A stretch of DNA of 58,451 nt, from positions 1 through 58,451 of the forward strand of contig JAUZRW010000058.1 in the NCBI GenBank assembly GCA_030950085.1. Reading direction: 5' to 3'. The position numbers and the translations under genes are program-made. Below, one piece after another: positions 1 through 58,451 of this stretch; the first letter of the stretch is position 1, and each line of letters opens with the position of its first letter. Source of the DNA: Anaerolineae bacterium. Lineage in GTDB: Bacteria > Chloroflexota > Anaerolineae > Aggregatilineales > Phototrophicaceae. The notes beneath the pieces were generated by a model. It searched no databases. It saw nothing but the letters and a program-made list of their open reading frames with translations, and was not told the DNA's origin.

Positions 1-60
1 TGGATAGCTGAATAGATACGGATTCTATCAAAATTAGGTGCATAAAAGGTCATAGCCCGT

Positions 61-92
61 TGTAGGGGCGCAAGGTATTGCGCCCTTACGCC
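61..92. repeat. GTAGGGGCGCAA-type palindromic repeat
   Basis: The stretch reads GTAGGGGCGCAA, a short loop, then TTGCGCCCTTAC, an imperfect inverted repeat. Relatives occur at about 12.05, 12.29, 17.71, 25.56, 25.66, 28.49, 43.46 and 57.48 kb, so it belongs to a dispersed palindrome family. It lies downstream of livH. The remainder of bases 1-151 shows no gene. Confidence 0.6.
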
Positions 93-151
93 CGAAAACC
101 CATAATTTACCGAAAAAACACGTTTCTGTGCTTATCCATGATTGGCGTTGT

Positions 152-1084
152 TTAGCGTTCTGCTTTGCCCAATAAACCCCATGGGCGCAAAATGAGAATC
201 AATGCCATCGCAATAAAGGGCATTGATTCGGCTGGAATATTGCTGAAAAATGTATCAAACGGGGCAGGGGCGACTGATGGCAATACAATGCCGACAGATA
301 GCACAATCCCCACTAGCAGCGAACCAATTAACGCTCCGGCAAAACTGCCGAGTCCGCCGATGACGACAATTGCAAAGGCACGAATAATAATTTGCGAGTC
401 CATCGCTAAGGATGTTGAACTGTCGCCTATCGTTAGGGCACCGCCAATCCCAGCTAACCATGCGCCCAACATAAACGCCATCGTCAGCACACGGTCAACA
501 TTGATGCCGAGTGCGCTCACCATATCGGGATTATTCACTGCGGCACGAGTGATGCGCCCAAAGCGTGTTTTCTGTAATAAGAACCACAATCCTACCCCGA
601 TGAGCAAGCCGACGATAATCACGAATAAATCATATTTTCCTAATCGTAAGCTAAAATCGCCGATATCATAAGTCATGCGTCCACGTAAGAAATCTGGCTT
701 ACCGAGGCGATAAATACCACCGCCCCATATGATACGAACGGCATTTCCTAAAATCAAGGTGAGTCCATAAGTTAACAGCAGTTGCAGCAAATGTTCTTTA
801 CCATAAATGCGCCTGAAAAGACCAAATTCTAGCACTGCGCCTATCATCGCCACAAGAATAGGTGCAATCAGCAATGCTACGAAAAAAGCGCCTGTTTCAC
901 CCACTATGCTTGTCACAGCAGCCCCGACAGCGACGGCTAGATATGCCCCCAACATATACAGGCTACCATGTGCGAAGTTAATGACTCGTAGCACGCCGAA
1001 CACGAGCGTTAAGCCCGATGATACGACAAATAAGAGCATCCCCGTTGAGATGCCTTGTATCACTTGTCGCAGAATAATTTCCAT
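152..1084 (-). CDS. livH: Branched-chain amino acid/amide ABC transporter permease, LivH type
   Basis: Inner-membrane permease of a HAAT-family ABC importer; with a LivM partner it forms the channel that takes substrate from the LivK-type binding protein. The protein is almost entirely hydrophobic with about eight membrane segments and carries LivH hallmarks: an N-terminal GLTLVFGVLRVINFAHGS block, the AAVNNPDMVSALGIN cytoplasmic loop that contacts the ATPase, and VVIGGLGSFAGALIG near the C-terminus. I chose the ATG at 1084 (MEIILRQ) because GAGGT lies about 7 bases upstream; an upstream start at 1099 has no comparable site. The LivM, LivG and LivF partners are not in the window and would lie beyond base 1 if the operon is intact. 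The matching binding protein is upstream at 1919-3163, separated by a toxin-antitoxin-like pair. Confidence 0.93.
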   Translation of the reverse strand: MEIILRQVIQGISTGMLLFVVSSGLTLVFGVLRVINFAHGSLYMLGAYLAVAVGAAVTSIVGETGAFFVALLIAPILVAMIGAVLEFGLFRRIYGKEHLLQLLLTYGLTLILGNAVRIIWGGGIYRLGKPDFLRGRMTYDIGDFSLRLGKYDLFVIIVGLLIGVGLWFLLQKTRFGRITRAAVNNPDMVSALGINVDRVLTMAFMLGAWLAGIGGALTIGDSSTSLAMDSQIIIRAFAIVVIGGLGSFAGALIGSLLVGIVLSVGIVLPSVAPAPFDTFFSNIPAESMPFIAMALILILRPWGLLGKAER

Positions 1085-1111
1085 AGATAACCTCAGCAAC
1101 GCTTGTCTTGA

Positions 1112-1429
1112 CTAATCGCCTTGATTTTTCATTGCAGCATATCGTTTCTTAAGATGTTCAAAGCGCTGTTCGGATTCTTGTCGCAGTTGTGCGGATTGTG
1201 CTTCGATTTCTTTTTCGTGTTGCCAAATGCCCTCTAGGTTATCGTGGTAAAAAGCCAATGCAGCATAGATAGCAGCAGACGATAAGTCATAATTTTCTAC
1301 TGCTTCATCAATACCCCATCCCAATGCGAATTGAGCCACAAGGTTTGCTTTAAGATTCGTACCCATGATAATCGCATCATAGGGGTCATCACCTCGTAAT
1401 TTGATATGTTGTTTTACTTCTGCAACCAT
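1112..1429 (-). CDS. DUF433-like putative antitoxin
   Basis: A 105-residue protein whose middle (about residues 37-62, WGIDEAVENYDLSSAAIYAA) matches the DUF433 helix-turn-helix pattern, in which an 'I-E-D-Y-P-L-T--D-I--AL-Y' segment is typical. The C-terminal 35 residues are a charged helix (HEKEIEAQSAQLRQESEQRF) that could be a coiled coil or toxin-binding arm. The gene follows the DUF5615 protein by 36 bases in the same direction and precedes livH by 27 bases, so all three may be cotranscribed. DUF433/DUF5615 neighbours are widely regarded as a VapB/VapC-like pair. The role as antitoxin is inferred from the partnership, not shown by the sequence. Confidence 0.7.
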   Translation of the reverse strand: MVAEVKQHIKLRGDDPYDAIIMGTNLKANLVAQFALGWGIDEAVENYDLSSAAIYAALAFYHDNLEGIWQHEKEIEAQSAQLRQESEQRFEHLKKRYAAMKNQGD

Positions 1430-1465
1430 ATGTAATTACCTCGAAATATCTAACCTCAGTATAGC

Positions 1466-1840
1466 CTATTTTCGCAGATAGATGAGTTTGTTATGGATAT
1501 CGTCTTCAAGTGTTCCTACTCCAGATTCTATCAATTCAGTATACATAGCACAAAAGGTAACAATCGCCCCAATCTGTCCCTGAAATTGTTTCATAGCGCC
1601 ATAAAAGATACCTTTATGAGAATTTCCACTCTGCGAATAGTGCAAATGCAATTTAGTAAAGTCATCATCCAACGATAGCATGGCACACCCATTGTCAATC
1701 GCATAGGCTAACAAAACATCGTCATCTGCATCTTCCAATCCAACATCCTGACAGCGTATCACATTGACCTGACGATTTCGTAGTTGGGTTGTAACTTGTT
1801 TTGGGATATGAGTATCCGTGAAGAACTTGAGTTTTGACAT
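1466..1840 (-). CDS. DUF5615 (PIN-like) putative toxin
   Basis: A 124-residue protein with the DUF5615 layout: an N-terminal KFFTDTHIP segment (the family usually has LLDE-hIp, the first acidic metal ligand), a central VGLEDADDDVLLAYA block, and AMLSLDDDF for the second acidic cluster. These acidic positions are those of a PIN-type Mg-dependent ribonuclease fold. The C-terminal half (residues 80-124) is less conserved to my eye. It is the first gene of the pair with the DUF433 protein. The pair sits between two genes of one ABC importer, which suggests acquisition by insertion. RNase activity is inferred from the fold only. Confidence 0.72.
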   Translation of the reverse strand: MSKLKFFTDTHIPKQVTTQLRNRQVNVIRCQDVGLEDADDDVLLAYAIDNGCAMLSLDDDFTKLHLHYSQSGNSHKGIFYGAMKQFQGQIGAIVTFCAMYTELIESGVGTLEDDIHNKLIYLRK

Positions 1841-1918
1841 TGATGTATAGTTTCACTTTATATCAGAGGCACCGAACAGGAAAACCCATGCGGTGCGAGT
1901 ATAACGTAAGAGCGCGAA

Positions 1919-3163
1919 TTATTCACTATCAGCACGCAGAGCCTCAATGTCTTCGCAACTATCCCATACCTCGTCTGCTGAAACATAGGTCACATCGGTC
2001 ATAATCGGCACGCCATAGTCTGACTCTTGTGTTGTGATACCAATATATTCACCTGCCGTCGTCATATGGTCACAGTCACGAACGGTCAAATCACCGCGTA
2101 ATGCTGTGAAAGTTAGTCCATTGAAAGCCTCTGCAACCGCATCGCCATCGGTAGAACCCGCAGCTTCGGCAGCCGCAGCGAGGGCATGAACACCATCGTA
2201 AATCAGAATCGCCCAATCCGCCGGGTAAACGCCGTAGCGTTCAAAGTAACGGTCATTAAAATCGCGCATCTGGTCAGTATCAATGGCATAGAAGGGCGCA
2301 CGCGAGTAACCATACAAGCCTTCGGGTAAATCTGCCCCCAAAGCAGTCATGAAATCGGTATCGAAGAGACCGAAAAATGTCATTTCCTCAAACAGCCCAA
2401 ATTCATCAGCCGTGCTGACGAAATTCACCAATTGGTCGCCCCACAAATTGCTAAAAACAGCATCGGGCGCAAAAGCCTCAATCGCGCTCAGATAGGGGTC
2501 AAGGTCACTTTCGCCCAGTGGAGGCCATTGTTCGGTGACAATTTCTGAGCCAGCAATCAGTTCCAGTAAACGCGGCTGAAATTCGTTGAAGCCGTCACGT
2601 CCAAAGGCATAATCGGGTCCGATAGAAGCCCATATTGCTAAGTCTAATTCGAGATTGGCGGCATATTGGGCAACCGCACGAGTCTCAATGGTGGTATGCG
2701 GCGCAACCTGTACCATGTAGGGATGGAAACTGGTCGTCGAAAGTTGAATACTGTTCGATGTATGGAAGACAATCGGCACACCATTTTCACGGGCGATTTC
2801 AGTGACGGCTAAGGCAACACCGCTACTGGTCGGCCCCACGAGGAAGTCAACCTCATCTTCTAGCACAAATTGTTCAGCGATTGTCGCGCCTTGACTGGCA
2901 TTGAGGGCGCTATCTTGCCAGATATATTCGGCACAGCGTCCGAGAATACCACCCATAGCATTGATGTCTTCCATTGCCATGTCGATACCCTTAAACTGTG
3001 ATTCCGCAAATAGTACACCGACACCACTATTATCAACAACAAAGCCGAATAAAACGGGGTCGCTATCATCACAAATCATATTATCTTGTGCTTGACTGAG
3101 ACCACCGATAACGAGCGCGAATAACATCGCCACAACAATCAAAAGTCGTATGTCTTTCATCAT
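1919..3163 (-). CDS. ABC transporter substrate-binding protein, LivK/UrtA-like
   Basis: Exported type-1 periplasmic binding protein of the HAAT importer family. An N-terminal signal peptide (basic MMKDIRLL, hydrophobic core VVAMLFALVIGG, cleavage near SQAQ) precedes two alpha/beta lobes. Family features include the VLFGFVVDNSGVG start, KGIDMAMEDINAMGGILG, VDFLVGPTSSGVALAV, and the C-terminal lobe with DWAILIYDGVHALAAAAE. Substrate could be an amino acid, urea or short amide; the pocket cannot be read reliably. The ATG at 3163 has AAGGAG 5 bases upstream; the GTG at 3166 is less likely. No lipobox cysteine is seen. Divergent from the methyltransferase at 3399; the 235-base gap should hold both promoters. 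Confidence 0.9.
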   Translation of the reverse strand: MMKDIRLLIVVAMLFALVIGGLSQAQDNMICDDSDPVLFGFVVDNSGVGVLFAESQFKGIDMAMEDINAMGGILGRCAEYIWQDSALNASQGATIAEQFVLEDEVDFLVGPTSSGVALAVTEIARENGVPIVFHTSNSIQLSTTSFHPYMVQVAPHTTIETRAVAQYAANLELDLAIWASIGPDYAFGRDGFNEFQPRLLELIAGSEIVTEQWPPLGESDLDPYLSAIEAFAPDAVFSNLWGDQLVNFVSTADEFGLFEEMTFFGLFDTDFMTALGADLPEGLYGYSRAPFYAIDTDQMRDFNDRYFERYGVYPADWAILIYDGVHALAAAAEAAGSTDGDAVAEAFNGLTFTALRGDLTVRDCDHMTTAGEYIGITTQESDYGVPIMTDVTYVSADEVWDSCEDIEALRADSE

Positions 3164-3398
3164 CACCTCTCCTTAAGAGTTGATATATTTGTTTTTTATG
3201 CTGAGATTGTGGCAAGTTTAATATGGGCGATTGAATGTTTCCTCGCAGTTGTCTGAAAATTATCTGGACAATGCGTTACGAATTGTTACAATTTCTGATA
3301 TTCTACGTTTTCAGAAACTTTGCATCGGCACAAATCAACACCCACAAAGCCGAGCAAATCTGCTAAAATGAGAGAAAATAACTTAGCAAAGCAATCTT

Positions 3399-3965
3399 AT
3401 GGCAGTCGAAGACCGTGTCCGTTGGGACAATAACTACAAAAAAAAGAATGACAAGCCCTATCCTAGCGCAGACCCCTTACTCAAGGACTTCACGCCACTT
3501 GCAGACAACGAAGCGATGCCGCGTGCTTTGGATTTAGCAGGGGGTGTCGGGCAAAATGGCTTGTGGTTAGCAGAACAAGGCTATGCGAGTGATATCATGG
3601 ATATTAGCCGTGTCGCCTTGCAACGAGCGCGTGCCGAAATGGGAATGCGAAACTTACGCAATGCCAATCTGCTACAAATTGATGTCGATAAACTAGACAT
3701 TGACCCTGCCACCTATGATTTAATTTGCGTTTTTCGCTATCTCAAGCGCGACTTGTTCCCCTTCCTGAAAGAAGCGACCAAACCCAATGGGCGCATTATC
3801 TACGAGACATTCAATCTACGTTATTTAGATGTTGTGCCACAATTCAATCGTGACTTTTTGCTAGAAGATGGCGAACTCGAAGGCTATTTTAGCGATTGGC
3901 AGATTATCTACAGCGAAGAAGAGGAACAGCATATATCGCAGTTGGTCGCTGTCAAACCATCATGA
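3399..3965 (+). CDS. Class I SAM-dependent methyltransferase, TehB/thiopurine-like
   Basis: A 188-residue cytosolic methyltransferase. Motif I is ALDLAGGVGQNGLWLAE (residues about 43-59; the canonical acidic-GxGxG loop is LAGGVGQN here). Motif II is the acidic end of ASDIMDIS, motif III lies in LLQIDVDKLDI, and the post-motif PNGRIIYETFN begins strand 5. The order and the short length fit TehB-type small-molecule methyltransferases. Substrate is unknown. Its stop codon overlaps the start of the HNH gene in an ATGA quartet, so the two are translationally coupled. No strong Shine-Dalgarno is visible; an A-rich leader precedes the ATG. Confidence 0.85.
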   Translation: MAVEDRVRWDNNYKKKNDKPYPSADPLLKDFTPLADNEAMPRALDLAGGVGQNGLWLAEQGYASDIMDISRVALQRARAEMGMRNLRNANLLQIDVDKLDIDPATYDLICVFRYLKRDLFPFLKEATKPNGRIIYETFNLRYLDVVPQFNRDFLLEDGELEGYFSDWQIIYSEEEEQHISQLVAVKPS

Positions 3966-4369
3966 TGCAGCGCCGTTATTGTGCTTATTGTGGACGTGTC
4001 GCGCACCGTTGCCAATGTGCCGATGAATGTAGTGCAGCCCGTCAGTTTTTTGCACGCGGCACGAAAGAGTATAGTCCCCTGTGGATGAATACCCCTTACA
4101 AACGCGGAGTCCCGCCGCAAGTCAAACGCCGCGAACGAACAGCCCTGCGCCGTCATTATGCTGAATGGCACGCTGCTTTAGTCCAAACCTATGGCGAAAA
4201 CTGTATCAATTGCGGTGCGACCAGTGATGAAGCTCGGTTAGTGCTTGACCATGTATTGCCCATTGCAAAAGGTGGCTTATCAGTATTCGCAAATCTGCAA
4301 CTATTGTGTGCAGAATGCAATCGAATCAAGGGCAAGTTGCATATTGATTGTCGCCCTACACATGCTTGA
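3962..4369 (+). CDS. HNH endonuclease with N-terminal zinc ribbon
   Basis: A 135-residue protein. The N-terminus has clustered cysteines (CAYC, CQC, C, residues about 5-22) suggesting a treble-clef/zinc ribbon. The C-terminal HNH domain is clear: CINCG, then LVLDHVLPIAKGG (the DH of HNH), NLQLLCAECN and KG, giving two CxxC pairs and the ...N...H metal site. Start chosen at the ATGATG of 3962, where the first ATG overlaps the methyltransferase stop; an upstream in-frame start at 3896 lies inside that gene. A methyltransferase and nuclease translated together could form a restriction-like unit, but the methyltransferase looks small-molecule type, so this remains speculation. The last 14 bases overlap the convergent gene at 4356. 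Confidence 0.85.
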   Translation: MMQRRYCAYCGRVAHRCQCADECSAARQFFARGTKEYSPLWMNTPYKRGVPPQVKRRERTALRRHYAEWHAALVQTYGENCINCGATSDEARLVLDHVLPIAKGGLSVFANLQLLCAECNRIKGKLHIDCRPTHA

Positions 4370-4706
4370 GTTTTTCGTCATCCCCGACAAGATGAATTTG
4401 CTGAATTTTGCCGTTAGAAGCCTGTATTGTGAGAACCGAATAGGTCGTATTATCTGGTAGCCGTAGAACGACACCAGATTTGCCGTTAATGGGCTTAATT
4501 TCAGTGGTAAACTGAGGAGGTGCTAAACGCTTAAATGCCGATACAAATTTGGCAATATCTACTGCACCATAGATTGGGCGAGTAGCGCGTCCGCGACGTG
4601 TGCCACCATCAGACATTAACAGCGCATCATCGGCTAACATCGTCACTAAGCCATCCAAATCGCCACCTTCAATCGCTTGCATAAACTTCATCAACAGTTG
4701 ATACAA
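4356..4706 (-). CDS. SnoaL-like domain protein, possible remnant of a SigJ-type sigma factor
   Basis: About 111-116 residues of NTF2/SnoaL-like fold. The segment QAIEGGDLDGLVTMLADDAL followed by SDGG and ATRPIYGA closely resembles the C-terminal extension of SigJ/ECF41 sigma factors, where a SnoaL domain follows sigma-4. No sigma-2 or sigma-4 sequence is found upstream; instead, within 30 bases the reading frame runs into a dispersed repeat (4735 onward). The frame begins at TTG with no ribosome site; an ATG lies at 4691. I read it as either a small stand-alone SnoaL protein or the stump of a sigma factor whose front was replaced by a repeat. The second is favoured by the missing ribosome binding site. 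Confidence 0.5.
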   Translation of the reverse strand: MYQLLMKFMQAIEGGDLDGLVTMLADDALLMSDGGTRRGRATRPIYGAVDIAKFVSAFKRLAPPQFTTEIKPINGKSGVVLRLPDNTTYSVLTIQASNGKIQQIHLVGDDEKLKHV

Positions 4707-4727
4707 AGATTGAAGTTCAAAAACCCC

Positions 4728-4840
4728 TCCGCGCCTCTGATTCTCCGTTTCTCTATGTTACGTTTCTTCCTGATAGGTGAAGAAATATGCCTGCGCCCTT
4801 TTTACCAGTTTTTTGGCGCTCTTGCGTTTTGGCGGTTCAT
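4728..4840. repeat. Composite of two short dispersed footers
   Basis: Contains CGCGCCTCTGATTCTCCG (reverse complement of the ACGCAGAGACGCGGAGAATCAGAGGCG footer seen at 10.80, 12.13 and 36.01 kb) and TTTGGCGCTCTTGCGTTTTG (reverse complement of the CCGCCAAAACGC footer seen at 10.74, 19.06 and 24.16 kb). The CTTCCTGATAGGTGAA segment between them recalls a 'GATAGGTGAACTGTTAC' tract at 12.21 and 38.58 kb. No gene is present. Confidence 0.6.
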
Positions 4841-4853
4841 TCTCAAATGAGAA

Positions 4854-5453
4854 CTACCTACAGAATACTGTATCGCTGGTGGTCATAAAATCAAATTCGC
4901 CGCGGGCATTAATCGTATTTGAGCCGTTACTCACATCAACATCAAAATTACCCGTCACACGTTGACCGCTTTCTGTCGCTACTGCGTCTAAGACCAGAAT
5001 ACCGTTGATGATTCCGGCGTAAACAGCATTATCAGCCGTCACAACCGAAGCCATGATATTACGGTCTCCAATCGTATACGTTCCGACTGTGATATCTGCG
5101 GGGACGATAATCGTCAGTAGGGGTAAAGCACCTGTTGATGGGCGAATGGCATAGGTATTGCTATTTTCACAAGCAAAGAAGCCCTCGCCATCAAATTCTA
5201 ATGCGACATTATCACCACTCGCAACGGCAACAAAACCATCACCATCCACTGAGAGGTCAAAGCCGAAGCCACTACCGGGGTCGCCTGTAATTTGGGCATC
5301 ACCGCCTTCACGAGTGGGTATCGGCTCAGTATCGACTGTGCTAGTGGGTGCATTGTTTGGTGCTGTTGTGCTTGGGCTATCCGTCGATGATGTTGTAGGG
5401 CTACACGCCGCAACGAGAACGAGTGTCATCAGCAACATAAAAAGTTGTTTCAT
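4854..5453 (-). CDS. Hypothetical lipoprotein
   Basis: A 199-residue exported protein of unknown function. The N-terminus is a type II signal peptide: MKQLFMLLMTLVLVAAC gives a lipobox (LVAAC) with Cys at residue 17. It is followed by a Ser/Thr/Pro-rich spacer (about residues 18-50) typical of surface-tethered proteins, then a beta-rich domain containing FGFDLSVDGDGFVAVASGDN and repeated short Gly/Asn turns. It ends in VFCR; an internal Cys (FFACENS) may pair with it. Start at 5453 rather than the TTG at 5459 because GAGG lies about 8 bases upstream. It may store or bind a ligand at the surface; no enzyme motif is visible. Confidence 0.7.
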   Translation of the reverse strand: MKQLFMLLMTLVLVAACSPTTSSTDSPSTTAPNNAPTSTVDTEPIPTREGGDAQITGDPGSGFGFDLSVDGDGFVAVASGDNVALEFDGEGFFACENSNTYAIRPSTGALPLLTIIVPADITVGTYTIGDRNIMASVVTADNAVYAGIINGILVLDAVATESGQRVTGNFDVDVSNGSNTINARGEFDFMTTSDTVFCR

Positions 5454-5573
5454 TGGCAATTCCTCTGTTTGTTATATCAATCGTAAGCATAATATCGCAT
5501 AGAGGTAGATAAGAGGCAATTTAACGCAGCACCCGTTTCGCCAACATAATATCGTATTTTTCGAGAATAGCGA

Positions 5574-8500
5574 TTATCTCTCTGGCAAGACATCTCGCGG
5601 TTTGCTGCTACCATCTTTGGCGGGTCCAACGACTCCACGCGCTTCCATGACATCAATCAGCCGCGCCGCACGAGTATAACCAATCCGCAAACGCCGTTGT
5701 AGCAAACTAATCGAGGCTTTATCGAGGCGACGCACCAATTCAACTGATTTTTCGTAGAGTTCATCTTCAGTGCCATCTTCGACATCACCTGTCAATTCAC
5801 CTTGAGTCAGTTCACCTTCATAGTCTTCATCGGCATTATCAAAAGCACTGTATGAAGGTGCAGATGGATTGGATGAAGTATTACTATCCCAGAGCGTTTG
5901 TTGTTTCACCTGATGACCGCCTGACCTGACATTCATGCCTGAATTCGCAGATTTATAAGTCGGATTCAGTGAAATTGGTTGTGGGTCAGGTTGTTTGAGA
6001 GCCTGCATCTTCCAGTAGCGCACAATATTGTTAATTTCCATATCGGAGACAAAGACACCCTGCAAACGCAACGGAGCAGGTGAATCGCCACTGAGGTAGA
6101 GCATATCACCCTTACCGAGTAATCGTTCCGCGCCCGGTTGGTCGAGAATAACGCGACTATCCACACCGCCCGCTACAGCAAAGGCGATACGGGCTGGGAA
6201 GTTCGCTTTAATCAAGCCTGTGACAACATCGACTGAGGGGCGCTGAGTCGCAATCACGAGATGGATACCTGTTGCCCGTGCCAATGCCGCAATACGAGTA
6301 ATCGTGCGTTCGGTTTCTTCGGGTGCCAACATCATCAAATCTGCTAATTCATCAATGATGACGATGATATAAGCCATGCGGTCAACGACAGTTGGGTCAC
6401 GATGTTTGTTATAATCTTCAATATTCCGCGCACCCGCTTCGCTGAATTTCTTGTAGCGTTCATCCATTTCGCGTGTTACCCACTTCAACACGCCGATGAT
6501 ACGTTCCAACTCGACAACAACAGGCGCGACAAGGTGCGGAATGCCATTGTAACCTGTCAACTCGACACGCTTGGGGTCAATCATAATGAACTTGACGACA
6601 TCGGGCGTATTGAGTGCCAAAATACTGGCAATGATACTATTCATACAAACTGATTTACCAGAACCGGTTGTTCCTGCCACCAGCAAATGCGGCATATTGG
6701 CAAGGTCAGCACTAATCGGCGCACCCGACACACTCTGACCGAGTGCAATGCCAAGTGGCGATTTATGTTTGGCAAAACTCGGCGAGTCCATGACATCCCG
6801 TAAACTGACCAATGTGGCTTCAGCATTGGGAACTTCAATCCCGACATAGCCTTTACCCGGTACGGGGGCTTCCACACGGATAGAGCGTGCGCCCAAGGCA
6901 AGTTGCAAATCTTTATCCAAAGTTGCAATCGCCCCGACTTTGACACGCTGTTTTTTGCCGCTACGTCCCTGCATATAATCGGGTTCAACGCCAAATTGGG
7001 TAATCACCGGTCCTGTATTCACTTCAACCACTCGTCCGGGCGCACCAAACGATTCGAGTGTTTCTTCGATAATCTTTGCCTGTTTCAGCAAATATTCACG
7101 GTCAAATTCTTGCTCGCTACCCGACGACAACAAAGTACGATAATCGGGTAAGTTCCAATCGGCTTTTGGACGAGTCTGGTTCGTGACGGGGCTAGAAACG
7201 GGCTGTGATAAACGTTGCTGATGCAGTCCGCTGTCGCCCTCTGGTTGTACTGATGGCAATTGACTCGGCGGCGTGAATTCGCTGCTCTTGGATTGAGCTA
7301 TCGGTGGTGTCGCCATATCGCGCCCAATTGGGATGTTGCGTGTTTTGGGCGTATCTTCTTTGCGTGCTTGTGCCAGCGCCGCCTGACTGAGTGGGCCCGT
7401 CTTACCCTGACGTAAGGCATTCAAGCGGTCTTGACGGGCTTTAATCGGGTCAACTTCTTGGGCAGCATCTGTAACAGGAGTCGCAGGTTGCTGCTGTGTG
7501 GGTGGTGGCATCGTTGCTGGTACGCCATTATCACCGTTGGCTGTCACAGGTTTTTCCGCTTGTGGTGTCGGTGTCGGCGGTGGTTTTAATAAATCACCCA
7601 ATTTTATCGTATTCGGATTAGAACTTTGTGCCACAGGACGCGGTGGATGCGAATCAAGATGCGAATAGCCATCATCCATCGGTAGGGGTGCATCGGGCAA
7701 TGGCGGTGGTAATGGAACACCTGCATTTTGGACACTATTGTTATTGCTATTCATGTTGAACAAACTGCCAACAGCCGCCGCAATTGTGCCATTGCCTTGA
7801 TTATTCGTTTTAGCGGCGTTTGCCTTCTTGCCGCCCCTAAAGCGCGAGAATAATCCACCAGAACTCGCAGCCGGAGCTACTTGTGCTTGCTGCATCACAG
7901 CTTGCGGAACAACCCCAGCAACAGTAGGCGATTGCATAGCTTGTCCACCGAGATTAATGCGGATTTGACGGTCATCAGCAGGGACTTCTGCTTGTGCGGT
8001 GGCGGCATTGGCTGGAGCAGGTACAGCCTCTGTTTGTGCTTGTTGGACTAGCCCCATCTGTTGTTGATAGGCGATTTCGGCAGCTTTTTGTGTCGCCATT
8101 TTACGTTCTGCACGCCGCCGTTCTGCTTCTTGTTGTGTCCACTCACGCAGCGATAAACCAACACCCGCAATTGCCGTCAAAATTTCGGCTGCACTGAGGC
8201 GTGTTATCAGCATAGCACTAATCAACATCACAAATATATTGAGCAGGAGACCACCAATTTCTGTCACGGATGTCACAAGGAAATAGTAAATTTGTGCGCC
8301 GACAATCCCACCACCACTTTGGTCGAAATACCACGCGGTATAAAGGCGTGATTTGAGCATTTGCTGGGTTATCGCACCATTGTTAGGCACATAAATATCT
8401 TCGTAACTAAAGGAGTCGATATATTGGAAAATCACCAGTAAGCTGATAAATCCCAATATCACACCTGCTATACGAACGGGGTCTACGGTTGGGGCATCGT

Positions 8501-10295
8501 CGCCAAAATGTCGAATAATGAGCCACATACCGACCACAAACATGATAATCGGTACGGCTAACGCTCCCCATCCGAACAATTGCCCGGTTGCAGTATGAAC
8601 CCGACTAATCGCTGCTTGGTCTCGGCTAATCGCACTAAAGAATAAAACCAGTGAGAAAAATACCAAGCCGACACCTAAGATGTCGAGCCAATTATCGAGT
8701 GTTAGACCATCTTCACTGCTTGCTTGTGGCACTTTCGAGCCTGATTTTTTACTTCGGCTACGAGTAGCGGTACTTTTGTCACCTCCGCGCCCAAAAATGC
8801 CGCCAACACTGGCAAAGATGCGTCCAAAGACACCGCCTGATGCGGCACTATCTTTCGTCGTTGCTTTTGTACGCCCCGTTGACCCTTTTTTGTCATCGGG
8901 CTTATCGTCTGATTTTTTCCCAAATGAGCTACCAAAGCGTGGTGATTTTTTAGAATCGCCACTATCTTTCTTATTATCGGCGGCAGATTGTGAACTGAAA
9001 CGATTGCTGCCAAAACGTGATGACGACGATGAGCTACTACGATTATCATCTTTTTTAGCGTCTGATTTTTTCCCAAATGAGCTACCAAAGCGTGATGATT
9101 TTTTAGAATCACCACTCTCTTTCTTATCATCTTTTTTAGCGCCTGATTGTGAGCCGAAGCGGTTGCCACCAAAACGACTGCTGCTCTTTGCATTATCAGA
9201 CTTATTGTCTTTTTTACTATCTTTCTTATCGTCGCTTTTATCGCCACTGCCAAAGCGGTTACGAATACCACCGAACATGCCGCCCGATTTCTTGTCTTTT
9301 TTAGCATCGGACTTGTCGCCACCTTTTTTACTGCCTAGCAAACCACCAAGCGATGTTTTAGCGCCCGATTTCTTGTCTTTTTTGTTACTCTTCTTATCAT
9401 CGGCTTTATCGCCACTGCTAAAGCGATTGCGGATGCCGCCAAACATACCGCCCGATTTGCCCTCTTTTTTCTCATCTTTTGTGGTGGATGACTTTTTGCC
9501 ATCGTCTTTTTTGCTACTGCTAAAGCGATTGCTACCAAAGCGTGAAGACGATTTCTTGTCATCATCCTCTTTTTTGCTGCTGCCAAAGCGACTGCTGCTA
9601 AAGCGCCCTGTCGATGATTTTTTGTCACCATCGTCTTTTTTGCTACTGCCAAAACGCGAAGACGATTTCTTGTCATCATCCTCTTTTTTGCTACCGCCGA
9701 AGCGACTGCTGCTAAAGCGCCCTGTCGATGATTTTTTGTCACCACCGTCTTTTTTGCTGCTGCTAAAGCGCGAACCGGAACTGAAACGGCTAGAAGACCT
9801 TCTATCATCTTCTTCGTCATCGTCTTTTTTAGAACTGCCAAAACGACTACCACTACTAAAGCGGTTGCTAGAGATGGAGCGGCTAGAAGACCTTCTATCA
9901 TCTTCTTCGTCATCGTCTTTTTTAGAACTGCCAAAACGACTACCACTACTAAAGCGCGAACCGGAACTGAAACGGCTAGAAGACTTTCTATCATTGTCTT
10001 CGTCATCGTCTTTTTTAGAACTACCAAAACGATTACCAGAACCAAAGCGACTTGTCCCTAAGCGACTGCTGAGTGAATCATCGTCATCGTCGTCGTCATC
10101 ATCCGCACGCGCACCAATACGTCCACCAAAACGCGATGTACCCGAACCCGGCAGACCACGACCACCACTTTTATAGGAGCTACTTTTACTGCCAAACGAT
10201 GAACTAGAATCATCACTATAATCGAGATATTCCTCATCGTCTTCATCACCGTAATCGTCGTCGTCGTAATATTCGTAATCGTCTTTGAAGCCCAT
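5574..10295 (-). CDS. ftsK: FtsK/SpoIIIE-type DNA translocase with giant repetitive N-terminal tail
   Basis: Septal DNA pump that moves chromosome ends during division. At 1573 residues it is about twice the usual length of SpoIIIE. Layout: residues 1 to about 530 are a low-complexity tail starting with an acidic DYEYYDDDDYGDEDDEEY run, then dozens of RFGSSKKDDD-like units and two GGMFGGIRNRF blocks; about 537-695 hold four membrane segments (LGVGLVFFSLVLFF, LAVPIIMFVVGMWLII, AGVILGFISLLVIF, LLLNIFVMLISAML); about 700-1050 are a coiled-coil and Pro/Gln-rich linker; about 1060-1480 are the motor with Walker A GTTGSGKSV (near 1210) and Walker B IIVIIDELADLMM (near 1313); the last 65 residues are the gamma winged-helix domain (ELVRRLDKASISLLQRRLRI) that in relatives reads polar KOPS/SRS sites. 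Stands alone between a lipoprotein gene and an 0.8-kb repeat-rich gap; only a weak ribosome site (GCGAGAC) is visible. Confidence 0.95.
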   Translation of the reverse strand: MGFKDDYEYYDDDDYGDEDDEEYLDYSDDSSSSFGSKSSSYKSGGRGLPGSGTSRFGGRIGARADDDDDDDDDSLSSRLGTSRFGSGNRFGSSKKDDDEDNDRKSSSRFSSGSRFSSGSRFGSSKKDDDEEDDRRSSSRSISSNRFSSGSRFGSSKKDDDEEDDRRSSSRFSSGSRFSSSKKDGGDKKSSTGRFSSSRFGGSKKEDDDKKSSSRFGSSKKDDGDKKSSTGRFSSSRFGSSKKEDDDKKSSSRFGSNRFSSSKKDDGKKSSTTKDEKKEGKSGGMFGGIRNRFSSGDKADDKKSNKKDKKSGAKTSLGGLLGSKKGGDKSDAKKDKKSGGMFGGIRNRFGSGDKSDDKKDSKKDNKSDNAKSSSRFGGNRFGSQSGAKKDDKKESGDSKKSSRFGSSFGKKSDAKKDDNRSSSSSSSRFGSNRFSSQSAADNKKDSGDSKKSPRFGSSFGKKSDDKPDDKKGSTGRTKATTKDSAASGGVFGRIFASVGGIFGRGGDKSTATRSRSKKSGSKVPQASSEDGLTLDNWLDILGVGLVFFSLVLFFSAISRDQAAISRVHTATGQLFGWGALAVPIIMFVVGMWLIIRHFGDDAPTVDPVRIAGVILGFISLLVIFQYIDSFSYEDIYVPNNGAITQQMLKSRLYTAWYFDQSGGGIVGAQIYYFLVTSVTEIGGLLLNIFVMLISAMLITRLSAAEILTAIAGVGLSLREWTQQEAERRRAERKMATQKAAEIAYQQQMGLVQQAQTEAVPAPANAATAQAEVPADDRQIRINLGGQAMQSPTVAGVVPQAVMQQAQVAPAASSGGLFSRFRGGKKANAAKTNNQGNGTIAAAVGSLFNMNSNNNSVQNAGVPLPPPLPDAPLPMDDGYSHLDSHPPRPVAQSSNPNTIKLGDLLKPPPTPTPQAEKPVTANGDNGVPATMPPPTQQQPATPVTDAAQEVDPIKARQDRLNALRQGKTGPLSQAALAQARKEDTPKTRNIPIGRDMATPPIAQSKSSEFTPPSQLPSVQPEGDSGLHQQRLSQPVSSPVTNQTRPKADWNLPDYRTLLSSGSEQEFDREYLLKQAKIIEETLESFGAPGRVVEVNTGPVITQFGVEPDYMQGRSGKKQRVKVGAIATLDKDLQLALGARSIRVEAPVPGKGYVGIEVPNAEATLVSLRDVMDSPSFAKHKSPLGIALGQSVSGAPISADLANMPHLLVAGTTGSGKSVCMNSIIASILALNTPDVVKFIMIDPKRVELTGYNGIPHLVAPVVVELERIIGVLKWVTREMDERYKKFSEAGARNIEDYNKHRDPTVVDRMAYIIVIIDELADLMMLAPEETERTITRIAALARATGIHLVIATQRPSVDVVTGLIKANFPARIAFAVAGGVDSRVILDQPGAERLLGKGDMLYLSGDSPAPLRLQGVFVSDMEINNIVRYWKMQALKQPDPQPISLNPTYKSANSGMNVRSGGHQVKQQTLWDSNTSSNPSAPSYSAFDNADEDYEGELTQGELTGDVEDGTEDELYEKSVELVRRLDKASISLLQRRLRIGYTRAARLIDVMEARGVVGPAKDGSSKPRDVLPER
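8930..10060 (-). repeat. Degenerate in-frame repeats coding the FtsK tail
   Basis: The DNA coding the FtsK tail consists of reiterated units translating as S-S-R-F-G-S-S-K-K-D-D with insertions. Some blocks are nearly identical over more than 60 bases (for example 9780-9860 versus 9880-9960, and 9540-9640 versus 9655-9745), which implies recent duplication. Because the units are short and in frame, the tail is expected to vary in length between strains. Confidence 0.8.
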
Positions 10296-10854
10296 AATTT
10301 GTCTCGCTTATCCACTGATTTTGAGTGGGACGTTAGGTTCAGAGGGTGTTTTTGAACTATCAAATCTTTGCCCTATTTAGAGATTGAACCTTAGATTGAC
10401 TCACTTAATAGCATACCACAAAAACGCTATAAATGCGATAGGAATAGCACGTAAGTTCTATTAGAATTGACTAGAAAGACGATAACCGTCGCTTTGCCGT
10501 CAGTATTTCGTAGGACAAACGACTATTTTCTTCGCCGAATATCGTCACCAATCAATTCCATAGTCTATCAAATACGGTACAATGCGTATCATTAATTGAT
10601 GTTACGCACTCGTCGATTTTTCAGGCTTTTGCATTGCAACGATGTTTAGTGATGAGTCGTCAGTTATCAGTTTACGGATTTTCTAATTCCTTAGACTATC
10701 GTACTGATAGTAAGAACAGGTAAATAATTACAAAAAAAGATGAACCGCCAAAACGCCAAAGCGCCAAGATTTCTATTCAAAATAAAGCTCTGCATCTCTG
10801 ATTCTCTGCGCCTCTGCGTTACGCATTTTGTAAAAATATATCGAAGGTTACTTG
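10296..10854. other. Intergenic region with short footers, no gene seen
   Basis: This part of the 790-base gap between ftsK and the aminotransferase holds AT-rich DNA without a supported gene. At 10739-10770 there is a CCGCCAAAACGCCAAAGCGC footer and at 10795-10830 a reversed ACGCAGAGGCGCAGAGAATC footer, both members of dispersed families. A tract GTCAGTTATCAGTTTAC (about 10657-10675) belongs to another AT-rich dispersed motif also seen near 12.37, 17.8 and 40.5 kb. The ftsK promoter should lie near 10300-10450. Confidence 0.6.
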
Positions 10855-10957
10855 ATGTAGAGTCCGAAAAGTTTTTAGAATTCCGTCGTAAGGGCATAGC
10901 GCGCTATGCCCCTACAAAACCGAGATTTTATTTCCAATTACTTTCCAGATTCTACAT
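10855..10957 (+). repeat. MITE-A copy (IS630-derived miniature element)
   Basis: A 103-bp element running from ATGTAGAGTCCGAAAAGTTT to TTACTTTCCAGATTCTACAT. Both ends match the ends of the IS630-like element at 17841-18949. The centre is a palindrome GGGCATAGCGCGCTATGCCC. It has no coding capacity. A second near-complete copy lies at 57528-57631 in the opposite orientation, with decayed copies near 27.96 and 38.6 kb. Confidence 0.75.
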
Positions 10958-11085
10958 GAAAACTAAAAACTGTGAACTAAAAACTCGACTGTCATGCTAG
11001 GTACAAATTACCCTATTCATCCGACGACCTGTAACTGCGTAATGTAAGTCATTGAATTGCCGAGACAAATTTGAGGTTGTAACTT

Positions 11086-11997
11086 ATGAAGCAGAGTTTT
11101 AATCCTAAAAATAAAGATATTCAAATTAATATCAATGGCACACTCTATCACCGAGATGAGGCAGGAATCAGCCCGTTTGATAGTGTCGTGCAAGGTGGTG
11201 ATGCGGTTTGGGAAGGCTTGCGGCTCTACAAGGGACGCATTTTCAAGCTGATAGAACATCTTGATAGATTGCGTTCTAGTGCCTTAGCAATGGCGTTTAC
11301 AGAAATCCCATCTCATGATGCGATAATCGCGGAAATTAGTAAAACACTGGTAGCGAACAATATGACGGATGGGGTTCATATCCGCTTGACACTGACTCGC
11401 GGTGTTAAATTTACAAGCGGCATGGATCCGCGCCTGAATACGGCTGGCGCAACTTTGATAGTCTTAGCCGAACACAAAGCCCCCGTCTACGACAAAAGCG
11501 GCATCCGCTTGATAACATCGGGTATTCGTCGTATTCCGCCGGATTGTGTAGACCAAAATATTCACTCCTGTAATCTGATTAATTCGATTTTAGCGAAAAT
11601 CCAAGCCAATGCCGCCGCAGTCGATGATGCTCTGATGCTCGATTATCAAGGCTTTGTCGCCGAAACGAATGCTACCCATATTTTCATCGTCCACAAGGGA
11701 GTCGTCATCACATCCAAAACAGGGTCATGCCCAGAAGGGATTACACGTCAAACGGTCTTGGATATTTGCAAGGCAAATCATATCCCATACGAAGTTAGCG
11801 ATATGTCTCTATCAGAAGTCTATCGGGCTGATGAGATGTTTTGTACTGGAACAATGGGAGAACTTGCGCCAGTAGCCGAAGTCGATGGTCGCACAATCGG
11901 AGGTGGTGAAATGGGTATCATGACACAACGCCTGAGCGAACTTTTCCGCGAATTGACCGCAAAAGAAGGGACACCTGTGGTTGAAATCTCGGCGTAA
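11086..11997 (+). CDS. Aminotransferase class IV-fold protein lacking the catalytic lysine
   Basis: A 303-residue protein of the branched-chain aminotransferase/D-amino-acid aminotransferase fold. Fold-IV features are clear: GISPFDSVVQGGDAVWEGLR at the N-terminus, HLDRLRSSA, LTRG, a central DALMLDYQGFVAETNATHIF block (phosphate and substrate loop) and EMFCTGTMGELAPVAEVDGR near the end (the TGT phosphate-binding turn). However, in the motif that normally reads K-S-L-N-x-L-x-N-x-L-A the protein has H160-S-C-N-L-I-N-S-I-L-A, so the PLP-binding lysine is replaced by histidine. The codon is CAC. If real, a normal transamination is not expected; it may act as a binding protein or do other chemistry. 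GAGG lies 9 bases before the ATG. Monocistronic, flanked by repeats. Confidence 0.85.
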   Translation: MKQSFNPKNKDIQININGTLYHRDEAGISPFDSVVQGGDAVWEGLRLYKGRIFKLIEHLDRLRSSALAMAFTEIPSHDAIIAEISKTLVANNMTDGVHIRLTLTRGVKFTSGMDPRLNTAGATLIVLAEHKAPVYDKSGIRLITSGIRRIPPDCVDQNIHSCNLINSILAKIQANAAAVDDALMLDYQGFVAETNATHIFIVHKGVVITSKTGSCPEGITRQTVLDICKANHIPYEVSDMSLSEVYRADEMFCTGTMGELAPVAEVDGRTIGGGEMGIMTQRLSELFRELTAKEGTPVVEISA

Positions 11998-12244
11998 GTT
12001 CTACATTTTGTTTACCTATTGCAGAATCAGACCTATATCCTTGAATAGTCACTGTAGGGGCGTACTCGCGTGTGCGCCCGAAGTGTTCAAACCCCAATGC
12101 TCTGTGATTGCACTATGAACATCCAAGAAAAAGCGTAACACACAGCAACGGAGAATCAGAGGTGTTTTTAGAACTTGAATCTTTGTGGTTCCAATTGTCC
12201 TCAGTCCATTGATAGGTGAACTGTTACGCTTTAAGCTGGAAATC
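11998..12244. other. Intergenic repeats, no gene
   Basis: Together with the MITE-B copy that follows, this fills the gap of about 410 bases after the aminotransferase. It holds a GTAGGGGCG...TGCGCCC palindrome (about 12053-12082), a CGGAGAATCAGAGG footer (about 12149-12165) and a GATAGGTGAACTGTTACG tract near 12212. I see no coding region or clear terminator. Confidence 0.6.
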
Positions 12245-12341
12245 TAGTACTCGACCAATTTAATCTTTGAAAATTAGATTATGTGTTTTTTGGGCGCAAA
12301 GCCTTGCGCCCCTACATAAAAACTTTTTTGGTCATGTACTA
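12245..12341. repeat. MITE-B copy
   Basis: A roughly 97-bp element bounded by TAGTACTCGACCAA and TTGGTCATGTACTA, which form a 14-bp inverted repeat with two mismatches. The interior carries the GGGCGCAAAGCCTTGCGCCC palindrome. Related copies occur at 25533-25628, 25627-25714 and, truncated, at 57456-57527. The ends differ from MITE-A, so another transposase would be needed for it; none is in the window. Confidence 0.7.
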
Positions 12342-12408
12342 GGACAATCGCATATAGTGAGGAGTCATCAGTTATCTGAACGTCCCTCATAATGAGGATG
12401 ACAGAAAT

Positions 12409-12607
12409 TTAATCTGGCAATGTGCGGCTCGAAACAGCCCAACCGGATGCCAACCGCGCTAGGGTTGCTTCTCGCGTTTGAATGCCGCTTATTGCATTTG
12501 CGACTTCGACACTACTCGCGCCGACAGCACACATATAACGGCATATGAGATGTTTCCGGCAGAAAATCCGCGCACAGATGTCCACTGACAATGACATCGT
12601 AGGGCAT
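12409..12607 (-). pseudogene. Deletion remnant of a PfkB-family sugar kinase
   Basis: Reading minus from the ATG at 12607 gives MPYDVIVSGHLCADFLPETS, a start typical of PfkB/ribokinase-family sugar kinases found near sugar isomerases. After about 24 codons the frame is lost, and a second frame supplies CAVGASSVEVANAISGIQTR and ATLARLASGW, which resembles the extreme C-terminus of the same family, ending at the TAA of 12409. About 280 central residues, including the substrate and ATP sites, are missing. The ATG lies only 2 bases after the stop of the D-lyxose isomerase gene, so this was the next gene of that operon. It cannot make an active kinase. Confidence 0.7.
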
Positions 12608-12609
12608 TC

Positions 12610-13170
12610 TCAGTCCTCATCAATAATTTCAGGCAAACGTTGAATATCCTTATCCGTGAACAAATCGGCTTCATCCGCACTGCGCGTACTGAATTCGCTC
12701 ACAACCGCGCCTTCTGGCCCCCCCTGAAACCAATGCCATGTTTGCGGCGGAATAGTGTATTGGTCGCCGGGTTTCATGACAATCTCATGCCAGACAGTAT
12801 ATGTGTCTTTGCGGCGTTCAGGCGGCGTGGCTTTCGGATTTTCTACTGCTTCGCCTTCGACATACAAATAGACTTCTCCCCAACGACAACGAAAGGTCTC
12901 TTGCTTGCCGATGTAGTCCATTTCAGGAATCGGGGGGTGATAATGTTCGGGGCAAGTTTGGCGTGGCATGAGGATGAGTTCTTTGGCACAATATTTTTCG
13001 TCATTATAGTAGACGACAAGTGCCAAGCCGGTTTCTTCGTATTCGCCTAAGCCTAAATCCGCGATTTCGATGTTGCGTTGTTCAGCAGCCGTGAGAATAA
13101 TCCCTGCTTTATCGAGATATTCCATCGCTACTTTTTGCCATTTTTCAACTTCTGCGCGGGTTAACGCCAT
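12610..13170 (-). CDS. D-lyxose ketol-isomerase (cupin)
   Basis: A 186-residue cytosolic cupin enzyme that interconverts D-lyxose and D-xylulose (some relatives also use mannose/fructose). Family features: the N-terminal helix MALTRAEVEKWQKVAMEYLD, then a double-stranded beta-helix with the metal ligands H76-Y-H78, E91 (KQETF) and H146 (PPQTWHWFQGG). The C-terminus EFSTRSADEADLFTD is also typical. Start at 13170 because AAAGGAG lies 8-9 bases upstream; an upstream in-frame start at 13212 would overlap the neighbour. Its operon partner, a sugar kinase, survives only as a scar downstream, so phosphorylation of the product must be done by another kinase or the pathway is impaired. Confidence 0.88.
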   Translation of the reverse strand: MALTRAEVEKWQKVAMEYLDKAGIILTAAEQRNIEIADLGLGEYEETGLALVVYYNDEKYCAKELILMPRQTCPEHYHPPIPEMDYIGKQETFRCRWGEVYLYVEGEAVENPKATPPERRKDTYTVWHEIVMKPGDQYTIPPQTWHWFQGGPEGAVVSEFSTRSADEADLFTDKDIQRLPEIIDED

Positions 13171-13208
13171 AATAGAGACTCCTTTGTTCAAAATATTCTG
13201 TTTAAGAT

Positions 13209-13592
13209 TCACTCAAGATGGTGCATTTTTTCGTGCATTAACCAGATAAGCCCAGCACAGAGCGTCACATTCTGTAACAGGCTCATAATTTGACTGGTCG
13301 CAAAATCGAGACCAGCATTGACCAGCAAAACCGCGATGAGCAGGGTTAATCCCCATCGTTTCCAGCGAAGCAAACCGACAGCACCTAGCACTTGTAATAA
13401 ATTGAGCAGCCATGCCAACGCCGAAAACGTGATTTCTGTATTGCGATAGAGGTCATTCGCAAGATACAAATTATAGATATGGGTAGCCAAAAAACCAACT
13501 GCCATCACGCCCCGTATCCATAGCCATAACAAGACAAAGACCAAAGCACCACCACGCTCTTTGACTCGTTTCAACTTTACCGCTTCAACCAT
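13209..13592 (-). CDS. Small four-TM membrane protein, unknown function
   Basis: A 127-residue integral membrane protein with a basic cytoplasmic N-terminus (VEAVKLKRVKERGG) and four hydrophobic segments (LVFVLLWLWIRGVMAVGFLA, ALAWLLNLLQVLGAVGLL, WGLTLLIAVLLVNAGL, VTLCAGLIWLMH). I chose the tandem ATGs at 13592/13589, which have GGAG just upstream; the frame stays open to 13853 but the upstream extension is low-quality sequence. I do not recognise a family beyond small 'DUF' membrane proteins of Chloroflexota. It precedes the lyxose isomerase gene by 38 bases and may share its transcript. Confidence 0.65.
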   Translation of the reverse strand: MVEAVKLKRVKERGGALVFVLLWLWIRGVMAVGFLATHIYNLYLANDLYRNTEITFSALAWLLNLLQVLGAVGLLRWKRWGLTLLIAVLLVNAGLDFATSQIMSLLQNVTLCAGLIWLMHEKMHHLE

Positions 13593-13616
13593 CATTGACT
13601 CCAAATCATAAAGCTG

Positions 13617-13647
13617 TGTTTTGTCGATTTTTGTCGATTTTTGTCTA
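13617..13647. repeat. Short direct repeat, TTTTTGTCGA units
   Basis: Two full and one degenerate copy of an 11-base unit TTTTTGTCGAT stand in tandem directly upstream of the small membrane protein gene. It could be an operator or simple slippage product. No other copy was seen. Confidence 0.4.
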
Positions 13648-13870
13648 TTATAGAACAATGCCGCTAATTTAACAGATTTTAGCGGCTGTAGAAGCATATT
13701 TCTTGTGCTAAAATTAAAAAACCGTTTGGGGGATTCCATAGGCTTTATACATTGTTTGACAAAATATTTTTCTTTAATTTTTATCGCGCCAAATCTTAAA
13801 GCATGGTAAGATGCACTTATTACTTTAACTGACTGAATTGTATCGGCTATCAAAAAAGCAGGAAATCGCT

Positions 13871-14602
13871 ATGCGTATCTTGATTATCTCTGATATTCAC
13901 GCCAATTTAACGGCGTTTCAAACCATACTCGACCATGCGAAAGGACAGTGGGATTATGTCTGGTGTTTAGGCGATGTGGTGGGGTATGGACCCGACCCCA
14001 ACGAATGTGTGGAACTCCTCCAGACGATGCCACATTTATGCCTTGCTGGGAATCACGATTGGGCAGCATTAGGACGCTTGGATATTCGTACTTTTAACCC
14101 CGATGCGCGTCGTGCTGTGGAATGGACGATGGAAACGCTAAAACCGGAAAATATCGCTTTCTTAGAGGCGCTTCCGGTGACATTTGTAATTGGCGAATAT
14201 ACCCTTGTTCACGCCAGCCCGCGTGAACCCGTATGGGAGTATATCCTTGAACCACTGGTTGCGGCTTTGAACTTCCCACATTTTGAAACACCTTATTGTT
14301 TTGTGGGACACACTCATCAGCCGGTTATTTACGAATTGATTAGCGACAATGGCGATACTCGCGCCCGTGAACCACGCTATGGTGAACCTCATGCGCTGAA
14401 TGGACAACGCCAGATTATTAATCCGGGTAGCATCGGGCAACCTCGTGACCAAAATCCTAATGCAGCTTATGGCATGTTAGATACTGAGAGCGGCATTTTT
14501 GAACATCGCCGTATCCCCTATGATATTCCTGATGTGCAAAAACGGATGCGTGCCGCCGGATTACCAGAACGGCTGGCAACTCGGCTGGAACACGGCTGGT
14601 AA
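13871..14602 (+). CDS. Calcineurin-like metallophosphoesterase (YfcE/diadenosine tetraphosphatase-like)
   Basis: A 243-residue two-metal phosphoesterase. Metal motifs are in order: SDIHANL (D-x-H), GDVVGYGPDP (GDxxxxG), GNHDW (GNH), an H in LVHASP and GHTHQP (GHxH). The insertion-free short form fits the YfcE/MJ0936 group, which hydrolyses phosphodiesters in vitro. Start at 13871 (MRILIISDIH) with AGGA 8 bases upstream; an in-frame upstream codon at 13838 would add 11 unlikely residues. The DtxR-type regulator starts 9 bases after the stop, so the two are probably one transcript, which would link this Mn/Fe-dependent enzyme to metal control (inference). Confidence 0.85.
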   Translation: MRILIISDIHANLTAFQTILDHAKGQWDYVWCLGDVVGYGPDPNECVELLQTMPHLCLAGNHDWAALGRLDIRTFNPDARRAVEWTMETLKPENIAFLEALPVTFVIGEYTLVHASPREPVWEYILEPLVAALNFPHFETPYCFVGHTHQPVIYELISDNGDTRAREPRYGEPHALNGQRQIINPGSIGQPRDQNPNAAYGMLDTESGIFEHRRIPYDIPDVQKRMRAAGLPERLATRLEHGW

Positions 14603-14611
14603 ATTTATAGC

Positions 14612-15295
14612 ATGGACGACGATTTAAGCGCGAAAATGAGACATTATCTGGCAGACATTTATCGCTTACACGATATGGAGCAACCGGATAGTGGCTATGT
14701 CAATACCTCTACATTGGCGGATTTGCTCTTTGTGAGTGCGCCAGCCGTGAATCGCATGGTCAATCGCTTGAAAGAACTCGATATGCTCGAACATGAGCCA
14801 TATAAGGGGATTCGCCTCACACAAAAAGGGATGCAAGTTGCGCTTAAGCAATTACGCACTCATCGCATTACAGAATGTTTCCTGATGGTTGTGATGGGCT
14901 TATCGTGGGAAGATGTGTATCAGGAAGCAACAAATGTTAGCCAAGCCCTCAACGATACAATTTTAGCCCGTATGACCGTCATGGCAGGTCAGCCATCATT
15001 TTGTCCGCATGGTGAACCTATCCCCAAGCCTGATGGCACGATTGAAGCCCTAGATGACCAACGCCTATCCGCTATCGAGACTGAACAACGGGTTGTTGTC
15101 ACACGGATGCTCACCCGTGAATCTGACCGTCTCGCTTATATTCAGGCATTGGGATTAATGCCCGGTACAGAATTAGATGTGATTCATCGCGCCCCGTTTA
15201 ATGGACCCATGCAACTCAAAGTCGATAAAGAATACCGTATCATTGGGCATAATCTCGCCGCCTTGATTCGAGCGAAACCACTCAAAACCACATAA
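14612..15295 (+). CDS. DtxR/MntR-family metal-dependent transcriptional regulator
   Basis: A 227-residue regulator: N-terminal winged helix (residues about 5-65, with LADLLFVSAPAVNRMVNRL as helix-turn-helix), a dimerisation/metal domain (about 70-140, containing HRITECFLM and CPHGEPIP, where H, E and C are the expected ligands) and a C-terminal SH3-like FeoA domain (LGLMPGTELDVIHRAPF). The three-domain form is like DtxR/IdeR rather than the shorter MntR. It probably represses Mn or Fe uptake genes when metal is bound. It follows the phosphoesterase closely without its own good ribosome site, suggesting translational coupling. No transporter gene lies nearby. Confidence 0.88.
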   Translation: MDDDLSAKMRHYLADIYRLHDMEQPDSGYVNTSTLADLLFVSAPAVNRMVNRLKELDMLEHEPYKGIRLTQKGMQVALKQLRTHRITECFLMVVMGLSWEDVYQEATNVSQALNDTILARMTVMAGQPSFCPHGEPIPKPDGTIEALDDQRLSAIETEQRVVVTRMLTRESDRLAYIQALGLMPGTELDVIHRAPFNGPMQLKVDKEYRIIGHNLAALIRAKPLKTT

Positions 15296-15382
15296 AAAAA
15301 TCTATTCAACCTTGCCGTGAGATTTCTGCGGATAGGCAGAAGCCAGTCCCTACGAATAACTTTTATTGAACTATATTGTAAC

Positions 15383-16519
15383 TTATCGACATAATGCCAG
15401 CGCAAATTCGCCGGCGCTCTGAAAACGATCATTGGGATTTTTAGCCAGAGCCTTCATCACAGCGAGAGCTATTTTTTCTGGTACGAGAGCATTAAAATCA
15501 CGGGGGTCGGGTGGTGGGTAATTCATATGGGCATACATGACTTGCGGAATACTGCCTTCAAAGGGGAGCAATCCGGTGAGGAGTTCATAAACCACAATGC
15601 CTAGTGAATAAATATCAGCCCGATGGTCAATATGCTTAGAATTTTGAATTTGTTCGGGTGCCATGTAGTCAATAGTCCCCACCGATGCCCCTGTAATATG
15701 GGTGGTCGCATATTTGAACTTGGCAATGCCAAAGTCCATCAGCACGGCATCTCCTGAAGGACGAACCATGATATTGCTAGGCTTAATGTCTCGATGGATA
15801 TAACCTTGTTCGTGTGCCATATCAAGCGCATTACAGATATCCCTCATCCACAATGTCACATCGTTGATAGTGTATTTATTTGTGCGGCGAATAATGCTAC
15901 GGAGGTCTTCGCCATCGACAAATTCCATGACGAGATAAGGTACTTTTTCAATCTCACCCACTTCATAGACCGCCACGATATGGTCATGAATCATGCCTAA
16001 GCCAAATTCACCTTCGCGCTGAAAGCGTTTCAAGTTCTCTTCATCATAGAGATAGTGTGAGTGCATGACTTTAATCGCCACAATCGAGTCATTCCCTACT
16101 GCCTGATAAACTTCTGCCATCCCCCCACGCCCAATAACATCTTGCAATTCATATGCGCCAATTTGCCGCCCAGACAAATTATCCGGAATCGGAAAAAGAT
16201 TGGTGTCATCAGGGCAACTTTCTATCTTTTGCTGAAAAACAAGATGATTTTCTATGATTTTGAAAATAGCGTGTTTCAACGGTTGGAAGGCAAGCCCAAC
16301 AATAAATGCCGGTAAGCCTGTTGATATCATCAGCACAATAGTACTAGATAATAAGTGCGATAAGGCAAGTCGTAATATTAGGAAGCCCATCAGAAACGCC
16401 AGAGCCAGCCCAAGCAGGGCACTAATCCAAATCAGCCCCCCTATCATGCGTGAGACGAGACGGCGTGTTAAAGGTACGGTATTGTCGGGTATATCGAATG
16501 TGATTGTGTTGGTTTCCAT
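15383..16519 (-). CDS. Membrane-anchored Hanks-type Ser/Thr protein kinase
   Basis: A 378-residue kinase with reversed layout: two membrane segments at the N-terminus (residues about 27-52 and 60-80) and the kinase domain at the C-terminus (about 122-378). Kinase motifs are complete: glycine loop GRGGMAEVY, VAIKVM (K150), HRDIKPSN catalytic loop, MDFGIAK (DFG), and MAPEQ. Most bacterial PASTA or sensor kinases have the kinase first and a membrane segment after it. There is almost no extracytoplasmic loop, so it probably senses membrane state or a partner instead of an external ligand. No cognate phosphatase is near; an FHA-domain protein lies 6 kb away (22338-22775). Confidence 0.92.
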   Translation of the reverse strand: METNTITFDIPDNTVPLTRRLVSRMIGGLIWISALLGLALAFLMGFLILRLALSHLLSSTIVLMISTGLPAFIVGLAFQPLKHAIFKIIENHLVFQQKIESCPDDTNLFPIPDNLSGRQIGAYELQDVIGRGGMAEVYQAVGNDSIVAIKVMHSHYLYDEENLKRFQREGEFGLGMIHDHIVAVYEVGEIEKVPYLVMEFVDGEDLRSIIRRTNKYTINDVTLWMRDICNALDMAHEQGYIHRDIKPSNIMVRPSGDAVLMDFGIAKFKYATTHITGASVGTIDYMAPEQIQNSKHIDHRADIYSLGIVVYELLTGLLPFEGSIPQVMYAHMNYPPPDPRDFNALVPEKIALAVMKALAKNPNDRFQSAGEFALALCR

Positions 16520-16817
16520 AGCACATAACTGTTATTCAACATTACACAACAGTATAACGAAAAATGCAGGCAATAAGCCTTAATCTTTTGAGACAATCTT
16601 CTAACACGGGTTGGATTTTGGAAACGATGGCTATTGATAAAACTAAAGTAGGCAATTGGTGGATAGATTTTGCGGTATTTTGAATATAGCAGGGGTTTAT
16701 TGAATTTCTTTGGTTTCAAAATTCTAATACTAGAATCTAACAAGTGTTCATGTTTGCCAGAACTTTTGTGCTATTCTTGCTATGATTTGTTCGTACTGTG
16801 CATAGGAGTCATATCAG

Positions 16818-17321
16818 ATGGCATGGACACAACCCAAAACATGGTCAAGCGAACCCTTAACATCGAGTGACCTCAATACCCACCTGCGCGATAATCTGGA
16901 GATTCTAAAAGACCCTGCAAGCGGCGATTATACGCTCAATGAAGCATCTGACTATAGCACAACCAGTACCACCTTTGTCGATGTTGATGCGACCAATTTG
17001 AGTGCGACACTGACCACAAACGGCGGCGATATCTTGGTCTTCTTTGCGCCCCTTGTCGCTTTGGGGTCTAGTCAAATTGTCTTCTTCGATTTAGATGTCG
17101 ATGGCACGCGGCTCGGTGGTAACGATGGTATTGTGGCAACTGTTCCGACTGGCGTTGGCGTTGCAGTCCCCATCATTGCTATGATAAAGGGACTTGCTGC
17201 TGGCAGCCATACGATTAAATTGCAATGGAAGGTCAGTGCTGGTACAGGGAAATTGTATGCCGGTGCCGGAACAGCCAATGCCGATGTGCATCCGCAATTT
17301 ATTGTCCGTGAGGTGAGCTGA
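16818..17321 (+). CDS. Phage-tail/structural-like protein
   Basis: A 167-residue protein starting MAWTQPKTWSSEPLTSSDLN and THLRDNLEILKDP, a beginning I know from many prophage tail or fibre-associated proteins (W-x-x-P-x-T-W-x-x-x-E-x-x-T-x-x-x-L-N-x-x-L-R-D-N). The rest is a beta-sandwich-like, Gly/Thr-rich sequence with a FFDLDVDGTRLGG turn and a C-terminal VHPQFIVREVS. AGGAG lies 9 bases before the ATG. The stop overlaps the next start (TGATG), so the pair is coupled. No capsid, terminase or integrase genes flank it, so it is an isolated phage-derived cassette. Confidence 0.7.
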   Translation: MAWTQPKTWSSEPLTSSDLNTHLRDNLEILKDPASGDYTLNEASDYSTTSTTFVDVDATNLSATLTTNGGDILVFFAPLVALGSSQIVFFDLDVDGTRLGGNDGIVATVPTGVGVAVPIIAMIKGLAAGSHTIKLQWKVSAGTGKLYAGAGTANADVHPQFIVREVS

Positions 17322-17692
17322 TGAAAACGATTACTATTCCTCGTCAAGATACCAATATCACGGCGCTAGACGAATCCTTAGAGGCACAACTCGGCACTGA
17401 CTATCTTGGACTGAGTGTTCATCATGGTGAAGTGCGCGTCCATCTCGCGGATGAAACGCCATCCGATACAGTGCGCCAAGCCGAGGAAATTGTCCAGAAT
17501 CATGATTCGTCGCGGCTCACTGTCGAGCAACAGGCTGAAATCATGCAGCGCCAGAATTTACTCCAAGCCCGTTCGGAAAATCCGCAAGTGTTGGATACAG
17601 TCGCCTATGACAGCAGCGATGCCTTGATGCAGCAATTAGCCTACAAAGTACGCTGGTTAGAGCAAGAGATTCGGGATTTGCGCGATTTGTAG
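17321..17692 (+). CDS. Hypothetical protein coupled to the tail-like protein
   Basis: A 123-residue soluble protein I do not recognise. Its first 45 residues look like a small alpha/beta domain (ITIPRQDTNITALDESL, YLGLSVHHGEVRVHL) resembling the phage-tail helper proteins often encoded just after W-T-x-P tail proteins, and the C-terminal 50 residues are helical with a likely coiled coil (LAYKVRWLEQEIRDLRDL). Start overlaps the previous stop by one base. It probably works with the product of the previous gene. Confidence 0.65.
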   Translation: MKTITIPRQDTNITALDESLEAQLGTDYLGLSVHHGEVRVHLADETPSDTVRQAEEIVQNHDSSRLTVEQQAEIMQRQNLLQARSENPQVLDTVAYDSSDALMQQLAYKVRWLEQEIRDLRDL

Positions 17693-17840
17693 ATTGACCG
17701 CAAAACATAAGGGCGCAATATACAACTGCGCCCTACGATAGTGTTTTCAATTTCATATTCTAGTTTACGGTTTACGGTATACGAATCTAGTGAATTAAGG
17801 TTACTGCGAACTGCGAACTGATGACTCATAACTATGCTAA

Positions 17841-18949
17841 ATGTAGAGTCCTAAAAGTCTTTAGAAAAAGATAAGTGTAAATCAGGGTCAAATTGGTTGT
17901 GATAATCAATGACCCATCGAACATTTTCCAACAATTGTGCAACAGATGAATACAGGTAATTAGCACAGGCATTCGCTTTGAGGTGCTTCCAAAAACGTTC
18001 AATCGGATTGAGGTCAGGTGAATAGGGAGGCAACCATAAAACTAAGACCCGATCTTCAAATAAAGATAAGGCGGCCTGTACAGCATAACTCCGATGAAAT
18101 GAGGCATTATCCATTATAACAACCACCGTTTCAGAAGGATAGATGACAGTGAAAAGCCACTCAAAAAAGCCGATGACCTCTTCGCTGTTGCAAGCGGCTA
18201 ATTCGCGGCAGTGAACCTGTGACGTATACCAATTCAAAACCCCTGCTAAAACTTGCGATTCGCGTTTGCCTGTCAGCATGGGAAGTCGTTTCTGTGGTCC
18301 CTTTTTCATCCAACATTTGAGAATAGGATAAATCAATCCGATTGTTGTTTCGTCCATAAAGAGTAGTTCGATTTCACCCCTTTTGGCTCTTTTTTTAGCT
18401 CTGCAAGCGCCTCTTTAACCTGTTCCCGTAAGAGTGCGTCTTGTTCCTGCCCTAAGCCGCGTTTCGGGCGACGATACACATAACTTAAACCTTGCATTAA
18501 GTCCTGAAATACACTGCGACTGATGCCAATGCCTGTTTGTTCAAGCAGATAAGTTCGTAAACGCCCTTGTGTCCACATTGTAAAAGCATAACCCATCCGA
18601 TGGGGGTCGATATCGAGGGTTTCTTCCAAGAGATTAAGGTACTCCTATGTCGCCTTAAATGGACGACCGCTGCGTGGCTTATCCACTAATCCAGCACCCC
18701 CTTGCACCTTAAACCGCTTGAATTGATTGTAGACACTCCCAAGACTAATATTAAGCATCTGAGCCAATTCTTGTGGCGCATATCCTAAATGTAGGCTATG
18801 CACAATTGTCGCCCGTTTGCTGACACGACTATCACTTGCTTTCATGGCGTGATGAACTTGTTTTAACTCGTCTTCGTTTAGGGTATAATCTATTTGTTTA
18901 GGCATCTTTTTAGTATAATCTATTTCTAATTACTTTCCAGACTCTACAA
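17841..18949 (-). mobile_element. IS630-family insertion sequence, decayed
   Basis: A 1.1-kb element with inverted ends: left end begins ATGTAGAGTCCTAAAAGTCT, right end finishes TTACTTTCCAGACTCTACA, the outer 13-16 bases being inverted repeats. A TA lies within each end (TGTA...TACA), consistent with the TA target of the IS630/Tc1/mariner group if TA is the duplicated target. It carries one transposase split in three readable pieces. MITE-A copies in the window share both ends, so this IS or a sibling is their likely parent. Confidence 0.85.
17851..18905 (-). pseudogene. IS630-type transposase, amber-interrupted, with -1 frameshift site
   Basis: Part 1 (18905 to 18645): helix-turn-helix domain, ending GRPFKAT at a TAG. 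Part 2 (to 18333) continues in the same frame as EYLNLLEETLDIDPHRMGY, so the TAG is a single in-frame amber codon. Part 3 (18357 to 17851): DDE catalytic domain, with LLFMDET (first D), VVVIMDNASFH (second D) and LPPYSPDLNPIERFWK (E). Parts 2 and 3 are in relative -1 phase and overlap at CTAAAAAAAGAG; slipping -1 there gives AAA-AGA-GCC and joins the frames. A7G slippery runs are used for programmed frameshifting in this IS family, so only the amber codon is a real lesion. Confidence 0.85.
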
Positions 18950-19081
18950 TAATAGATTGTGTCCCTACAAATTATAACGGGTCTATAGGGACAGTATCCA
19001 TACTGTCTGTTGTAATTCTCACGGATAGCTGAATAATTACTGATTTACTAAATTTTTCTTGGCGTTTTGGCGATTCCGTGT

Positions 19082-20491
19082 CTACATCAACCAGCCGACG
19101 ACACGCCGCGCTATTTTGCCCACAAAGCTATGTTTAAGATAACGTCGCAAATGTACAGATGCAATGATTGTATTGCTAAAACTCATCGTTGGATAAATAT
19201 GAATCGCTGAGGCAACTTCTGAAACACGACCTTTGCGCTCAATCAATTGCGCCCATTCGTTCATCATTTCCCCAGCATTGTGTCCAACAATCGTCGCACC
19301 ATATAAACGACCATTCGGCGCGTGAATCAACTTGATAAAGCCTTGTCGTTTACCATCGGTCATGGCACGGTCAACACGGGTTATTGGCATATGGATGATT
19401 TCATAAGACTTGCCGAATGCTTTTGCCTGCGCTTCGGTCATTCCGGCATGGGCAATTTCTGGGTCAGTGAAGGTTGTCCATGGCATGTGTTTTTTGCGTT
19501 TCGTTGCAATTGGAGAAATGCTATTCGTCAGCGCAACCACACCCTCTGAGAGCGCGGCATGAGTAAAAAGCGGCGCACCGACGATATCACCTGCGGCAAA
19601 AATATGTTTCTGACTGGTGCGTAAGGTATCGCTTATCAATAGTCGTCCATTGTCATGTTTGAGACCAGCAGCATCAGGATTCAAATTGCGAACATCGGAA
19701 TGCTTGCCGATAGCGACCAAAACATGCGACCCAGATAGCGTCGTGCCATCTGCTAAGGTGACTGTGAGTGTGTCTTCTGTGGCGGATGCACTCACGGCGC
19801 TATTATTCAAGTGAATTGTCACCCCTTCTGAGCGCAATATTGTTTGAATCAGTTCTGATGCTTGCGGTTCATCACGGGGTAACAGGCGCTGCACATCAGT
19901 AACAAGGGTGATTCGTGACCCCAAACGACAAAATGCCTGTGCCATCTCGACACCAATCGGACCCCCACCAATAATAATGAGATGTTCGGGCAAGGCGGTT
20001 AAATCAAATAGCGTGTTGTTAGTCAAATAGGGGATGTCTTCAAAACCGGATGGAACATTGTTTTTTGCTCCAGTGGCGATGACGATTTTTTTGGCGTGAA
20101 TCGTTTCGCCATTGCTGAGTTCAAGCGTATGCGCGTCTCTAAATTTTGCGGTGGCTTCATAGACAACAACGCCATGTTCACGAAGTTTTTCAGGGCTTTC
20201 ATCTTCATAAATCTGCTGAATGGTGTCTTTGATGTAGCGCATGACCTGTACAAAATCGACAGTGACATTTTCCGTATGGATACCCATTTCAGAAGCTGTT
20301 TGGGCATCATGAGCTATTTTCGCCGCCGCCAACAACGCCTTACTCGGCACACAGCCGTACCATGTACAGTCGCCACCCATACGATTGCCTTCAATCAGTG
20401 CGACATCAATGCCCAGCATAGACGCTGTCTCAGCAACAGCAAGCCCAGCTGTCCCACCACCGATGACAACCAGTGTATGTTTCTTCGTCAT
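19082..20491 (-). CDS. Mercuric reductase-like FAD disulfide oxidoreductase
   Basis: A 469-residue class-I pyridine-nucleotide-disulfide reductase. FAD motif VVIGGGTAGLAVAE at the N-terminus, redox pair in GGDCTWYGCVPSK, NAD(P) motif IIIGGGPIGVEMA, second FAD motif IFAAGDIVG and a C-terminal dimer domain. It lacks the MerA heavy-metal domain and the C-terminal Cys pair, so true mercuric reductase is unlikely. The interface motif that normally reads H-x-H-P-T-L-S-E is HIYPTMSF here: the histidine is kept but the glutamate that activates it is a phenylalanine. The last 25 residues (LRRYLKHSFVGKIARRVVGW) are a basic amphipathic tail that might touch membrane. Substrate unknown. Only a weak ribosome site. 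Confidence 0.85.
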   Translation of the reverse strand: MTKKHTLVVIGGGTAGLAVAETASMLGIDVALIEGNRMGGDCTWYGCVPSKALLAAAKIAHDAQTASEMGIHTENVTVDFVQVMRYIKDTIQQIYEDESPEKLREHGVVVYEATAKFRDAHTLELSNGETIHAKKIVIATGAKNNVPSGFEDIPYLTNNTLFDLTALPEHLIIIGGGPIGVEMAQAFCRLGSRITLVTDVQRLLPRDEPQASELIQTILRSEGVTIHLNNSAVSASATEDTLTVTLADGTTLSGSHVLVAIGKHSDVRNLNPDAAGLKHDNGRLLISDTLRTSQKHIFAAGDIVGAPLFTHAALSEGVVALTNSISPIATKRKKHMPWTTFTDPEIAHAGMTEAQAKAFGKSYEIIHMPITRVDRAMTDGKRQGFIKLIHAPNGRLYGATIVGHNAGEMMNEWAQLIERKGRVSEVASAIHIYPTMSFSNTIIASVHLRRYLKHSFVGKIARRVVGWLM

Positions 20492-20600
20492 ATTATTTTC
20501 TCATTTTTGTATTCCCAATCCGTTTTTTAGGATAGAGCAGAGGCATAACGATTGGATTACATTAAACGCCAATCGTCGCACACAACATATCCGAATAACC

Positions 20601-22025
20601 TTACTGACCGTGTCTCAAATTGTCGATATTACGAATCCAACCGGTGAAATTGAGGGACTGCACGCGATACCATGTGGCATCAGCATCTTGTAAGGGTCCC
20701 CCTGTAATGATGAGTTCTTCGCTAGGAATCAGTGTGCCAACAATGCTACTATCGCCCACAGGGTCACTATAAATATCGAGTGTGCCTGCGTCTAACACCA
20801 ACAAATCGCCAATCATGTATGTCTCATTATCCGTTATCGGTTCAGGAGTTGTGTCTGCTATGGTTTCACCTGTTACAAGCGGTTGTGGCATCGTAAGCAG
20901 CGTGAAGTCTGACGGAATCGCACTATCAATCCAATCGATATTGGGGCTGTTATTCACCAGCAAGTCCGTGATGTTGTAGATTGTGCCATCAACCTGTGCA
21001 ATAAACGTCTGCTCGGCACTTTGCAGCAAAACCGCCCGACGGTCAGGCGACCACTTCACGATATCGAATGCCGTATCGCCTATCGGTGCTGTCAATTGTT
21101 CGCCCGATTGGTTGATAATTTGTAGCGGCGCACCCAAGCCAACCGTATTGCCAAGCATGATGATACTATTTTCGGGCGTTTGAACAGCATCTTGTACCCA
21201 TGCCATGCCAATATCGCTGGCAGGTGTCATGAGTGCCACATCGCCTGTGCGGTCAGTTGTGCCGAAAACGACTGTGCCATCTGTATCACGCCCACTGACA
21301 ATAATACGTTGCCCATCATCTGCCCAGTGACCATATTCAAATAATAGAGGGTTGGGGCGTGTTCCGGCTTGTATTTGGTCATGGTCACGCGCTGCCTGAC
21401 GAATCTCTAGTCCACGTCGGTTGGTATCAAACAAATGAAGTGTTATCAGAATAGCATTATTATCACTTGACCATTCTAAGTCCAAGGCACGCCAACCGGG
21501 GTCTCCTTCAGCAGCACCGACAGCAGTACAAAAGGGCGGACAGTGGCGCAAAATTTGATAAGACGGGTCAGTATCAATCTCGCGTAAGGGTTGCCAAAAC
21601 CATACACCCTGATTCAAATCGGGGCTGGTATCGTTCTGAATACGAAAGGCTATCATATTGCCATCCGGCGACCAGACAATCTCACGAGCGAAAATCTTAT
21701 TTTCTTGGGGGGTGGCAACTTGGAAATTCTCGACATAGGGTGCAAATGTATAAACACCTTCGGCAATTGTCGGGTTGCCGAAGTCTGTAAAGCGAATAAT
21801 GCCGAAATTATCGACACGCGCCCATCGTCGTGGGTCTTGAGGATGATAATCAATATCAATCGTACCGCTAAAATCTTGATTGAATTGTGCGATTCGGACT
21901 ATTCCGTCGGCAGTTGATAAGACATAGGCACGTCCACTTTCACGGGGGGCATCGAAATCTTCTTGTGCAATGATAGGCAGTATCAGCAAGAAAACACTTA
22001 TCAGCAAAATGATGAATCGTTTCAC
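20601..22025 (-). CDS. Secreted beta-propeller protein with C-terminal SH3b domain
   Basis: A 474-residue exported protein. Signal peptide (RFIILLISVFLLILPIIAQ), then a WD40/TolB-like propeller with recurring blade motifs such as WSPDGNMIAFRI, LEWSSDNNAILITL, YGHWADDGQRIIVSG and VKWSPDRRAVLLQS. The final 70 residues are a bacterial SH3 domain: DAGTLDIYSDPVGDSSIVGT, then ATWYRVQSLNFTGWI. Such domains bind cell wall or protein ligands outside the cell. Start at the GTG of 22025, with GAGGAG 8 bases upstream. The gene is alone; the reductase downstream lies 109 bases away on the same strand. Confidence 0.75.
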   Translation of the reverse strand: MKRFIILLISVFLLILPIIAQEDFDAPRESGRAYVLSTADGIVRIAQFNQDFSGTIDIDYHPQDPRRWARVDNFGIIRFTDFGNPTIAEGVYTFAPYVENFQVATPQENKIFAREIVWSPDGNMIAFRIQNDTSPDLNQGVWFWQPLREIDTDPSYQILRHCPPFCTAVGAAEGDPGWRALDLEWSSDNNAILITLHLFDTNRRGLEIRQAARDHDQIQAGTRPNPLLFEYGHWADDGQRIIVSGRDTDGTVVFGTTDRTGDVALMTPASDIGMAWVQDAVQTPENSIIMLGNTVGLGAPLQIINQSGEQLTAPIGDTAFDIVKWSPDRRAVLLQSAEQTFIAQVDGTIYNITDLLVNNSPNIDWIDSAIPSDFTLLTMPQPLVTGETIADTTPEPITDNETYMIGDLLVLDAGTLDIYSDPVGDSSIVGTLIPSEELIITGGPLQDADATWYRVQSLNFTGWIRNIDNLRHGQ

Positions 22026-22337
22026 CAAAATTACTCCTCTGCGGCATCAATAAACTATTCTAAATTGTGAAGTGTCTTGCCAGATTGTGCAACGGCGGAT
22101 AATCGCTTGTACCAGTGCTGAGTACACATGGGCAAAACTTTCATGAGTAGGCCATTTAACGATATCATAAACGCAATATTCAACAAAACAGTTGAGACCT
22201 AAGTAACGTGAATGCGTTAGATTTTCCAGTATTTCAGGATTGTTATGCTTATTAATGGAAATTGCGGTATAATTTAGTGTAAGTTAATGTTGCCATCACT
22301 CGATGTGTTAAATTCATTCATCCTAAAGGGTATCTAT

Positions 22338-22775
22338 ATGAGCGATAATCATTCTGAAGACGAGCATTGTCCGAACACTAAAGCCATTCGCACATCACCG
22401 AGCATCTTGAAGAATCCTCATCAGCAAATGCGCCCAACCGTCAGAGTCCCCGTTTGCCTACGTTTTATATTATCGGATGGTACAAAAATGGATGCAGCGG
22501 CCCGTCACTACATCATGCTAGGACGCAAGGATAACGACAATAACCAACAAATCGACCTCGATTTTACCCAACTCGGTGGACAAGAACACGGCGTTTCGCG
22601 TTGTCATGCCATCGTTCAAATAACGAGTACGACTGTTTTCATTAAAGACTTCAATAGTCGCAACGGCACATTCCTCAATGGCTATGAGCTGCACCCCATG
22701 CGCCAATATGTTATTAATGATGGGGATGAGATTGTCTTGGGGCGTATTCAGACACACGTGAAATTCATCTATTAA
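22338..22775 (+). CDS. FHA-domain protein
   Basis: A 145-residue cytosolic protein with a single forkhead-associated domain at residues about 60-145: IMLGRKD (the R of the phosphothreonine site), GVSRCHA (S-R-x-H), IKDFNSRNGTFLNGYEL (the N-G loop) and DEIVLGRIQ. The first 55 residues are polar and may be a flexible arm containing Thr/Ser that a kinase could phosphorylate. FHA proteins read phospho-Thr marks; the only Hanks kinase in view is at 15383-16519. Start at 22338 with GGG 8 bases upstream. An R95 element starts 4 bases after the stop and supplies a terminator-like hairpin. Confidence 0.85.
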   Translation: MSDNHSEDEHCPNTKAIRTSPSILKNPHQQMRPTVRVPVCLRFILSDGTKMDAAARHYIMLGRKDNDNNQQIDLDFTQLGGQEHGVSRCHAIVQITSTTVFIKDFNSRNGTFLNGYELHPMRQYVINDGDEIVLGRIQTHVKFIY

Positions 22776-22778
22776 AAT

Positions 22779-22868
22779 AAGCCCCTTTCGGGTTTCACCG
22801 TGCCTCATACAAAATTACAAAGTGAGACAGGCGTTAGAGCATCATCGTAGATAGTTTATTAAACAAGT
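22779..22868 (-). repeat. R95 structured repeat, copy 1
   Basis: In minus orientation the element starts CTTGTTTAATAAACTA and ends in ATGAGGCACGGTGAAACCCG and AAAGGGGCTT. It lies between the convergent ends of the FHA gene and the aldolase gene and gives a hairpin usable as a terminator by both. See the finding on R95. Confidence 0.75.
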
Positions 22869-22939
22869 GGGAATCAAAAAGCCCCTCTCGATATTTCTCG
22901 ATATTGAGAAAGGCATCTATGTTTTGCTTGCCTATGGCC

Positions 22940-24034
22940 TTATGCGATGGTGATATCGTCGTTCAGGTACACATCCTGAATGAGATTGAGTAGCTGAATA
23001 CCGTCTGTCATGGGGCGTTGGAAGGCTTTGCGACCACTAATGAGACCCATACCACCAGCCCGCTTGTTAATCACAGCCGTTTTACACGCCGCAGCAAAGT
23101 CATTACTGCCACTCGCACCACCAGAATTAATTAAACCAACCCGTCCCATATACCCATTCGCCACTTGATAGCGCGTCAGGTCAATCGGGTGGTCGCTGCT
23201 GAGTTCAGTATAGATGCGTTCATCCAATTTGCCATAACTACTATCGCCACTATTGAGTGCTTGATAGCCCCCATTGCTCACAGGTAACTTCTGCTTGACA
23301 ATATCTGCACCGATAGTCACACCCAGATGATTAGCCTGTCCGGTGAGGTCAGCACTGCCTTCGTGATTAACCCCATCGACCTTGAAGCCGCTATTTCTCA
23401 TGTAGCACCATAAGACCGTCGCCATCCCCAACTCATGGGCATGTTGGAATGCTTTAGCAACTTCTACCAATTGGCGATTGCTCTCTGCACTGCCAAAATA
23501 CACAGTTGCACCCACCGCTACAGCACCCATATCGTATGCTTGTTGAATGGTACCAAACATCACTTGGTCATAAGTGTTCGGGAAGGTCAACAATTCGTTA
23601 TGATTGATTTTCACCATAAACGGAATCTTATGGGCATATTTGCGAGCAACAGCCCCTAATACGCCAAACGTTGAGGCAACCGCATTGCAGCCACCTTCAA
23701 TGGCTAGTTCAACAATTTTAGCAGGGTCGAAGTAATCAGGATTTTTGGCAAAAGATGCCCCGGCACTGTGTTCAATGCCTTGGTCTACTGGCAAAATGCT
23801 GACATAACCTGTCCCTGCCAAACGCCCATGATTAAACAAGGTTTGTAGACTCCGAAGCACACGCGGATTGCGGTCAGTCTGCGCGTAGACATCATCGACA
23901 AAAGAGGGGCTCGGCACATAGAGGCGGTCTTTTGAAATCGTCTTGCTGCTGTGATTGAGCAAGTATTCAGCCTCATCACCCAGATAGTCTTGTACTTTAC
24001 TTAAAGAGGTGGTAGGCGCAGAAGTTGCGACCAT
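22940..24034 (-). CDS. fbaB: Class I fructose-bisphosphate aldolase
   Basis: A 364-residue glycolytic/gluconeogenic enzyme splitting fructose-1,6-bisphosphate by a Schiff-base mechanism. It is of the archaeal-type/DhnA class I group (large form): [14 protein letters not shown] near residue 100, [37 protein letters not shown] (the Schiff-base Lys is in this segment) and [10 protein letters not shown] with [15 protein letters not shown] (phosphate site). AGGAG stands 7 bases before the ATG. The gene is monocistronic; an R95 element follows it. Confidence 0.92.
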
Positions 24035-24162
24035 TATAAGCTCCTATAATGTTTATTTTGTATTTGAGGGGTTATTATAGCGTTGCCTATAGGAGATTCA
24101 AGCGCAGTTACTCAAATGTCAGTCCTCATGTGGGCATTTTTGTTACTATCCACGCCATTTTT

Positions 24163-24193
24163 GAACCGCCAAAACGCAAAGAACGCCGAGAAA
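24163..24193. repeat. CCGCCAAAACGC footer
   Basis: GAACCGCCAAAACGCAAAGA plus ACGCCGAG belongs to the same short family as copies at about 4.81, 10.74 and 19.06 kb. It stands between the aldolase and the S41 peptidase genes, which are 175 bases apart. Confidence 0.55.
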
Positions 24194-24209
24194 GTCTGTG
24201 TGGTACGGG

Positions 24210-25394
24210 TCAATCATCCGCTTCGTTTTGGGTATTTAACCAATTTAACGCGGCTTGAAGCACAGGGTCAGCCGCACTGCCAAAATGCGCCCAATCGGTT
24301 GCAATATCTTGATGCACTTGCAAACTATCTTGATAAACGTTTCCATTGCGGTCAGCACAAGCAGCCGTTGTTAAGATTAAACGCGCTCCATCACTGAGGG
24401 GAAACCCCGTGTTCAGGGTTGGTATACCCTTGCTTGGCTTACCAAATGTCCGCGCTTTCTCACGCCCTTTGAAAGCAATCAGCAAAATTTCCCCAGCATC
24501 AGATGTGAGAGGACTTTGCAATAAGGCAACAGGGACAGTGCTATAATCTGGCTCATCCATTTCTAAGGGTAAGGATGCCATTACCACATCGCCTAATCTA
24601 GTTCCGCCGTTTTCATAGTGCCAGACCTCTTCCTGCTTATCGCGGCGGATAAACTTGCCCCAATCTCCTGTACCGAGTATCGTCCCGATGGCTGCTAACA
24701 TTGGCCAAATATTGCCTCCTTGATTACGGCGCACATCAATCACCCAACCTTTAACGCGCTTTGCTTCGCTAACAGTGTGAATGGTATCGCGTGCCATCCG
24801 TATATACATATCATGTGTGGGTGTATCGTGCAAACCCGGCAATTCCAAATAGCCCCAATCGTCAATGCGATGTCCGTGTGGCAAGGCATCTCGCACCATA
24901 GTACGCGGTGTGATTAAAGCGTACAAGAGTTCTTCATTCGTGTGTTTCTTCAAGGTTATTTTAATGGTACGCTGCATTTGGTCAAAGTCGGGCAAGGTAT
25001 CGCTGGGTTTCAACATCTGGTCATCCAGCGCCATAATCGTATCGCCGACGGATATATCAGCATTATCAGCAGGACTACCCGGTAGCACCTGAATGACACG
25101 TCGTTCGTTTCGTAAGACCGAAAATCCATAGGTCACATGACTCAGTTGAGCAGGATTCCATTGCCGCGTCTCCGCAGGTATCAAATAAGAATGCTGATGC
25201 CCCATGCGTTCCAGCACCATTTCAATAGCAGGGTAAGTCTCTTGCGTCGTTTTGGCATTGCCGCCCATAATCCGTGCTTGCTGGCGAATCGCGCTCCAAT
25301 TCGTGATTTTGCTGGCAAAGTAGGCTTCGTTCTCAATCAAATCGAGAACCACATTCATATAATCCAGAGGGTCGTGTGTACCGATTGGCTGCAT
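24210..25394 (-). CDS. S41-family (C-terminal processing/tricorn-like) peptidase
   Basis: A 394-residue serine peptidase. After an N-terminal helical region there is a PDZ domain (about residues 90-165: YGFSVLRNERRVIQVLPGSP and ADISVGDTIMALD), then the S41 catalytic domain: GYLELPGL, GWVIDVRRNQGGNIWPMLAA, and LTSDAGEILLIAFKGRE with the nucleophilic Ser in the T-S-D-A-G-E turn; GIPTLNTGFPLSDGARLILT follows. No signal peptide is present, so this copy looks cytosolic, unlike exported CtpA. GGAG lies about 10 bases upstream of the ATG. It probably trims or degrades peptides with exposed C-termini. Confidence 0.85.
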   Translation of the reverse strand: MQPIGTHDPLDYMNVVLDLIENEAYFASKITNWSAIRQQARIMGGNAKTTQETYPAIEMVLERMGHQHSYLIPAETRQWNPAQLSHVTYGFSVLRNERRVIQVLPGSPADNADISVGDTIMALDDQMLKPSDTLPDFDQMQRTIKITLKKHTNEELLYALITPRTMVRDALPHGHRIDDWGYLELPGLHDTPTHDMYIRMARDTIHTVSEAKRVKGWVIDVRRNQGGNIWPMLAAIGTILGTGDWGKFIRRDKQEEVWHYENGGTRLGDVVMASLPLEMDEPDYSTVPVALLQSPLTSDAGEILLIAFKGREKARTFGKPSKGIPTLNTGFPLSDGARLILTTAACADRNGNVYQDSLQVHQDIATDWAHFGSAADPVLQAALNWLNTQNEADD

Positions 25395-25532
25395 AAGCTA
25401 TAGTCTCCACAAAATGAATATCATGTGACAGGCGCATCATGCCACAAGATTGAATGACTCATTATATTATAGATTTCTCATCCGAAACCCACAACTGATT
25501 GCTGTGGGTGTATTAGCAATACCCTAATTTAG

Positions 25533-25714
25533 TAGTACATCGCCAAAAAAGTTTTTGTGTAGGGGGGCAATGCCTTGCGCCCGAAAAACACAAATCTAAT
25601 CGTCAAGAATTAAATTGGTCAAGTAGTAGTACATTACCAAAAAAGTTTTTGGGGTTTCGTAGGGGCGACAGCGTGCTGCGCCCAATCTTCAAGAATTAAA
25701 TTGGTCAAGTAGTA
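25533..25714. repeat. Two MITE-B copies in tandem
   Basis: Copy one (25533-25628) runs from TAGTACATCGCCAAAAAAG to AATTAAATTGGTCAAGTAGTA; copy two (about 25627-25714) starts in the same TAGTA and ends in the same sequence. Each holds a GGGCG...CGCCC palindrome. The shared junction suggests insertion of one copy into the end of the other or unequal recombination. The rest of 25395-25532 shows nothing I can name. Confidence 0.7.
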
Positions 25715-25716
25715 GA

Positions 25717-25778
25717 GTACCAGTTTGTCTCTTAAATAGCATTTCAAACTCATTGGGACTGATATAGCCCAAAGCAGA
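25717..25778 (-). pseudogene. IS3-family transposase C-terminal scrap
   Basis: Reading minus from 25778 gives SALGYISPNEFEMLFKRQT, the extreme C-terminus of IS3/IS150-type OrfB (usual form H-S-A-L-G-Y-x-S-P-x-E-F-E). Only about 20 codons remain, abutting the stop codon of the glycosyltransferase gene on one side and the MITE-B pair on the other. Confidence 0.6.
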
Positions 25779-27743
25779 TTATTCGACCACAATAGCGCCC
25801 AATTCCAGAAAATCACTATCGCCAACAGGCAAGCGGTCATTGGGATTATTAGCATCATACAAGCCGATAATGAGTGTATAGTTGCCGTCGGGTAAATCGG
25901 CTGGAATAGCGAGGGCGTGATTGTCGATGACTGTTTCGCCGACTTGCCACAGCGTTGTCATCGCCTGACCGCCACTCGGTTCACTATCGCGTTGTGCCGC
26001 GAGTGTGCCATCCGCATTGAGCAATTGCACAAAGACCTTGTAGCGCGTCTCTAAAGGCGACTCTGTTATCCATTGCAATTGAATCTGTAGCGCGTCATTG
26101 CGGCTCACCGTCGTAGCACTAAAGGCAACTGATTCGAGTGTAATCGAGTCACCAAAAGCCACATTTAGCCGTTGTGCATCGTCAAACTGTGCAGGGGTGG
26201 CGTAGCGTTCAAGCCGAATATTGCCAATCCATTCGGCATTAATTTGATAGGCATCGTTATTGAGTGTCGCTGTGACCAAACCTTGTGGGTCTTGTTCTCT
26301 ATTGCCATATAACACTGTGAAAAGGCGGTCATATTCGGCAATAATTGCGTGGGTATCGCCTGCAATATCATCGCTTGCTGGCAATGTAAATATCGGTAAA
26401 TCACCATCGTAGTAGTAGCCAAAAATTTCTTGTAAACCCGGCGCACTGAGAATAATCGCATCGTCCGGTTGGCTTTCTTCTGCGATGATTTGTGCAAGTT
26501 GGCGATAATCGTCGCGTTGATAGTCAGCATCGTTATAAAGCGGCGGAATCCCATTTGCGAGCGTATAGCTAAATGCCGCAACCGCCACAAAAGACGCAAT
26601 CTTGGGCATTTGTCGCGCTAATCTTGTTCGCAGTGAATGTTCTGGATTTTGTGCTGCACGCGGGATAACTTGCCATAGCATCCACACACCGCGTCCCATC
26701 CACAAGGCAAAGCCAATTTGTGCTGGCAATAAAAAGCGTAGATAGCGCGTATATAATCCGAGCGTGCTATAGACAGCAATCGACAGCAAAACCCAAACTA
26801 TCGGTAACAACATGCGCCACCATGTACGAGATTGGCTCTTTTCTGGCGCAAGGAAGGCAAAAATCAAGAAGAAATAGACCACAAAGTTCATACTGCCCAA
26901 TGTCTCTTGATAGGTGATGCCATACGACATCCAACCTTGTAAAATGCGATTCATGTCAATCCAAGAGACAGTATCGCTGATATTCGGTTGCGCGGAGACT
27001 TGCGAAATCGCGGTCACGAGCCATGGCGAAAAGAGCAAAATGGTAGCGAGATTGGCTAAAAAGTAGATAACAAATGCCCGTCTGAGGACATCAAACGGCA
27101 CATCTCCCCCTATATATTGCTTAAGAAGGTTGCCGAGCGCGAGAATTGCCAGCGCCCCTTGTGCCAACATCACCAGCGCATAACTGAAGTGCGTATATGC
27201 GCCGACAGTATTCAAGACAGCCAGCGCGACACCCCATTTCCACAGATTATTGCTACTATTGTGAGATGGCATGAGGAGACGTTGCCATAATCCAGCAAAA
27301 ACCCACATACTCAATGCGCCAATCGTCGCCATCATTGCGTACATGCGCGTTTCTTGAGCATAATAAATACTGAATGTGTTGAGTATCACAAAAGCAGCTG
27401 CCGACATGCCAGCAATCGGGCTAAATAGTCGTTTGCCGAGTGCATATGTCGCTGCGACACCCAGAATACTCCACAATACCGAATATGACCGTAATCCAAA
27501 CTCTGTACTGCCGACAAAATCCTCCCATAGCGATAATGAGGCAAAATACGCTGGCACATGGACATTGTTTCGCAAGAGTGGAATCATCTCAAATAAATTG
27601 CGCTGACTATGACCATAAGCAACGCCTTCGTCATACCACAGCGATTGCACCCCTAAATTATGAAAGCGCACAAAAGCCGCTATCAGCAGTAGCAGTGTAA
27701 CGACTATCAGGGGGATAAATTGTTTGGCGCTTATTCGTAACAT
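25779..27743 (-). CDS. GT-C family glycosyltransferase (ArnT/PMT-like), integral membrane
   Basis: A 654-residue polytopic enzyme that would transfer a sugar from a polyprenyl-phosphate donor on the outer face of the membrane. The first membrane helix is followed by RFHNLGVQSLWYDEGVAYGH, with the acidic D-E pair expected at the GT-C catalytic site. About 10-11 membrane helices span residues 10-420, then an extracytoplasmic tail (about 420-654) with a beta-sandwich beginning FGDSITLESVAFSATTVS and including VFVQLLNADGTLAAQRDSEP, a carbohydrate-binding-like module frequent in Chloroflexota GT39-like proteins. Start at the ATG of 27743 (MLRISAKQF); a GTG at 27785 would begin in a repeat footer. 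Acceptor unknown. Confidence 0.85.
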   Translation of the reverse strand: MLRISAKQFIPLIVVTLLLLIAAFVRFHNLGVQSLWYDEGVAYGHSQRNLFEMIPLLRNNVHVPAYFASLSLWEDFVGSTEFGLRSYSVLWSILGVAATYALGKRLFSPIAGMSAAAFVILNTFSIYYAQETRMYAMMATIGALSMWVFAGLWQRLLMPSHNSSNNLWKWGVALAVLNTVGAYTHFSYALVMLAQGALAILALGNLLKQYIGGDVPFDVLRRAFVIYFLANLATILLFSPWLVTAISQVSAQPNISDTVSWIDMNRILQGWMSYGITYQETLGSMNFVVYFFLIFAFLAPEKSQSRTWWRMLLPIVWVLLSIAVYSTLGLYTRYLRFLLPAQIGFALWMGRGVWMLWQVIPRAAQNPEHSLRTRLARQMPKIASFVAVAAFSYTLANGIPPLYNDADYQRDDYRQLAQIIAEESQPDDAIILSAPGLQEIFGYYYDGDLPIFTLPASDDIAGDTHAIIAEYDRLFTVLYGNREQDPQGLVTATLNNDAYQINAEWIGNIRLERYATPAQFDDAQRLNVAFGDSITLESVAFSATTVSRNDALQIQLQWITESPLETRYKVFVQLLNADGTLAAQRDSEPSGGQAMTTLWQVGETVIDNHALAIPADLPDGNYTLIIGLYDANNPNDRLPVGDSDFLELGAIVVE

Positions 27744-27884
27744 GTGTTGACCATGGATTGAATCGCTAAGGCGCAAAGAACGCACTGTTTGTTATGATAC
27801 CAAATCCTAGCATACAAACGATGGGAAAGGCAGGTTACTCTGTTTTGCTGATTGCCTTCACCGTAAGATAATAGTTTTCAGAAA

Positions 27885-27984
27885 ATGCTTAACGCAAAGG
27901 TGCAAAGGGTGAAAGACACAAAGAAGATTTTTGAACAGGAATCATTGAGGCTCAATCGTTTCCCAATTACTTTCGAGATTCTAC
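27885..27984. repeat. AACGCAAAG footer plus MITE-A right end
   Basis: AACGCAAAGGTGCAAAGGGT (about 27891) belongs to the AACGCAAAG family also at 38.42 and 57.31 kb. CCAATTACTTTCGAGATTCT and ACA (27963-27984) match the right end of MITE-A/IS630; the rest of that element is absent. It stops 3 bases before the MOSC gene's stop codon. The gap 27744-27884 otherwise shows nothing. Confidence 0.6.
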
Positions 27985-27986
27985 AC

Positions 27987-28469
27987 CTAACTCTCTAGCA
28001 TTGACTCAAATGAGCCGCGCCAACCGGGAGACAAGGCTTCGATTTTTAGAGCTTTTTCAGCAAGTTTAGGGTCGGATTCAAAATACAGTAGGTGATTGAT
28101 ATCACGGACGGTCATTTGTTGTGGGTCTTCGCTTTCGAGTAATATCTCATCGTTTGCAGCGACGAAACCTTCTTGCAGTATACGCAGGTAAAACCCCGTG
28201 CGTTCGGCTTGCATAAAGCGTTTCACAAACGACGGGTCATTCATACGGATACCGAGTTTATAGCAAGGGACTCGCGGTTGTGTCACCTGTACCTGTGCAT
28301 CCCCTACACGATAAATATTGCCGACATAGACTTCGGTTTCTAACATTCCGGTTACGGTGAAGTTCTCGCCAAATTGCCCCATGACAAAATCATCTCGGCT
28401 GAACTCCGCTTGCCATGTCGCGTAATGTTCATGCGGATAGGCATAAACTGCTTTGAACGTTCCGCCATG
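27987..28469 (-). pseudogene. MOSC-domain protein, 5'-truncated
   Basis: An ATG-started frame from 28382 gives 131 residues with the MOSC core: FGENFTVTGM, YRVGDAQVQVTQPRVPC (conserved Cys), NDPSFVKRF and TGFYLRILQEG. The same frame stays homologous further upstream, reading HGGTFKAVYAYPHEHYATWQ, the conserved HGG-x-x-K-A-V-Y-x-Y-P segment of YiiM-like MOSC proteins. Beyond HGG (28469) the sequence becomes a palindromic repeat (CGAGCGACCACACAGGGTTC with GCCCCTAC) and hits a TAG. About 40-50 N-terminal residues are missing. The ATG at 28382 is therefore unlikely to be a native start. MOSC proteins move sulfur or bind Moco; activity is doubtful here. Confidence 0.72.
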
Positions 28470-28559
28470 TGCGCTCCCGAACGAGCGACCACACAGGGTT
28501 CGCCCCTACACATTTCATTTTCTTTCGACCACTTACTTATAATAGAAGAGAGGATATAA

Positions 28560-29648
28560 ATGAACTCAATTCAGAAAAGATATAAGCCTATTGTCTATTG
28601 GCACATAGTCTCTATCGTTATGCTGTATTTAACCATGCAAATTTCAATCTCGATAGACGCACAAGATACATTTTTATACACGGAAATAGCCCGATTTGAT
28701 ACAGATTGGACTACTATTGCTTCACTGGATTGGAATCCAGATGGCACACAACTTGCGCTTGGCATGTGTGGGGTGGAGGAAGTTCGTATTCTCAATATCG
28801 AATCTGGTGATTACCAAGCAATACCAACCCAAGGGCGATGTGCAGAGATTGATTGGAACAAAGTAAGTGGTCGCTTGGCTATTGTAGAAGATTCTGCACA
28901 GTGCTACAACAGTCAAGTTCTGATATGGCAACCACAAAGACAGCAGACAGTCCATACTTTTGAAAAAAGAAATTGTAGGGGGTCTATACAATCTATACAG
29001 TGGAATGCAGATGGTACACAATTACTAATCTTTGATGGAATGAGTGTCCAACTTTGGGATATTGAAACAGATCCTGTGGAGACGATTCTGGGGATTAACA
29101 GAGATGATCAACGGATGGCGGCTGTAGCTTTAAGCCCTGATGACACCCAGTTGGCACTAGCAGACAATCATAACGACCCTGAGATTTTACCGAGCGTTGA
29201 TGTTATGGATATTGTGAGTGGGGAAATAGTCCAACAATTCACTGACGAAGGCGCATCATCTTTGCTTGAATTACAAGATTTCTTGAGTTGGTCTCCTGAA
29301 GGCAATATACTTGCAGCACTTCTAACAGATTTAGGGGGTCGTGGGTCTATGGTGTTCTGGGATGTTGAATCAGAAGAAAGAATTTTTCGTTCACGGTCAA
29401 GTACTATTGCATGGCATCCAACTGAGAATTATATCGCATTGAATGTTGTTCCAGACGATGCTGGGCAAGGGGCTTATAAAGACATCTTCGTCAGGGAAAT
29501 TGGTGGAGATGTCGTCGCAACACTTACGGGACATCAAGGCGAAGTATTTGTTCTCGAATGGAGTCCTGATGGGACAATGCTTGCTAGTTTCAGCGATGAT
29601 GGAACGATACGTATTTGGGAAAGGCAATCAGATGATAGTGATGAATAA
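28560..29648 (+). CDS. Exported WD40-repeat protein
   Basis: A 362-residue protein with an N-terminal signal or anchor (YWHIVSIVMLYLTMQISISI, cleavage near DAQD) and about six WD40-like blades: LDWNPDGTQLALGMCG, IQWNADGTQLLIFDG, VALSPDDTQLALADNH, LSWSPEGNILAALL, IAWHPTENYIALNV and the canonical last blade LEWSPDGTMLASFSDDGTIR ending IWERQ. The propeller probably serves as an extracytoplasmic scaffold. GAGAGGA is 7-8 bases upstream of the ATG. A second, distinct secreted propeller is at 20601-22025. Confidence 0.85.
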   Translation: MNSIQKRYKPIVYWHIVSIVMLYLTMQISISIDAQDTFLYTEIARFDTDWTTIASLDWNPDGTQLALGMCGVEEVRILNIESGDYQAIPTQGRCAEIDWNKVSGRLAIVEDSAQCYNSQVLIWQPQRQQTVHTFEKRNCRGSIQSIQWNADGTQLLIFDGMSVQLWDIETDPVETILGINRDDQRMAAVALSPDDTQLALADNHNDPEILPSVDVMDIVSGEIVQQFTDEGASSLLELQDFLSWSPEGNILAALLTDLGGRGSMVFWDVESEERIFRSRSSTIAWHPTENYIALNVVPDDAGQGAYKDIFVREIGGDVVATLTGHQGEVFVLEWSPDGTMLASFSDDGTIRIWERQSDDSDE

Positions 29649-29769
29649 TGAACGAATAGTGATCTTGCCCGTTTCAGTGGAAAGTACAGTTACCTAAGCC
29701 ATCTCTACGGCAATATCGCAGGCTATGTGATGAATATGAATCGGTTTTTTGGCTTCCAGCGTCCCTGCT

Positions 29770-30510
29770 TCATCCGCGTTCATAAGTGGGGCGCAGATAA
29801 ACATCTGTTAGGTAGGGTGGATAACCAATCTTGCGTAGATTCGCCTCACATGCTTGGATGCTTGCGCCATTATCACGCCAATAGGGAACACGCTTAATCA
29901 AGGTTTCGACTTTTTCGCGTGGTGTGATAATCCATGTATCTTTCGGCACATGCCCATAAAACAACACTTCCATCGTCTCCATGACTCCGGTGCTTTTGAG
30001 GTACGGCGCAATGAGAACAATCTTTTTAGCACCTTTTTCTTTAGCGAGATATTCTGCAACGAACTGTGCCGTTCCGCCTAAATCGACCAAATCTTCGACC
30101 ACACCGACTATCTTATCTTTGACATCAATAGATAGCGGGCGAATGATAGTCGGCTTATCTAAGGGTGCGCCGGGTCCGGCATAAAATTTTACGCCCATCG
30201 TGCCAAAATCAATCGCTGGGATATTCTTATTCAGCGTCCATGCCAAATGGTCATGCAGCATAACACCGGGGAGCAAGCCGCCCATCGTAATCATGATAGC
30301 ATGGGTGATTTGTTCTTTGGTGCTGATGTTGTTGACCTGATAACGATACACTTTGCGTGCCATCTGTGCCACAATGAAGGTCGCTACATGGTCTGGCACA
30401 TAGAGGAATCGCAAGTCATCATAATCGACGGCAACGCCTTGTGGTTCTTTCCAAAACTCAGCATCAATAATTTGTGTGAGTTCTTTGGTCTGCTTGTTGT
30501 AATTTGACAC
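29770..30510 (-). CDS. Phosphoribosyltransferase-like protein
   Basis: A 246-residue protein with a type-I phosphoribosyltransferase core. The PRPP loop is VVEDLVDLGGTAQ (residues about 137-149), preceded by a beta strand as expected, and HAIMITMGGLLPG corresponds to the pyrophosphate loop region (normally ...L-x-G-G...). A hypoxanthine/xanthine PRTase relation fits, but the N- and C-terminal extensions (first 60 residues; last 60 with EKVETLIKRVPYWRDNG) are unlike housekeeping Hpt, so the substrate is uncertain. Start is GTG at 30510. The gene stands alone. Confidence 0.75.
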   Translation of the reverse strand: MSNYNKQTKELTQIIDAEFWKEPQGVAVDYDDLRFLYVPDHVATFIVAQMARKVYRYQVNNISTKEQITHAIMITMGGLLPGVMLHDHLAWTLNKNIPAIDFGTMGVKFYAGPGAPLDKPTIIRPLSIDVKDKIVGVVEDLVDLGGTAQFVAEYLAKEKGAKKIVLIAPYLKSTGVMETMEVLFYGHVPKDTWIITPREKVETLIKRVPYWRDNGASIQACEANLRKIGYPPYLTDVYLRPTYERG

Positions 30511-30649
30511 AGTAAAATCTCGTATTTTGATTGTGAATCATCAAGGTGTAATTGTACCGTGTGAATCGTCTCATGCTAGGTGAAATACAAAATCCCGATA
30601 GGGGTAGCTATCGGGATTTGTACAGGGAGGAAATCATGTGTTTTTCGCT

Positions 30650-31768
30650 TTAACGCGACACAACCGTCACGGGAAGCTCTAGCACTTGTCCGTTGCGATA
30701 GACTGTTAATGTAATGGTATCGCCGGGGTTGGTATTGATATAGAGATAGCCAATTAAGACATCAAAGTTACTCACAGGTTGACCATTGATAGCGGTAATG
30801 ACATCTACCGACGTATCCGTCATACTCTGCAAACCGGCTATATCAGCCGGTGCGCCGCGCTGTACAAAATCGACTACCACACCGCGAATGTTGTTGGGCA
30901 GGTTGAAATCGGATATCAGGTCTAACGACATATTCTGATGACCGATGCCAATAAAGCTGTATTCGATTGTTCCGGTTTCAATGAGCGACGTTGCGACTTT
31001 ACGAACGAGATTACTGGGTATGGCAAATCCCACACCAGAATTACTACGCGATTCACTGTTAATCTGGCTATTCACACCAATCACTTCACCATGTAGGTTG
31101 AGCAAGGGTCCACCGCTATTGCCGGGGTTAATGGCGGCATCCGTTTGAATGACACCGCCGATGCTGTTGCGATTAAGACCAAAAATGCGCCGATTTAAGG
31201 CACTAATAATGCCATTCGTGAGTGTCCATTCGTTCTGGAAGGGATTACCCAATGCCAAAACAGTTTCACCTACTTGTAAGTCGTCACTGTTGGCAAATGC
31301 GACGGGATGCAAGCGGTCAACAGGGACGTTTTGCACTTGAAGAACAGCTAGGTCACTGGTCGGGTCTTCGCCGACAACTTGTGCCAAGGCAATCGTGCCA
31401 TCGTACATCGCAATTTCAATGCGTCCTTCGCGGGCGACAACATGATAATTGGTGATAATATGCCCCTGAGTATCCACCACAAAACCCGAACCAATCGACA
31501 CTGGCTCAAATGGCGCATCGGGGCTGGCTTGTTCGCTAATGGTAATGGAGACCACTGATGGGCTAACGGTATCGTAAATTTCGCCAAAAATTCGTTCTTG
31601 TTCACTGAGTAGGTTACTGGTGGCAATATCCGGTGGCGGAACATTCTCTATCGCATTGGCAATATTGCCTGTTAATTGCGGTACAAAGACGAGCGCCAAT
31701 ACAAAACCAAGTGCCATCGCACCAAGCACAACACCACTCACTCGCAACAATTGTCGAATCTGCTTCAT
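30650..31768 (-). CDS. HtrA/DegP-like serine protease (S1C) with PDZ domain
   Basis: A 372-residue envelope protease. One N-terminal membrane segment (VVLGAMALGFVLALVFV) anchors it outside the membrane. The trypsin-fold domain has the triad: His in IITNYHVV, Asp in DPTSDLAVLQV, Ser in NPGNSGGPLLN. A single C-terminal PDZ domain (about residues 275-370: GVVVDFVQRGAPADIAGLQS, VITAINGQPV) recognises misfolded C-termini. Start at the ATG of 31768 with AAGGA 8-9 bases upstream. An R95 element ends about 40 bases upstream in the same orientation, placing its terminator-like hairpin in the mRNA leader, a possible attenuator. Confidence 0.93.
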   Translation of the reverse strand: MKQIRQLLRVSGVVLGAMALGFVLALVFVPQLTGNIANAIENVPPPDIATSNLLSEQERIFGEIYDTVSPSVVSITISEQASPDAPFEPVSIGSGFVVDTQGHIITNYHVVAREGRIEIAMYDGTIALAQVVGEDPTSDLAVLQVQNVPVDRLHPVAFANSDDLQVGETVLALGNPFQNEWTLTNGIISALNRRIFGLNRNSIGGVIQTDAAINPGNSGGPLLNLHGEVIGVNSQINSESRSNSGVGFAIPSNLVRKVATSLIETGTIEYSFIGIGHQNMSLDLISDFNLPNNIRGVVVDFVQRGAPADIAGLQSMTDTSVDVITAINGQPVSNFDVLIGYLYINTNPGDTITLTVYRNGQVLELPVTVVSR

Positions 31769-31810
31769 CAAAATGTCCTTACGTCGATATATTCAAAATC
31801 CATCAAAAAC

Positions 31811-31901
31811 AGCCCCTTTCGGGGTTTCATCACGTCTCACACAAAATGCCGCAGTGAGATAGTATTTACAGGTTTATCAGAGATACTTTGTTAAACAAGT
31901 A
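31811..31901 (-). repeat. R95 structured repeat, copy 2 (leader of HtrA gene)
   Basis: In minus orientation: ACTTGTTTAACAAAGTATCT, then TCTCAC...GTGAGA hairpin, then GATGAAACCCCGAAAGGGGC followed by T residues. It ends 43 bases before the HtrA start codon and reads in the same direction. Confidence 0.78.
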
Positions 31902-32215
31902 ATCCTACTTATTCTACGCCAAAGTTATGGCAAAGCGATGAGAATTTGCTGACGAAATTGTAAATCATTTGTAAATTGATGCGCCTATATCTCTTGGCAT
32001 CGTCCATTAAAACGAATACTACCCTCTATTCCTTTCACCCAAATTACATACAATGAATCAACCCATGACTCATTATTCGGCGCATCATATTGCCAAAATG
32101 ATTGAACCTCATATCAGCACAAGTTTTTAATTCGGCAATCCAGCATCTCAATTTTTGATAACCCATTTGCCATTTTGCCATTTTGTATGAGGTGGGATGA
32201 AGCCCCCAAGTGGAT
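31902..32215 (+). other. Intergenic; decayed R95 copy at 32182-32215
   Basis: About 310 bases without a supported gene. At its right end GCCATTTTGTATGAGGTGGG and ATGAAGCCCCCAAG correspond to the distal part of R95 with several substitutions that spoil the terminal hairpin, so this is an old copy directly at the 3' end of the STAS-like gene. Confidence 0.5.
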
Positions 32216-32623
32216 TTATCGTAAATGGATAGTTTCGGGTTTCTCATCAAGCAGGTGTTCGAGTACCTGATAAGCCTCTTCGGTTGTTTGGGCAAAGAGA
32301 ATCCTCAACTTTACCCGACCTATTTTTTGCACCATGCTGACCATCATTTTCACTAACATCATACGTGGGCTGGTGACTATGATAACCCTGACTCGGGGAT
32401 GGAAACTTGTGGCAGCTTTGCGAAAGTGTGTGAACGCGCTGGGCGGCAAATGACCATTGCTCTCCGTAAAATCTATGAGAAGACAGACCTTATGTTCCAC
32501 GCTATCTATCAAGTCGAAGACATTTTGATTTGCCGTATAATATTCTTCCCATGTCCATGGACTCATGAATTTGATATGGATAATCGTTTTTTTGGAATTT
32601 CCCCAATCAATAGACACTGGCAT
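32216..32623 (-). CDS. STAS/SpoIIAA-like protein
   Basis: A 135-residue cytosolic protein resembling small STAS-like proteins of Chloroflexota. It alternates strands and helices: SIDWGNSKKTIIHIKFMSPW, KVCLLIDFTESNGHLPP, SFHPRVRVIIVTSPRMM and a C-terminal helix TTEEAYQVLEHLL. The 'LIDFT-S' strand-turn is where anti-sigma antagonists have their phosphorylatable Ser, but the alignment is only by eye. Start at 32623 with GAGGA 8 bases upstream; an upstream extension to 32650 includes the ribosome site. Divergent from the Uma2 gene. Function not established. Confidence 0.6.
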   Translation of the reverse strand: MPVSIDWGNSKKTIIHIKFMSPWTWEEYYTANQNVFDLIDSVEHKVCLLIDFTESNGHLPPSAFTHFRKAATSFHPRVRVIIVTSPRMMLVKMMVSMVQKIGRVKLRILFAQTTEEAYQVLEHLLDEKPETIHLR

Positions 32624-32759
32624 AGTTGATTCCTCACAATCTCTTTTCAACTTACTATAATCTGATTTGGGAAAATAGGAAAGCGAACAGATGAACTGCT
32701 GTTCGGTACAATTTGATTATCGTGTATGATAGATACAAATAGCCATTTGAGGACGAGAC

Positions 32760-33416
32760 ATGGTTTCTGCTGATATGCAACTGACAGTCAATACTTCCGG
32801 TCAAATTTTAGGCTTCAATGTGCCGGAAGATGTTTATATGCGCGACTTTGCCGCCGATTTTTGTGAATGGATTGATGGAACGGTTATCAAAATGTCCCCT
32901 GTACATTATAAGCACAATTTTATAATTCAATATCTTATTCCCCTATTTAACGCTTATCTTGAATTGCGCCCTATCGGTAAACTCCATCAACAACCCTTTG
33001 TGATGCGCTATGAATTTGAACAAGATGGCAAGACTAAACGCCGCAACCGCGAACCAGATATGCAGTTAATTCTCAACGATAACCTTGATAACCTCACACC
33101 GACCTATATGGATGGCGCTGCTGATATTGTAATCGAAGTCGTTTCGCCAGAGAGTGCGCCTCGTGATTATGGCGAAAAGTTCCATGAGTATGAACAAGCT
33201 GCTGTACCAGAATATTGGATTATTGACCCCATCAAAGAAGAATGTCGCTTCTATCGTTTGACTGCCAAAAAAGCCTATCTGCTACAAGAGGTTGACACGA
33301 CCTATACCACAGCCCAACTGCCCGATTTCGTGCTGCACATCCCGACATTGTGGCAAGACCCTCTGCCGGGAACGATTAGCATCGCAAAAACGGTTCAGGC
33401 AATGTTAGCAACCTGA
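32760..33416 (+). CDS. Uma2-family (DUF820) putative restriction-endonuclease-fold protein
   Basis: A 218-residue member of the Uma2 family, abundant in Chloroflexota and cyanobacteria. The PD-(D/E)xK-like core is visible: REPDMQLI (acidic D after PD), ADIVIEVVSPES (E-V-V-S-P) and the RDYGEKFHEYEQAAVPEYWI segment with K in the third position, followed by IDPIKEECRFY. The N-terminus starts with DFAADFCEWIDGTVIKMSPV, also typical. Biological role is unknown; many copies per genome suggest mobility. GAGGA precedes the ATG closely. Confidence 0.85.
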   Translation: MVSADMQLTVNTSGQILGFNVPEDVYMRDFAADFCEWIDGTVIKMSPVHYKHNFIIQYLIPLFNAYLELRPIGKLHQQPFVMRYEFEQDGKTKRRNREPDMQLILNDNLDNLTPTYMDGAADIVIEVVSPESAPRDYGEKFHEYEQAAVPEYWIIDPIKEECRFYRLTAKKAYLLQEVDTTYTTAQLPDFVLHIPTLWQDPLPGTISIAKTVQAMLAT

Positions 33417-33442
33417 GTTATGCTTCCCTGTCGCATCATTTT

Positions 33443-34861
33443 TTAGCCGGGTTGGATAACATATTCTTGTGATAAGCGCCCAATCAACCCTGTGGGGCCC
33501 TTCGCACCAATCGCTACCCCTGCATAATTAGCAAAGCCATCCCATGTCAGGCTCGTATCGGGCCAATCTAATTGTTGGTCGTAGCGTGTTGAGCCGGGAA
33601 AGCGTAAAGCAACGATATAACCTGTCGCGCCTACAACGGGTTCCCAGCGCAGAGTCGCTGTGTTGTCGCCGCCATCGCGCAAGGTGATACTACTCGGCGG
33701 ACTAGGACCATCGGCATAAGCAATCGCCACCAATAAAATAGATTGCGTGCTTTTGCGGAAATAATCACGCTCGACATATTGAATCGTATCACTCGAAGAC
33801 CCATTGCCCCATTCTTCTAGGGTGTTGATAAAGCGAATCGCTGGATAGCCGCCCTCACTAAAAGAGAAGTGGTCGCCATAGCGTCCCTCACGGTCTGCAG
33901 TGCGCTCAACCTGCATTTCTAAGATGGAATTATGGGCAAAACCGAGAAATTCGACAGCGCGTGCCATATGTCGGGATGCGCCTCTATCACGGCAAATAGA
34001 TTCAGATTCACAAGAGAAAATTCGCAAGGATTCATCAATTGTGCCACTGCGCGTATTGTTATTGCCAATCGTGTCAATATTTATCATGCCAACAATGTCA
34101 ATATTGCGTCCTCGCGCCCAATCCACAAATGCCCTACTGCCGACACGTCCTACTTCCTCGGCGCTAAAGGCTACAAAAATCACACTAGAGCGATACTGAC
34201 GCTGACTCATAATTCGTGCCATTTCCAGCAAAGCAGCAACACCTGTCCCATTATCATTGGCACCGGGCGCAAATATTTCCGCGTCATTAAAATCTGGACC
34301 GATACTATCGTAATGTGCGCCAATGACCAGAACACCTGCGCCGGGTTCTATGCCTTGTAGATAACCGATAATGTTGAATTGTTGGGTGGGAACACCAGCA
34401 TAAGTCAGGTCAAAGGCTTGCGGCTGCACCGTAAAATTACCAAAGGGCGCTTGTTGGCGTACAATCTCAAACTGTTCTTGGACATAATTACGAGCCGCAC
34501 CGATTCCGCGTGTGCTGGAAGTCGTTGTACTGTTGACATGCCGTGTCTGGAAATCTTGCAAGGTTTGGACATGCGCCATCAGCCGTTCAGCATCGACTTG
34601 CTGCATCAGTGCATACAGTTCAGCGCCGATATTGCTTGTGGAAGTGTTCACATCATCAATTTGTATAGTCGAGTTTGAACTGTCATCCTGTTGTGAGACA
34701 GCATTGAATCCAAGTGTTGCAGGGGGTGTGGCAGTCGCTTGAATAACAAGCGTGGGTGGTGAACTTGCGCTTTCTGTGCCAAGATTACAGGCAAGCAGCA
34801 CAAACATAAACCATAGGCAAAGCGATATAATTTTTCGATTTGATATACGTTTTTCAGTCAT
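33443..34861 (-). CDS. M28-family zinc aminopeptidase, lipoprotein
   Basis: A 472-residue surface peptidase. The signal ends in FMFVLLACNLG (lipobox, Cys about 25), then a Ser/Thr/Pro-rich spacer to about residue 70. The M28 domain follows with all five zinc ligands: H in IGAHYDSIG, D in GANDNGTGVAALLE, the E-E of AFSAEEVG, D in MINIDTIGNN and H in YGDHFSFSEGGYPAIRF. The last 90 residues are a fibronectin-III-like domain (PSSITLRDGGDNTATLRWEP). It should release N-terminal amino acids from peptides outside the cell. Weak ribosome site. It converges with the Uma2 gene 26 bases away. Confidence 0.9.
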   Translation of the reverse strand: MTEKRISNRKIISLCLWFMFVLLACNLGTESASSPPTLVIQATATPPATLGFNAVSQQDDSSNSTIQIDDVNTSTSNIGAELYALMQQVDAERLMAHVQTLQDFQTRHVNSTTTSSTRGIGAARNYVQEQFEIVRQQAPFGNFTVQPQAFDLTYAGVPTQQFNIIGYLQGIEPGAGVLVIGAHYDSIGPDFNDAEIFAPGANDNGTGVAALLEMARIMSQRQYRSSVIFVAFSAEEVGRVGSRAFVDWARGRNIDIVGMINIDTIGNNNTRSGTIDESLRIFSCESESICRDRGASRHMARAVEFLGFAHNSILEMQVERTADREGRYGDHFSFSEGGYPAIRFINTLEEWGNGSSSDTIQYVERDYFRKSTQSILLVAIAYADGPSPPSSITLRDGGDNTATLRWEPVVGATGYIVALRFPGSTRYDQQLDWPDTSLTWDGFANYAGVAIGAKGPTGLIGRLSQEYVIQPG

Positions 34862-34971
34862 AAAACAGATTTTAACACAAGATAGTCAAATTGTGCGCTA
34901 AACGTTCGTTGAACGTTGGGCAATCATCGTTTTGTAAAATTTGACGAAGAAAGCATAATGGAGATTTTTCA

Positions 34972-35952
34972 ATGATAAAAATCGCGGAAATTTTACCATC
35001 AACACCATCGCCACTCTGGAAAATGGTGAAACAATGCGGTGTCAATGATGTCGTGGGTCGGATGGATTTCAGTCAGGGTTTGGATGTTTCAAAAGAAGAC
35101 TTGCCGTGGAGCTATATGTCGCTCTTGCGGAATAAAACTAATTATGAGAATGCTGGTTTTTCATATGATGTGCTGGAAAGCCGCCCACCGTTGGATAAGG
35201 CAAAATTAGGTTTAGCAGGACGCGATGAAGAAATCCAAACGGCGATTGACCTCATTCAAAATATGGGCAAATTGGGCATTGGTGTTTGGTGCTATGAGTG
35301 GATGCCTGTTTTCAATTGGATGCGAACATCAACCACAACAGCGACTCGTGGCGGTGCATTCGTAACCAGTTTCGATAACAGTTTGATGCAAGATGCTCCC
35401 CTGACAGAATTTGGCGAAGTGGGCGACGATGCCTTATGGGATAGTCTGAAATATTTCCTAGAAGCAGTTTTGCCTGTTGCCGAAGAATCCAATGTCAAAC
35501 TAGCGATGCACCCTGACGACCCACCCTTATCACCGATTCGCGGTTTAGGGCGTATCATGCGGAGTGTGGAAAACTTCCAACACTTACTTGACCTTGTGCC
35601 GAGTCCGATGAACGGAATCACACTCTGTCAGGGCAATTTTACACTGATGACAGACGATTTACCCTCTGTTATCCGACAATTCGGTGAACAAGATAAAATC
35701 TTCTTTGTTCATATGCGCGATGTCCGTGGCGCACCGCACAAATTCCAAGAAACATTCCATGATGATGGCAAAACCGATATGCTGGCGTGCATGAGAGCTT
35801 ATCGAGATATTGGTTTTGAGGGTGTTTTGCGACCTGACCATGTGCCAACAATGGAAGGCGATACTAACGAACAGGCGGGATATTCCTCTATTGGTAGATT
35901 GTTTGCCATCGGCTATCTCAAGGGCTTGCGCGAGGCTGTTTATGCAAATTAG
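34972..35952 (+). CDS. uxuA: Mannonate dehydratase
   Basis: A 326-residue enzyme of the UxuA family (xylose-isomerase-like TIM barrel) that dehydrates D-mannonate to 2-keto-3-deoxygluconate in glucuronate breakdown. Family features: [40 protein letters not shown] (metal His and Asp), GITLCQGNF (Cys metal ligand), FVHMRDVRG (His), FHDDGKTDM and [12 protein letters not shown] (Asp, His). GGAG lies 8 bases upstream of the ATG. Other uronate genes are not adjacent, but the D-lyxose isomerase at 12.6 kb shows sugar-acid/pentose interest elsewhere in the window. Confidence 0.93.
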
Positions 35953-35994
35953 ATATGAATATATGAGGGTGGGGCAAATTGAATTTATTCACCT

Positions 35995-36055
35995 TTCAAG
36001 AAAAAGCATAACGCAGAGACGCGGAGAATCAGAGGCGCAGAGATGTTTCGTTAGA
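35995..36055. repeat. ACGCAGAGACGC footer
   Basis: AAAAAGCATAACGCAGAGAC followed by GCGGAGAATCAGAGGCGCAG is a full copy of the footer family also found at 4.74, 10.80 and 12.13 kb. It lies between uxuA and the DUF427 gene. Confidence 0.6.
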
Positions 36056-36141
36056 ATTTCATAAGCAATCGTAAGGATACTAAAAGTACATGGCTCTGTA
36101 GAGTATGCACGATGCGCTAATTTCAACAAGGATATAATCTT

Positions 36142-36429
36142 ATGGCAAAAGCAGTATATAACGGTGTGATTCTTGCGGAAAGCGACAATGTTGAGATTGT
36201 CGAAGGAAATGTTTATTTCCCACCAGAATCTGTCAATATGGATTATTTTAGCGAAACAACACTCCATACGACTTGCCCATGGAAGGGTGAGGCTAGTTAC
36301 TACACCGTGATTGTTGGTGACAACAAATTAGACAGTGCGGCATGGTATTATCCTGAACCCAAGCAAGCCGCCAATAATATTCTCAATCATGTAGCGTTTT
36401 ATACCCACAAGGTACAAGTCGAACGCTAA
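36142..36429 (+). CDS. DUF427-domain protein
   Basis: A 95-residue protein that is essentially one DUF427 domain: GVILAESDNVEIVEGNVYFP, then TTLHTTCPWKGEASYYTVIV with the hallmark T-x-C-P-W-K-G segment, SAAWYYPEPKQAA and ending in VAFYTHKVQVE. The family is widespread, has a compact beta fold and no settled biochemical role. AAGGAT is 8 bases upstream of the ATG. A strong terminator follows 22 bases after the stop. Confidence 0.9.
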   Translation: MAKAVYNGVILAESDNVEIVEGNVYFPPESVNMDYFSETTLHTTCPWKGEASYYTVIVGDNKLDSAAWYYPEPKQAANNILNHVAFYTHKVQVER

Positions 36430-36451
36430 CAGACACCCTTCTCTCCACATC

Positions 36452-36481
36452 AAAAAAACAGGTGTCACAGCCTGTTTTTTT
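36452..36481. terminator. Rho-independent terminator, bidirectional
   Basis: AAAAAAACAGG, an 8-base loop, then CCTGTTTTTTT form an 11-bp stem with flanking A and T runs, placed after the DUF427 gene. It would stop transcription on both strands. Confidence 0.85.
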
Positions 36482-36513
36482 GATTCCCAATTTTTATATG
36501 CGCCGAGAATGCC

Positions 36514-36624
36514 CTATACCAGTAATCCCTTTGAATCAGCATAGTCTGTATAGCCACCGATGTATTCCATCATGTCGCCATTGTCTAATTCCAACACGCG
36601 GTCTGCGGACTTGCTGATAATCGA
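36514..36624 (-). pseudogene. C-terminal scrap of an ABC-F-type ATPase
   Basis: Minus-strand translation ending at the TAG of 36514 gives SKSADRVLELDNGDMMEYIG followed by GYTDYAD. This resembles the region after the D-loop of ABC-F ATPases (A-D-R-V-L-E-L-x-x-G-x-x-x-x-Y-x-G-x-Y-x-x-Y). No Walker motifs or other parts of the gene are found in the upstream bases. It is a remnant of about 37 codons. Confidence 0.45.
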
Positions 36625-36700
36625 AGAGCATCTTGGGCAAAAAGGACACAGCCGCTCCTTCTCCACCGATGCGATGATAATGAATTAAATCCAACGGAGT

Positions 36701-36790
36701 CTTGTTTAACAAACTATTTGCGATAACGTCCTAACACTCGTCTTATATTGCAATTTTGTGTGAGGCGCGGTGAAACCCCGAAAGGGGCTT
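36701..36790 (+). repeat. R95 structured repeat, copy 3
   Basis: Plus orientation: CTTGTTTAACAAACTATTTG ... GCAATTTTGTGTGAGGCGCG ... AAACCCCGAAAGGGGCTT. It stands 58 bases beyond the 3' end of the manB gene and is inverted relative to copy 4 upstream of that gene, so manB is bracketed by inverted R95 copies. Confidence 0.78.
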
Positions 36791-36847
36791 ATAAAAACGC
36801 GGGCTAAGGTCATTATGTCAATTTTCCTAATCCAAGTTTGCATATCG

Positions 36848-38233
36848 CTAAACAAACTTGGCAACCATCGGATAGGCTTTGAGGGCATTGATGAACTTAT
36901 CACGGTAAGCATGTGCATCAGATTCAGTGAGTCCTTCAAAACGCAGCGATAAGACAGGTTCGGTATTGCTCTTGCGGATAATGCCCCAGCCGCTCTCGAA
37001 TTGAACACGGACACCATCGACAGTAATGATTTCGCCCTCATCAGAGAGTGCTTGCTTCATACCCTCTAGCACCTTATCTTTGTATTCATCATCACAATGC
37101 GGACGATATTCCGGCGTACTAAAATAGTTCGGGAGTTCAGCATTCATTTCACTGAGGGGCTTGTTACTACGGGCGAGTATCTGCAAAATGAGTCCCGTTG
37201 CAAAATAAGCATCATCAAAACCGAAGTAATTTTCTGCAAAGAACATATGCCCACTGACTTCACCACCGAGTAAGGCATTATGTTCACGCATGACATCTTT
37301 CACCAGCGAATGTCCACTCGGAGCCATGATGGGTTTGCCGCCACTTTGCTTGATAACATCAAAGAGCGTTTGGCTACTGAGGGCATCTCCTACGACAACT
37401 GCGCCGTGATTGCGTTGTAACATATCACGGGCAAGTAAGGCTAAAATACGGTCTGCGGAAATCATAGCGCCTTTTTCATCGACTAAGCCCACGCGGTCTG
37501 CATCACCATCATAAGCAAAGCCAACCGCCGCGCCAATTTCACGCACTTTCGCGCCCAGTTGTGTCATATTTTCAGCTTTTTGGGGGTCAGGTTGATGATT
37601 GGGATAACTGCCATCGGGTTCAACATTGATTCCCGTGGCATCTTGCTGCCAATGTTCAAATAATCGCGGTGCAAAAATACCTGCCGTGCCATTACCGGGG
37701 TCATAGGCGATTTTTAACTGACCGTGCATCGGTAATCGCTGGCGCAAATCAAACAAATACTGGCTATAGGCACTGGTATTCTGATTGTATTGCCCTGAAC
37801 CATAGGTATACTGATTTTCGGTAATGATGCTCTGTACGACTTTTATTTCGCCACCAAAAATTGTCTGTGCGCCAAGACAGGTTTTGAAGCCGTTGTATTC
37901 GGGTGCTAGATGACTCCCCGTGACCATGACACCGCCAATATTGTCTTTATCAACAGCGTACCAATAAACGAGCGGCGTACTGACTAGCCCAATATCCATG
38001 ATATCACCGCCCGCACGCTGAATACCTGCCATGAGTGCTGATTGTAAATCATAGGCTGTGTGGCGATTATCGCGCCCGACGACCACTTGTTTCGTCTGAT
38101 GAAAGCGTTGGAAGTATGTACCGATTGCTTGCCCAATCGCAAAGGCAACATCATTATTGATAACGGCATCATCGCCCATTGCCTTACCGCGAATATCGTA
38201 TTTTTTGAAAATGCTTTGATTGATATCGACCAT
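36848..38233 (-). CDS. manB: Phosphomannomutase/phosphoglucomutase
   Basis: A 461-residue alpha-D-phosphohexomutase that interconverts 1- and 6-phosphosugars for nucleotide-sugar synthesis. The four-domain family pattern is present: KYDIRGKAM at the start, VVGRDNR, the active serine in VTGSHLAPEYNGFK (S107; the usual N of SHNP is L here), the Mg loop DGDADRVGLVD, GGEVSGHMFFAENYFGFDDA for sugar binding and the C-terminal phosphate loop SNTEPVLSLRFEG. Ribosome site weak (AAGG about 12 bases away). R95 copy 4 ends about 37 bases upstream in the same orientation and may act in the mRNA leader. Confidence 0.93.
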   Translation of the reverse strand: MVDINQSIFKKYDIRGKAMGDDAVINNDVAFAIGQAIGTYFQRFHQTKQVVVGRDNRHTAYDLQSALMAGIQRAGGDIMDIGLVSTPLVYWYAVDKDNIGGVMVTGSHLAPEYNGFKTCLGAQTIFGGEIKVVQSIITENQYTYGSGQYNQNTSAYSQYLFDLRQRLPMHGQLKIAYDPGNGTAGIFAPRLFEHWQQDATGINVEPDGSYPNHQPDPQKAENMTQLGAKVREIGAAVGFAYDGDADRVGLVDEKGAMISADRILALLARDMLQRNHGAVVVGDALSSQTLFDVIKQSGGKPIMAPSGHSLVKDVMREHNALLGGEVSGHMFFAENYFGFDDAYFATGLILQILARSNKPLSEMNAELPNYFSTPEYRPHCDDEYKDKVLEGMKQALSDEGEIITVDGVRVQFESGWGIIRKSNTEPVLSLRFEGLTESDAHAYRDKFINALKAYPMVAKFV

Positions 38234-38269
38234 TTGGAACGCATACCTTCTTCATGTGATTGCTATCAA

Positions 38270-38361
38270 AAGCCCCTTTCGGGGTTTCATCGTGCCTCAC
38301 ACAAAATTGCAAAGTGAGACCGATATTAGAGGGTTATCAGAGATAGTTTGTTAAACAAGTA
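38270..38361 (-). repeat. R95 structured repeat, copy 4 (leader of manB)
   Basis: In minus orientation: ACTTGTTTAACAAACTATCT, the CTCAC-GTGAG hairpin, then GATGAAACCCCGAAAGGGGC and TTTT. It lies directly upstream of the manB start codon, co-oriented with the gene. Confidence 0.8.
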
Positions 38362-38411
38362 AGAACAAGTGTAACTACTCAGCGAGATAGATTTTTCGTA
38401 TTATACCGCTC

Positions 38412-38688
38412 ATTTTTAACGCAAAGGGGCAAAGAGTGAAAGATGCAAAGGAGATTCTCATATCATTTTTCTCTTATTTAACGTGAATTTTGTTTAAGCG
38501 ATGCTGTTTGTTTCAAAGCAGCCTCTAGTCTAAGCAAGTGCTGAGTGCCTAAATGGTGAATTTTTTAGGCATTTTCTCATGGATAGGTGAACTGTTACAA
38601 AATCTTTAGAATTTGCTCGTAGTGGCATGATACATTGTGCCGCTACAAAACGAGATTTTACTTCCAACTACTTTCCAGATTCTATATG
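38412..38688. repeat. AACGCAAAG footer and degenerate MITE-A in the rho leader region
   Basis: The 750-base gap between the divergent manB and rho genes holds, after the R95 copy, AACGCAAAGGGGCAAAGAGT (38418), a GATAGGTGAACTGTTAC tract (38583) and a MITE-A whose left tip is missing (AAAATCTTTAGAATTTGCTC through CTACTTTCCAGATTCTATAT, about 38598-38688) with a GTGGCATGATACATTGTGCC palindrome. From 38690 to 38989 I see no gene; this should contain the rho promoter and a long untranslated leader. Confidence 0.6.
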
Positions 38689-38989
38689 GGTCGCTAGCTT
38701 GATTTTAAGAAAATTAATTAGGTTTGACCGCAAATTATTTTTATGCTATAGTGTTGTCACATGCGGAGTATGTTTGTTAGTCACTTCCCTTCGCAAACCA
38801 GCTTTTTCTGTGCAGCCATTGTTATAAGTTACAACATTGTCCTCACATCATGGGATGGTTGATGTTTATCACATATCATGCTGCGAGGCTGAACCTCGGA
38901 AATGCTGCTACATACATTCTTTTCAGTCATTAAATGGAGAAAATTGCGGTTTTAACCTCAAATCCAACCGCAGGAGCAATCAAAAACCT

Positions 38990-40279
38990 ATGGAAATCGC
39001 AGAACTTGAAAGTAAAAACCTGCCCGAATTACGGACATTAGCCCGTGATGCTGAAGTCCCCCGTTTTAGCCGCATGAAGAAAAATGAACTTATCATCGGC
39101 TTGTTACGGAAAGAAGCAGAACGACAAGGGCATCAGTTACGGGGTGGTGTTCTGGATGTGGTCGATGATGGTATCGGCTTCTTGCGTTCTGACAATTATT
39201 TGCCGGGTTCGGAAGATATTTATGTCAGTCAGTCGCAAATCAAGCGTTTCAATATGCGAACGGGCGATATGGTTATCGGGATGGTCAGACCACCGAAAGA
39301 TAACGAGAAATATTTTGGTCTCTTACGTGTCCAAGCCATCAATGGGCTTGACCCCGAAGAAGTCAAACGCCGCCCTCGTTTTGAACACCTCACACCTATT
39401 TTTCCAGAAGAACGCTTTAACCTAGAAACGAAACCGCATGTCCTTAGCACACGCATGTTGAACCTCATTGCGCCTATCGGTAAGGGACAACGTGGTTTGA
39501 TTGTGTCGCCCCCTAAAGCGGGTAAAACGACTGTTCTTAAAGATGTTGCGAATGCCATTAGCCATAATTATCCGCAAATACATCTCATGGTCGCCCTCAT
39601 CGGTGAGCGTCCTGAAGAAGTTACAGATATGGATAGAAGTGTCGATGCCGAAGTGATTGCGTCTACATTTGATGACCCTGTGAAGCATCATGTTCGTGTC
39701 GCAGAAATGGCATTAGAACGGGCGAAGCGTCTGGTTGAATTGGGCAAAGATGTTGTGGTGATGCTCGATAGCGTGACACGCCTTGCTCGTGCTTATAACC
39801 TTGTTGTTCCGTCGAGTGGTCGTACCCTTTCCGGTGGTCTTGACCCCTCCGCTATTCATCCGCCGAAGCGCCTCTTTGGTGCTGCCCGTAATGTCGAAGA
39901 GGGGGGCAGTTTAACGATTGTCGCCACCTGTCTTGTGAATACCGGCAGTAAAATGGATGATGTCATTTACGAAGAATTTAAGGGGACAGGCAATATGGAA
40001 CTCCATCTCAGCCGTCGCCTACAAGAACGTCGCATCTTCCCTGCTTTCGATATTGGACAATCATCAACGCGCCGCGAAGAGCTACTCTTGGGTCCCGATT
40101 TACTCCAGCGTGTAATACAAATGCGACGCATGTGGAGTCACTTGGCAGAGCGTGATGATATGAATGAAATAGGGGCTACGGAGCAATTGCTCAATTCCTT
40201 CCGCAATTATGATACCAACGAACAATTCCTAAATGCCTTACCCGGTAGCAACGATAACGGCAATTCACGCTTCTATTAA
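38990..40279 (+). CDS. rho: Transcription termination factor Rho
   Basis: A 429-residue hexameric RNA helicase. N-terminal Rho_N helix bundle ([33 protein letters not shown]), a cold-shock-type RNA-binding domain ([39 protein letters not shown]), then the ATPase: P-loop [13 protein letters not shown], Walker [16 protein letters not shown], the Q-loop/R-loop region [13 protein letters not shown] and secondary RNA site with [17 protein letters not shown]. No large insertion interrupts the N-terminus. I chose ATG 38990 from the family start; AGGAG is 13 bases upstream, which is long, and the frame stays open to 38837. The leader could be long enough for autoregulation, known for rho in other bacteria. 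Confidence 0.95.
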
Positions 40280-40382
40280 TCTCCTTTAAGACGCGGTTTG
40301 GATGAAATATAGGGTTTGGCGTGCCGAATACAGCAAAAACCATGACTGATTAACCTGCGTAATAAGTAGCATCCGATATCAC

Positions 40383-40412
40383 AAAAAAGCGGCTAGAAAA
40401 AGACCGCTTTTT
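40383..40412. terminator. Rho-independent terminator after rho
   Basis: AAAAAAGCGG, a loop CTAGAAAAAGA, then CCGCTTTTT give a 9-bp stem with a T tract about 100 bases after the rho stop. The following bases to 40703 contain an AT-rich dispersed tract (CAGTTCACAGTTTTCAGTTC at about 40526 and ATAACTGATGACTAAAAACT at about 40566) related to sequences near 10.65, 10.97 and 17.8 kb, and no gene. Confidence 0.8.
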
Positions 40413-40703
40413 ACTTTAATGTGTAATCGTTTTGAACTAGAGATTTTATCCTAAGGATTGAGGATTAAATAAGCCCAGCATTTCAATGAATTCGAGAGTT
40501 TGCAGAAGTTACCCGATTTGTAGTTTCCAGTTCACAGTTTTCAGTTCACGATAATTGTTTTTCTGATAACTGATGACTAAAAACTGATAACTTTTCACGC
40601 TTATTCCCAAACTGTTGGAACAACAATTGCTAGAGTTATTTAGTTTCTGTTCCTAAATCAAGCGTAAAATGGCGTTGTTAAATCACAATGCAAAGGATAC
40701 GAA

Positions 40704-41123
40704 ATGCCCACATTGGCACGTTATTTTATCAAGTCAGGGATGATTTACTTTGTCATAGGTCTATTGTTGGCAACAGTTGTCATGGCACAACCTGTATTCG
40801 ACTTGCCTACAAGTATCGCCTTATTGCGCCCGACCTATCTCCATCTGCTGACTGTTGGTTGGATTACACAAGTCATTGTGGGTGTTGCCTATTGGATGTT
40901 CCCCAAGTATACAAAAGAAAATCCGCGTGGTAACGAGCGTCTAGGCTGGGCAATATTCTTACTACTGAATACGGGTATTATTTTACGTACTATCGGCGAA
41001 CCGCTTGTTGCACTTTATCCAACATTAGGCGCTGGGTGGCTGCTGGCACTATCGGGGGTGACACAATTGCTTGGCGGCTGGGGCTTCATCATCAATACAT
41101 GGTCTCGCGTTAAGGAGCGATAA
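40704..41123 (+). CDS. Small 4-TM membrane protein, haem-copper oxidase subunit I-like
   Basis: A 139-residue protein with four membrane helices. Helix two region reads LRPTYLHLLTVGWITQVIVG followed by VAYWMFPKYTKENP. The H-x(6)-G-x(6)-G-x-x-Y/W-x-x-P spacing recalls helix II of haem-copper oxidases (and NnrS-like proteins), where the His ligates haem. It is translationally tied to its neighbour: the next gene's ribosome site AAGGAG lies within its last codons. The pair stands just upstream of coxB-coxA, so a role in oxidase assembly, haem or copper handling is plausible but inferred. AAAGGA precedes the ATG by 6-7 bases. Confidence 0.7.
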   Translation: MPTLARYFIKSGMIYFVIGLLLATVVMAQPVFDLPTSIALLRPTYLHLLTVGWITQVIVGVAYWMFPKYTKENPRGNERLGWAIFLLLNTGIILRTIGEPLVALYPTLGAGWLLALSGVTQLLGGWGFIINTWSRVKER

Positions 41124-41125
41124 TC

Positions 41126-41536
41126 ATGCCACGCTTAAGTAAGTTATTGATTCGGGCAGCTTTAATTCACATGGGAATCGGTTTTTTCATAGGGTCACTG
41201 TTGCTGTGGAATAAAGGACTACCGTTTGCACCCGCTATCTGGCGTTTACGGGCATCCCATATCGAATTACTGATATTTGGCTGGACAATACAATTCGTGA
41301 TGGGTGTTTCTTTCTGGGTGATTCCACGTTTTTCGACAGGCAATCGCTATGGTAAAGAAGTATTTGGCTGGATTAGTTTCGTTTTATTGAATATGGGTGT
41401 TGTTACAACCGCAATCGTTCTATGGTGGGGAAAAGCCCCCGTTTTGGCATTTGGAGGACGGTTTCTCGTATTTTGTGCAGTGCTTGCCTATGTGCGCCTG
41501 ATGTGGTCGCGTGTCAAACCCTTCGCTATCGGATAG
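41126..41536 (+). CDS. Second small 4-TM membrane protein, paralogue of the preceding one
   Basis: A 136-residue four-helix membrane protein with the same pattern as its neighbour: WRLRASHIELLIFGWTIQFV followed by MGVSFWVIPRFSTGN (compare LRPTYLH...FPKYTKEN). The conserved His and the PR/PK turn after the helix are shared. AAGGAG lies 9 bases upstream, inside the end of the first gene. Tandem duplication followed by divergence is the simplest reading; the two may form a heterodimer with haem between the histidines. The function is not known to me. Confidence 0.7.
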   Translation: MPRLSKLLIRAALIHMGIGFFIGSLLLWNKGLPFAPAIWRLRASHIELLIFGWTIQFVMGVSFWVIPRFSTGNRYGKEVFGWISFVLLNMGVVTTAIVLWWGKAPVLAFGGRFLVFCAVLAYVRLMWSRVKPFAIG

Positions 41537-41708
41537 ACATCCTCTTCTATTTCTATAATGAATCCATTTGATGAATTCGTTGAGAAATTGTTCGTATGAC
41601 GGTAAAATAGGGTCGCTTGCAATTTTGGTATTTGCATTCATCATTGCTTGCCGAATGGGTTGCTCTTTGATAAGATAGGCGCGTATTTGTTAAATTTCGC
41701 ACAAACAA

Positions 41709-41800
41709 CTTGTTTAACGAAGTATCTCTGTTAAACCTATAGACTCTATCTCACCTTGTCATTTTGTGTGAGGCGAGATGAACCCCGAAAGGGGCTTTTT
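41709..41800 (+). repeat. R95 structured repeat, copy 5 (leader of coxB)
   Basis: Plus orientation: CTTGTTTAACGAAGTATCTC, GTTAAAC (complement of the first GTTTAAC), ATCTCAC...GTGAGGCGAGAT, then AACCCCGAAAGGGGCTTTTT. It ends 138 bases before the coxB start and reads towards it. The remaining bases of the 41537-41938 gap contain no supported gene. Confidence 0.8.
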
Positions 41801-41938
41801 CACAGAGTTTGTCATTTCAGGCTATTTGCCCTGCATACTATTCATATTGTGTGTGCGGTGGGTTTTGTAAGACCATAAATACGGTCTCAACCTCGATTTT
41901 TAAGATTGAATATTCGGGTTATAGGTAGGATTTTTTGT

Positions 41939-43456
41939 ATGGATATCAGTAAAAACCCTAGTCAACAGTCCGCCATTTCCACCATGCCCCTGATTATATT
42001 TGGTGTGCTGGCTTTAGTTTTTGGCTTAGGGACATATGTTTTTTACCCTTCTTGGGGAACGCTCCCTATGCAGGCATCGGTACAAGCCGAGCGAACTGAT
42101 GAACTTTTCCGTGTGCTGATAGGCATTAGTGCTGTTGTTTTCTTCCTTGTACAAGGCTTGGTTTATTATGCGGCGGTTGCCTTCCGTGCAAAAGCGAACG
42201 ATTTTACAGATGGTCCCGCTATTCATGGCAATGTCATGTTGGAAATCGTGTGGACAATCGTTCCATCTGTGATTGTTGTCACTATTGCACTCTATTCCTT
42301 TGTCGTGTGGAGCGATAATACCGAAGTGTTGGCTGCGGATTCTATCAATGTGGTTGATGGTGAACCGCTTGATATCAACGTCTATGCCCAACGTTTCGGC
42401 TGGAGTTTTGAATACATCACGAATGAAGAGAATGTAGAAGGCGATATCATTGTTCTCAATTCGCTCGATTTACATACTTATGTGGGACAGAATTTATTCC
42501 TGCGGATGGATACCCGTGATGTTATTCATAGTTTCTGGGTGCCAACGATGCGTATCAAGCAAGATTTACTACCCGGACGGACAACCGAAGTTCGCTTTAC
42601 TACTATGGACCCCGAAGTTGGCTGGCAATTTGGCGCTGCGCTCAGTCCAGTGACTGTCTATGCCGAAGCGCGTGCTGATTCCGAGATTGTCTTTGAAGAC
42701 TTAACTGAGACAGATACCGACTTGAGTATTTATCCTGTCAATGTTGAACTGGAATTGGCTGACCGCGATGCCCAACTTGAAGGCAATTGGACAGCCGTGA
42801 TTATTAATGGAGAAGATGGCTTTGTCGCTACCGATGAGATTCTCGGACGCTATAACAAACTGCGTGTGGTGTGTGCGGAACTCTGTGGCAGTGGACACGG
42901 TGCAATGGGCTTCACGTCGGACTTGATTTTGTGGGAAAGTGAAGATGCGATGATGGATGCTTGGTATAACAATGCCATAGAAGCCAATCGTATTCCGCCA
43001 TCAGGTCCCGTTGATTTAGGACGTATTCTTCTCAGCACCGGTCAATATCCTTGCTCGAACTGCCATACACTTGAAGCGTTAGGTTGGACAGGCGCACTTG
43101 CCCCTAGTCTGGATGGTATTGGAGACCGTGCTGCTGACCGTGCAGGGACTGTCGGTGAAGATGTGTCAAACGGTGCAGAATACCTTGCCCAATCCATTCG
43201 TTTGCCCAATGCTTATGTTGTTGCCGCATATAATGCCGGAGTCATGCCGCAATTCGTGACCGACGGAGCAGGTAGTGTGATGCCGCAAGAAGATTTGAAC
43301 GCGATTGTGGCTTATCTATGTACACAAACCACGAGTGGCGACGCAGCAGATAGCACCTGTAACCTCGAAAATCTGAACTTCAATGAAGAAGGTCGTTTAG
43401 AAGACAAAGATGCACTGGAAGCAGAATTGACCGACATTACAGACGAATACGAATAA
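41939..43456 (+). CDS. coxB: Cytochrome c oxidase subunit II with fused cytochrome c and an insertion in the CuA domain
   Basis: A 505-residue membrane protein. Two helices (about residues 15-40 and 65-90; then a third hydrophobic span near 100-125), the CuA domain with QRFGWSFEY, the His ligand in DVIHSFWVPTMRIKQDLLPG and the remaining CuA ligands in CAELCGSGHGAMGF. A c-type haem site CSNCH follows near residue 370, with a distal Met in VMPQ, so electrons enter through a fused cytochrome c as in caa3 oxidases. Between LPGRTTEVRF and CAELCG there are about 90 residues rather than the usual dozen. Start at 41939 with AGGA 9 bases upstream. coxA follows after 94 bases. Confidence 0.93.
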   Translation: MDISKNPSQQSAISTMPLIIFGVLALVFGLGTYVFYPSWGTLPMQASVQAERTDELFRVLIGISAVVFFLVQGLVYYAAVAFRAKANDFTDGPAIHGNVMLEIVWTIVPSVIVVTIALYSFVVWSDNTEVLAADSINVVDGEPLDINVYAQRFGWSFEYITNEENVEGDIIVLNSLDLHTYVGQNLFLRMDTRDVIHSFWVPTMRIKQDLLPGRTTEVRFTTMDPEVGWQFGAALSPVTVYAEARADSEIVFEDLTETDTDLSIYPVNVELELADRDAQLEGNWTAVIINGEDGFVATDEILGRYNKLRVVCAELCGSGHGAMGFTSDLILWESEDAMMDAWYNNAIEANRIPPSGPVDLGRILLSTGQYPCSNCHTLEALGWTGALAPSLDGIGDRAADRAGTVGEDVSNGAEYLAQSIRLPNAYVVAAYNAGVMPQFVTDGAGSVMPQEDLNAIVAYLCTQTTSGDAADSTCNLENLNFNEEGRLEDKDALEAELTDITDEYE

Positions 43457-43462
43457 TCACAG

Positions 43463-43490
43463 GTCGGGGCGCAATGTATTGCGCCCCGAC
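43463..43490. repeat. Perfect 13-bp inverted repeat between coxB and coxA
   Basis: GTCGGGGCGCAAT-GT-ATTGCGCCCCGAC is a perfect palindrome 7 bases after the coxB stop. It is a member of the GGGGCGCAA family, and in RNA would form a very stable hairpin without a T tract; it may tune the CoxB:CoxA ratio by protecting upstream mRNA. Confidence 0.7.
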
Positions 43491-43550
43491 TAGCTGAACA
43501 TAATAAAGCAGCTAGATTGTTAGCACAAATTTATTCAGAAAGGTCTTTGC

Positions 43551-45275
43551 ATGGCTACAATTTCTGTCCCGTTGGGACAAGCGCAACAAGACAAAACGCC
43601 AGAACATCCGATGCCCGGTTTGAAAGAGCTACTCTCGTGGTCAGTTGACCATAAAGTGATTGGCTTACAATATGCCATCACCGCGCTCATTTTCTTTATC
43701 ATTGGCGGTTGGGCGGCAATGCTCATTCGCTGGGAATTACTAACCCCGTCATTAGATTACATCGCCAATGGCACCGAGTATAACCGCCTCTTTACAATGC
43801 ACGGCACAATCATGATTTTCTTGTTCATCATCCCGATGATTGGCGCACTCGGTAACTATGTCGTGCCGCTACAAATCGGCGCAAATGATATGGCTTTCCC
43901 ATGGCTGAATGCCTTTGCCTTCTGGCTGATTCCACCGGCGGGCATTATGTTGATAATGGGTTATTTTGTTGGGCAAGCGGAGGCTGGTTGGACATCTTAT
44001 CCACCATTAAGCACATTATTTAGTAGCGATGGGCAAACATTGTGGGCGATGAGTTTGCATCTCTTGGGGATTTCCTCGATTGTGGGGGCGATTAATTTCA
44101 TCGTGACCATCCTCAATATGCGCCAAAAAGAAATGAGTATATGGCAAATGCCCTTACTCTGCTGGGCAGTCCTAGCAACAGCCCTCATTATCATCATGGC
44201 GACACCTTTCCTCGCTGGCGCATTAACCTTACTCTTGCTTGACCGTGTCGCCGGCACAGCTTTCTTTGATGCTGGACGTGGCGGCGATGTCTTACTGTGG
44301 CAAAATGTTTTCTGGTTTTACAGTCATCCGGCGGTTTATATTATGGTACTGCCGTTGATGGGTGCGCTGAGTGAAATTTTGTCTGTTCATAGTCGTAAAC
44401 CTATTTTCGGCTATCGGATGATTGCCATGTCTAGTATGGCGATTGCCCTGATTGGTTTTACAGTATGGGGACATCATATGTTCACCAGCTTACAACCCGA
44501 ATTGCGGATTCCCTTTATGATTACAACGGTGATTATTGCTGTGCCTACAGGGATTAAGATTTTCTCGTGGCTTGGGACTATCTGGGATGGTAAAATTCGC
44601 TATACATCAGCGATGCTGTTTGGGCTTGGCTTCTTGTCCATGTTTGTCATTGGTGGGATTTCCGGTGTGATGCTGGCTGCTATTCCCTTCGATACGCATG
44701 TTCATGATACTTACTTTGTCGTAGCACACTTCCATTTCGTATTATATGGTGGCACGGTCTTCGGCATTTACGGCAGCCTCTATCACTGGTTTCCAAAAAT
44801 GACCGGACGTATGATGAATGAAACATGGGGACGGGCGCACTTCGTTTTGACCTATATTGGCTTCTTCTTCACATTCTTCCCCATGCACATGGCAGGGATG
44901 TTAGGGATGCCGCGTCGTGTCGCTGTGTATGCGCCAGAATTGCAGACCTTGAATCAGGTTTCCAGTATCGCGGCTTTTGTACTCGGCACCAGTACCTTCA
45001 TTTTCTTGTTCAACTTTGCGTGGAGTGCCTTCAAGGGTAAAGTAGGCGGTGCTAATCCGTGGCGGGCGCTCACATTAGAATGGGCGACGACTTCACCACC
45101 ACCACCGTACAACTTTGAAGAACCGCCGATTCCGTTTGAAGACCCTTATGGCTATGGCACAGAAGCGTCAACAGCTTACTTGGATGCGATTGATGCCCAT
45201 TTTGGCTTACCAGAAGATGGCGCTCCTGCACTACCCCGTTCACCGCATACTGCACCACAAGGCGCAGGCGACTAA
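43551..45275 (+). CDS. coxA: Cytochrome c oxidase subunit I, A2 type
   Basis: A 574-residue catalytic subunit of the proton-pumping terminal oxidase. Twelve or more helices; haem a ligand His in LFTMHGTIMIFLF, CuB/Tyr helix FWFYSHPAVYIMVLP, CuB histidines WGHHMFTS, haem a3/a ligands VVAHFHFVLYGG. The motif YSHP in place of xGHPEV shows the glutamate of the D channel is missing, the mark of A2-type oxidases. The C-terminal 70 residues are a Pro-rich cytoplasmic tail (ATTSPPPPYNFEEPPIPFED). AAAGG is 7 bases upstream. No subunit III or IV gene is adjacent. Confidence 0.95.
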   Translation: MATISVPLGQAQQDKTPEHPMPGLKELLSWSVDHKVIGLQYAITALIFFIIGGWAAMLIRWELLTPSLDYIANGTEYNRLFTMHGTIMIFLFIIPMIGALGNYVVPLQIGANDMAFPWLNAFAFWLIPPAGIMLIMGYFVGQAEAGWTSYPPLSTLFSSDGQTLWAMSLHLLGISSIVGAINFIVTILNMRQKEMSIWQMPLLCWAVLATALIIIMATPFLAGALTLLLLDRVAGTAFFDAGRGGDVLLWQNVFWFYSHPAVYIMVLPLMGALSEILSVHSRKPIFGYRMIAMSSMAIALIGFTVWGHHMFTSLQPELRIPFMITTVIIAVPTGIKIFSWLGTIWDGKIRYTSAMLFGLGFLSMFVIGGISGVMLAAIPFDTHVHDTYFVVAHFHFVLYGGTVFGIYGSLYHWFPKMTGRMMNETWGRAHFVLTYIGFFFTFFPMHMAGMLGMPRRVAVYAPELQTLNQVSSIAAFVLGTSTFIFLFNFAWSAFKGKVGGANPWRALTLEWATTSPPPPYNFEEPPIPFEDPYGYGTEASTAYLDAIDAHFGLPEDGAPALPRSPHTAPQGAGD

Positions 45276-45300
45276 GCCATAATCCAAGCAAGATTTTCAT

Positions 45301-45328
45301 AGGGCAGCCAAGTGTGCTGTCCTTTTTT
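45301..45328 (+). terminator. Rho-independent terminator after coxA
   Basis: AGGGCAGC-CAAGTGT-GCTGTCCT followed by TTTTT forms an 8-bp stem (one G-U pair) 26 bases after the coxA stop. Bases 45329-45581 show no gene; they should contain the rhodanese promoter. Confidence 0.85.
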
Positions 45329-45581
45329 CATTTTTATGGATTGCCCCTTATATCTCGCCGCCGAGTGTCACAGAGCAATACATTGCAACGCGATTCGTCT
45401 CATGATAGGGTTTCGATATGCTAATGACGGTCATTACACGCACAAAACAGTTGCAAGTGAGCTTGTGGATTAGCTTTTTTTGTTGCGAACGCTTAATATG
45501 GAGTGTAAGCATGTTCAGAATAAAGTCGTCAATTTGTGAGGCTATTTTTTCATAGCAAAACTATAAAGAGGAGAGTCTACT

Positions 45582-46427
45582 ATGAGTGATTATGCGAAAT
45601 CCGAAGTTCTTGTGAGCACAGAATGGGTTGCAGAACATCTCAATGACCCCAATGTACGCATTATCGAATCGAACGAAGATGCCCTGCTATATCCGTCTGG
45701 TCACATTGCAGGGGCTGTCGAAGTGGACTGGACAACTGACCTCAACCATCAGGTCGTGCGCGATTATATCGACAAGGAAGGTTTTGAGGCACTCGCTAGT
45801 CGTATCGGCATCACACCAGAAACGACAGTCGTTTTTTATGGCGATAAGAGTAATTGGTGGGCGACCTATGCTTTTTGGGTATTCCAACTTTTTGGACACA
45901 GCAACGCTAAGGTGATGAATGGTGGGCGCAAAAAATGGGAAGATGAAAAGCGCGACTTAACCCGTGATGTGCCACACTATACGGCGACACAGTATACAGC
46001 CCCCGAACGTGATGATAGTCAATTGCGTGCCTTCCGCGATTATGTGCTGAAACACGTTGAAAAAAATGGGCAATTGGTCGATGTGCGGAGTCCAGCCGAA
46101 TTCAGTGGCGAGAAGCTGCATATGCAAGGTTATCCACAAGAAGGTGCGATGCGTGGTGGGCATATCCCCGGTGCAAAAAGCATCCCATGGTCACGGGCAG
46201 TAAATGACGATGGCACATTCAAATCGCGGCAAGAATTGGAAAAACTCTATCAGGAAGAACGCGGACTTGACCCCAAGAAAGAAGTGGTCGCTTATTGTCG
46301 CATTGGAGAACGCAGTAGTCACACATGGTTCGTGCTGAAATATCTGCTGGGCTTTGAAAATGTCCGTAATTATGATGGCTCATGGACAGAGTGGGGCAAT
46401 AGCGTCGGTGTGCCAATTGAACGATAA
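45582..46427 (+). CDS. Thiosulfate/3-mercaptopyruvate sulfurtransferase (two-domain rhodanese)
   Basis: A 281-residue enzyme with tandem rhodanese domains. The N-terminal inactive domain runs to about residue 140 ([31 protein letters not shown]), and the C-terminal domain has the catalytic loop [11 protein letters not shown] (Cys about 245), preceded by [15 protein letters not shown] and [12 protein letters not shown]. The CRIGER loop is common in actinobacterial and Chloroflexota thiosulfate sulfurtransferases (CysA type). It transfers sulfur from thiosulfate to cyanide or thiols. AGAGGAG lies 8-9 bases upstream. A partial R95 begins at the stop codon. Confidence 0.92.
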
Positions 46428-46450
46428 GCCCCTTTCGGGATTTTACCGTG
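46425..46450 (-). repeat. R95 fragment (terminal hairpin only)
   Basis: AAGCCCCTTTCGGGATTTTA and CCGTGCC match the end of R95 in minus orientation, overlapping the rhodanese stop codon. Only the terminator-like part is kept, and it lies between two converging genes. Confidence 0.65.
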
Positions 46451-46459
46451 CCGCTTCCG

Positions 46460-48655
46460 TTAGCGCCAATCGTGCAAACTCTCGTGAACAGCCGCCAATT
46501 CTGGTGTGGATAAAGCCCATAATTGTGCGGCATAGGCGGCAATAGCGGTATTATCGACTGTGCCGCTATGTGCCTGCCGTGACAGGTTTGCCAATTGCTG
46601 ATGCACCGTGTTTTCTGCATCATAGCGTGGGAGTCGCAATGTTTTGAGGATGCCGGGTTGGGCGAAACTTTTGCCGCCACTTTGAGTATGACTCATGACA
46701 GCATATTCAAACGGGGCGCTATTCATACACGCCGCGAGATAGTGCGCTTCATTTTCATCATGCAATCCAATGAAGGGGTGCATCGCCTGATTGCTCATAA
46801 TGACTTTGCCATCCACTGCCGAAATAACGACAGCTTGCATCGACTTCGCGCCAAATCCTTGCCAAACCACTTTGAACGGCGCAAGCGTATACTGACCGAC
46901 ATCGAACATACTATAAAAAGGCTCTGTCGGACGAAAGTAACGTTTGTAGGTTGCCCGGCTGCGTAGCATCACCTCAAATTGAGCGAGATAATCATAGGTG
47001 CGCGGATAGTGTTTCTGTAGCCATGCTTCGTCATAGCCGACTCGGGTTTTTGGATTTTGCACCATTAAGATATGGATGCTAGGGTTTGCTTGCCAACGTT
47101 TGATATCACGTCCGCGCAACAGGGGATAGATGAAATCTGCCTCTAGCCATGTCTCGACTTTTTTAACAGACCGTTTCGCGCCCTCAACGATATTCCGCAC
47201 ACGCATTAAATCACCCTCACACTCGATAACATCCAGCCAATAAACGGCATTCGCACCGCCACTATAGACCCCCGCATGAGCCTCATAATCCGATTGTCCA
47301 CGTAATTTCCGCACTGCTTGAATAGCATTACTACGTCCAGTCAGCCATGCTGAATCGGCTTCGGCGACAGGTTCGGCGACAAACGGTATTTGCTTGATTT
47401 TCGACTTGATTGTTTGCAACGAATCATAGCCGCGAATCGGTTTGCCGTTTCTGCGCCATAGATAATACGGCACGGGGTAACGGGTCTTTTTGCCTTTTTG
47501 TAGCACAATCACAATCGCCCGTGTGGATGCCCCACTAAAGGCATTGATGCGGCTTAAATCATCGACAACGACAATGGATAATGGCGTATGACTTATCACA
47601 AGTTTTCGGAAACCTGCCCCTGCCCCACTCGATTTGAGAAGGGTTTGAGTGACAATAAAGCCTAGTTTGCCACTATCTTTTAAGTTTTCATCTATACTCG
47701 CATAGCTTAGTAAGATAGAGAGGTCTTTTTTGCCCTTACCGAGTATGCTATCCATACCCGAATGGGGGAATAAACCATAGTCAAGCCAGCATTGTTTTGT
47801 TTGCTCACGATAAGTCGGCGGCAGTGTTTCCCAATTTATCCATGGCGGATTGCCAGCAATAAAATCAAATTTGCCAATCGGCGGCGGATTGAGAATACTA
47901 TCGGCACAATAGATAGGAATCGTGATATCGTGAGAGGGCTTGCCAGTGAAAAACAAGATATTCGCCCGTGCTGCGAGACAGGCTAAGGGGTTCACATCAA
48001 CACCAGCAATATTATCGAGTGAAGGGTTTTTCATGCGCCGCAAAGCATGTGCAAGAAACGTCCCACTGCCACAAGCGGGGTCAAGCAAACGCCCGTCTCC
48101 ATGATAATCCAGTCGGTTGAGAACATGCTCGGCTAACCAATCTGGCGTATAATATTCGCCTAATGTATGACGTAATGGGCGTGGAAACACATCATGATAG
48201 AGTGCTTTGAGAGCATCCGGCGGCACAATATCAAATTGAAATTTTGAAGTAACTTTTGCCAGTGCTGTTAAGTCAATATCCGACCAATCGTAAATATCGC
48301 CATCCGTAAAATTGAGAATCCCCTGCTCGACAAAATATATCCCTGAAACAACAGATTCACTATCTGATAGCGCATCCAGAAAATGTGCAGCAAGGAATTT
48401 GATAACCAGTGCATAGTATGTTTGCATGGCGAAAATGAGGCGCGGTGCTTGCGCCTTTTTGAGTCGATAATGTTGTTGGATATCTTCTATTGAGAGTTTT
48501 TTGGGTGCCGTGGCTTTGAAGTGCTTCAACCAATCACTATAACGGGGCACGCCACCAGATAATGCTTGATACAGCGTAGGGATGGTCTGTTGTGCAAGTG
48601 TCGATTGCTGCCCACACAGTTCTACAAGAGTGTCAGATGTAAATGGAAGCGGCAT
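46460..48655 (-). CDS. N6-adenine DNA methyltransferase (Eco57I/type IIG-like), apparently solitary
   Basis: A 731-residue protein. Residues 1 to about 165 are a helical domain of unknown role. The methyltransferase core follows: LGEYYTPDWLAEHVLNRL, motif I LLDPACGSGTFLAHALRR, IAGVDVNPLACLAARANI, motif IV FDFIAGNPPWINWE (NPPW) and GKLGFIVTQTLLKSSGAG. The C-terminal 350 residues include GRDIKRWQANPS and KVVWQG, resembling target-recognition regions of Eco57I-like enzymes. I see no PD-(D/E)xK nuclease motif; full type IIG enzymes are usually longer than 900 residues. No restriction gene is adjacent. It may be an orphan methylase or a truncated defence gene. Confidence 0.82.
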   Translation of the reverse strand: MPLPFTSDTLVELCGQQSTLAQQTIPTLYQALSGGVPRYSDWLKHFKATAPKKLSIEDIQQHYRLKKAQAPRLIFAMQTYYALVIKFLAAHFLDALSDSESVVSGIYFVEQGILNFTDGDIYDWSDIDLTALAKVTSKFQFDIVPPDALKALYHDVFPRPLRHTLGEYYTPDWLAEHVLNRLDYHGDGRLLDPACGSGTFLAHALRRMKNPSLDNIAGVDVNPLACLAARANILFFTGKPSHDITIPIYCADSILNPPPIGKFDFIAGNPPWINWETLPPTYREQTKQCWLDYGLFPHSGMDSILGKGKKDLSILLSYASIDENLKDSGKLGFIVTQTLLKSSGAGAGFRKLVISHTPLSIVVVDDLSRINAFSGASTRAIVIVLQKGKKTRYPVPYYLWRRNGKPIRGYDSLQTIKSKIKQIPFVAEPVAEADSAWLTGRSNAIQAVRKLRGQSDYEAHAGVYSGGANAVYWLDVIECEGDLMRVRNIVEGAKRSVKKVETWLEADFIYPLLRGRDIKRWQANPSIHILMVQNPKTRVGYDEAWLQKHYPRTYDYLAQFEVMLRSRATYKRYFRPTEPFYSMFDVGQYTLAPFKVVWQGFGAKSMQAVVISAVDGKVIMSNQAMHPFIGLHDENEAHYLAACMNSAPFEYAVMSHTQSGGKSFAQPGILKTLRLPRYDAENTVHQQLANLSRQAHSGTVDNTAIAAYAAQLWALSTPELAAVHESLHDWR

Positions 48656-48739
48656 TAAGAAGATAATTCCGATGGATAATTTCGTTTTATCTCATCAAGC
48701 ATTTTAATCTTGCCCCATTTCGGTAGAGAGTAAAGTTGT

Positions 48740-48850
48740 CTAAGCAATCTGTGCCTCATATTGATTTGGACTGAGATAACCAAGTGCTGACTGTCGACGT
48801 TGGCGAAGAAGCCCTCCATCATGGCATTGTCATAGCGATAATCGGTAGTA
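48740..48850 (-). pseudogene. IS3-family transposase scar with internal deletion
   Basis: Minus frame one gives TTDYRYDNAMMEGFFA (the IS3 D-N-A-M-x-E-x-F-F segment of the DDE core). After GFFA the homology resumes in another frame as RQRRQSALGYLSPNQYEAQI followed by TAG, the typical OrfB C-terminus. About 50 residues between are missing. Adjacent is a short palindromic tract CCTCCCC...GGGGAGG (about 48909-48933). The rest of 48656-49035 holds no gene. Confidence 0.65.
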
Positions 48851-49035
48851 GTTGAAAAGTAAGCGATAAGGATGTGTTTCTCGAACCCCCTCCGTCGCTG
48901 ACGCGACACCTCCCCCGAATTCAGGGGAGGCTGGGTGGGGGTTTTTGTAATGATGATGACAACTATTCAAAATCGTTTCATCACTTACCATCTGACCACT
49001 ATCACCATTCATTACGATGCGGCATCAAACTTTGT

Positions 49036-49932
49036 CTACAATGCCTTTGTGATTTTATCAGCTTCCTCTATCATAGACTCTGGCCAAAGCATTTGCTCAC
49101 CCACCCACTTAGCATCGAGGTAGCGGCGGTCAGTATCGACCATACCTTGCCACAATTTCTTAGCCTCTTCACTATTGCCCAAGGCGTGTAATGTGATTGC
49201 AAATCCACCTATCAGCAAGCGTTCTTGTGGACTCAGTTGCAAGGCTGTCCCATAATCTTCTTTTGCTGCTTCATATTCTTCCAGACAGAATTGTACGACA
49301 CCCCGATTATTCAGTGCGCGGACATTCTCTGGGTCAATTTCGAGCGCCTTCGTGAAATCGGTCTTGCTGGCAGCCCAGTCATCAAGGAAAAATTGCGTTG
49401 CCCCACGGCTGGTATACAAATCAGCATCATCCCCCATCAGTTCTAAGGCTTTGTTGTAGTCCGCTAAAGCCGCGTCATACTCTTCCTTATCGGAATAGAC
49501 AATGCCGCGACCATAATAGGCTTCTCCTAAAGTGTCATCAAGTTCAATTGCCTTGGTGAAATCATCAATTGCCTTAGCGACATTTTTATGACTGCTAAAA
49601 TACTCGCCGCGTTCAGCATAGGCTTCGGCATTATTGGGATTCAATTTTATCGCCCGTTTGAAATCGCTGATAGCATTTTTGTCATCGCCCTTCATGGAGA
49701 AAGCCCGTCCGCGCCCGACATAATATTTCGATTCGCGTCTGGCGAGTTGTACCGCCTTATTCATGTCACTAAACGCCTCTGGCAGTTCATCCAATTCGAT
49801 ATAGGCTAAACCGCGCAGGTAATAATAATCGGCTTGTTTTTCGGCTGCGATAGCACTTGTCATTGCTTCAACAACTTGCTCATGTTCGCCATCATCTAGC
49901 AATTGCTTTGTTTTATCGTAAGTTTCGCTCAT
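49036..49932 (-). CDS. Tetratricopeptide-repeat protein
   Basis: A 298-residue soluble helical-repeat protein with about seven TPR units of 34 residues, for example DYYYLRGLAYIELDELPEAF, SKYYVGRGRAFSMKGDDKNA, AEAYAERGEYFSSHKNVAKA, GEAYYGRGIVYSDKEEYDAA and ENVRALNNRGVVQFCLEEYE. The final 50 residues (MVDTDRRYLDAKWVGEQMLW) form a capping helix set. No signal peptide and no catalytic domain; it should act as a protein-protein scaffold. The partner cannot be read from the neighbours. Confidence 0.9.
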   Translation of the reverse strand: MSETYDKTKQLLDDGEHEQVVEAMTSAIAAEKQADYYYLRGLAYIELDELPEAFSDMNKAVQLARRESKYYVGRGRAFSMKGDDKNAISDFKRAIKLNPNNAEAYAERGEYFSSHKNVAKAIDDFTKAIELDDTLGEAYYGRGIVYSDKEEYDAALADYNKALELMGDDADLYTSRGATQFFLDDWAASKTDFTKALEIDPENVRALNNRGVVQFCLEEYEAAKEDYGTALQLSPQERLLIGGFAITLHALGNSEEAKKLWQGMVDTDRRYLDAKWVGEQMLWPESMIEEADKITKAL

Positions 49933-50194
49933 AGAAAATCTTTCTCATTAGAATCGTTGATAGGCGCGTCATTATAGAATTAGCTACTAAAACTCACAAG
50001 CTAGGAAAACACAGCGAATTAGAGAAATCTAAGTCTGATGTCAACTATCACTCAAAATGAAGAACTTCTCAAGCATCATTCTTGCTATCGAAACGATTCT
50101 ATTTGTGTTTGAAGCACCGCAATTTGGAACTATTGTTGCTTAAGTCAAGTATCCTCAGTTAAACTAGGGCAAACCACAATAAAGGATTTTGAGA

Positions 50195-51097
50195 ATGGCT
50201 TTGCGACGCTTTATTTTGATAGGTCTCCTCTTTATTGGAGTAAGTGTGCTGACTGTGAATACGCTGGCACAATCCGATTTGGATGCTGCGTTCACATCTC
50301 CAGATGAAACCTTCACTCTACATTTTCCCTCCACTTGGGATATAGATGATGCCGATGCTACATTTGTTGTCTTATCCAATGATGCACTAGAAGTTTATGC
50401 TTATTCTACCGTGACGATTGACAGCCTTGTTCTTGACGCATCAACCCCCACAGAGGTTGTTTCTAATCTAGCCAGTTTTGTTGATTTTGTGGGCGATGAT
50501 ATCCAGTCAACAAGTATTGATGGACGGGCAGCTGCTGTGGTTGCTGTCGAATTCAATAATAAAAGCGGTGCGCTTATTCTCATTGAGATGGACGACGGTG
50601 GCTACGGCTTATTGATGGTTCTCGGCGCAGGGGCAGCGTTAGAGAGCAATGCAAATCTGGTTATTCGTATTGCTGCTACTTACAATCTCCCCAATGTTGT
50701 CAATAATAACACACTTGAAGACACACCTGCCGTCACCCTATTAGAAGAGATTGCTAGAGCTATCACACTAGAAACCGCTATTCCAGTAATTGAAGAACCA
50801 GATGATAACGATAGCACGGTAGATACATCACAAAATGACGATAGCTCGGATGATAGTAGCGCGTCCGACAGTAGCAGTGCCGCCGATGCCCTGCGTGGTG
50901 ACGATAGTTCCGATGACAGTGACGAGTCCGACAGTAGCAGTGCCGCCGATGCCCTGCGTGGTGGCGATAGTTCCGATGACAGTGACGAGTCCGACAGTAG
51001 CAGTGCCGCCGATGCCCTGCGTGGTGGCGATAGTTCCAATGACAGTGACGAGTCCGACAGTAACAGTGCCGCCGATGCCCTGCGTGGTGGCGATTAA
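50195..51097 (+). CDS. Secreted protein with acidic Ser/Asp tandem repeats
   Basis: A 300-residue exported protein of unknown function. Signal peptide (LRRFILIGLLFIGVSVLTVN, cleavage after TLAQ), then a domain of about 170 residues (LDAAFTSPDETFTLHFPSTW ... GYGLLMVLGAGAALESN) of PsbP/'DUF1795-like' look, then four near-identical 21-residue units, S-S-D-D-S-D-E-S-D-S-S-S-A-A-D-A-L-R-G-G. The units are strongly acidic with one arginine each. The protein could bind calcium or form an extended stalk. Start at 50195 with AAGGA 9-10 bases upstream. Confidence 0.75.
   Translation: MALRRFILIGLLFIGVSVLTVNTLAQSDLDAAFTSPDETFTLHFPSTWDIDDADATFVVLSNDALEVYAYSTVTIDSLVLDASTPTEVVSNLASFVDFVGDDIQSTSIDGRAAAVVAVEFNNKSGALILIEMDDGGYGLLMVLGAGAALESNANLVIRIAATYNLPNVVNNNTLEDTPAVTLLEEIARAITLETAIPVIEEPDDNDSTVDTSQNDDSSDDSSASDSSSAADALRGDDSSDDSDESDSSSAADALRGGDSSDDSDESDSSSAADALRGGDSSNDSDESDSNSAADALRGGD
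50837..51097 (+). repeat. Coding tandem repeat, 63-bp unit x 4
   Basis: Four head-to-tail copies of a 63-base unit (ending GATGCCCTGCGTGGTGGCGA) with only scattered substitutions, so recent expansion; the second and third units are the most alike. The number of units should vary between strains. Confidence 0.85.
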
Positions 51098-51149
51098 TCC
51101 GAAACAAGTCGAAGCATTAGATGAGGCGCGTTAGTCTACTCGCTGACGG

Positions 51150-51341
51150 TTATTTAGGTTTAATTTCTTTGCGCTTATGTTGCATCAATGGCAAACTCAA
51201 CATCCATAGCAGAACTAAGAAAGCCATGCCAACGACACAGGCGGTTGGCAAACGAATCACGAGAAACATATCGCTTGTGAGCAGCAAATAGACACTGCCC
51301 AACAATATCCCCCAGATATTAGGGGTTTGCTTGCGAGACAT
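51150..51341 (-). CDS. Small two-TM membrane protein
   Basis: A possible 63-residue protein with two hydrophobic helices (GILLGSVYLLLTSDMFLVI, CVVGMAFLVLLWMLSLPL) and a basic cytoplasmic tail (MQHKRKEIKPK), consistent with positive-inside orientation. No clear ribosome site and no recognised family. It lies in the 380-base gap between two secreted-protein genes. Supported only by its membrane pattern. Confidence 0.45.
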   Translation of the reverse strand: MSRKQTPNIWGILLGSVYLLLTSDMFLVIRLPTACVVGMAFLVLLWMLSLPLMQHKRKEIKPK

Positions 51342-51475
51342 TCAGTTATCTGATACACATTTCAATCACTATGAGACATAATCAATATTTCTTCACACAC
51401 ATCACGGCCTATCACATATAATAGAAAAACAATATCCATAACTTTTCAATCCACAACATATTCGGAGTATAAATT

Positions 51476-52402
51476 ATGAAGTCTAGTCCTAAATCCAACA
51501 AACGTATTTTCTTCACGTTCTTGTTACTCATGACTCTCTTATTTTCCATTGCTCAAGTATCTGCCCAAGATGATGGTGGTGATGACTACGGCGATGAGTA
51601 TGGTGATGACTATGGCGACGACTACGGTGATGACTACGGCGACGACTACGGTGATGACTACGGTGATGACTACGGCGACGACTATGGTGAATACGGTGAT
51701 TATGGCGACTACGGCGGTTTTGAGGACTTTGATGATTTTGGCGATTTTGTCGAAGGCGGTAATGCCGGAGGTGAATCTGTTGAAGCGACATTCCCCATTA
51801 ACGGCACAGATTTAGAAGGCAGCCCTACAGAGCAACAGCAGCAACTTTGGGATGCCTTCACGCGAATCATCCCAGCAGACAGATTGCAACAGATATCTAA
51901 ATTGGAAGTTTTTAATGACCCCGAAACATCCGGTTATGTTTATCAAGATGAAAACGACCCCACAAAGTTCGTTTTGGGCTTAAATGTGGCAGAACTTGAT
52001 AATCCAAATGAACTCACACGCACGATTATTCATGAATACGCCCACATCCTCACCCTCAACCCCGAACAGGTTAATGGCACATTAGCGAGTGGCGGCTCTG
52101 GCACTTGTTCTACCCTACAACTTGATGAAGGCTGTGCAGGTGCAGATTCTTACATCAACCAATTCAATAGCCAATTTTGGGCAAACTCAACAGGGACAAC
52201 AGCCAATCAATTCGTCACTGAGTATGCCGCCACCAATATCGCCGAAGATATGTCCGAATCCTTCACCGCCTTTGTCCTACAGGCGAGACCAACAGGCAAT
52301 ACCGTTGCCGACCAGAAGATTAATTTTTTCTACAACTTCCCTGAACTGGTGCAACTAAGAAACCAAATTCGTGCAAATATGGCAAATACAAGCGGCGGTT
52401 AA
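51476..52402 (+). CDS. Secreted candidate zinc metallopeptidase with DYGD repeats
   Basis: A 308-residue exported protein. Signal peptide (FFTFLLLMTLLFSIAQVSAQ), then about 55 residues of DDYGDDYGDEYGDDYG-type repeats, then EDFDDFGDFVEGGN. From about residue 105 a globular domain contains LTRTIIHEYAHILTLNP, an HExxH zinc motif, and 60-70 residues later AEDMSESFTAFVL, whose Glu could be the third zinc ligand of a gluzincin. A Cys pair (GTCSTLQLDEGC) between them may be a disulfide. I know of no named family with this layout. GGAG is 9-10 bases upstream of the ATG. Function as a peptidase is inferred from the motif. Confidence 0.75.
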   Translation: MKSSPKSNKRIFFTFLLLMTLLFSIAQVSAQDDGGDDYGDEYGDDYGDDYGDDYGDDYGDDYGDDYGDDYGEYGDYGDYGGFEDFDDFGDFVEGGNAGGESVEATFPINGTDLEGSPTEQQQQLWDAFTRIIPADRLQQISKLEVFNDPETSGYVYQDENDPTKFVLGLNVAELDNPNELTRTIIHEYAHILTLNPEQVNGTLASGGSGTCSTLQLDEGCAGADSYINQFNSQFWANSTGTTANQFVTEYAATNIAEDMSESFTAFVLQARPTGNTVADQKINFFYNFPELVQLRNQIRANMANTSGG

Positions 52403-52511
52403 GTACGACAATAACCGCTTCATAAAAGATTGGTCATAGGTGGAAGGGTTGATTCAGACTCTATTGAGTCTTACGCTAAGATGATATTTGACCGCATAGC
52501 GAATAACATAG

Positions 52512-53777
52512 ATGAAAAAATCAACCTTTCTCGGACTCCCCTATTGGCAAGTGGTATTGGGGGTCGTCTTTCTCTCGCAAATGTTAACGGCTGTCGGCTT
52601 CTCGATGGTCTTTCCCTTTTTACCGCTTTATGTTGAAGACCTCGGCTCGACACATGGTCTGAGTGTCGAAGTCATGGCAGGGCTTGTTATCAGCGCACAA
52701 GGTCTCACGATGATGATTGCTGCGCCGATTTGGGGGGCAGTTGCTGACCGCTATGGGCGTAAATTGATGATTATGCGTGCGATGTTTGGTGGGGCTATTC
52801 TCTCGGCAATGATGGGTATGGTTAGTAGTGGCGAACAACTCATTTTCTTGCGTGGTGTACAAGGTATCGTCACCGGAACAGTGGCAGCGAATAATGCACT
52901 CATCGCCGCAACCGTCCCGCGTGAGAAAATCGGCTTTGCTATGGGAACACTACAAGTTGGTTTGTGGGGTGGTGTGGCATTGGGTCCATTACTAGGCGGT
53001 GTTATGGCTGATATGTATGGTTACGCCATGCCATTTTACATCACAGGTTTCTTGTTATTTCTGTCCGGTATCTTAATTTATTTTGGTATCCACGAAAACT
53101 TCGATAGCGAAAAAGCCAAAAATGACGCTGAGAGACGACTTGGCTTGATGGCACAATGGCAGCATGTCATGAGTGCTAATGGTGTGTCGATGGTTTATAT
53201 GATGCGTTTTCTAGCAGGTGTCGGGCGTTCGCTCATTATCCCGATTACGCCGCTCTTTATCTTGTCGCTCTTGCCGCCGGATGCTGCCAACACAAGCATT
53301 TTCACAGGGTCTGTGATGGCTGTTTCATCGGCTACCGCGACCATAAGTGGGATTTATCTGGGACGCTTAGGAGACCGTATCGGGCATCGGATTGTCTTGA
53401 TGTGGGCATCTATCGCTGTGGTCGCCTTTTATATTCCACAAGTTTTTGTGGTGAATGTCTGGCAATTGCTTGGATTACAAGCCTTAGCCGGCTTCGCAAT
53501 GGGCGGCATCATCGCAGCACCCTCAGCCTTGCTTGCTCGCTATACAGAACCCGGCGAAGAAGGGGCAGTGTATGGTCTCGATAATTCGATTGTTGCTGGC
53601 GCAAGGGCAATCGCGCCACTTGCAGGGGCTGGAATTGCCTTGTGGTTTGGTTTGCGCGGCACATTCGCAGCAACCGCCCTCTTATTTGTGATTGTAGCTG
53701 TCGCATCGGTGCTGTTCCTACCCGATGATAGCCTTAAGACACGGCAACAACTCCAACCTTCAGCCGCAGGTGATTAA
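52512..53777 (+). CDS. MFS transporter, drug-efflux-like
   Basis: A 421-residue major-facilitator protein with 12 membrane helices. Signatures: WGAVADRYGRKLMIMRAMFG between helices 2 and 3 (the G-x-x-x-D-R-x-G-R motif), GVALGPLLGGVMAD in helix 5 (the antiporter motif C, G-P-L-x-G-G), and LGRLGDRIGHRIVLMW for the second half. Motif C points to an H+-coupled exporter (MdtG/TetA-like). The substrate is unknown. It lies 110 bases after the metallopeptidase gene and converges with the dioxygenase-reductase fusion 2 bases away, with no visible terminator. Confidence 0.9.
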   Translation: MKKSTFLGLPYWQVVLGVVFLSQMLTAVGFSMVFPFLPLYVEDLGSTHGLSVEVMAGLVISAQGLTMMIAAPIWGAVADRYGRKLMIMRAMFGGAILSAMMGMVSSGEQLIFLRGVQGIVTGTVAANNALIAATVPREKIGFAMGTLQVGLWGGVALGPLLGGVMADMYGYAMPFYITGFLLFLSGILIYFGIHENFDSEKAKNDAERRLGLMAQWQHVMSANGVSMVYMMRFLAGVGRSLIIPITPLFILSLLPPDAANTSIFTGSVMAVSSATATISGIYLGRLGDRIGHRIVLMWASIAVVAFYIPQVFVVNVWQLLGLQALAGFAMGGIIAAPSALLARYTEPGEEGAVYGLDNSIVAGARAIAPLAGAGIALWFGLRGTFAATALLFVIVAVASVLFLPDDSLKTRQQLQPSAAGD

Positions 53778-53779
53778 CG

Positions 53780-56700
53780 TTACGCTTGTGTCCCCCCGTG
53801 TCCGGGGAAAGCTGCGCCATCTGGGATAGATTCATCTAATTCATCTGAGGAAATGTTGGCTAAAGACAATCCTAATAGCTCAAGTTCGATGGCGAGTTGT
53901 TTGTAATATTCTTGTACAAGAACAGGCACAGATTTAAGGACACGCATGAGGTCATCACTCGCATTCTCAACCACTTGTGCTTCGTGTTTTTCAAACAAGA
54001 TAATGCCTTCGCGGAGCATCACCTTGAGGTTGTACATAACTTTCAAATCGGCATCCGCACAAACGCCGCAGAAGTGGCTCAACTGCACAAAAGATTGTTG
54101 ATAGCGTTTTTCGTCACTTTCATTTTGTAATTGGTATAAGCGGTCTTTCATCACCCGATTAGCGCCTCGCACCAATTTATAAGAATCGGAACGTGTGATA
54201 ATCCCCATTTGGTCTTGCAACCAACGTATATCTTGATGAATATCGCACAATCCTAATGTGACCCACCAGATATTTTGTAAATCTTCATCAATAAGCCCAT
54301 CTAAATAGCTCACTAAAAAGCGCCGATGTGATTCAATCAAAAACTGGATTTTGAAAGGAGTCAATTCTTGGGGGTCTTCTTGATAGGTCGATTCTAAAGT
54401 CGCAAAATCGTAATCATTATAGAGCGCATTTTCCATGCCCACGACCAAATAAAGATAGCGAACCCATTGTTTGAACACATTTTCTAAGGTCACAAAATGC
54501 AAGCCATCTTCATTGAGACCGATACCCCAAACACTATCAAAGTTCATGCGGCGCATACTGCCTAGCTCATACATGCCCAACAAGGCATCCACTTCTGAAT
54601 TGACATGATGTAGTACAGTCTGATATGGTTGCGTGGCATCAAGCCCTGCATTATTCGCCATGATACGTTCGCCACCGGCATGAAGAAACATGAAATCGCT
54701 AATATCATATACTTTGCCGCTAATGGTCATCCAATAACCTGCTTTTGGGTTGTTATGCAGGATGAGTTCCGAAATATTGTATTGTTTGCTGTCTTGTGTA
54801 TTGCCGGTATACGTCGTGAAAATATCTTGCATGAAGCGCCCTTCGGCAACCATCACGCGCAACATTTCATCCGCTAAATTAGGGTCATTGCCGTTAAATT
54901 GCATCATCACGTCTTTAATCGCATTCATGACCGAAACAGCAAATCCTGTGCGACCACAAACGTATAGATAAGCGCCCTTGCCACCCTCTTCTGGACTCCG
55001 CATCAAATCCCAAAGGGCTTGGGCGTTAGCTGGCATTTGCATCAGTTTATCAATTCGTTGTCGTTGCCCTTCCTCAAGGACATAGCGACTATTCTCGAAA
55101 CGCAGTGCAACGTCTTCGCCAGAAAATGCCACGCGCAAGTTCAGTTCTTGTCGCGCTTCCATCTGTTCAAAAGCCTCTTTGTAGTAAATTTGCTTGGCAG
55201 TCCGTGTGCCAAAAAAGAGCCAGTTTTCGCCACTATCCGCTTGCTGTGTCCGTGCTTGTAGAAAACCCCAAAAGGGCGCAATCCCAGAACCTGCTGCAAA
55301 CATGACAATTGGACGCTGTGGGTCACGCGGGAGATGAAAGCGCATCGTTGGAATAATGGCTATACCAACTTGCTTGCTTGTCCCGTCTTCATCATTGGTT
55401 GATGTTGAAATACGGCGCAAGAAAGACGACGCTGTGCCTGCCCTTTTTTCATTGAAAGAATAGGGTGTCTGAGGTGTTTCATATTCTAAGCCACCGACGG
55501 TTAAATGCAGTGTTTCTTCTTTGCTATCTGGCTGCATCGCTGAGGCAATCGAATAAAGACGAAAGACTTCCGGCCGCACAACACGACAAATACTCTCAGC
55601 CTCCCATGGGCTCGCTTTCCAAAGACGACGAGTATCAAAGCGTCCAACATATAAAATATTGAGCAAATCCCACAATTCCCATTGGTCTTCCATACGGGCA
55701 TTAAGAACGCGCCGCAAGGTCTCATTAGCACTCAGCGCAAAGAGGCGTTTCCCTATTTCACGGGTTACGGGGCGAATTTTGCCAAATTTGAGAATAGTAC
55801 GAAGCGGCAATGTTTTTTCTTCGCCTGTATATTCCGGTCTGAGGCGTAATGCTTCTTGCCATTGTTGGGTTAAGGCAACTTCTTCGTCGCCGGCTGCTTG
55901 TAAAGCATGTAAGGTTTCTTGTATCAGGAAATCTGAATTTTCGACTAAGACTCCAACTCTATCACCCGGTTGATAATAAATGCCTTTTTCGGTAATGTCG
56001 AAGGCGATAAAGTTAATCCATTGTCCGGTCTGAGGGTCAGTGCTAATGCTGCCAGATGTTGGTTTGACAGCATCCACATATTGATTGCCATGCAGATATC
56101 GTTCATCACGAGTCAACGCCAATTCGACATCAATCTTATCCCAAGTGCGGTCTTTGAAGAGTCCGGTAAACTTCGCACCCGTCGTTACCGAACGCCCGAC
56201 CTTGAAGGCGACTTCCAAAAAACCATATGCTTTCAAGCGATGAACTCCCAAAAAGCCTTTATCACTCGCATAAGTATCAACCAGAGAGTTATATAAACCA
56301 CGTAACACTTGATTGCCCGTTTTCTCAATATATTCTGGAACAGAAACTTGTTTGACGGCTTCAACGAAATTGCGCGTATGGAGTGGTGCGTGTTCAGCTA
56401 AAGAAACTGCCTGCTTGCCAAGTTGCGATTGATAGCGCGTGCGTGGCAAAAAGGCATCCATCATATGGAAATGGGCGATGGCTGTCCCGCTCGGACTCGG
56501 CACGCCCTCAGAAATCGGAACAGCAAACGGCGCGACTGTTTTCGCCCAAATCACTTGGTCAATATAGGTTTTGCTGTAGGGGTTGGGGTCAATTTTCTGA
56601 TAAATCGTCGAAGACAGATATTGTAAGTTTTCGATAATGCGAATAAGTTCGGTTTCTAAGCCCGTGTTATCGTCGTTGACAACTGCTTCTTGTGCGCGGA

Positions 56701-57283
56701 TAACCGCATTCATAATAGAGGTAAAACCCGCAGCAACTTCGACCTGTCCCATATAAAAAGCACGCTCTGTTTCATTGCCGACAGTCGGAAATAACAAATC
56801 CATATTTTCCACAGTGCGCGGATTCTTGATGTTGGAGTCCCGTAGTTTCCAGTTATTGAGGATTAAATCAACGTAAGATAGGTACGGTTTTGCTTTGTTC
56901 AAGCGCCGCGAAACTTCTGTCCATGGTTGCATGATATTCGCTGGCAGGGGTGCTGGGTCTATTTGGATATGATGATAAGCATGGGCAAAGACCCCTAACA
57001 GAGATGAGGCACGCAATAAATATTTATCGGGAACAGCTTGCACAGTCCCCGACAGATACGGCATGGCATCTAGCACACGGCGCAATTCGAGTGTTTTATG
57101 CAGATACGGCAAATTCTCTGCCATCTCATCCCATGCAGCATGACTCTCTGGCATTTGCAATAAAGGAGGGTGAAGTGGTAAAAAGCCAGCACTGGCGCTC
57201 AAATATCCTAAGTTTTCATGTCCCTGTTGCTGGTTAATACGTTCAGCTTCGTTTAGAACCTCGCGTGCAGGTACAGTTTTCAT
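53780..57283 (-). CDS. Indoleamine-2,3-dioxygenase-like / FAD-NAD(P)H reductase / cytochrome b5 fusion
   Basis: A 1167-residue multidomain redox protein. Residues about 90-400 match the IDO fold: VFAHAYHHIQIDP, LPANIMQPWTEVSRRL, YLSYVDLILNNWKLRD, GQVEVAAGFTSIM and EHAPLHTRNFVEAV, whose His (about 302) fits the proximal haem ligand. Residues about 410-800 are a ferredoxin-reductase-type module without FMN domain: YQPGDRVGVLVENS, RLYSIAS (FAD), AAGSGIAPFWGFLQAR, LFFGTRT and YLYVCGRTGFAVSVM (NAD(P)H). Residues about 830-912 are a cytochrome b5 domain with haem His in FLHAGGE and VLHHVNSEVDALLGMYELG. The last 250 residues are an all-helical domain of unknown role. Start at 57283 (MKTVPAREVL) with AAGGA 8 bases upstream. 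No membrane segment or signal peptide: cytosolic. The domain set suggests a self-sufficient haem dioxygenase; the substrate need not be tryptophan. Confidence 0.8.
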   Translation of the reverse strand: MKTVPAREVLNEAERINQQQGHENLGYLSASAGFLPLHPPLLQMPESHAAWDEMAENLPYLHKTLELRRVLDAMPYLSGTVQAVPDKYLLRASSLLGVFAHAYHHIQIDPAPLPANIMQPWTEVSRRLNKAKPYLSYVDLILNNWKLRDSNIKNPRTVENMDLLFPTVGNETERAFYMGQVEVAAGFTSIMNAVIRAQEAVVNDDNTGLETELIRIIENLQYLSSTIYQKIDPNPYSKTYIDQVIWAKTVAPFAVPISEGVPSPSGTAIAHFHMMDAFLPRTRYQSQLGKQAVSLAEHAPLHTRNFVEAVKQVSVPEYIEKTGNQVLRGLYNSLVDTYASDKGFLGVHRLKAYGFLEVAFKVGRSVTTGAKFTGLFKDRTWDKIDVELALTRDERYLHGNQYVDAVKPTSGSISTDPQTGQWINFIAFDITEKGIYYQPGDRVGVLVENSDFLIQETLHALQAAGDEEVALTQQWQEALRLRPEYTGEEKTLPLRTILKFGKIRPVTREIGKRLFALSANETLRRVLNARMEDQWELWDLLNILYVGRFDTRRLWKASPWEAESICRVVRPEVFRLYSIASAMQPDSKEETLHLTVGGLEYETPQTPYSFNEKRAGTASSFLRRISTSTNDEDGTSKQVGIAIIPTMRFHLPRDPQRPIVMFAAGSGIAPFWGFLQARTQQADSGENWLFFGTRTAKQIYYKEAFEQMEARQELNLRVAFSGEDVALRFENSRYVLEEGQRQRIDKLMQMPANAQALWDLMRSPEEGGKGAYLYVCGRTGFAVSVMNAIKDVMMQFNGNDPNLADEMLRVMVAEGRFMQDIFTTYTGNTQDSKQYNISELILHNNPKAGYWMTISGKVYDISDFMFLHAGGERIMANNAGLDATQPYQTVLHHVNSEVDALLGMYELGSMRRMNFDSVWGIGLNEDGLHFVTLENVFKQWVRYLYLVVGMENALYNDYDFATLESTYQEDPQELTPFKIQFLIESHRRFLVSYLDGLIDEDLQNIWWVTLGLCDIHQDIRWLQDQMGIITRSDSYKLVRGANRVMKDRLYQLQNESDEKRYQQSFVQLSHFCGVCADADLKVMYNLKVMLREGIILFEKHEAQVVENASDDLMRVLKSVPVLVQEYYKQLAIELELLGLSLANISSDELDESIPDGAAFPGHGGTQA

Positions 57284-57299
57284 AGAACCCATCCTTTTT

Positions 57300-57360
57300 T
57301 TTGATAAAACGCTTAACGCAAAGATGCAGAGGCACAAAGAGAAATTTTGAACTTGTGTCT
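57300..57360. repeat. AACGCAAAG footer
   Basis: TTAACGCAAAGATGCAGAGG and CACAAAGAGAAATTTTGAAC repeat the footer seen at 27.89 and 38.42 kb, directly upstream of the fusion gene. Its promoter must lie within or beyond this footer. Confidence 0.6.
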
Positions 57361-57371
57361 CTGAGGTTCAT

Positions 57372-57455
57372 CTTGTTTAACAAAGTATCTCTGTTGAACC
57401 TATAGACCCTATCTCACTGTATCATTTTGTGTGAGGTGCGATGAAACCCCGAAAA
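57372..57455 (+). repeat. R95 structured repeat, copy 6 (terminal hairpin cut)
   Basis: Plus orientation: CTTGTTTAACAAAGTATCTC, GTTGAAC (pairs with GTTTAAC through one G-U), TCTCACTGTATCATTTTGTG, then GATGAAACCCCGAAA; the GGGGCTTTT half of the hairpin is missing where MITE-B begins. Confidence 0.75.
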
Positions 57456-57527
57456 AAGATTAGATTATGCGCTTTTCGGGCGCAATGCCTTGCCCCCCCA
57501 CATAAAAACTTATTTGGTCATGTAGTA
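57456..57527. repeat. MITE-B copy, left end missing
   Basis: AGATTATGCGCTTTTCGGGC through TTATTTGGTCATGTAGTA corresponds to MITE-B in the same orientation as the 12.25-kb copy; the first 25 bases are lost at the junction with R95. Confidence 0.65.
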
Positions 57528-57631
57528 ATGTAGAATCTGGAAATAAATTGGAACTAAAATTGCATTTTTTGTAGGGGCATAACACGCTATGCCCTTACAA
57601 GCAAATTCTAAAAACTTCTCGGACTCTACAT
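57528..57631 (-). repeat. MITE-A copy
   Basis: ATGTAGAATCTGGAAATAAA through ACTTCTCGGACTCTACAT, 104 bp, reverse orientation relative to the copy at 10855. Centre palindrome GGGGCATAACACGCTATGCCC. TA dinucleotides flank it directly (TA-ATGTAG ... CTACAT-TA), as expected from an IS630-type insertion. Confidence 0.78.
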
Positions 57632-57649
57632 TAAAATATGAGGCGTATA

Positions 57650-58093
57650 TTAGGTATAATAGATAATCGCACGACAAAGATTAGCGCGAGAAAGACTTCC
57701 GACCAATTTTCCTTTATCAACCACTGGTAAACAACGAATTTGCTTTTCTATCATGATGGTTGCCGCTTGAGCCGCTTCATCGTCTAATTTGAGCGTAATT
57801 GAGTTTTTAATGACAATTGGGCTGATGGGGTAATCGGCTAAATCACTCCCTTTACGAATGAAAAAATTGAAGGCATCGGCGAGTGTCCCACCCTCATCAA
57901 TCACATCGTCAAAATTAGGGAGTACAGCGCGTAACAAATCACCCTCAGACAGCACACCCACGAAATTTTTATCCTCGTCCACAACCATAATATCACTCAC
58001 TTCGGCAATACTAATGATTTCGGCGGCACGGCGCATATCTTCATCTTCTTGTATAAAAATAGGATGAATCGTCATAATTTCCTGAATAATCAC
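57650..58093 (-). CDS. CBS-domain-pair protein
   Basis: A 147-residue protein made of two CBS domains (residues about 5-65 and 85-147) forming one Bateman module: IMTIHPIFIQEDEDMRRAAE, VSDIMVVDEDKNFVGVLSEG, then SITLKLDDEAAQAATIMIEK and IRCLPVVDKGKLVGSLSRAN. Such modules bind adenosine nucleotides and sense energy charge. Start chosen at the GTG of 58093 because AAGGAG sits 6 bases before it; the ATG at 58111 would place the ribosome site inside the coding sequence. No effector domain is attached, so it should act on a partner protein. Confidence 0.88.
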   Translation of the reverse strand: MIIQEIMTIHPIFIQEDEDMRRAAEIISIAEVSDIMVVDEDKNFVGVLSEGDLLRAVLPNFDDVIDEGGTLADAFNFFIRKGSDLADYPISPIVIKNSITLKLDDEAAQAATIMIEKQIRCLPVVDKGKLVGSLSRANLCRAIIYYT

Positions 58094-58338
58094 ATTTTTC
58101 TCCTTAGACAATGACTCAATGATGATGAGTATCTATAGCAAACTTTACCCTTAAAAATGGATTCTATCAACATTGAGGCAATCCAAAAGCTGCTGATGTG
58201 GTCAACACATGCTATGCTCGTATCACCTCAATAAATAGGGGCAGAGTGGAAACAAGCGAAAAAGCGACGATATTCTGACGGAAAAACAAAGAGAAAAGCG
58301 CTACAATATCAAGAAATAAGCGCAAACAGGAAAAGTCG

Positions 58339-58451
58339 ATGCCCCCAAAAGAATTTAACCTGAGTCAAATTGAAGACGAAAAGATGCGTCATCTGGTGGG
58401 TGGGCTATTGAATATCATTGAAGATTTGCGGACAGAAGTTCGTGCAGTGAA
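58339..58451 (+). CDS. Partial gene, possibly IS66-like transposase N-terminus
   Basis: The frame beginning at 58339 (MPPKEFNLSQIEDEKMRHLV) runs off the window after 37 codons. The segment GGLLNIIEDLRTEVRAV resembles the start of a helical region seen at the N-terminus of IS66-like and related transposases of Chloroflexota, where an E-N-x-x-L-R-x-x coiled coil follows. The GGAAAAGTCG leader gives a weak ribosome site. The sequence is too short for a firm call. Confidence 0.4.
   Translation, partial: MPPKEFNLSQIEDEKMRHLVGGLLNIIEDLRTEVRAV

Follow-up and report, generated by a model that had tools for sequence, protein, structure and literature searches.

What does an indoleamine 2,3-dioxygenase (IDO)-type fold do when it is joined, in one polypeptide, to its own supply of electrons? 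A gene of an Anaerolineae bacterium raises this question, and the electron source of IDO-type enzymes in cells is still debated, so that a natural fusion with a reductase and a cytochrome b5 provides a directly testable case. According to PMC13142367 and works cited there, human IDO1 is supported in vitro by P450 reductase with or without cytochrome b5, although the operation of this route in vivo is called unclear, and cytochrome b5 is reported as a cellular reductant of IDO1. Literature searches of open-licence papers returned no description of an IDO-reductase-b5 fusion. The window, i.e., the whole stretch of DNA analysed here (58,451 nucleotides), is an entire contig (C221) of a 5.1 Mb assembly; its relevant features are collected in Table 1.

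Table 1. Positions of the fusion gene, its domains and key codons, and its neighbours in the window
Feature	Position	Strand	Remarks
Fusion gene	53780..57283	(-)	IDO fold - FAD/NADPH reductase - cytochrome b5 - helical domain, 1167 aa
IDO-fold domain	56072..57274	(-)	residues 4-404; Pfam, structural match, profile match
Lys248-Ala251 codons	56531..56542	(-)	Ala251 at the position of the 'VRP'-motif Arg in ordinary IDO
His302 codon	56378..56380	(-)	ligand proposed in the earlier note; one residue before the axial-His column
Thr303 codon	56375..56377	(-)	occupies the column of the axial His346 in human IDO1
FAD/NADPH reductase	54818..56071	(-)	residues about 405-822; CysJ/P450-reductase type, no FMN domain
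Cytochrome b5 domain	54557..54772	(-)	residues 838-909; Pfam 1.6e-13
C-terminal helical bundle	53876..54487	(-)	residues 933-1136; one helix of ~80 residues
CBS-pair protein gene	57650..58111	(-)	153 aa; Pfam CBS 5e-24; directly upstream of fusion
MFS transporter	52512-53777		downstream of fusion, convergent

Architecture and distribution of the fusion protein

The fusion gene is a single open frame on the minus strand, with its ATG at 57283, its stop at 53780 and an AGGATG a short way 5' of the start. The encoded protein has four Pfam matches above curated cut-offs, namely IDO (1e-30, residues 29-234), FAD_binding_1 (2.7e-9, 418-605), NAD_binding_1 (1.8e-13, 661-782) and Cyt-b5 (1.6e-13, 838-909). 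AlphaFold, run on a 41-row alignment and yielding predicted models without cofactors, gave a full-length model that is confident over the whole chain (pLDDT 89.3, pTM 0.89). Fusion by chance is ruled out because full-length orthologues with 37-50% identity keep the domain order, and the fusion is confirmed as a real single protein. The four-part architecture described in an earlier note on this DNA is thereby borne out by Pfam domains and by orthologues of identical order, and the motifs named there were all found in the protein.

A scan of 84,980 species genomes with two peptide patterns recovered at least 58 loci, mostly from Actinobacteria and Chloroflexi, with three from Armatimonadota and one MAG each under the labels Proteobacteria, Chromatiaceae, Alphaproteobacteria and Polyangia; such MAG labels, and MAG gene content, may be erroneous. 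The survey of homologues proposed in the earlier note thus found the same domain order in full-length orthologues across several bacterial phyla. Within its own class the fusion is patchy (4/298 genomes, the window genome included). No relative was found among IMG/VR viral contigs. Plasmid relatives were rejected, as the matches listed cover the reductase (CysJ-type) part and none reaches 80% of the query, and membership in a defence system was set aside after PADLOC matched neither the fusion nor the CBS protein.

Individual loci vary. The L058 orthologue (L058:1746-6146) carries two cNMP-binding domains at its C-terminus (Pfam 5.1e-33, two stretches). In the L049 orthologue (L049:1318-6048) the frame runs on into C-terminal saccharopine-dehydrogenase-like NADP-binding and C-terminal domains. 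L014:1492-2631 holds the b5 and C-terminal part alone, beside a contig end and with an in-frame stop upstream, possibly as a frameshifted or broken copy. At L024:14512-17568, near the bacillithiol gene bshB1, a protein of 1018 aa combines PIG-L, NPCBM-associated and cNMP-binding domains, and long PIG-L ORFs resembling it are found close to the L034, L037, L046 and L013 orthologues. A general link to bacillithiol was rejected: bsh genes adjoin only a few orthologues (L024, L034, L037), and BshA has no match above the cut-off in the window genome.

IDO similarity of the first ~400 residues, on which the earlier reading depended, is firm. The domain scores 107.3 bits against PF01231 (cut-off 26), over profile positions 8-217 of 412 only. 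Profile comparison with ordinary bacterial IDO-like proteins (hhalign) gave an E-value of 1.9e-41, and in VIA-align the predicted model of residues 4-404 superimposes on human IDO2 and IDO1 with Z scores of 38-40 and an rmsd of 2.0-2.5 over 344-361 residues.

The reductase is closest to sulfite reductase flavoprotein (SiR-FP) and P450 reductase, with a match to PDB 1ddg at 1.1e-29, a VIA-align Z score of about 38 between the predicted model and the SiR-FP structure, and an NCBIfam CysJ match of 1.8e-39 that lies under the equivalog cut-off. Its RxYS, AGSGIAP-type and CG motifs are kept in nearly all family rows, as is an aromatic residue at the position where CysJ ends. Pfam lists no flavodoxin/FMN domain in the fusion up to E = 1, in agreement with the earlier note. 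The adjoining b5 domain likewise proved as described there, with intact haem ligands: both axial histidines and the HxGG motif are present, and His868 and His892 are invariant (58/58 rows).

The C-terminal helical bundle folds confidently when modelled alone (pLDDT 91.1). Trp940 and Asn952 are invariant in it, and His986, Arg988 and Glu1098 nearly so; the idea that the conserved polar residues form a metal site was abandoned, since no known metal motif was recognised. Members share no Pfam family in this part, PDB sequences gave no weighty match, and the best structural match (Z about 8) lies within the range of unrelated helical bundles. A search of 251 genomes of the phylum with this domain recovered the fusion and, apart from it, a single copy at a contig end. 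A C-terminal helical module is upheld, with no clear relative by Pfam, PDB sequence or structure; the regulatory or substrate role that the earlier note assigned to it is putative.

Altered haem-ligand and tryptophan-binding positions

The earlier note had proposed His302, in the motif PLHTRNF, as the haem ligand. We placed the axial-His column by three alignments: hmmsearch to PDB chains, hhalign to bacterial IDO-like proteins, and a combined MAFFT alignment. All three match Pro300 and Phe306 to the canonical P and F that flank the axial His, and so the canonical ligand falls on column 303. The stretch from Pro300 to Phe306 is free of gaps, and His302 is therefore offset by one from the axial column. 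The motif thus marks the right IDO segment, but its histidine sits one residue off. At the canonical column of the MPxxHRxF segment the axial haem His is absent from the window protein, which has Thr, and from most relatives: Trp occupies column 303 in 50/57 rows with a residue there, and His in three, all from Armatimonadota. Column 302 holds His in 50/57 such family rows. Five proteins from four MAGs (L024, L035, L058, L064, L073) have His at neither position; column 302 is Asn, Ala or Tyr in these, and the remaining IDO domain is conserved. With the axial column at 303 and these five members lacking both histidines, the assignment of His302 as IDO haem ligand is not supported in the form given, although a local shift might conceivably let His302 bind haem. 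Two of the five, L024 and L035, are fusion copies from one genome, that of Chloroflexi bacterium 54-19.

The Arg that binds tryptophan has changed as well. Its column, that of the VRP motif (IDO1 Arg231), is Ala or Gly in every row with a residue, by both MAFFT and hhalign, and the GTGGT loop of IDO is altered in the fusion family. Lys248, about one helical turn before the Arg column, is invariant (57/57 rows) and may have taken over the role of the lost Arg.

The axial column of two ordinary-length IDO-like proteins has also changed, to Gln in L076 (its sister L077 has His) and to Asn in L008. With the axial His missing in these 2/10 ordinary IDO-like proteins, the column is not absolute even outside the fusion family and, taken alone, may mislead.

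A conserved CBS partner and fused signal domains

The fusion had been described as standing in an isolated genomic position. This is contradicted by the CBS-pair gene, which has the same strand as the fusion and is its immediate upstream neighbour in 55/56 loci that include the fusion start and upstream DNA, the exception being L062. The two genes are separated by 366 bases in the window and by 15 to 759 bases across loci; in loci with a fused FHA domain, that domain makes up part of the distance. A correlation of CBS and fusion distances (0.97) was set aside as proof of pairing, since shared descent predicts a high value. The CBS protein has two CBS motifs and keeps the G-x-x-S-x-x-D type motif; by analogy with its family, it may be an adenine-nucleotide sensor.

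Further signal domains are attached to either gene. An FHA domain is fused to the N-terminus of the fusion protein in 33 loci and a receiver-like domain to the CBS protein in 13; nine loci have neither and none has both. These counts come from related genomes and do not represent independent events, and the receiver-like call combines a sub-threshold NCBIfam match (3.6e-13) with our own reading. RidA genes lie upstream in ten loci, every one with a receiver-type CBS protein. Of all features of the system, the CBS partner and the additional FHA, receiver-like or cNMP domains point most clearly to regulation.

Other window neighbours include TPR, DNA methylase, rhodanese, cytochrome oxidase and Rho genes; as the earlier note had stated, kynurenine-pathway genes are absent from among them. 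Two window proteins have no Pfam match up to 1e-5: one (51476-52402) is predicted and exported-looking, with GDDY repeats and a HEYAH motif, and the other (50189-51097) ends in several SSAADALRGGDSSDDSDES-like repeats. Elsewhere, the genome encodes a separate ordinary IDO-like protein with the axial His (G000:C173) and three Cyclase-family genes; kynureninase-like matches in it stay below the cut-off. Across loci, neither a substrate clue common to all fusion neighbourhoods nor a recurrence of NO-response genes was found.

Proposed function and alternatives

It is attractive to propose, at close to even confidence, that a regulated NADPH-FAD-b5 chain feeds an altered IDO-type site and that the enzyme is probably an oxygenase, not a plain tryptophan dioxygenase. 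The large protein and the CBS protein would form a conserved two-gene redox module. Electrons would pass from NADPH via FAD to the fused cytochrome b5, which would deliver them singly to the IDO-fold domain, and this domain would activate O2 on a small substrate, probably not tryptophan. The NADPH-consuming activity could be gated by the CBS protein and, in many lineages, by an FHA, receiver-like or cNMP-binding domain. We infer which way the electrons flow, that the IDO domain contains haem, that it acts as an oxygenase and that the activity is regulated. A stoichiometric supply of NADPH is easier to reconcile with monooxygenation or O2 reduction than with dioxygenation, because in the latter electrons are needed only for priming the haem. 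In MarE, ascorbate as electron donor moves the outcome towards monooxygenation (PMC12312684).

In favour of a gated oxygenase we count the content and order of domains, the confident model with its IDO and SiR-FP folds, the intact b5 and reductase motifs, the near-constant CBS neighbour, the mutual exclusivity of FHA and receiver-like domains, the cNMP domains of L058, and the literature on IDO1 reduction and MarE. Against it stand the non-His axial column in most members, the five proteins without either histidine, the lost Arg, the altered GTGGT loop and the lack of a shared substrate clue. Of these, the altered ligand position is the strongest argument against haem binding, electron receipt and oxygenation by the IDO domain.

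That position underlies an alternative which we consider unlikely but serious, a haem-free IDO fold whose former haem side is filled (by Trp303 in most members) and which binds a substrate or effector, electrons from b5 passing to another site or to a partner protein. The predominance of Trp in the axial column and the loss of His302 from five otherwise conserved domains that also lack His303 are as expected of such a protein. However, most members retain His302, the Armatimonadota retain His in the canonical column, the b5 and reductase would be left without an obvious acceptor, and the axial column, as L008 and L076 illustrate, may mislead.

Improbable, in our view, is an enzyme that acts like flavohaemoglobin, as an NO dioxygenase or O2 reductase, but uses the IDO fold, with a haem that handles NO or O2 and requires no organic substrate (for general background on NO dioxygenases, see PMC3820574). 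It would follow flavohaemoglobin logic, a single polypeptide containing both haem and FAD/NAD(P)H reductase, yet NO-response genes do not recur in the neighbourhoods, conserved polar features of the Lys248 type suggest a bound organic ligand, and the additional b5 would be superfluous. Least credible is the view of the earlier note, a self-reducing tryptophan or indole dioxygenase with His302 as axial ligand: the IDO fold and Pfam score, the known support of IDO1 by b5 and reductase, and the conservation of His302 in most members speak for it, but the gapless offset of the axial column, the loss of the VRP Arg, the changed GTGGT loop, the separate IDO-like gene with axial His and the lack of a kynureninase above the cut-off in the genome speak against it. 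The label 'self-reducing dioxygenase' must still be counted as inferred.

A bolder claim is that this widespread, signal-gated redox module has an IDO-type fold without the canonical haem ligand and tryptophan Arg, provided with a built-in NADPH-FAD-b5 chain, and now performs chemistry or sensing unlike that of any known superfamily member; we consider this possible but on the doubtful side. The IDO fold is strongly conserved despite the changed haem and substrate residues. The fusion also represents an additional family of redox enzymes in which a sensor-like partner is strictly retained, and it occurs in cultured actinomycetes that are amenable to gene deletion.

Comparison with known systems

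With IDO (PF01231; human IDO1 and IDO2) the fusion has the fold in common over ~350 residues, as also seen in the profile-profile match; it differs in the Thr or Trp of the axial column, the exchange of the VRP Arg for Ala or Gly, the altered GTGGT loop, and the fused reductase, b5 and helical domain. The core fold is also that of the heme-dependent aromatic oxygenase superfamily (IDO, TDO, PrnB, MarE), which is defined by a histidyl-ligated haem (PMC11904535, PMC11791213), whereas haem ligation in the IDO domain of the fusion is putative, and the residues in the aligned columns speak against the canonical ligand. A second parallel is that MarE varies in its reactivity with an electron donor from outside; members of that superfamily, unlike the fusion, have no fused reductase.

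The reductase part resembles the CysJ/P450 reductase module (1ddg SiR-FP), with which it aligns structurally at 28-29% identity, in its FAD and NADPH domains and in the aromatic residue where CysJ ends, but it lacks the FMN domain and continues into b5 and the helical domain. Like self-sufficient P450s of the BM3 type and flavohaemoglobins, the fusion would unite an oxygen-active domain and its NAD(P)H reductase within a single polypeptide. It differs from these in that an IDO fold replaces the P450 or globin (no globin domain matched, the first domain being the IDO fold), b5 replaces the FMN domain, and a CBS partner gene is present. The partner itself has the two CBS motifs with G-x-x-S-x-x-D type sites of CBS-pair nucleotide-binding proteins, from which it is set apart as a dedicated neighbour of the fusion that is joined to a receiver-like domain in some lineages.
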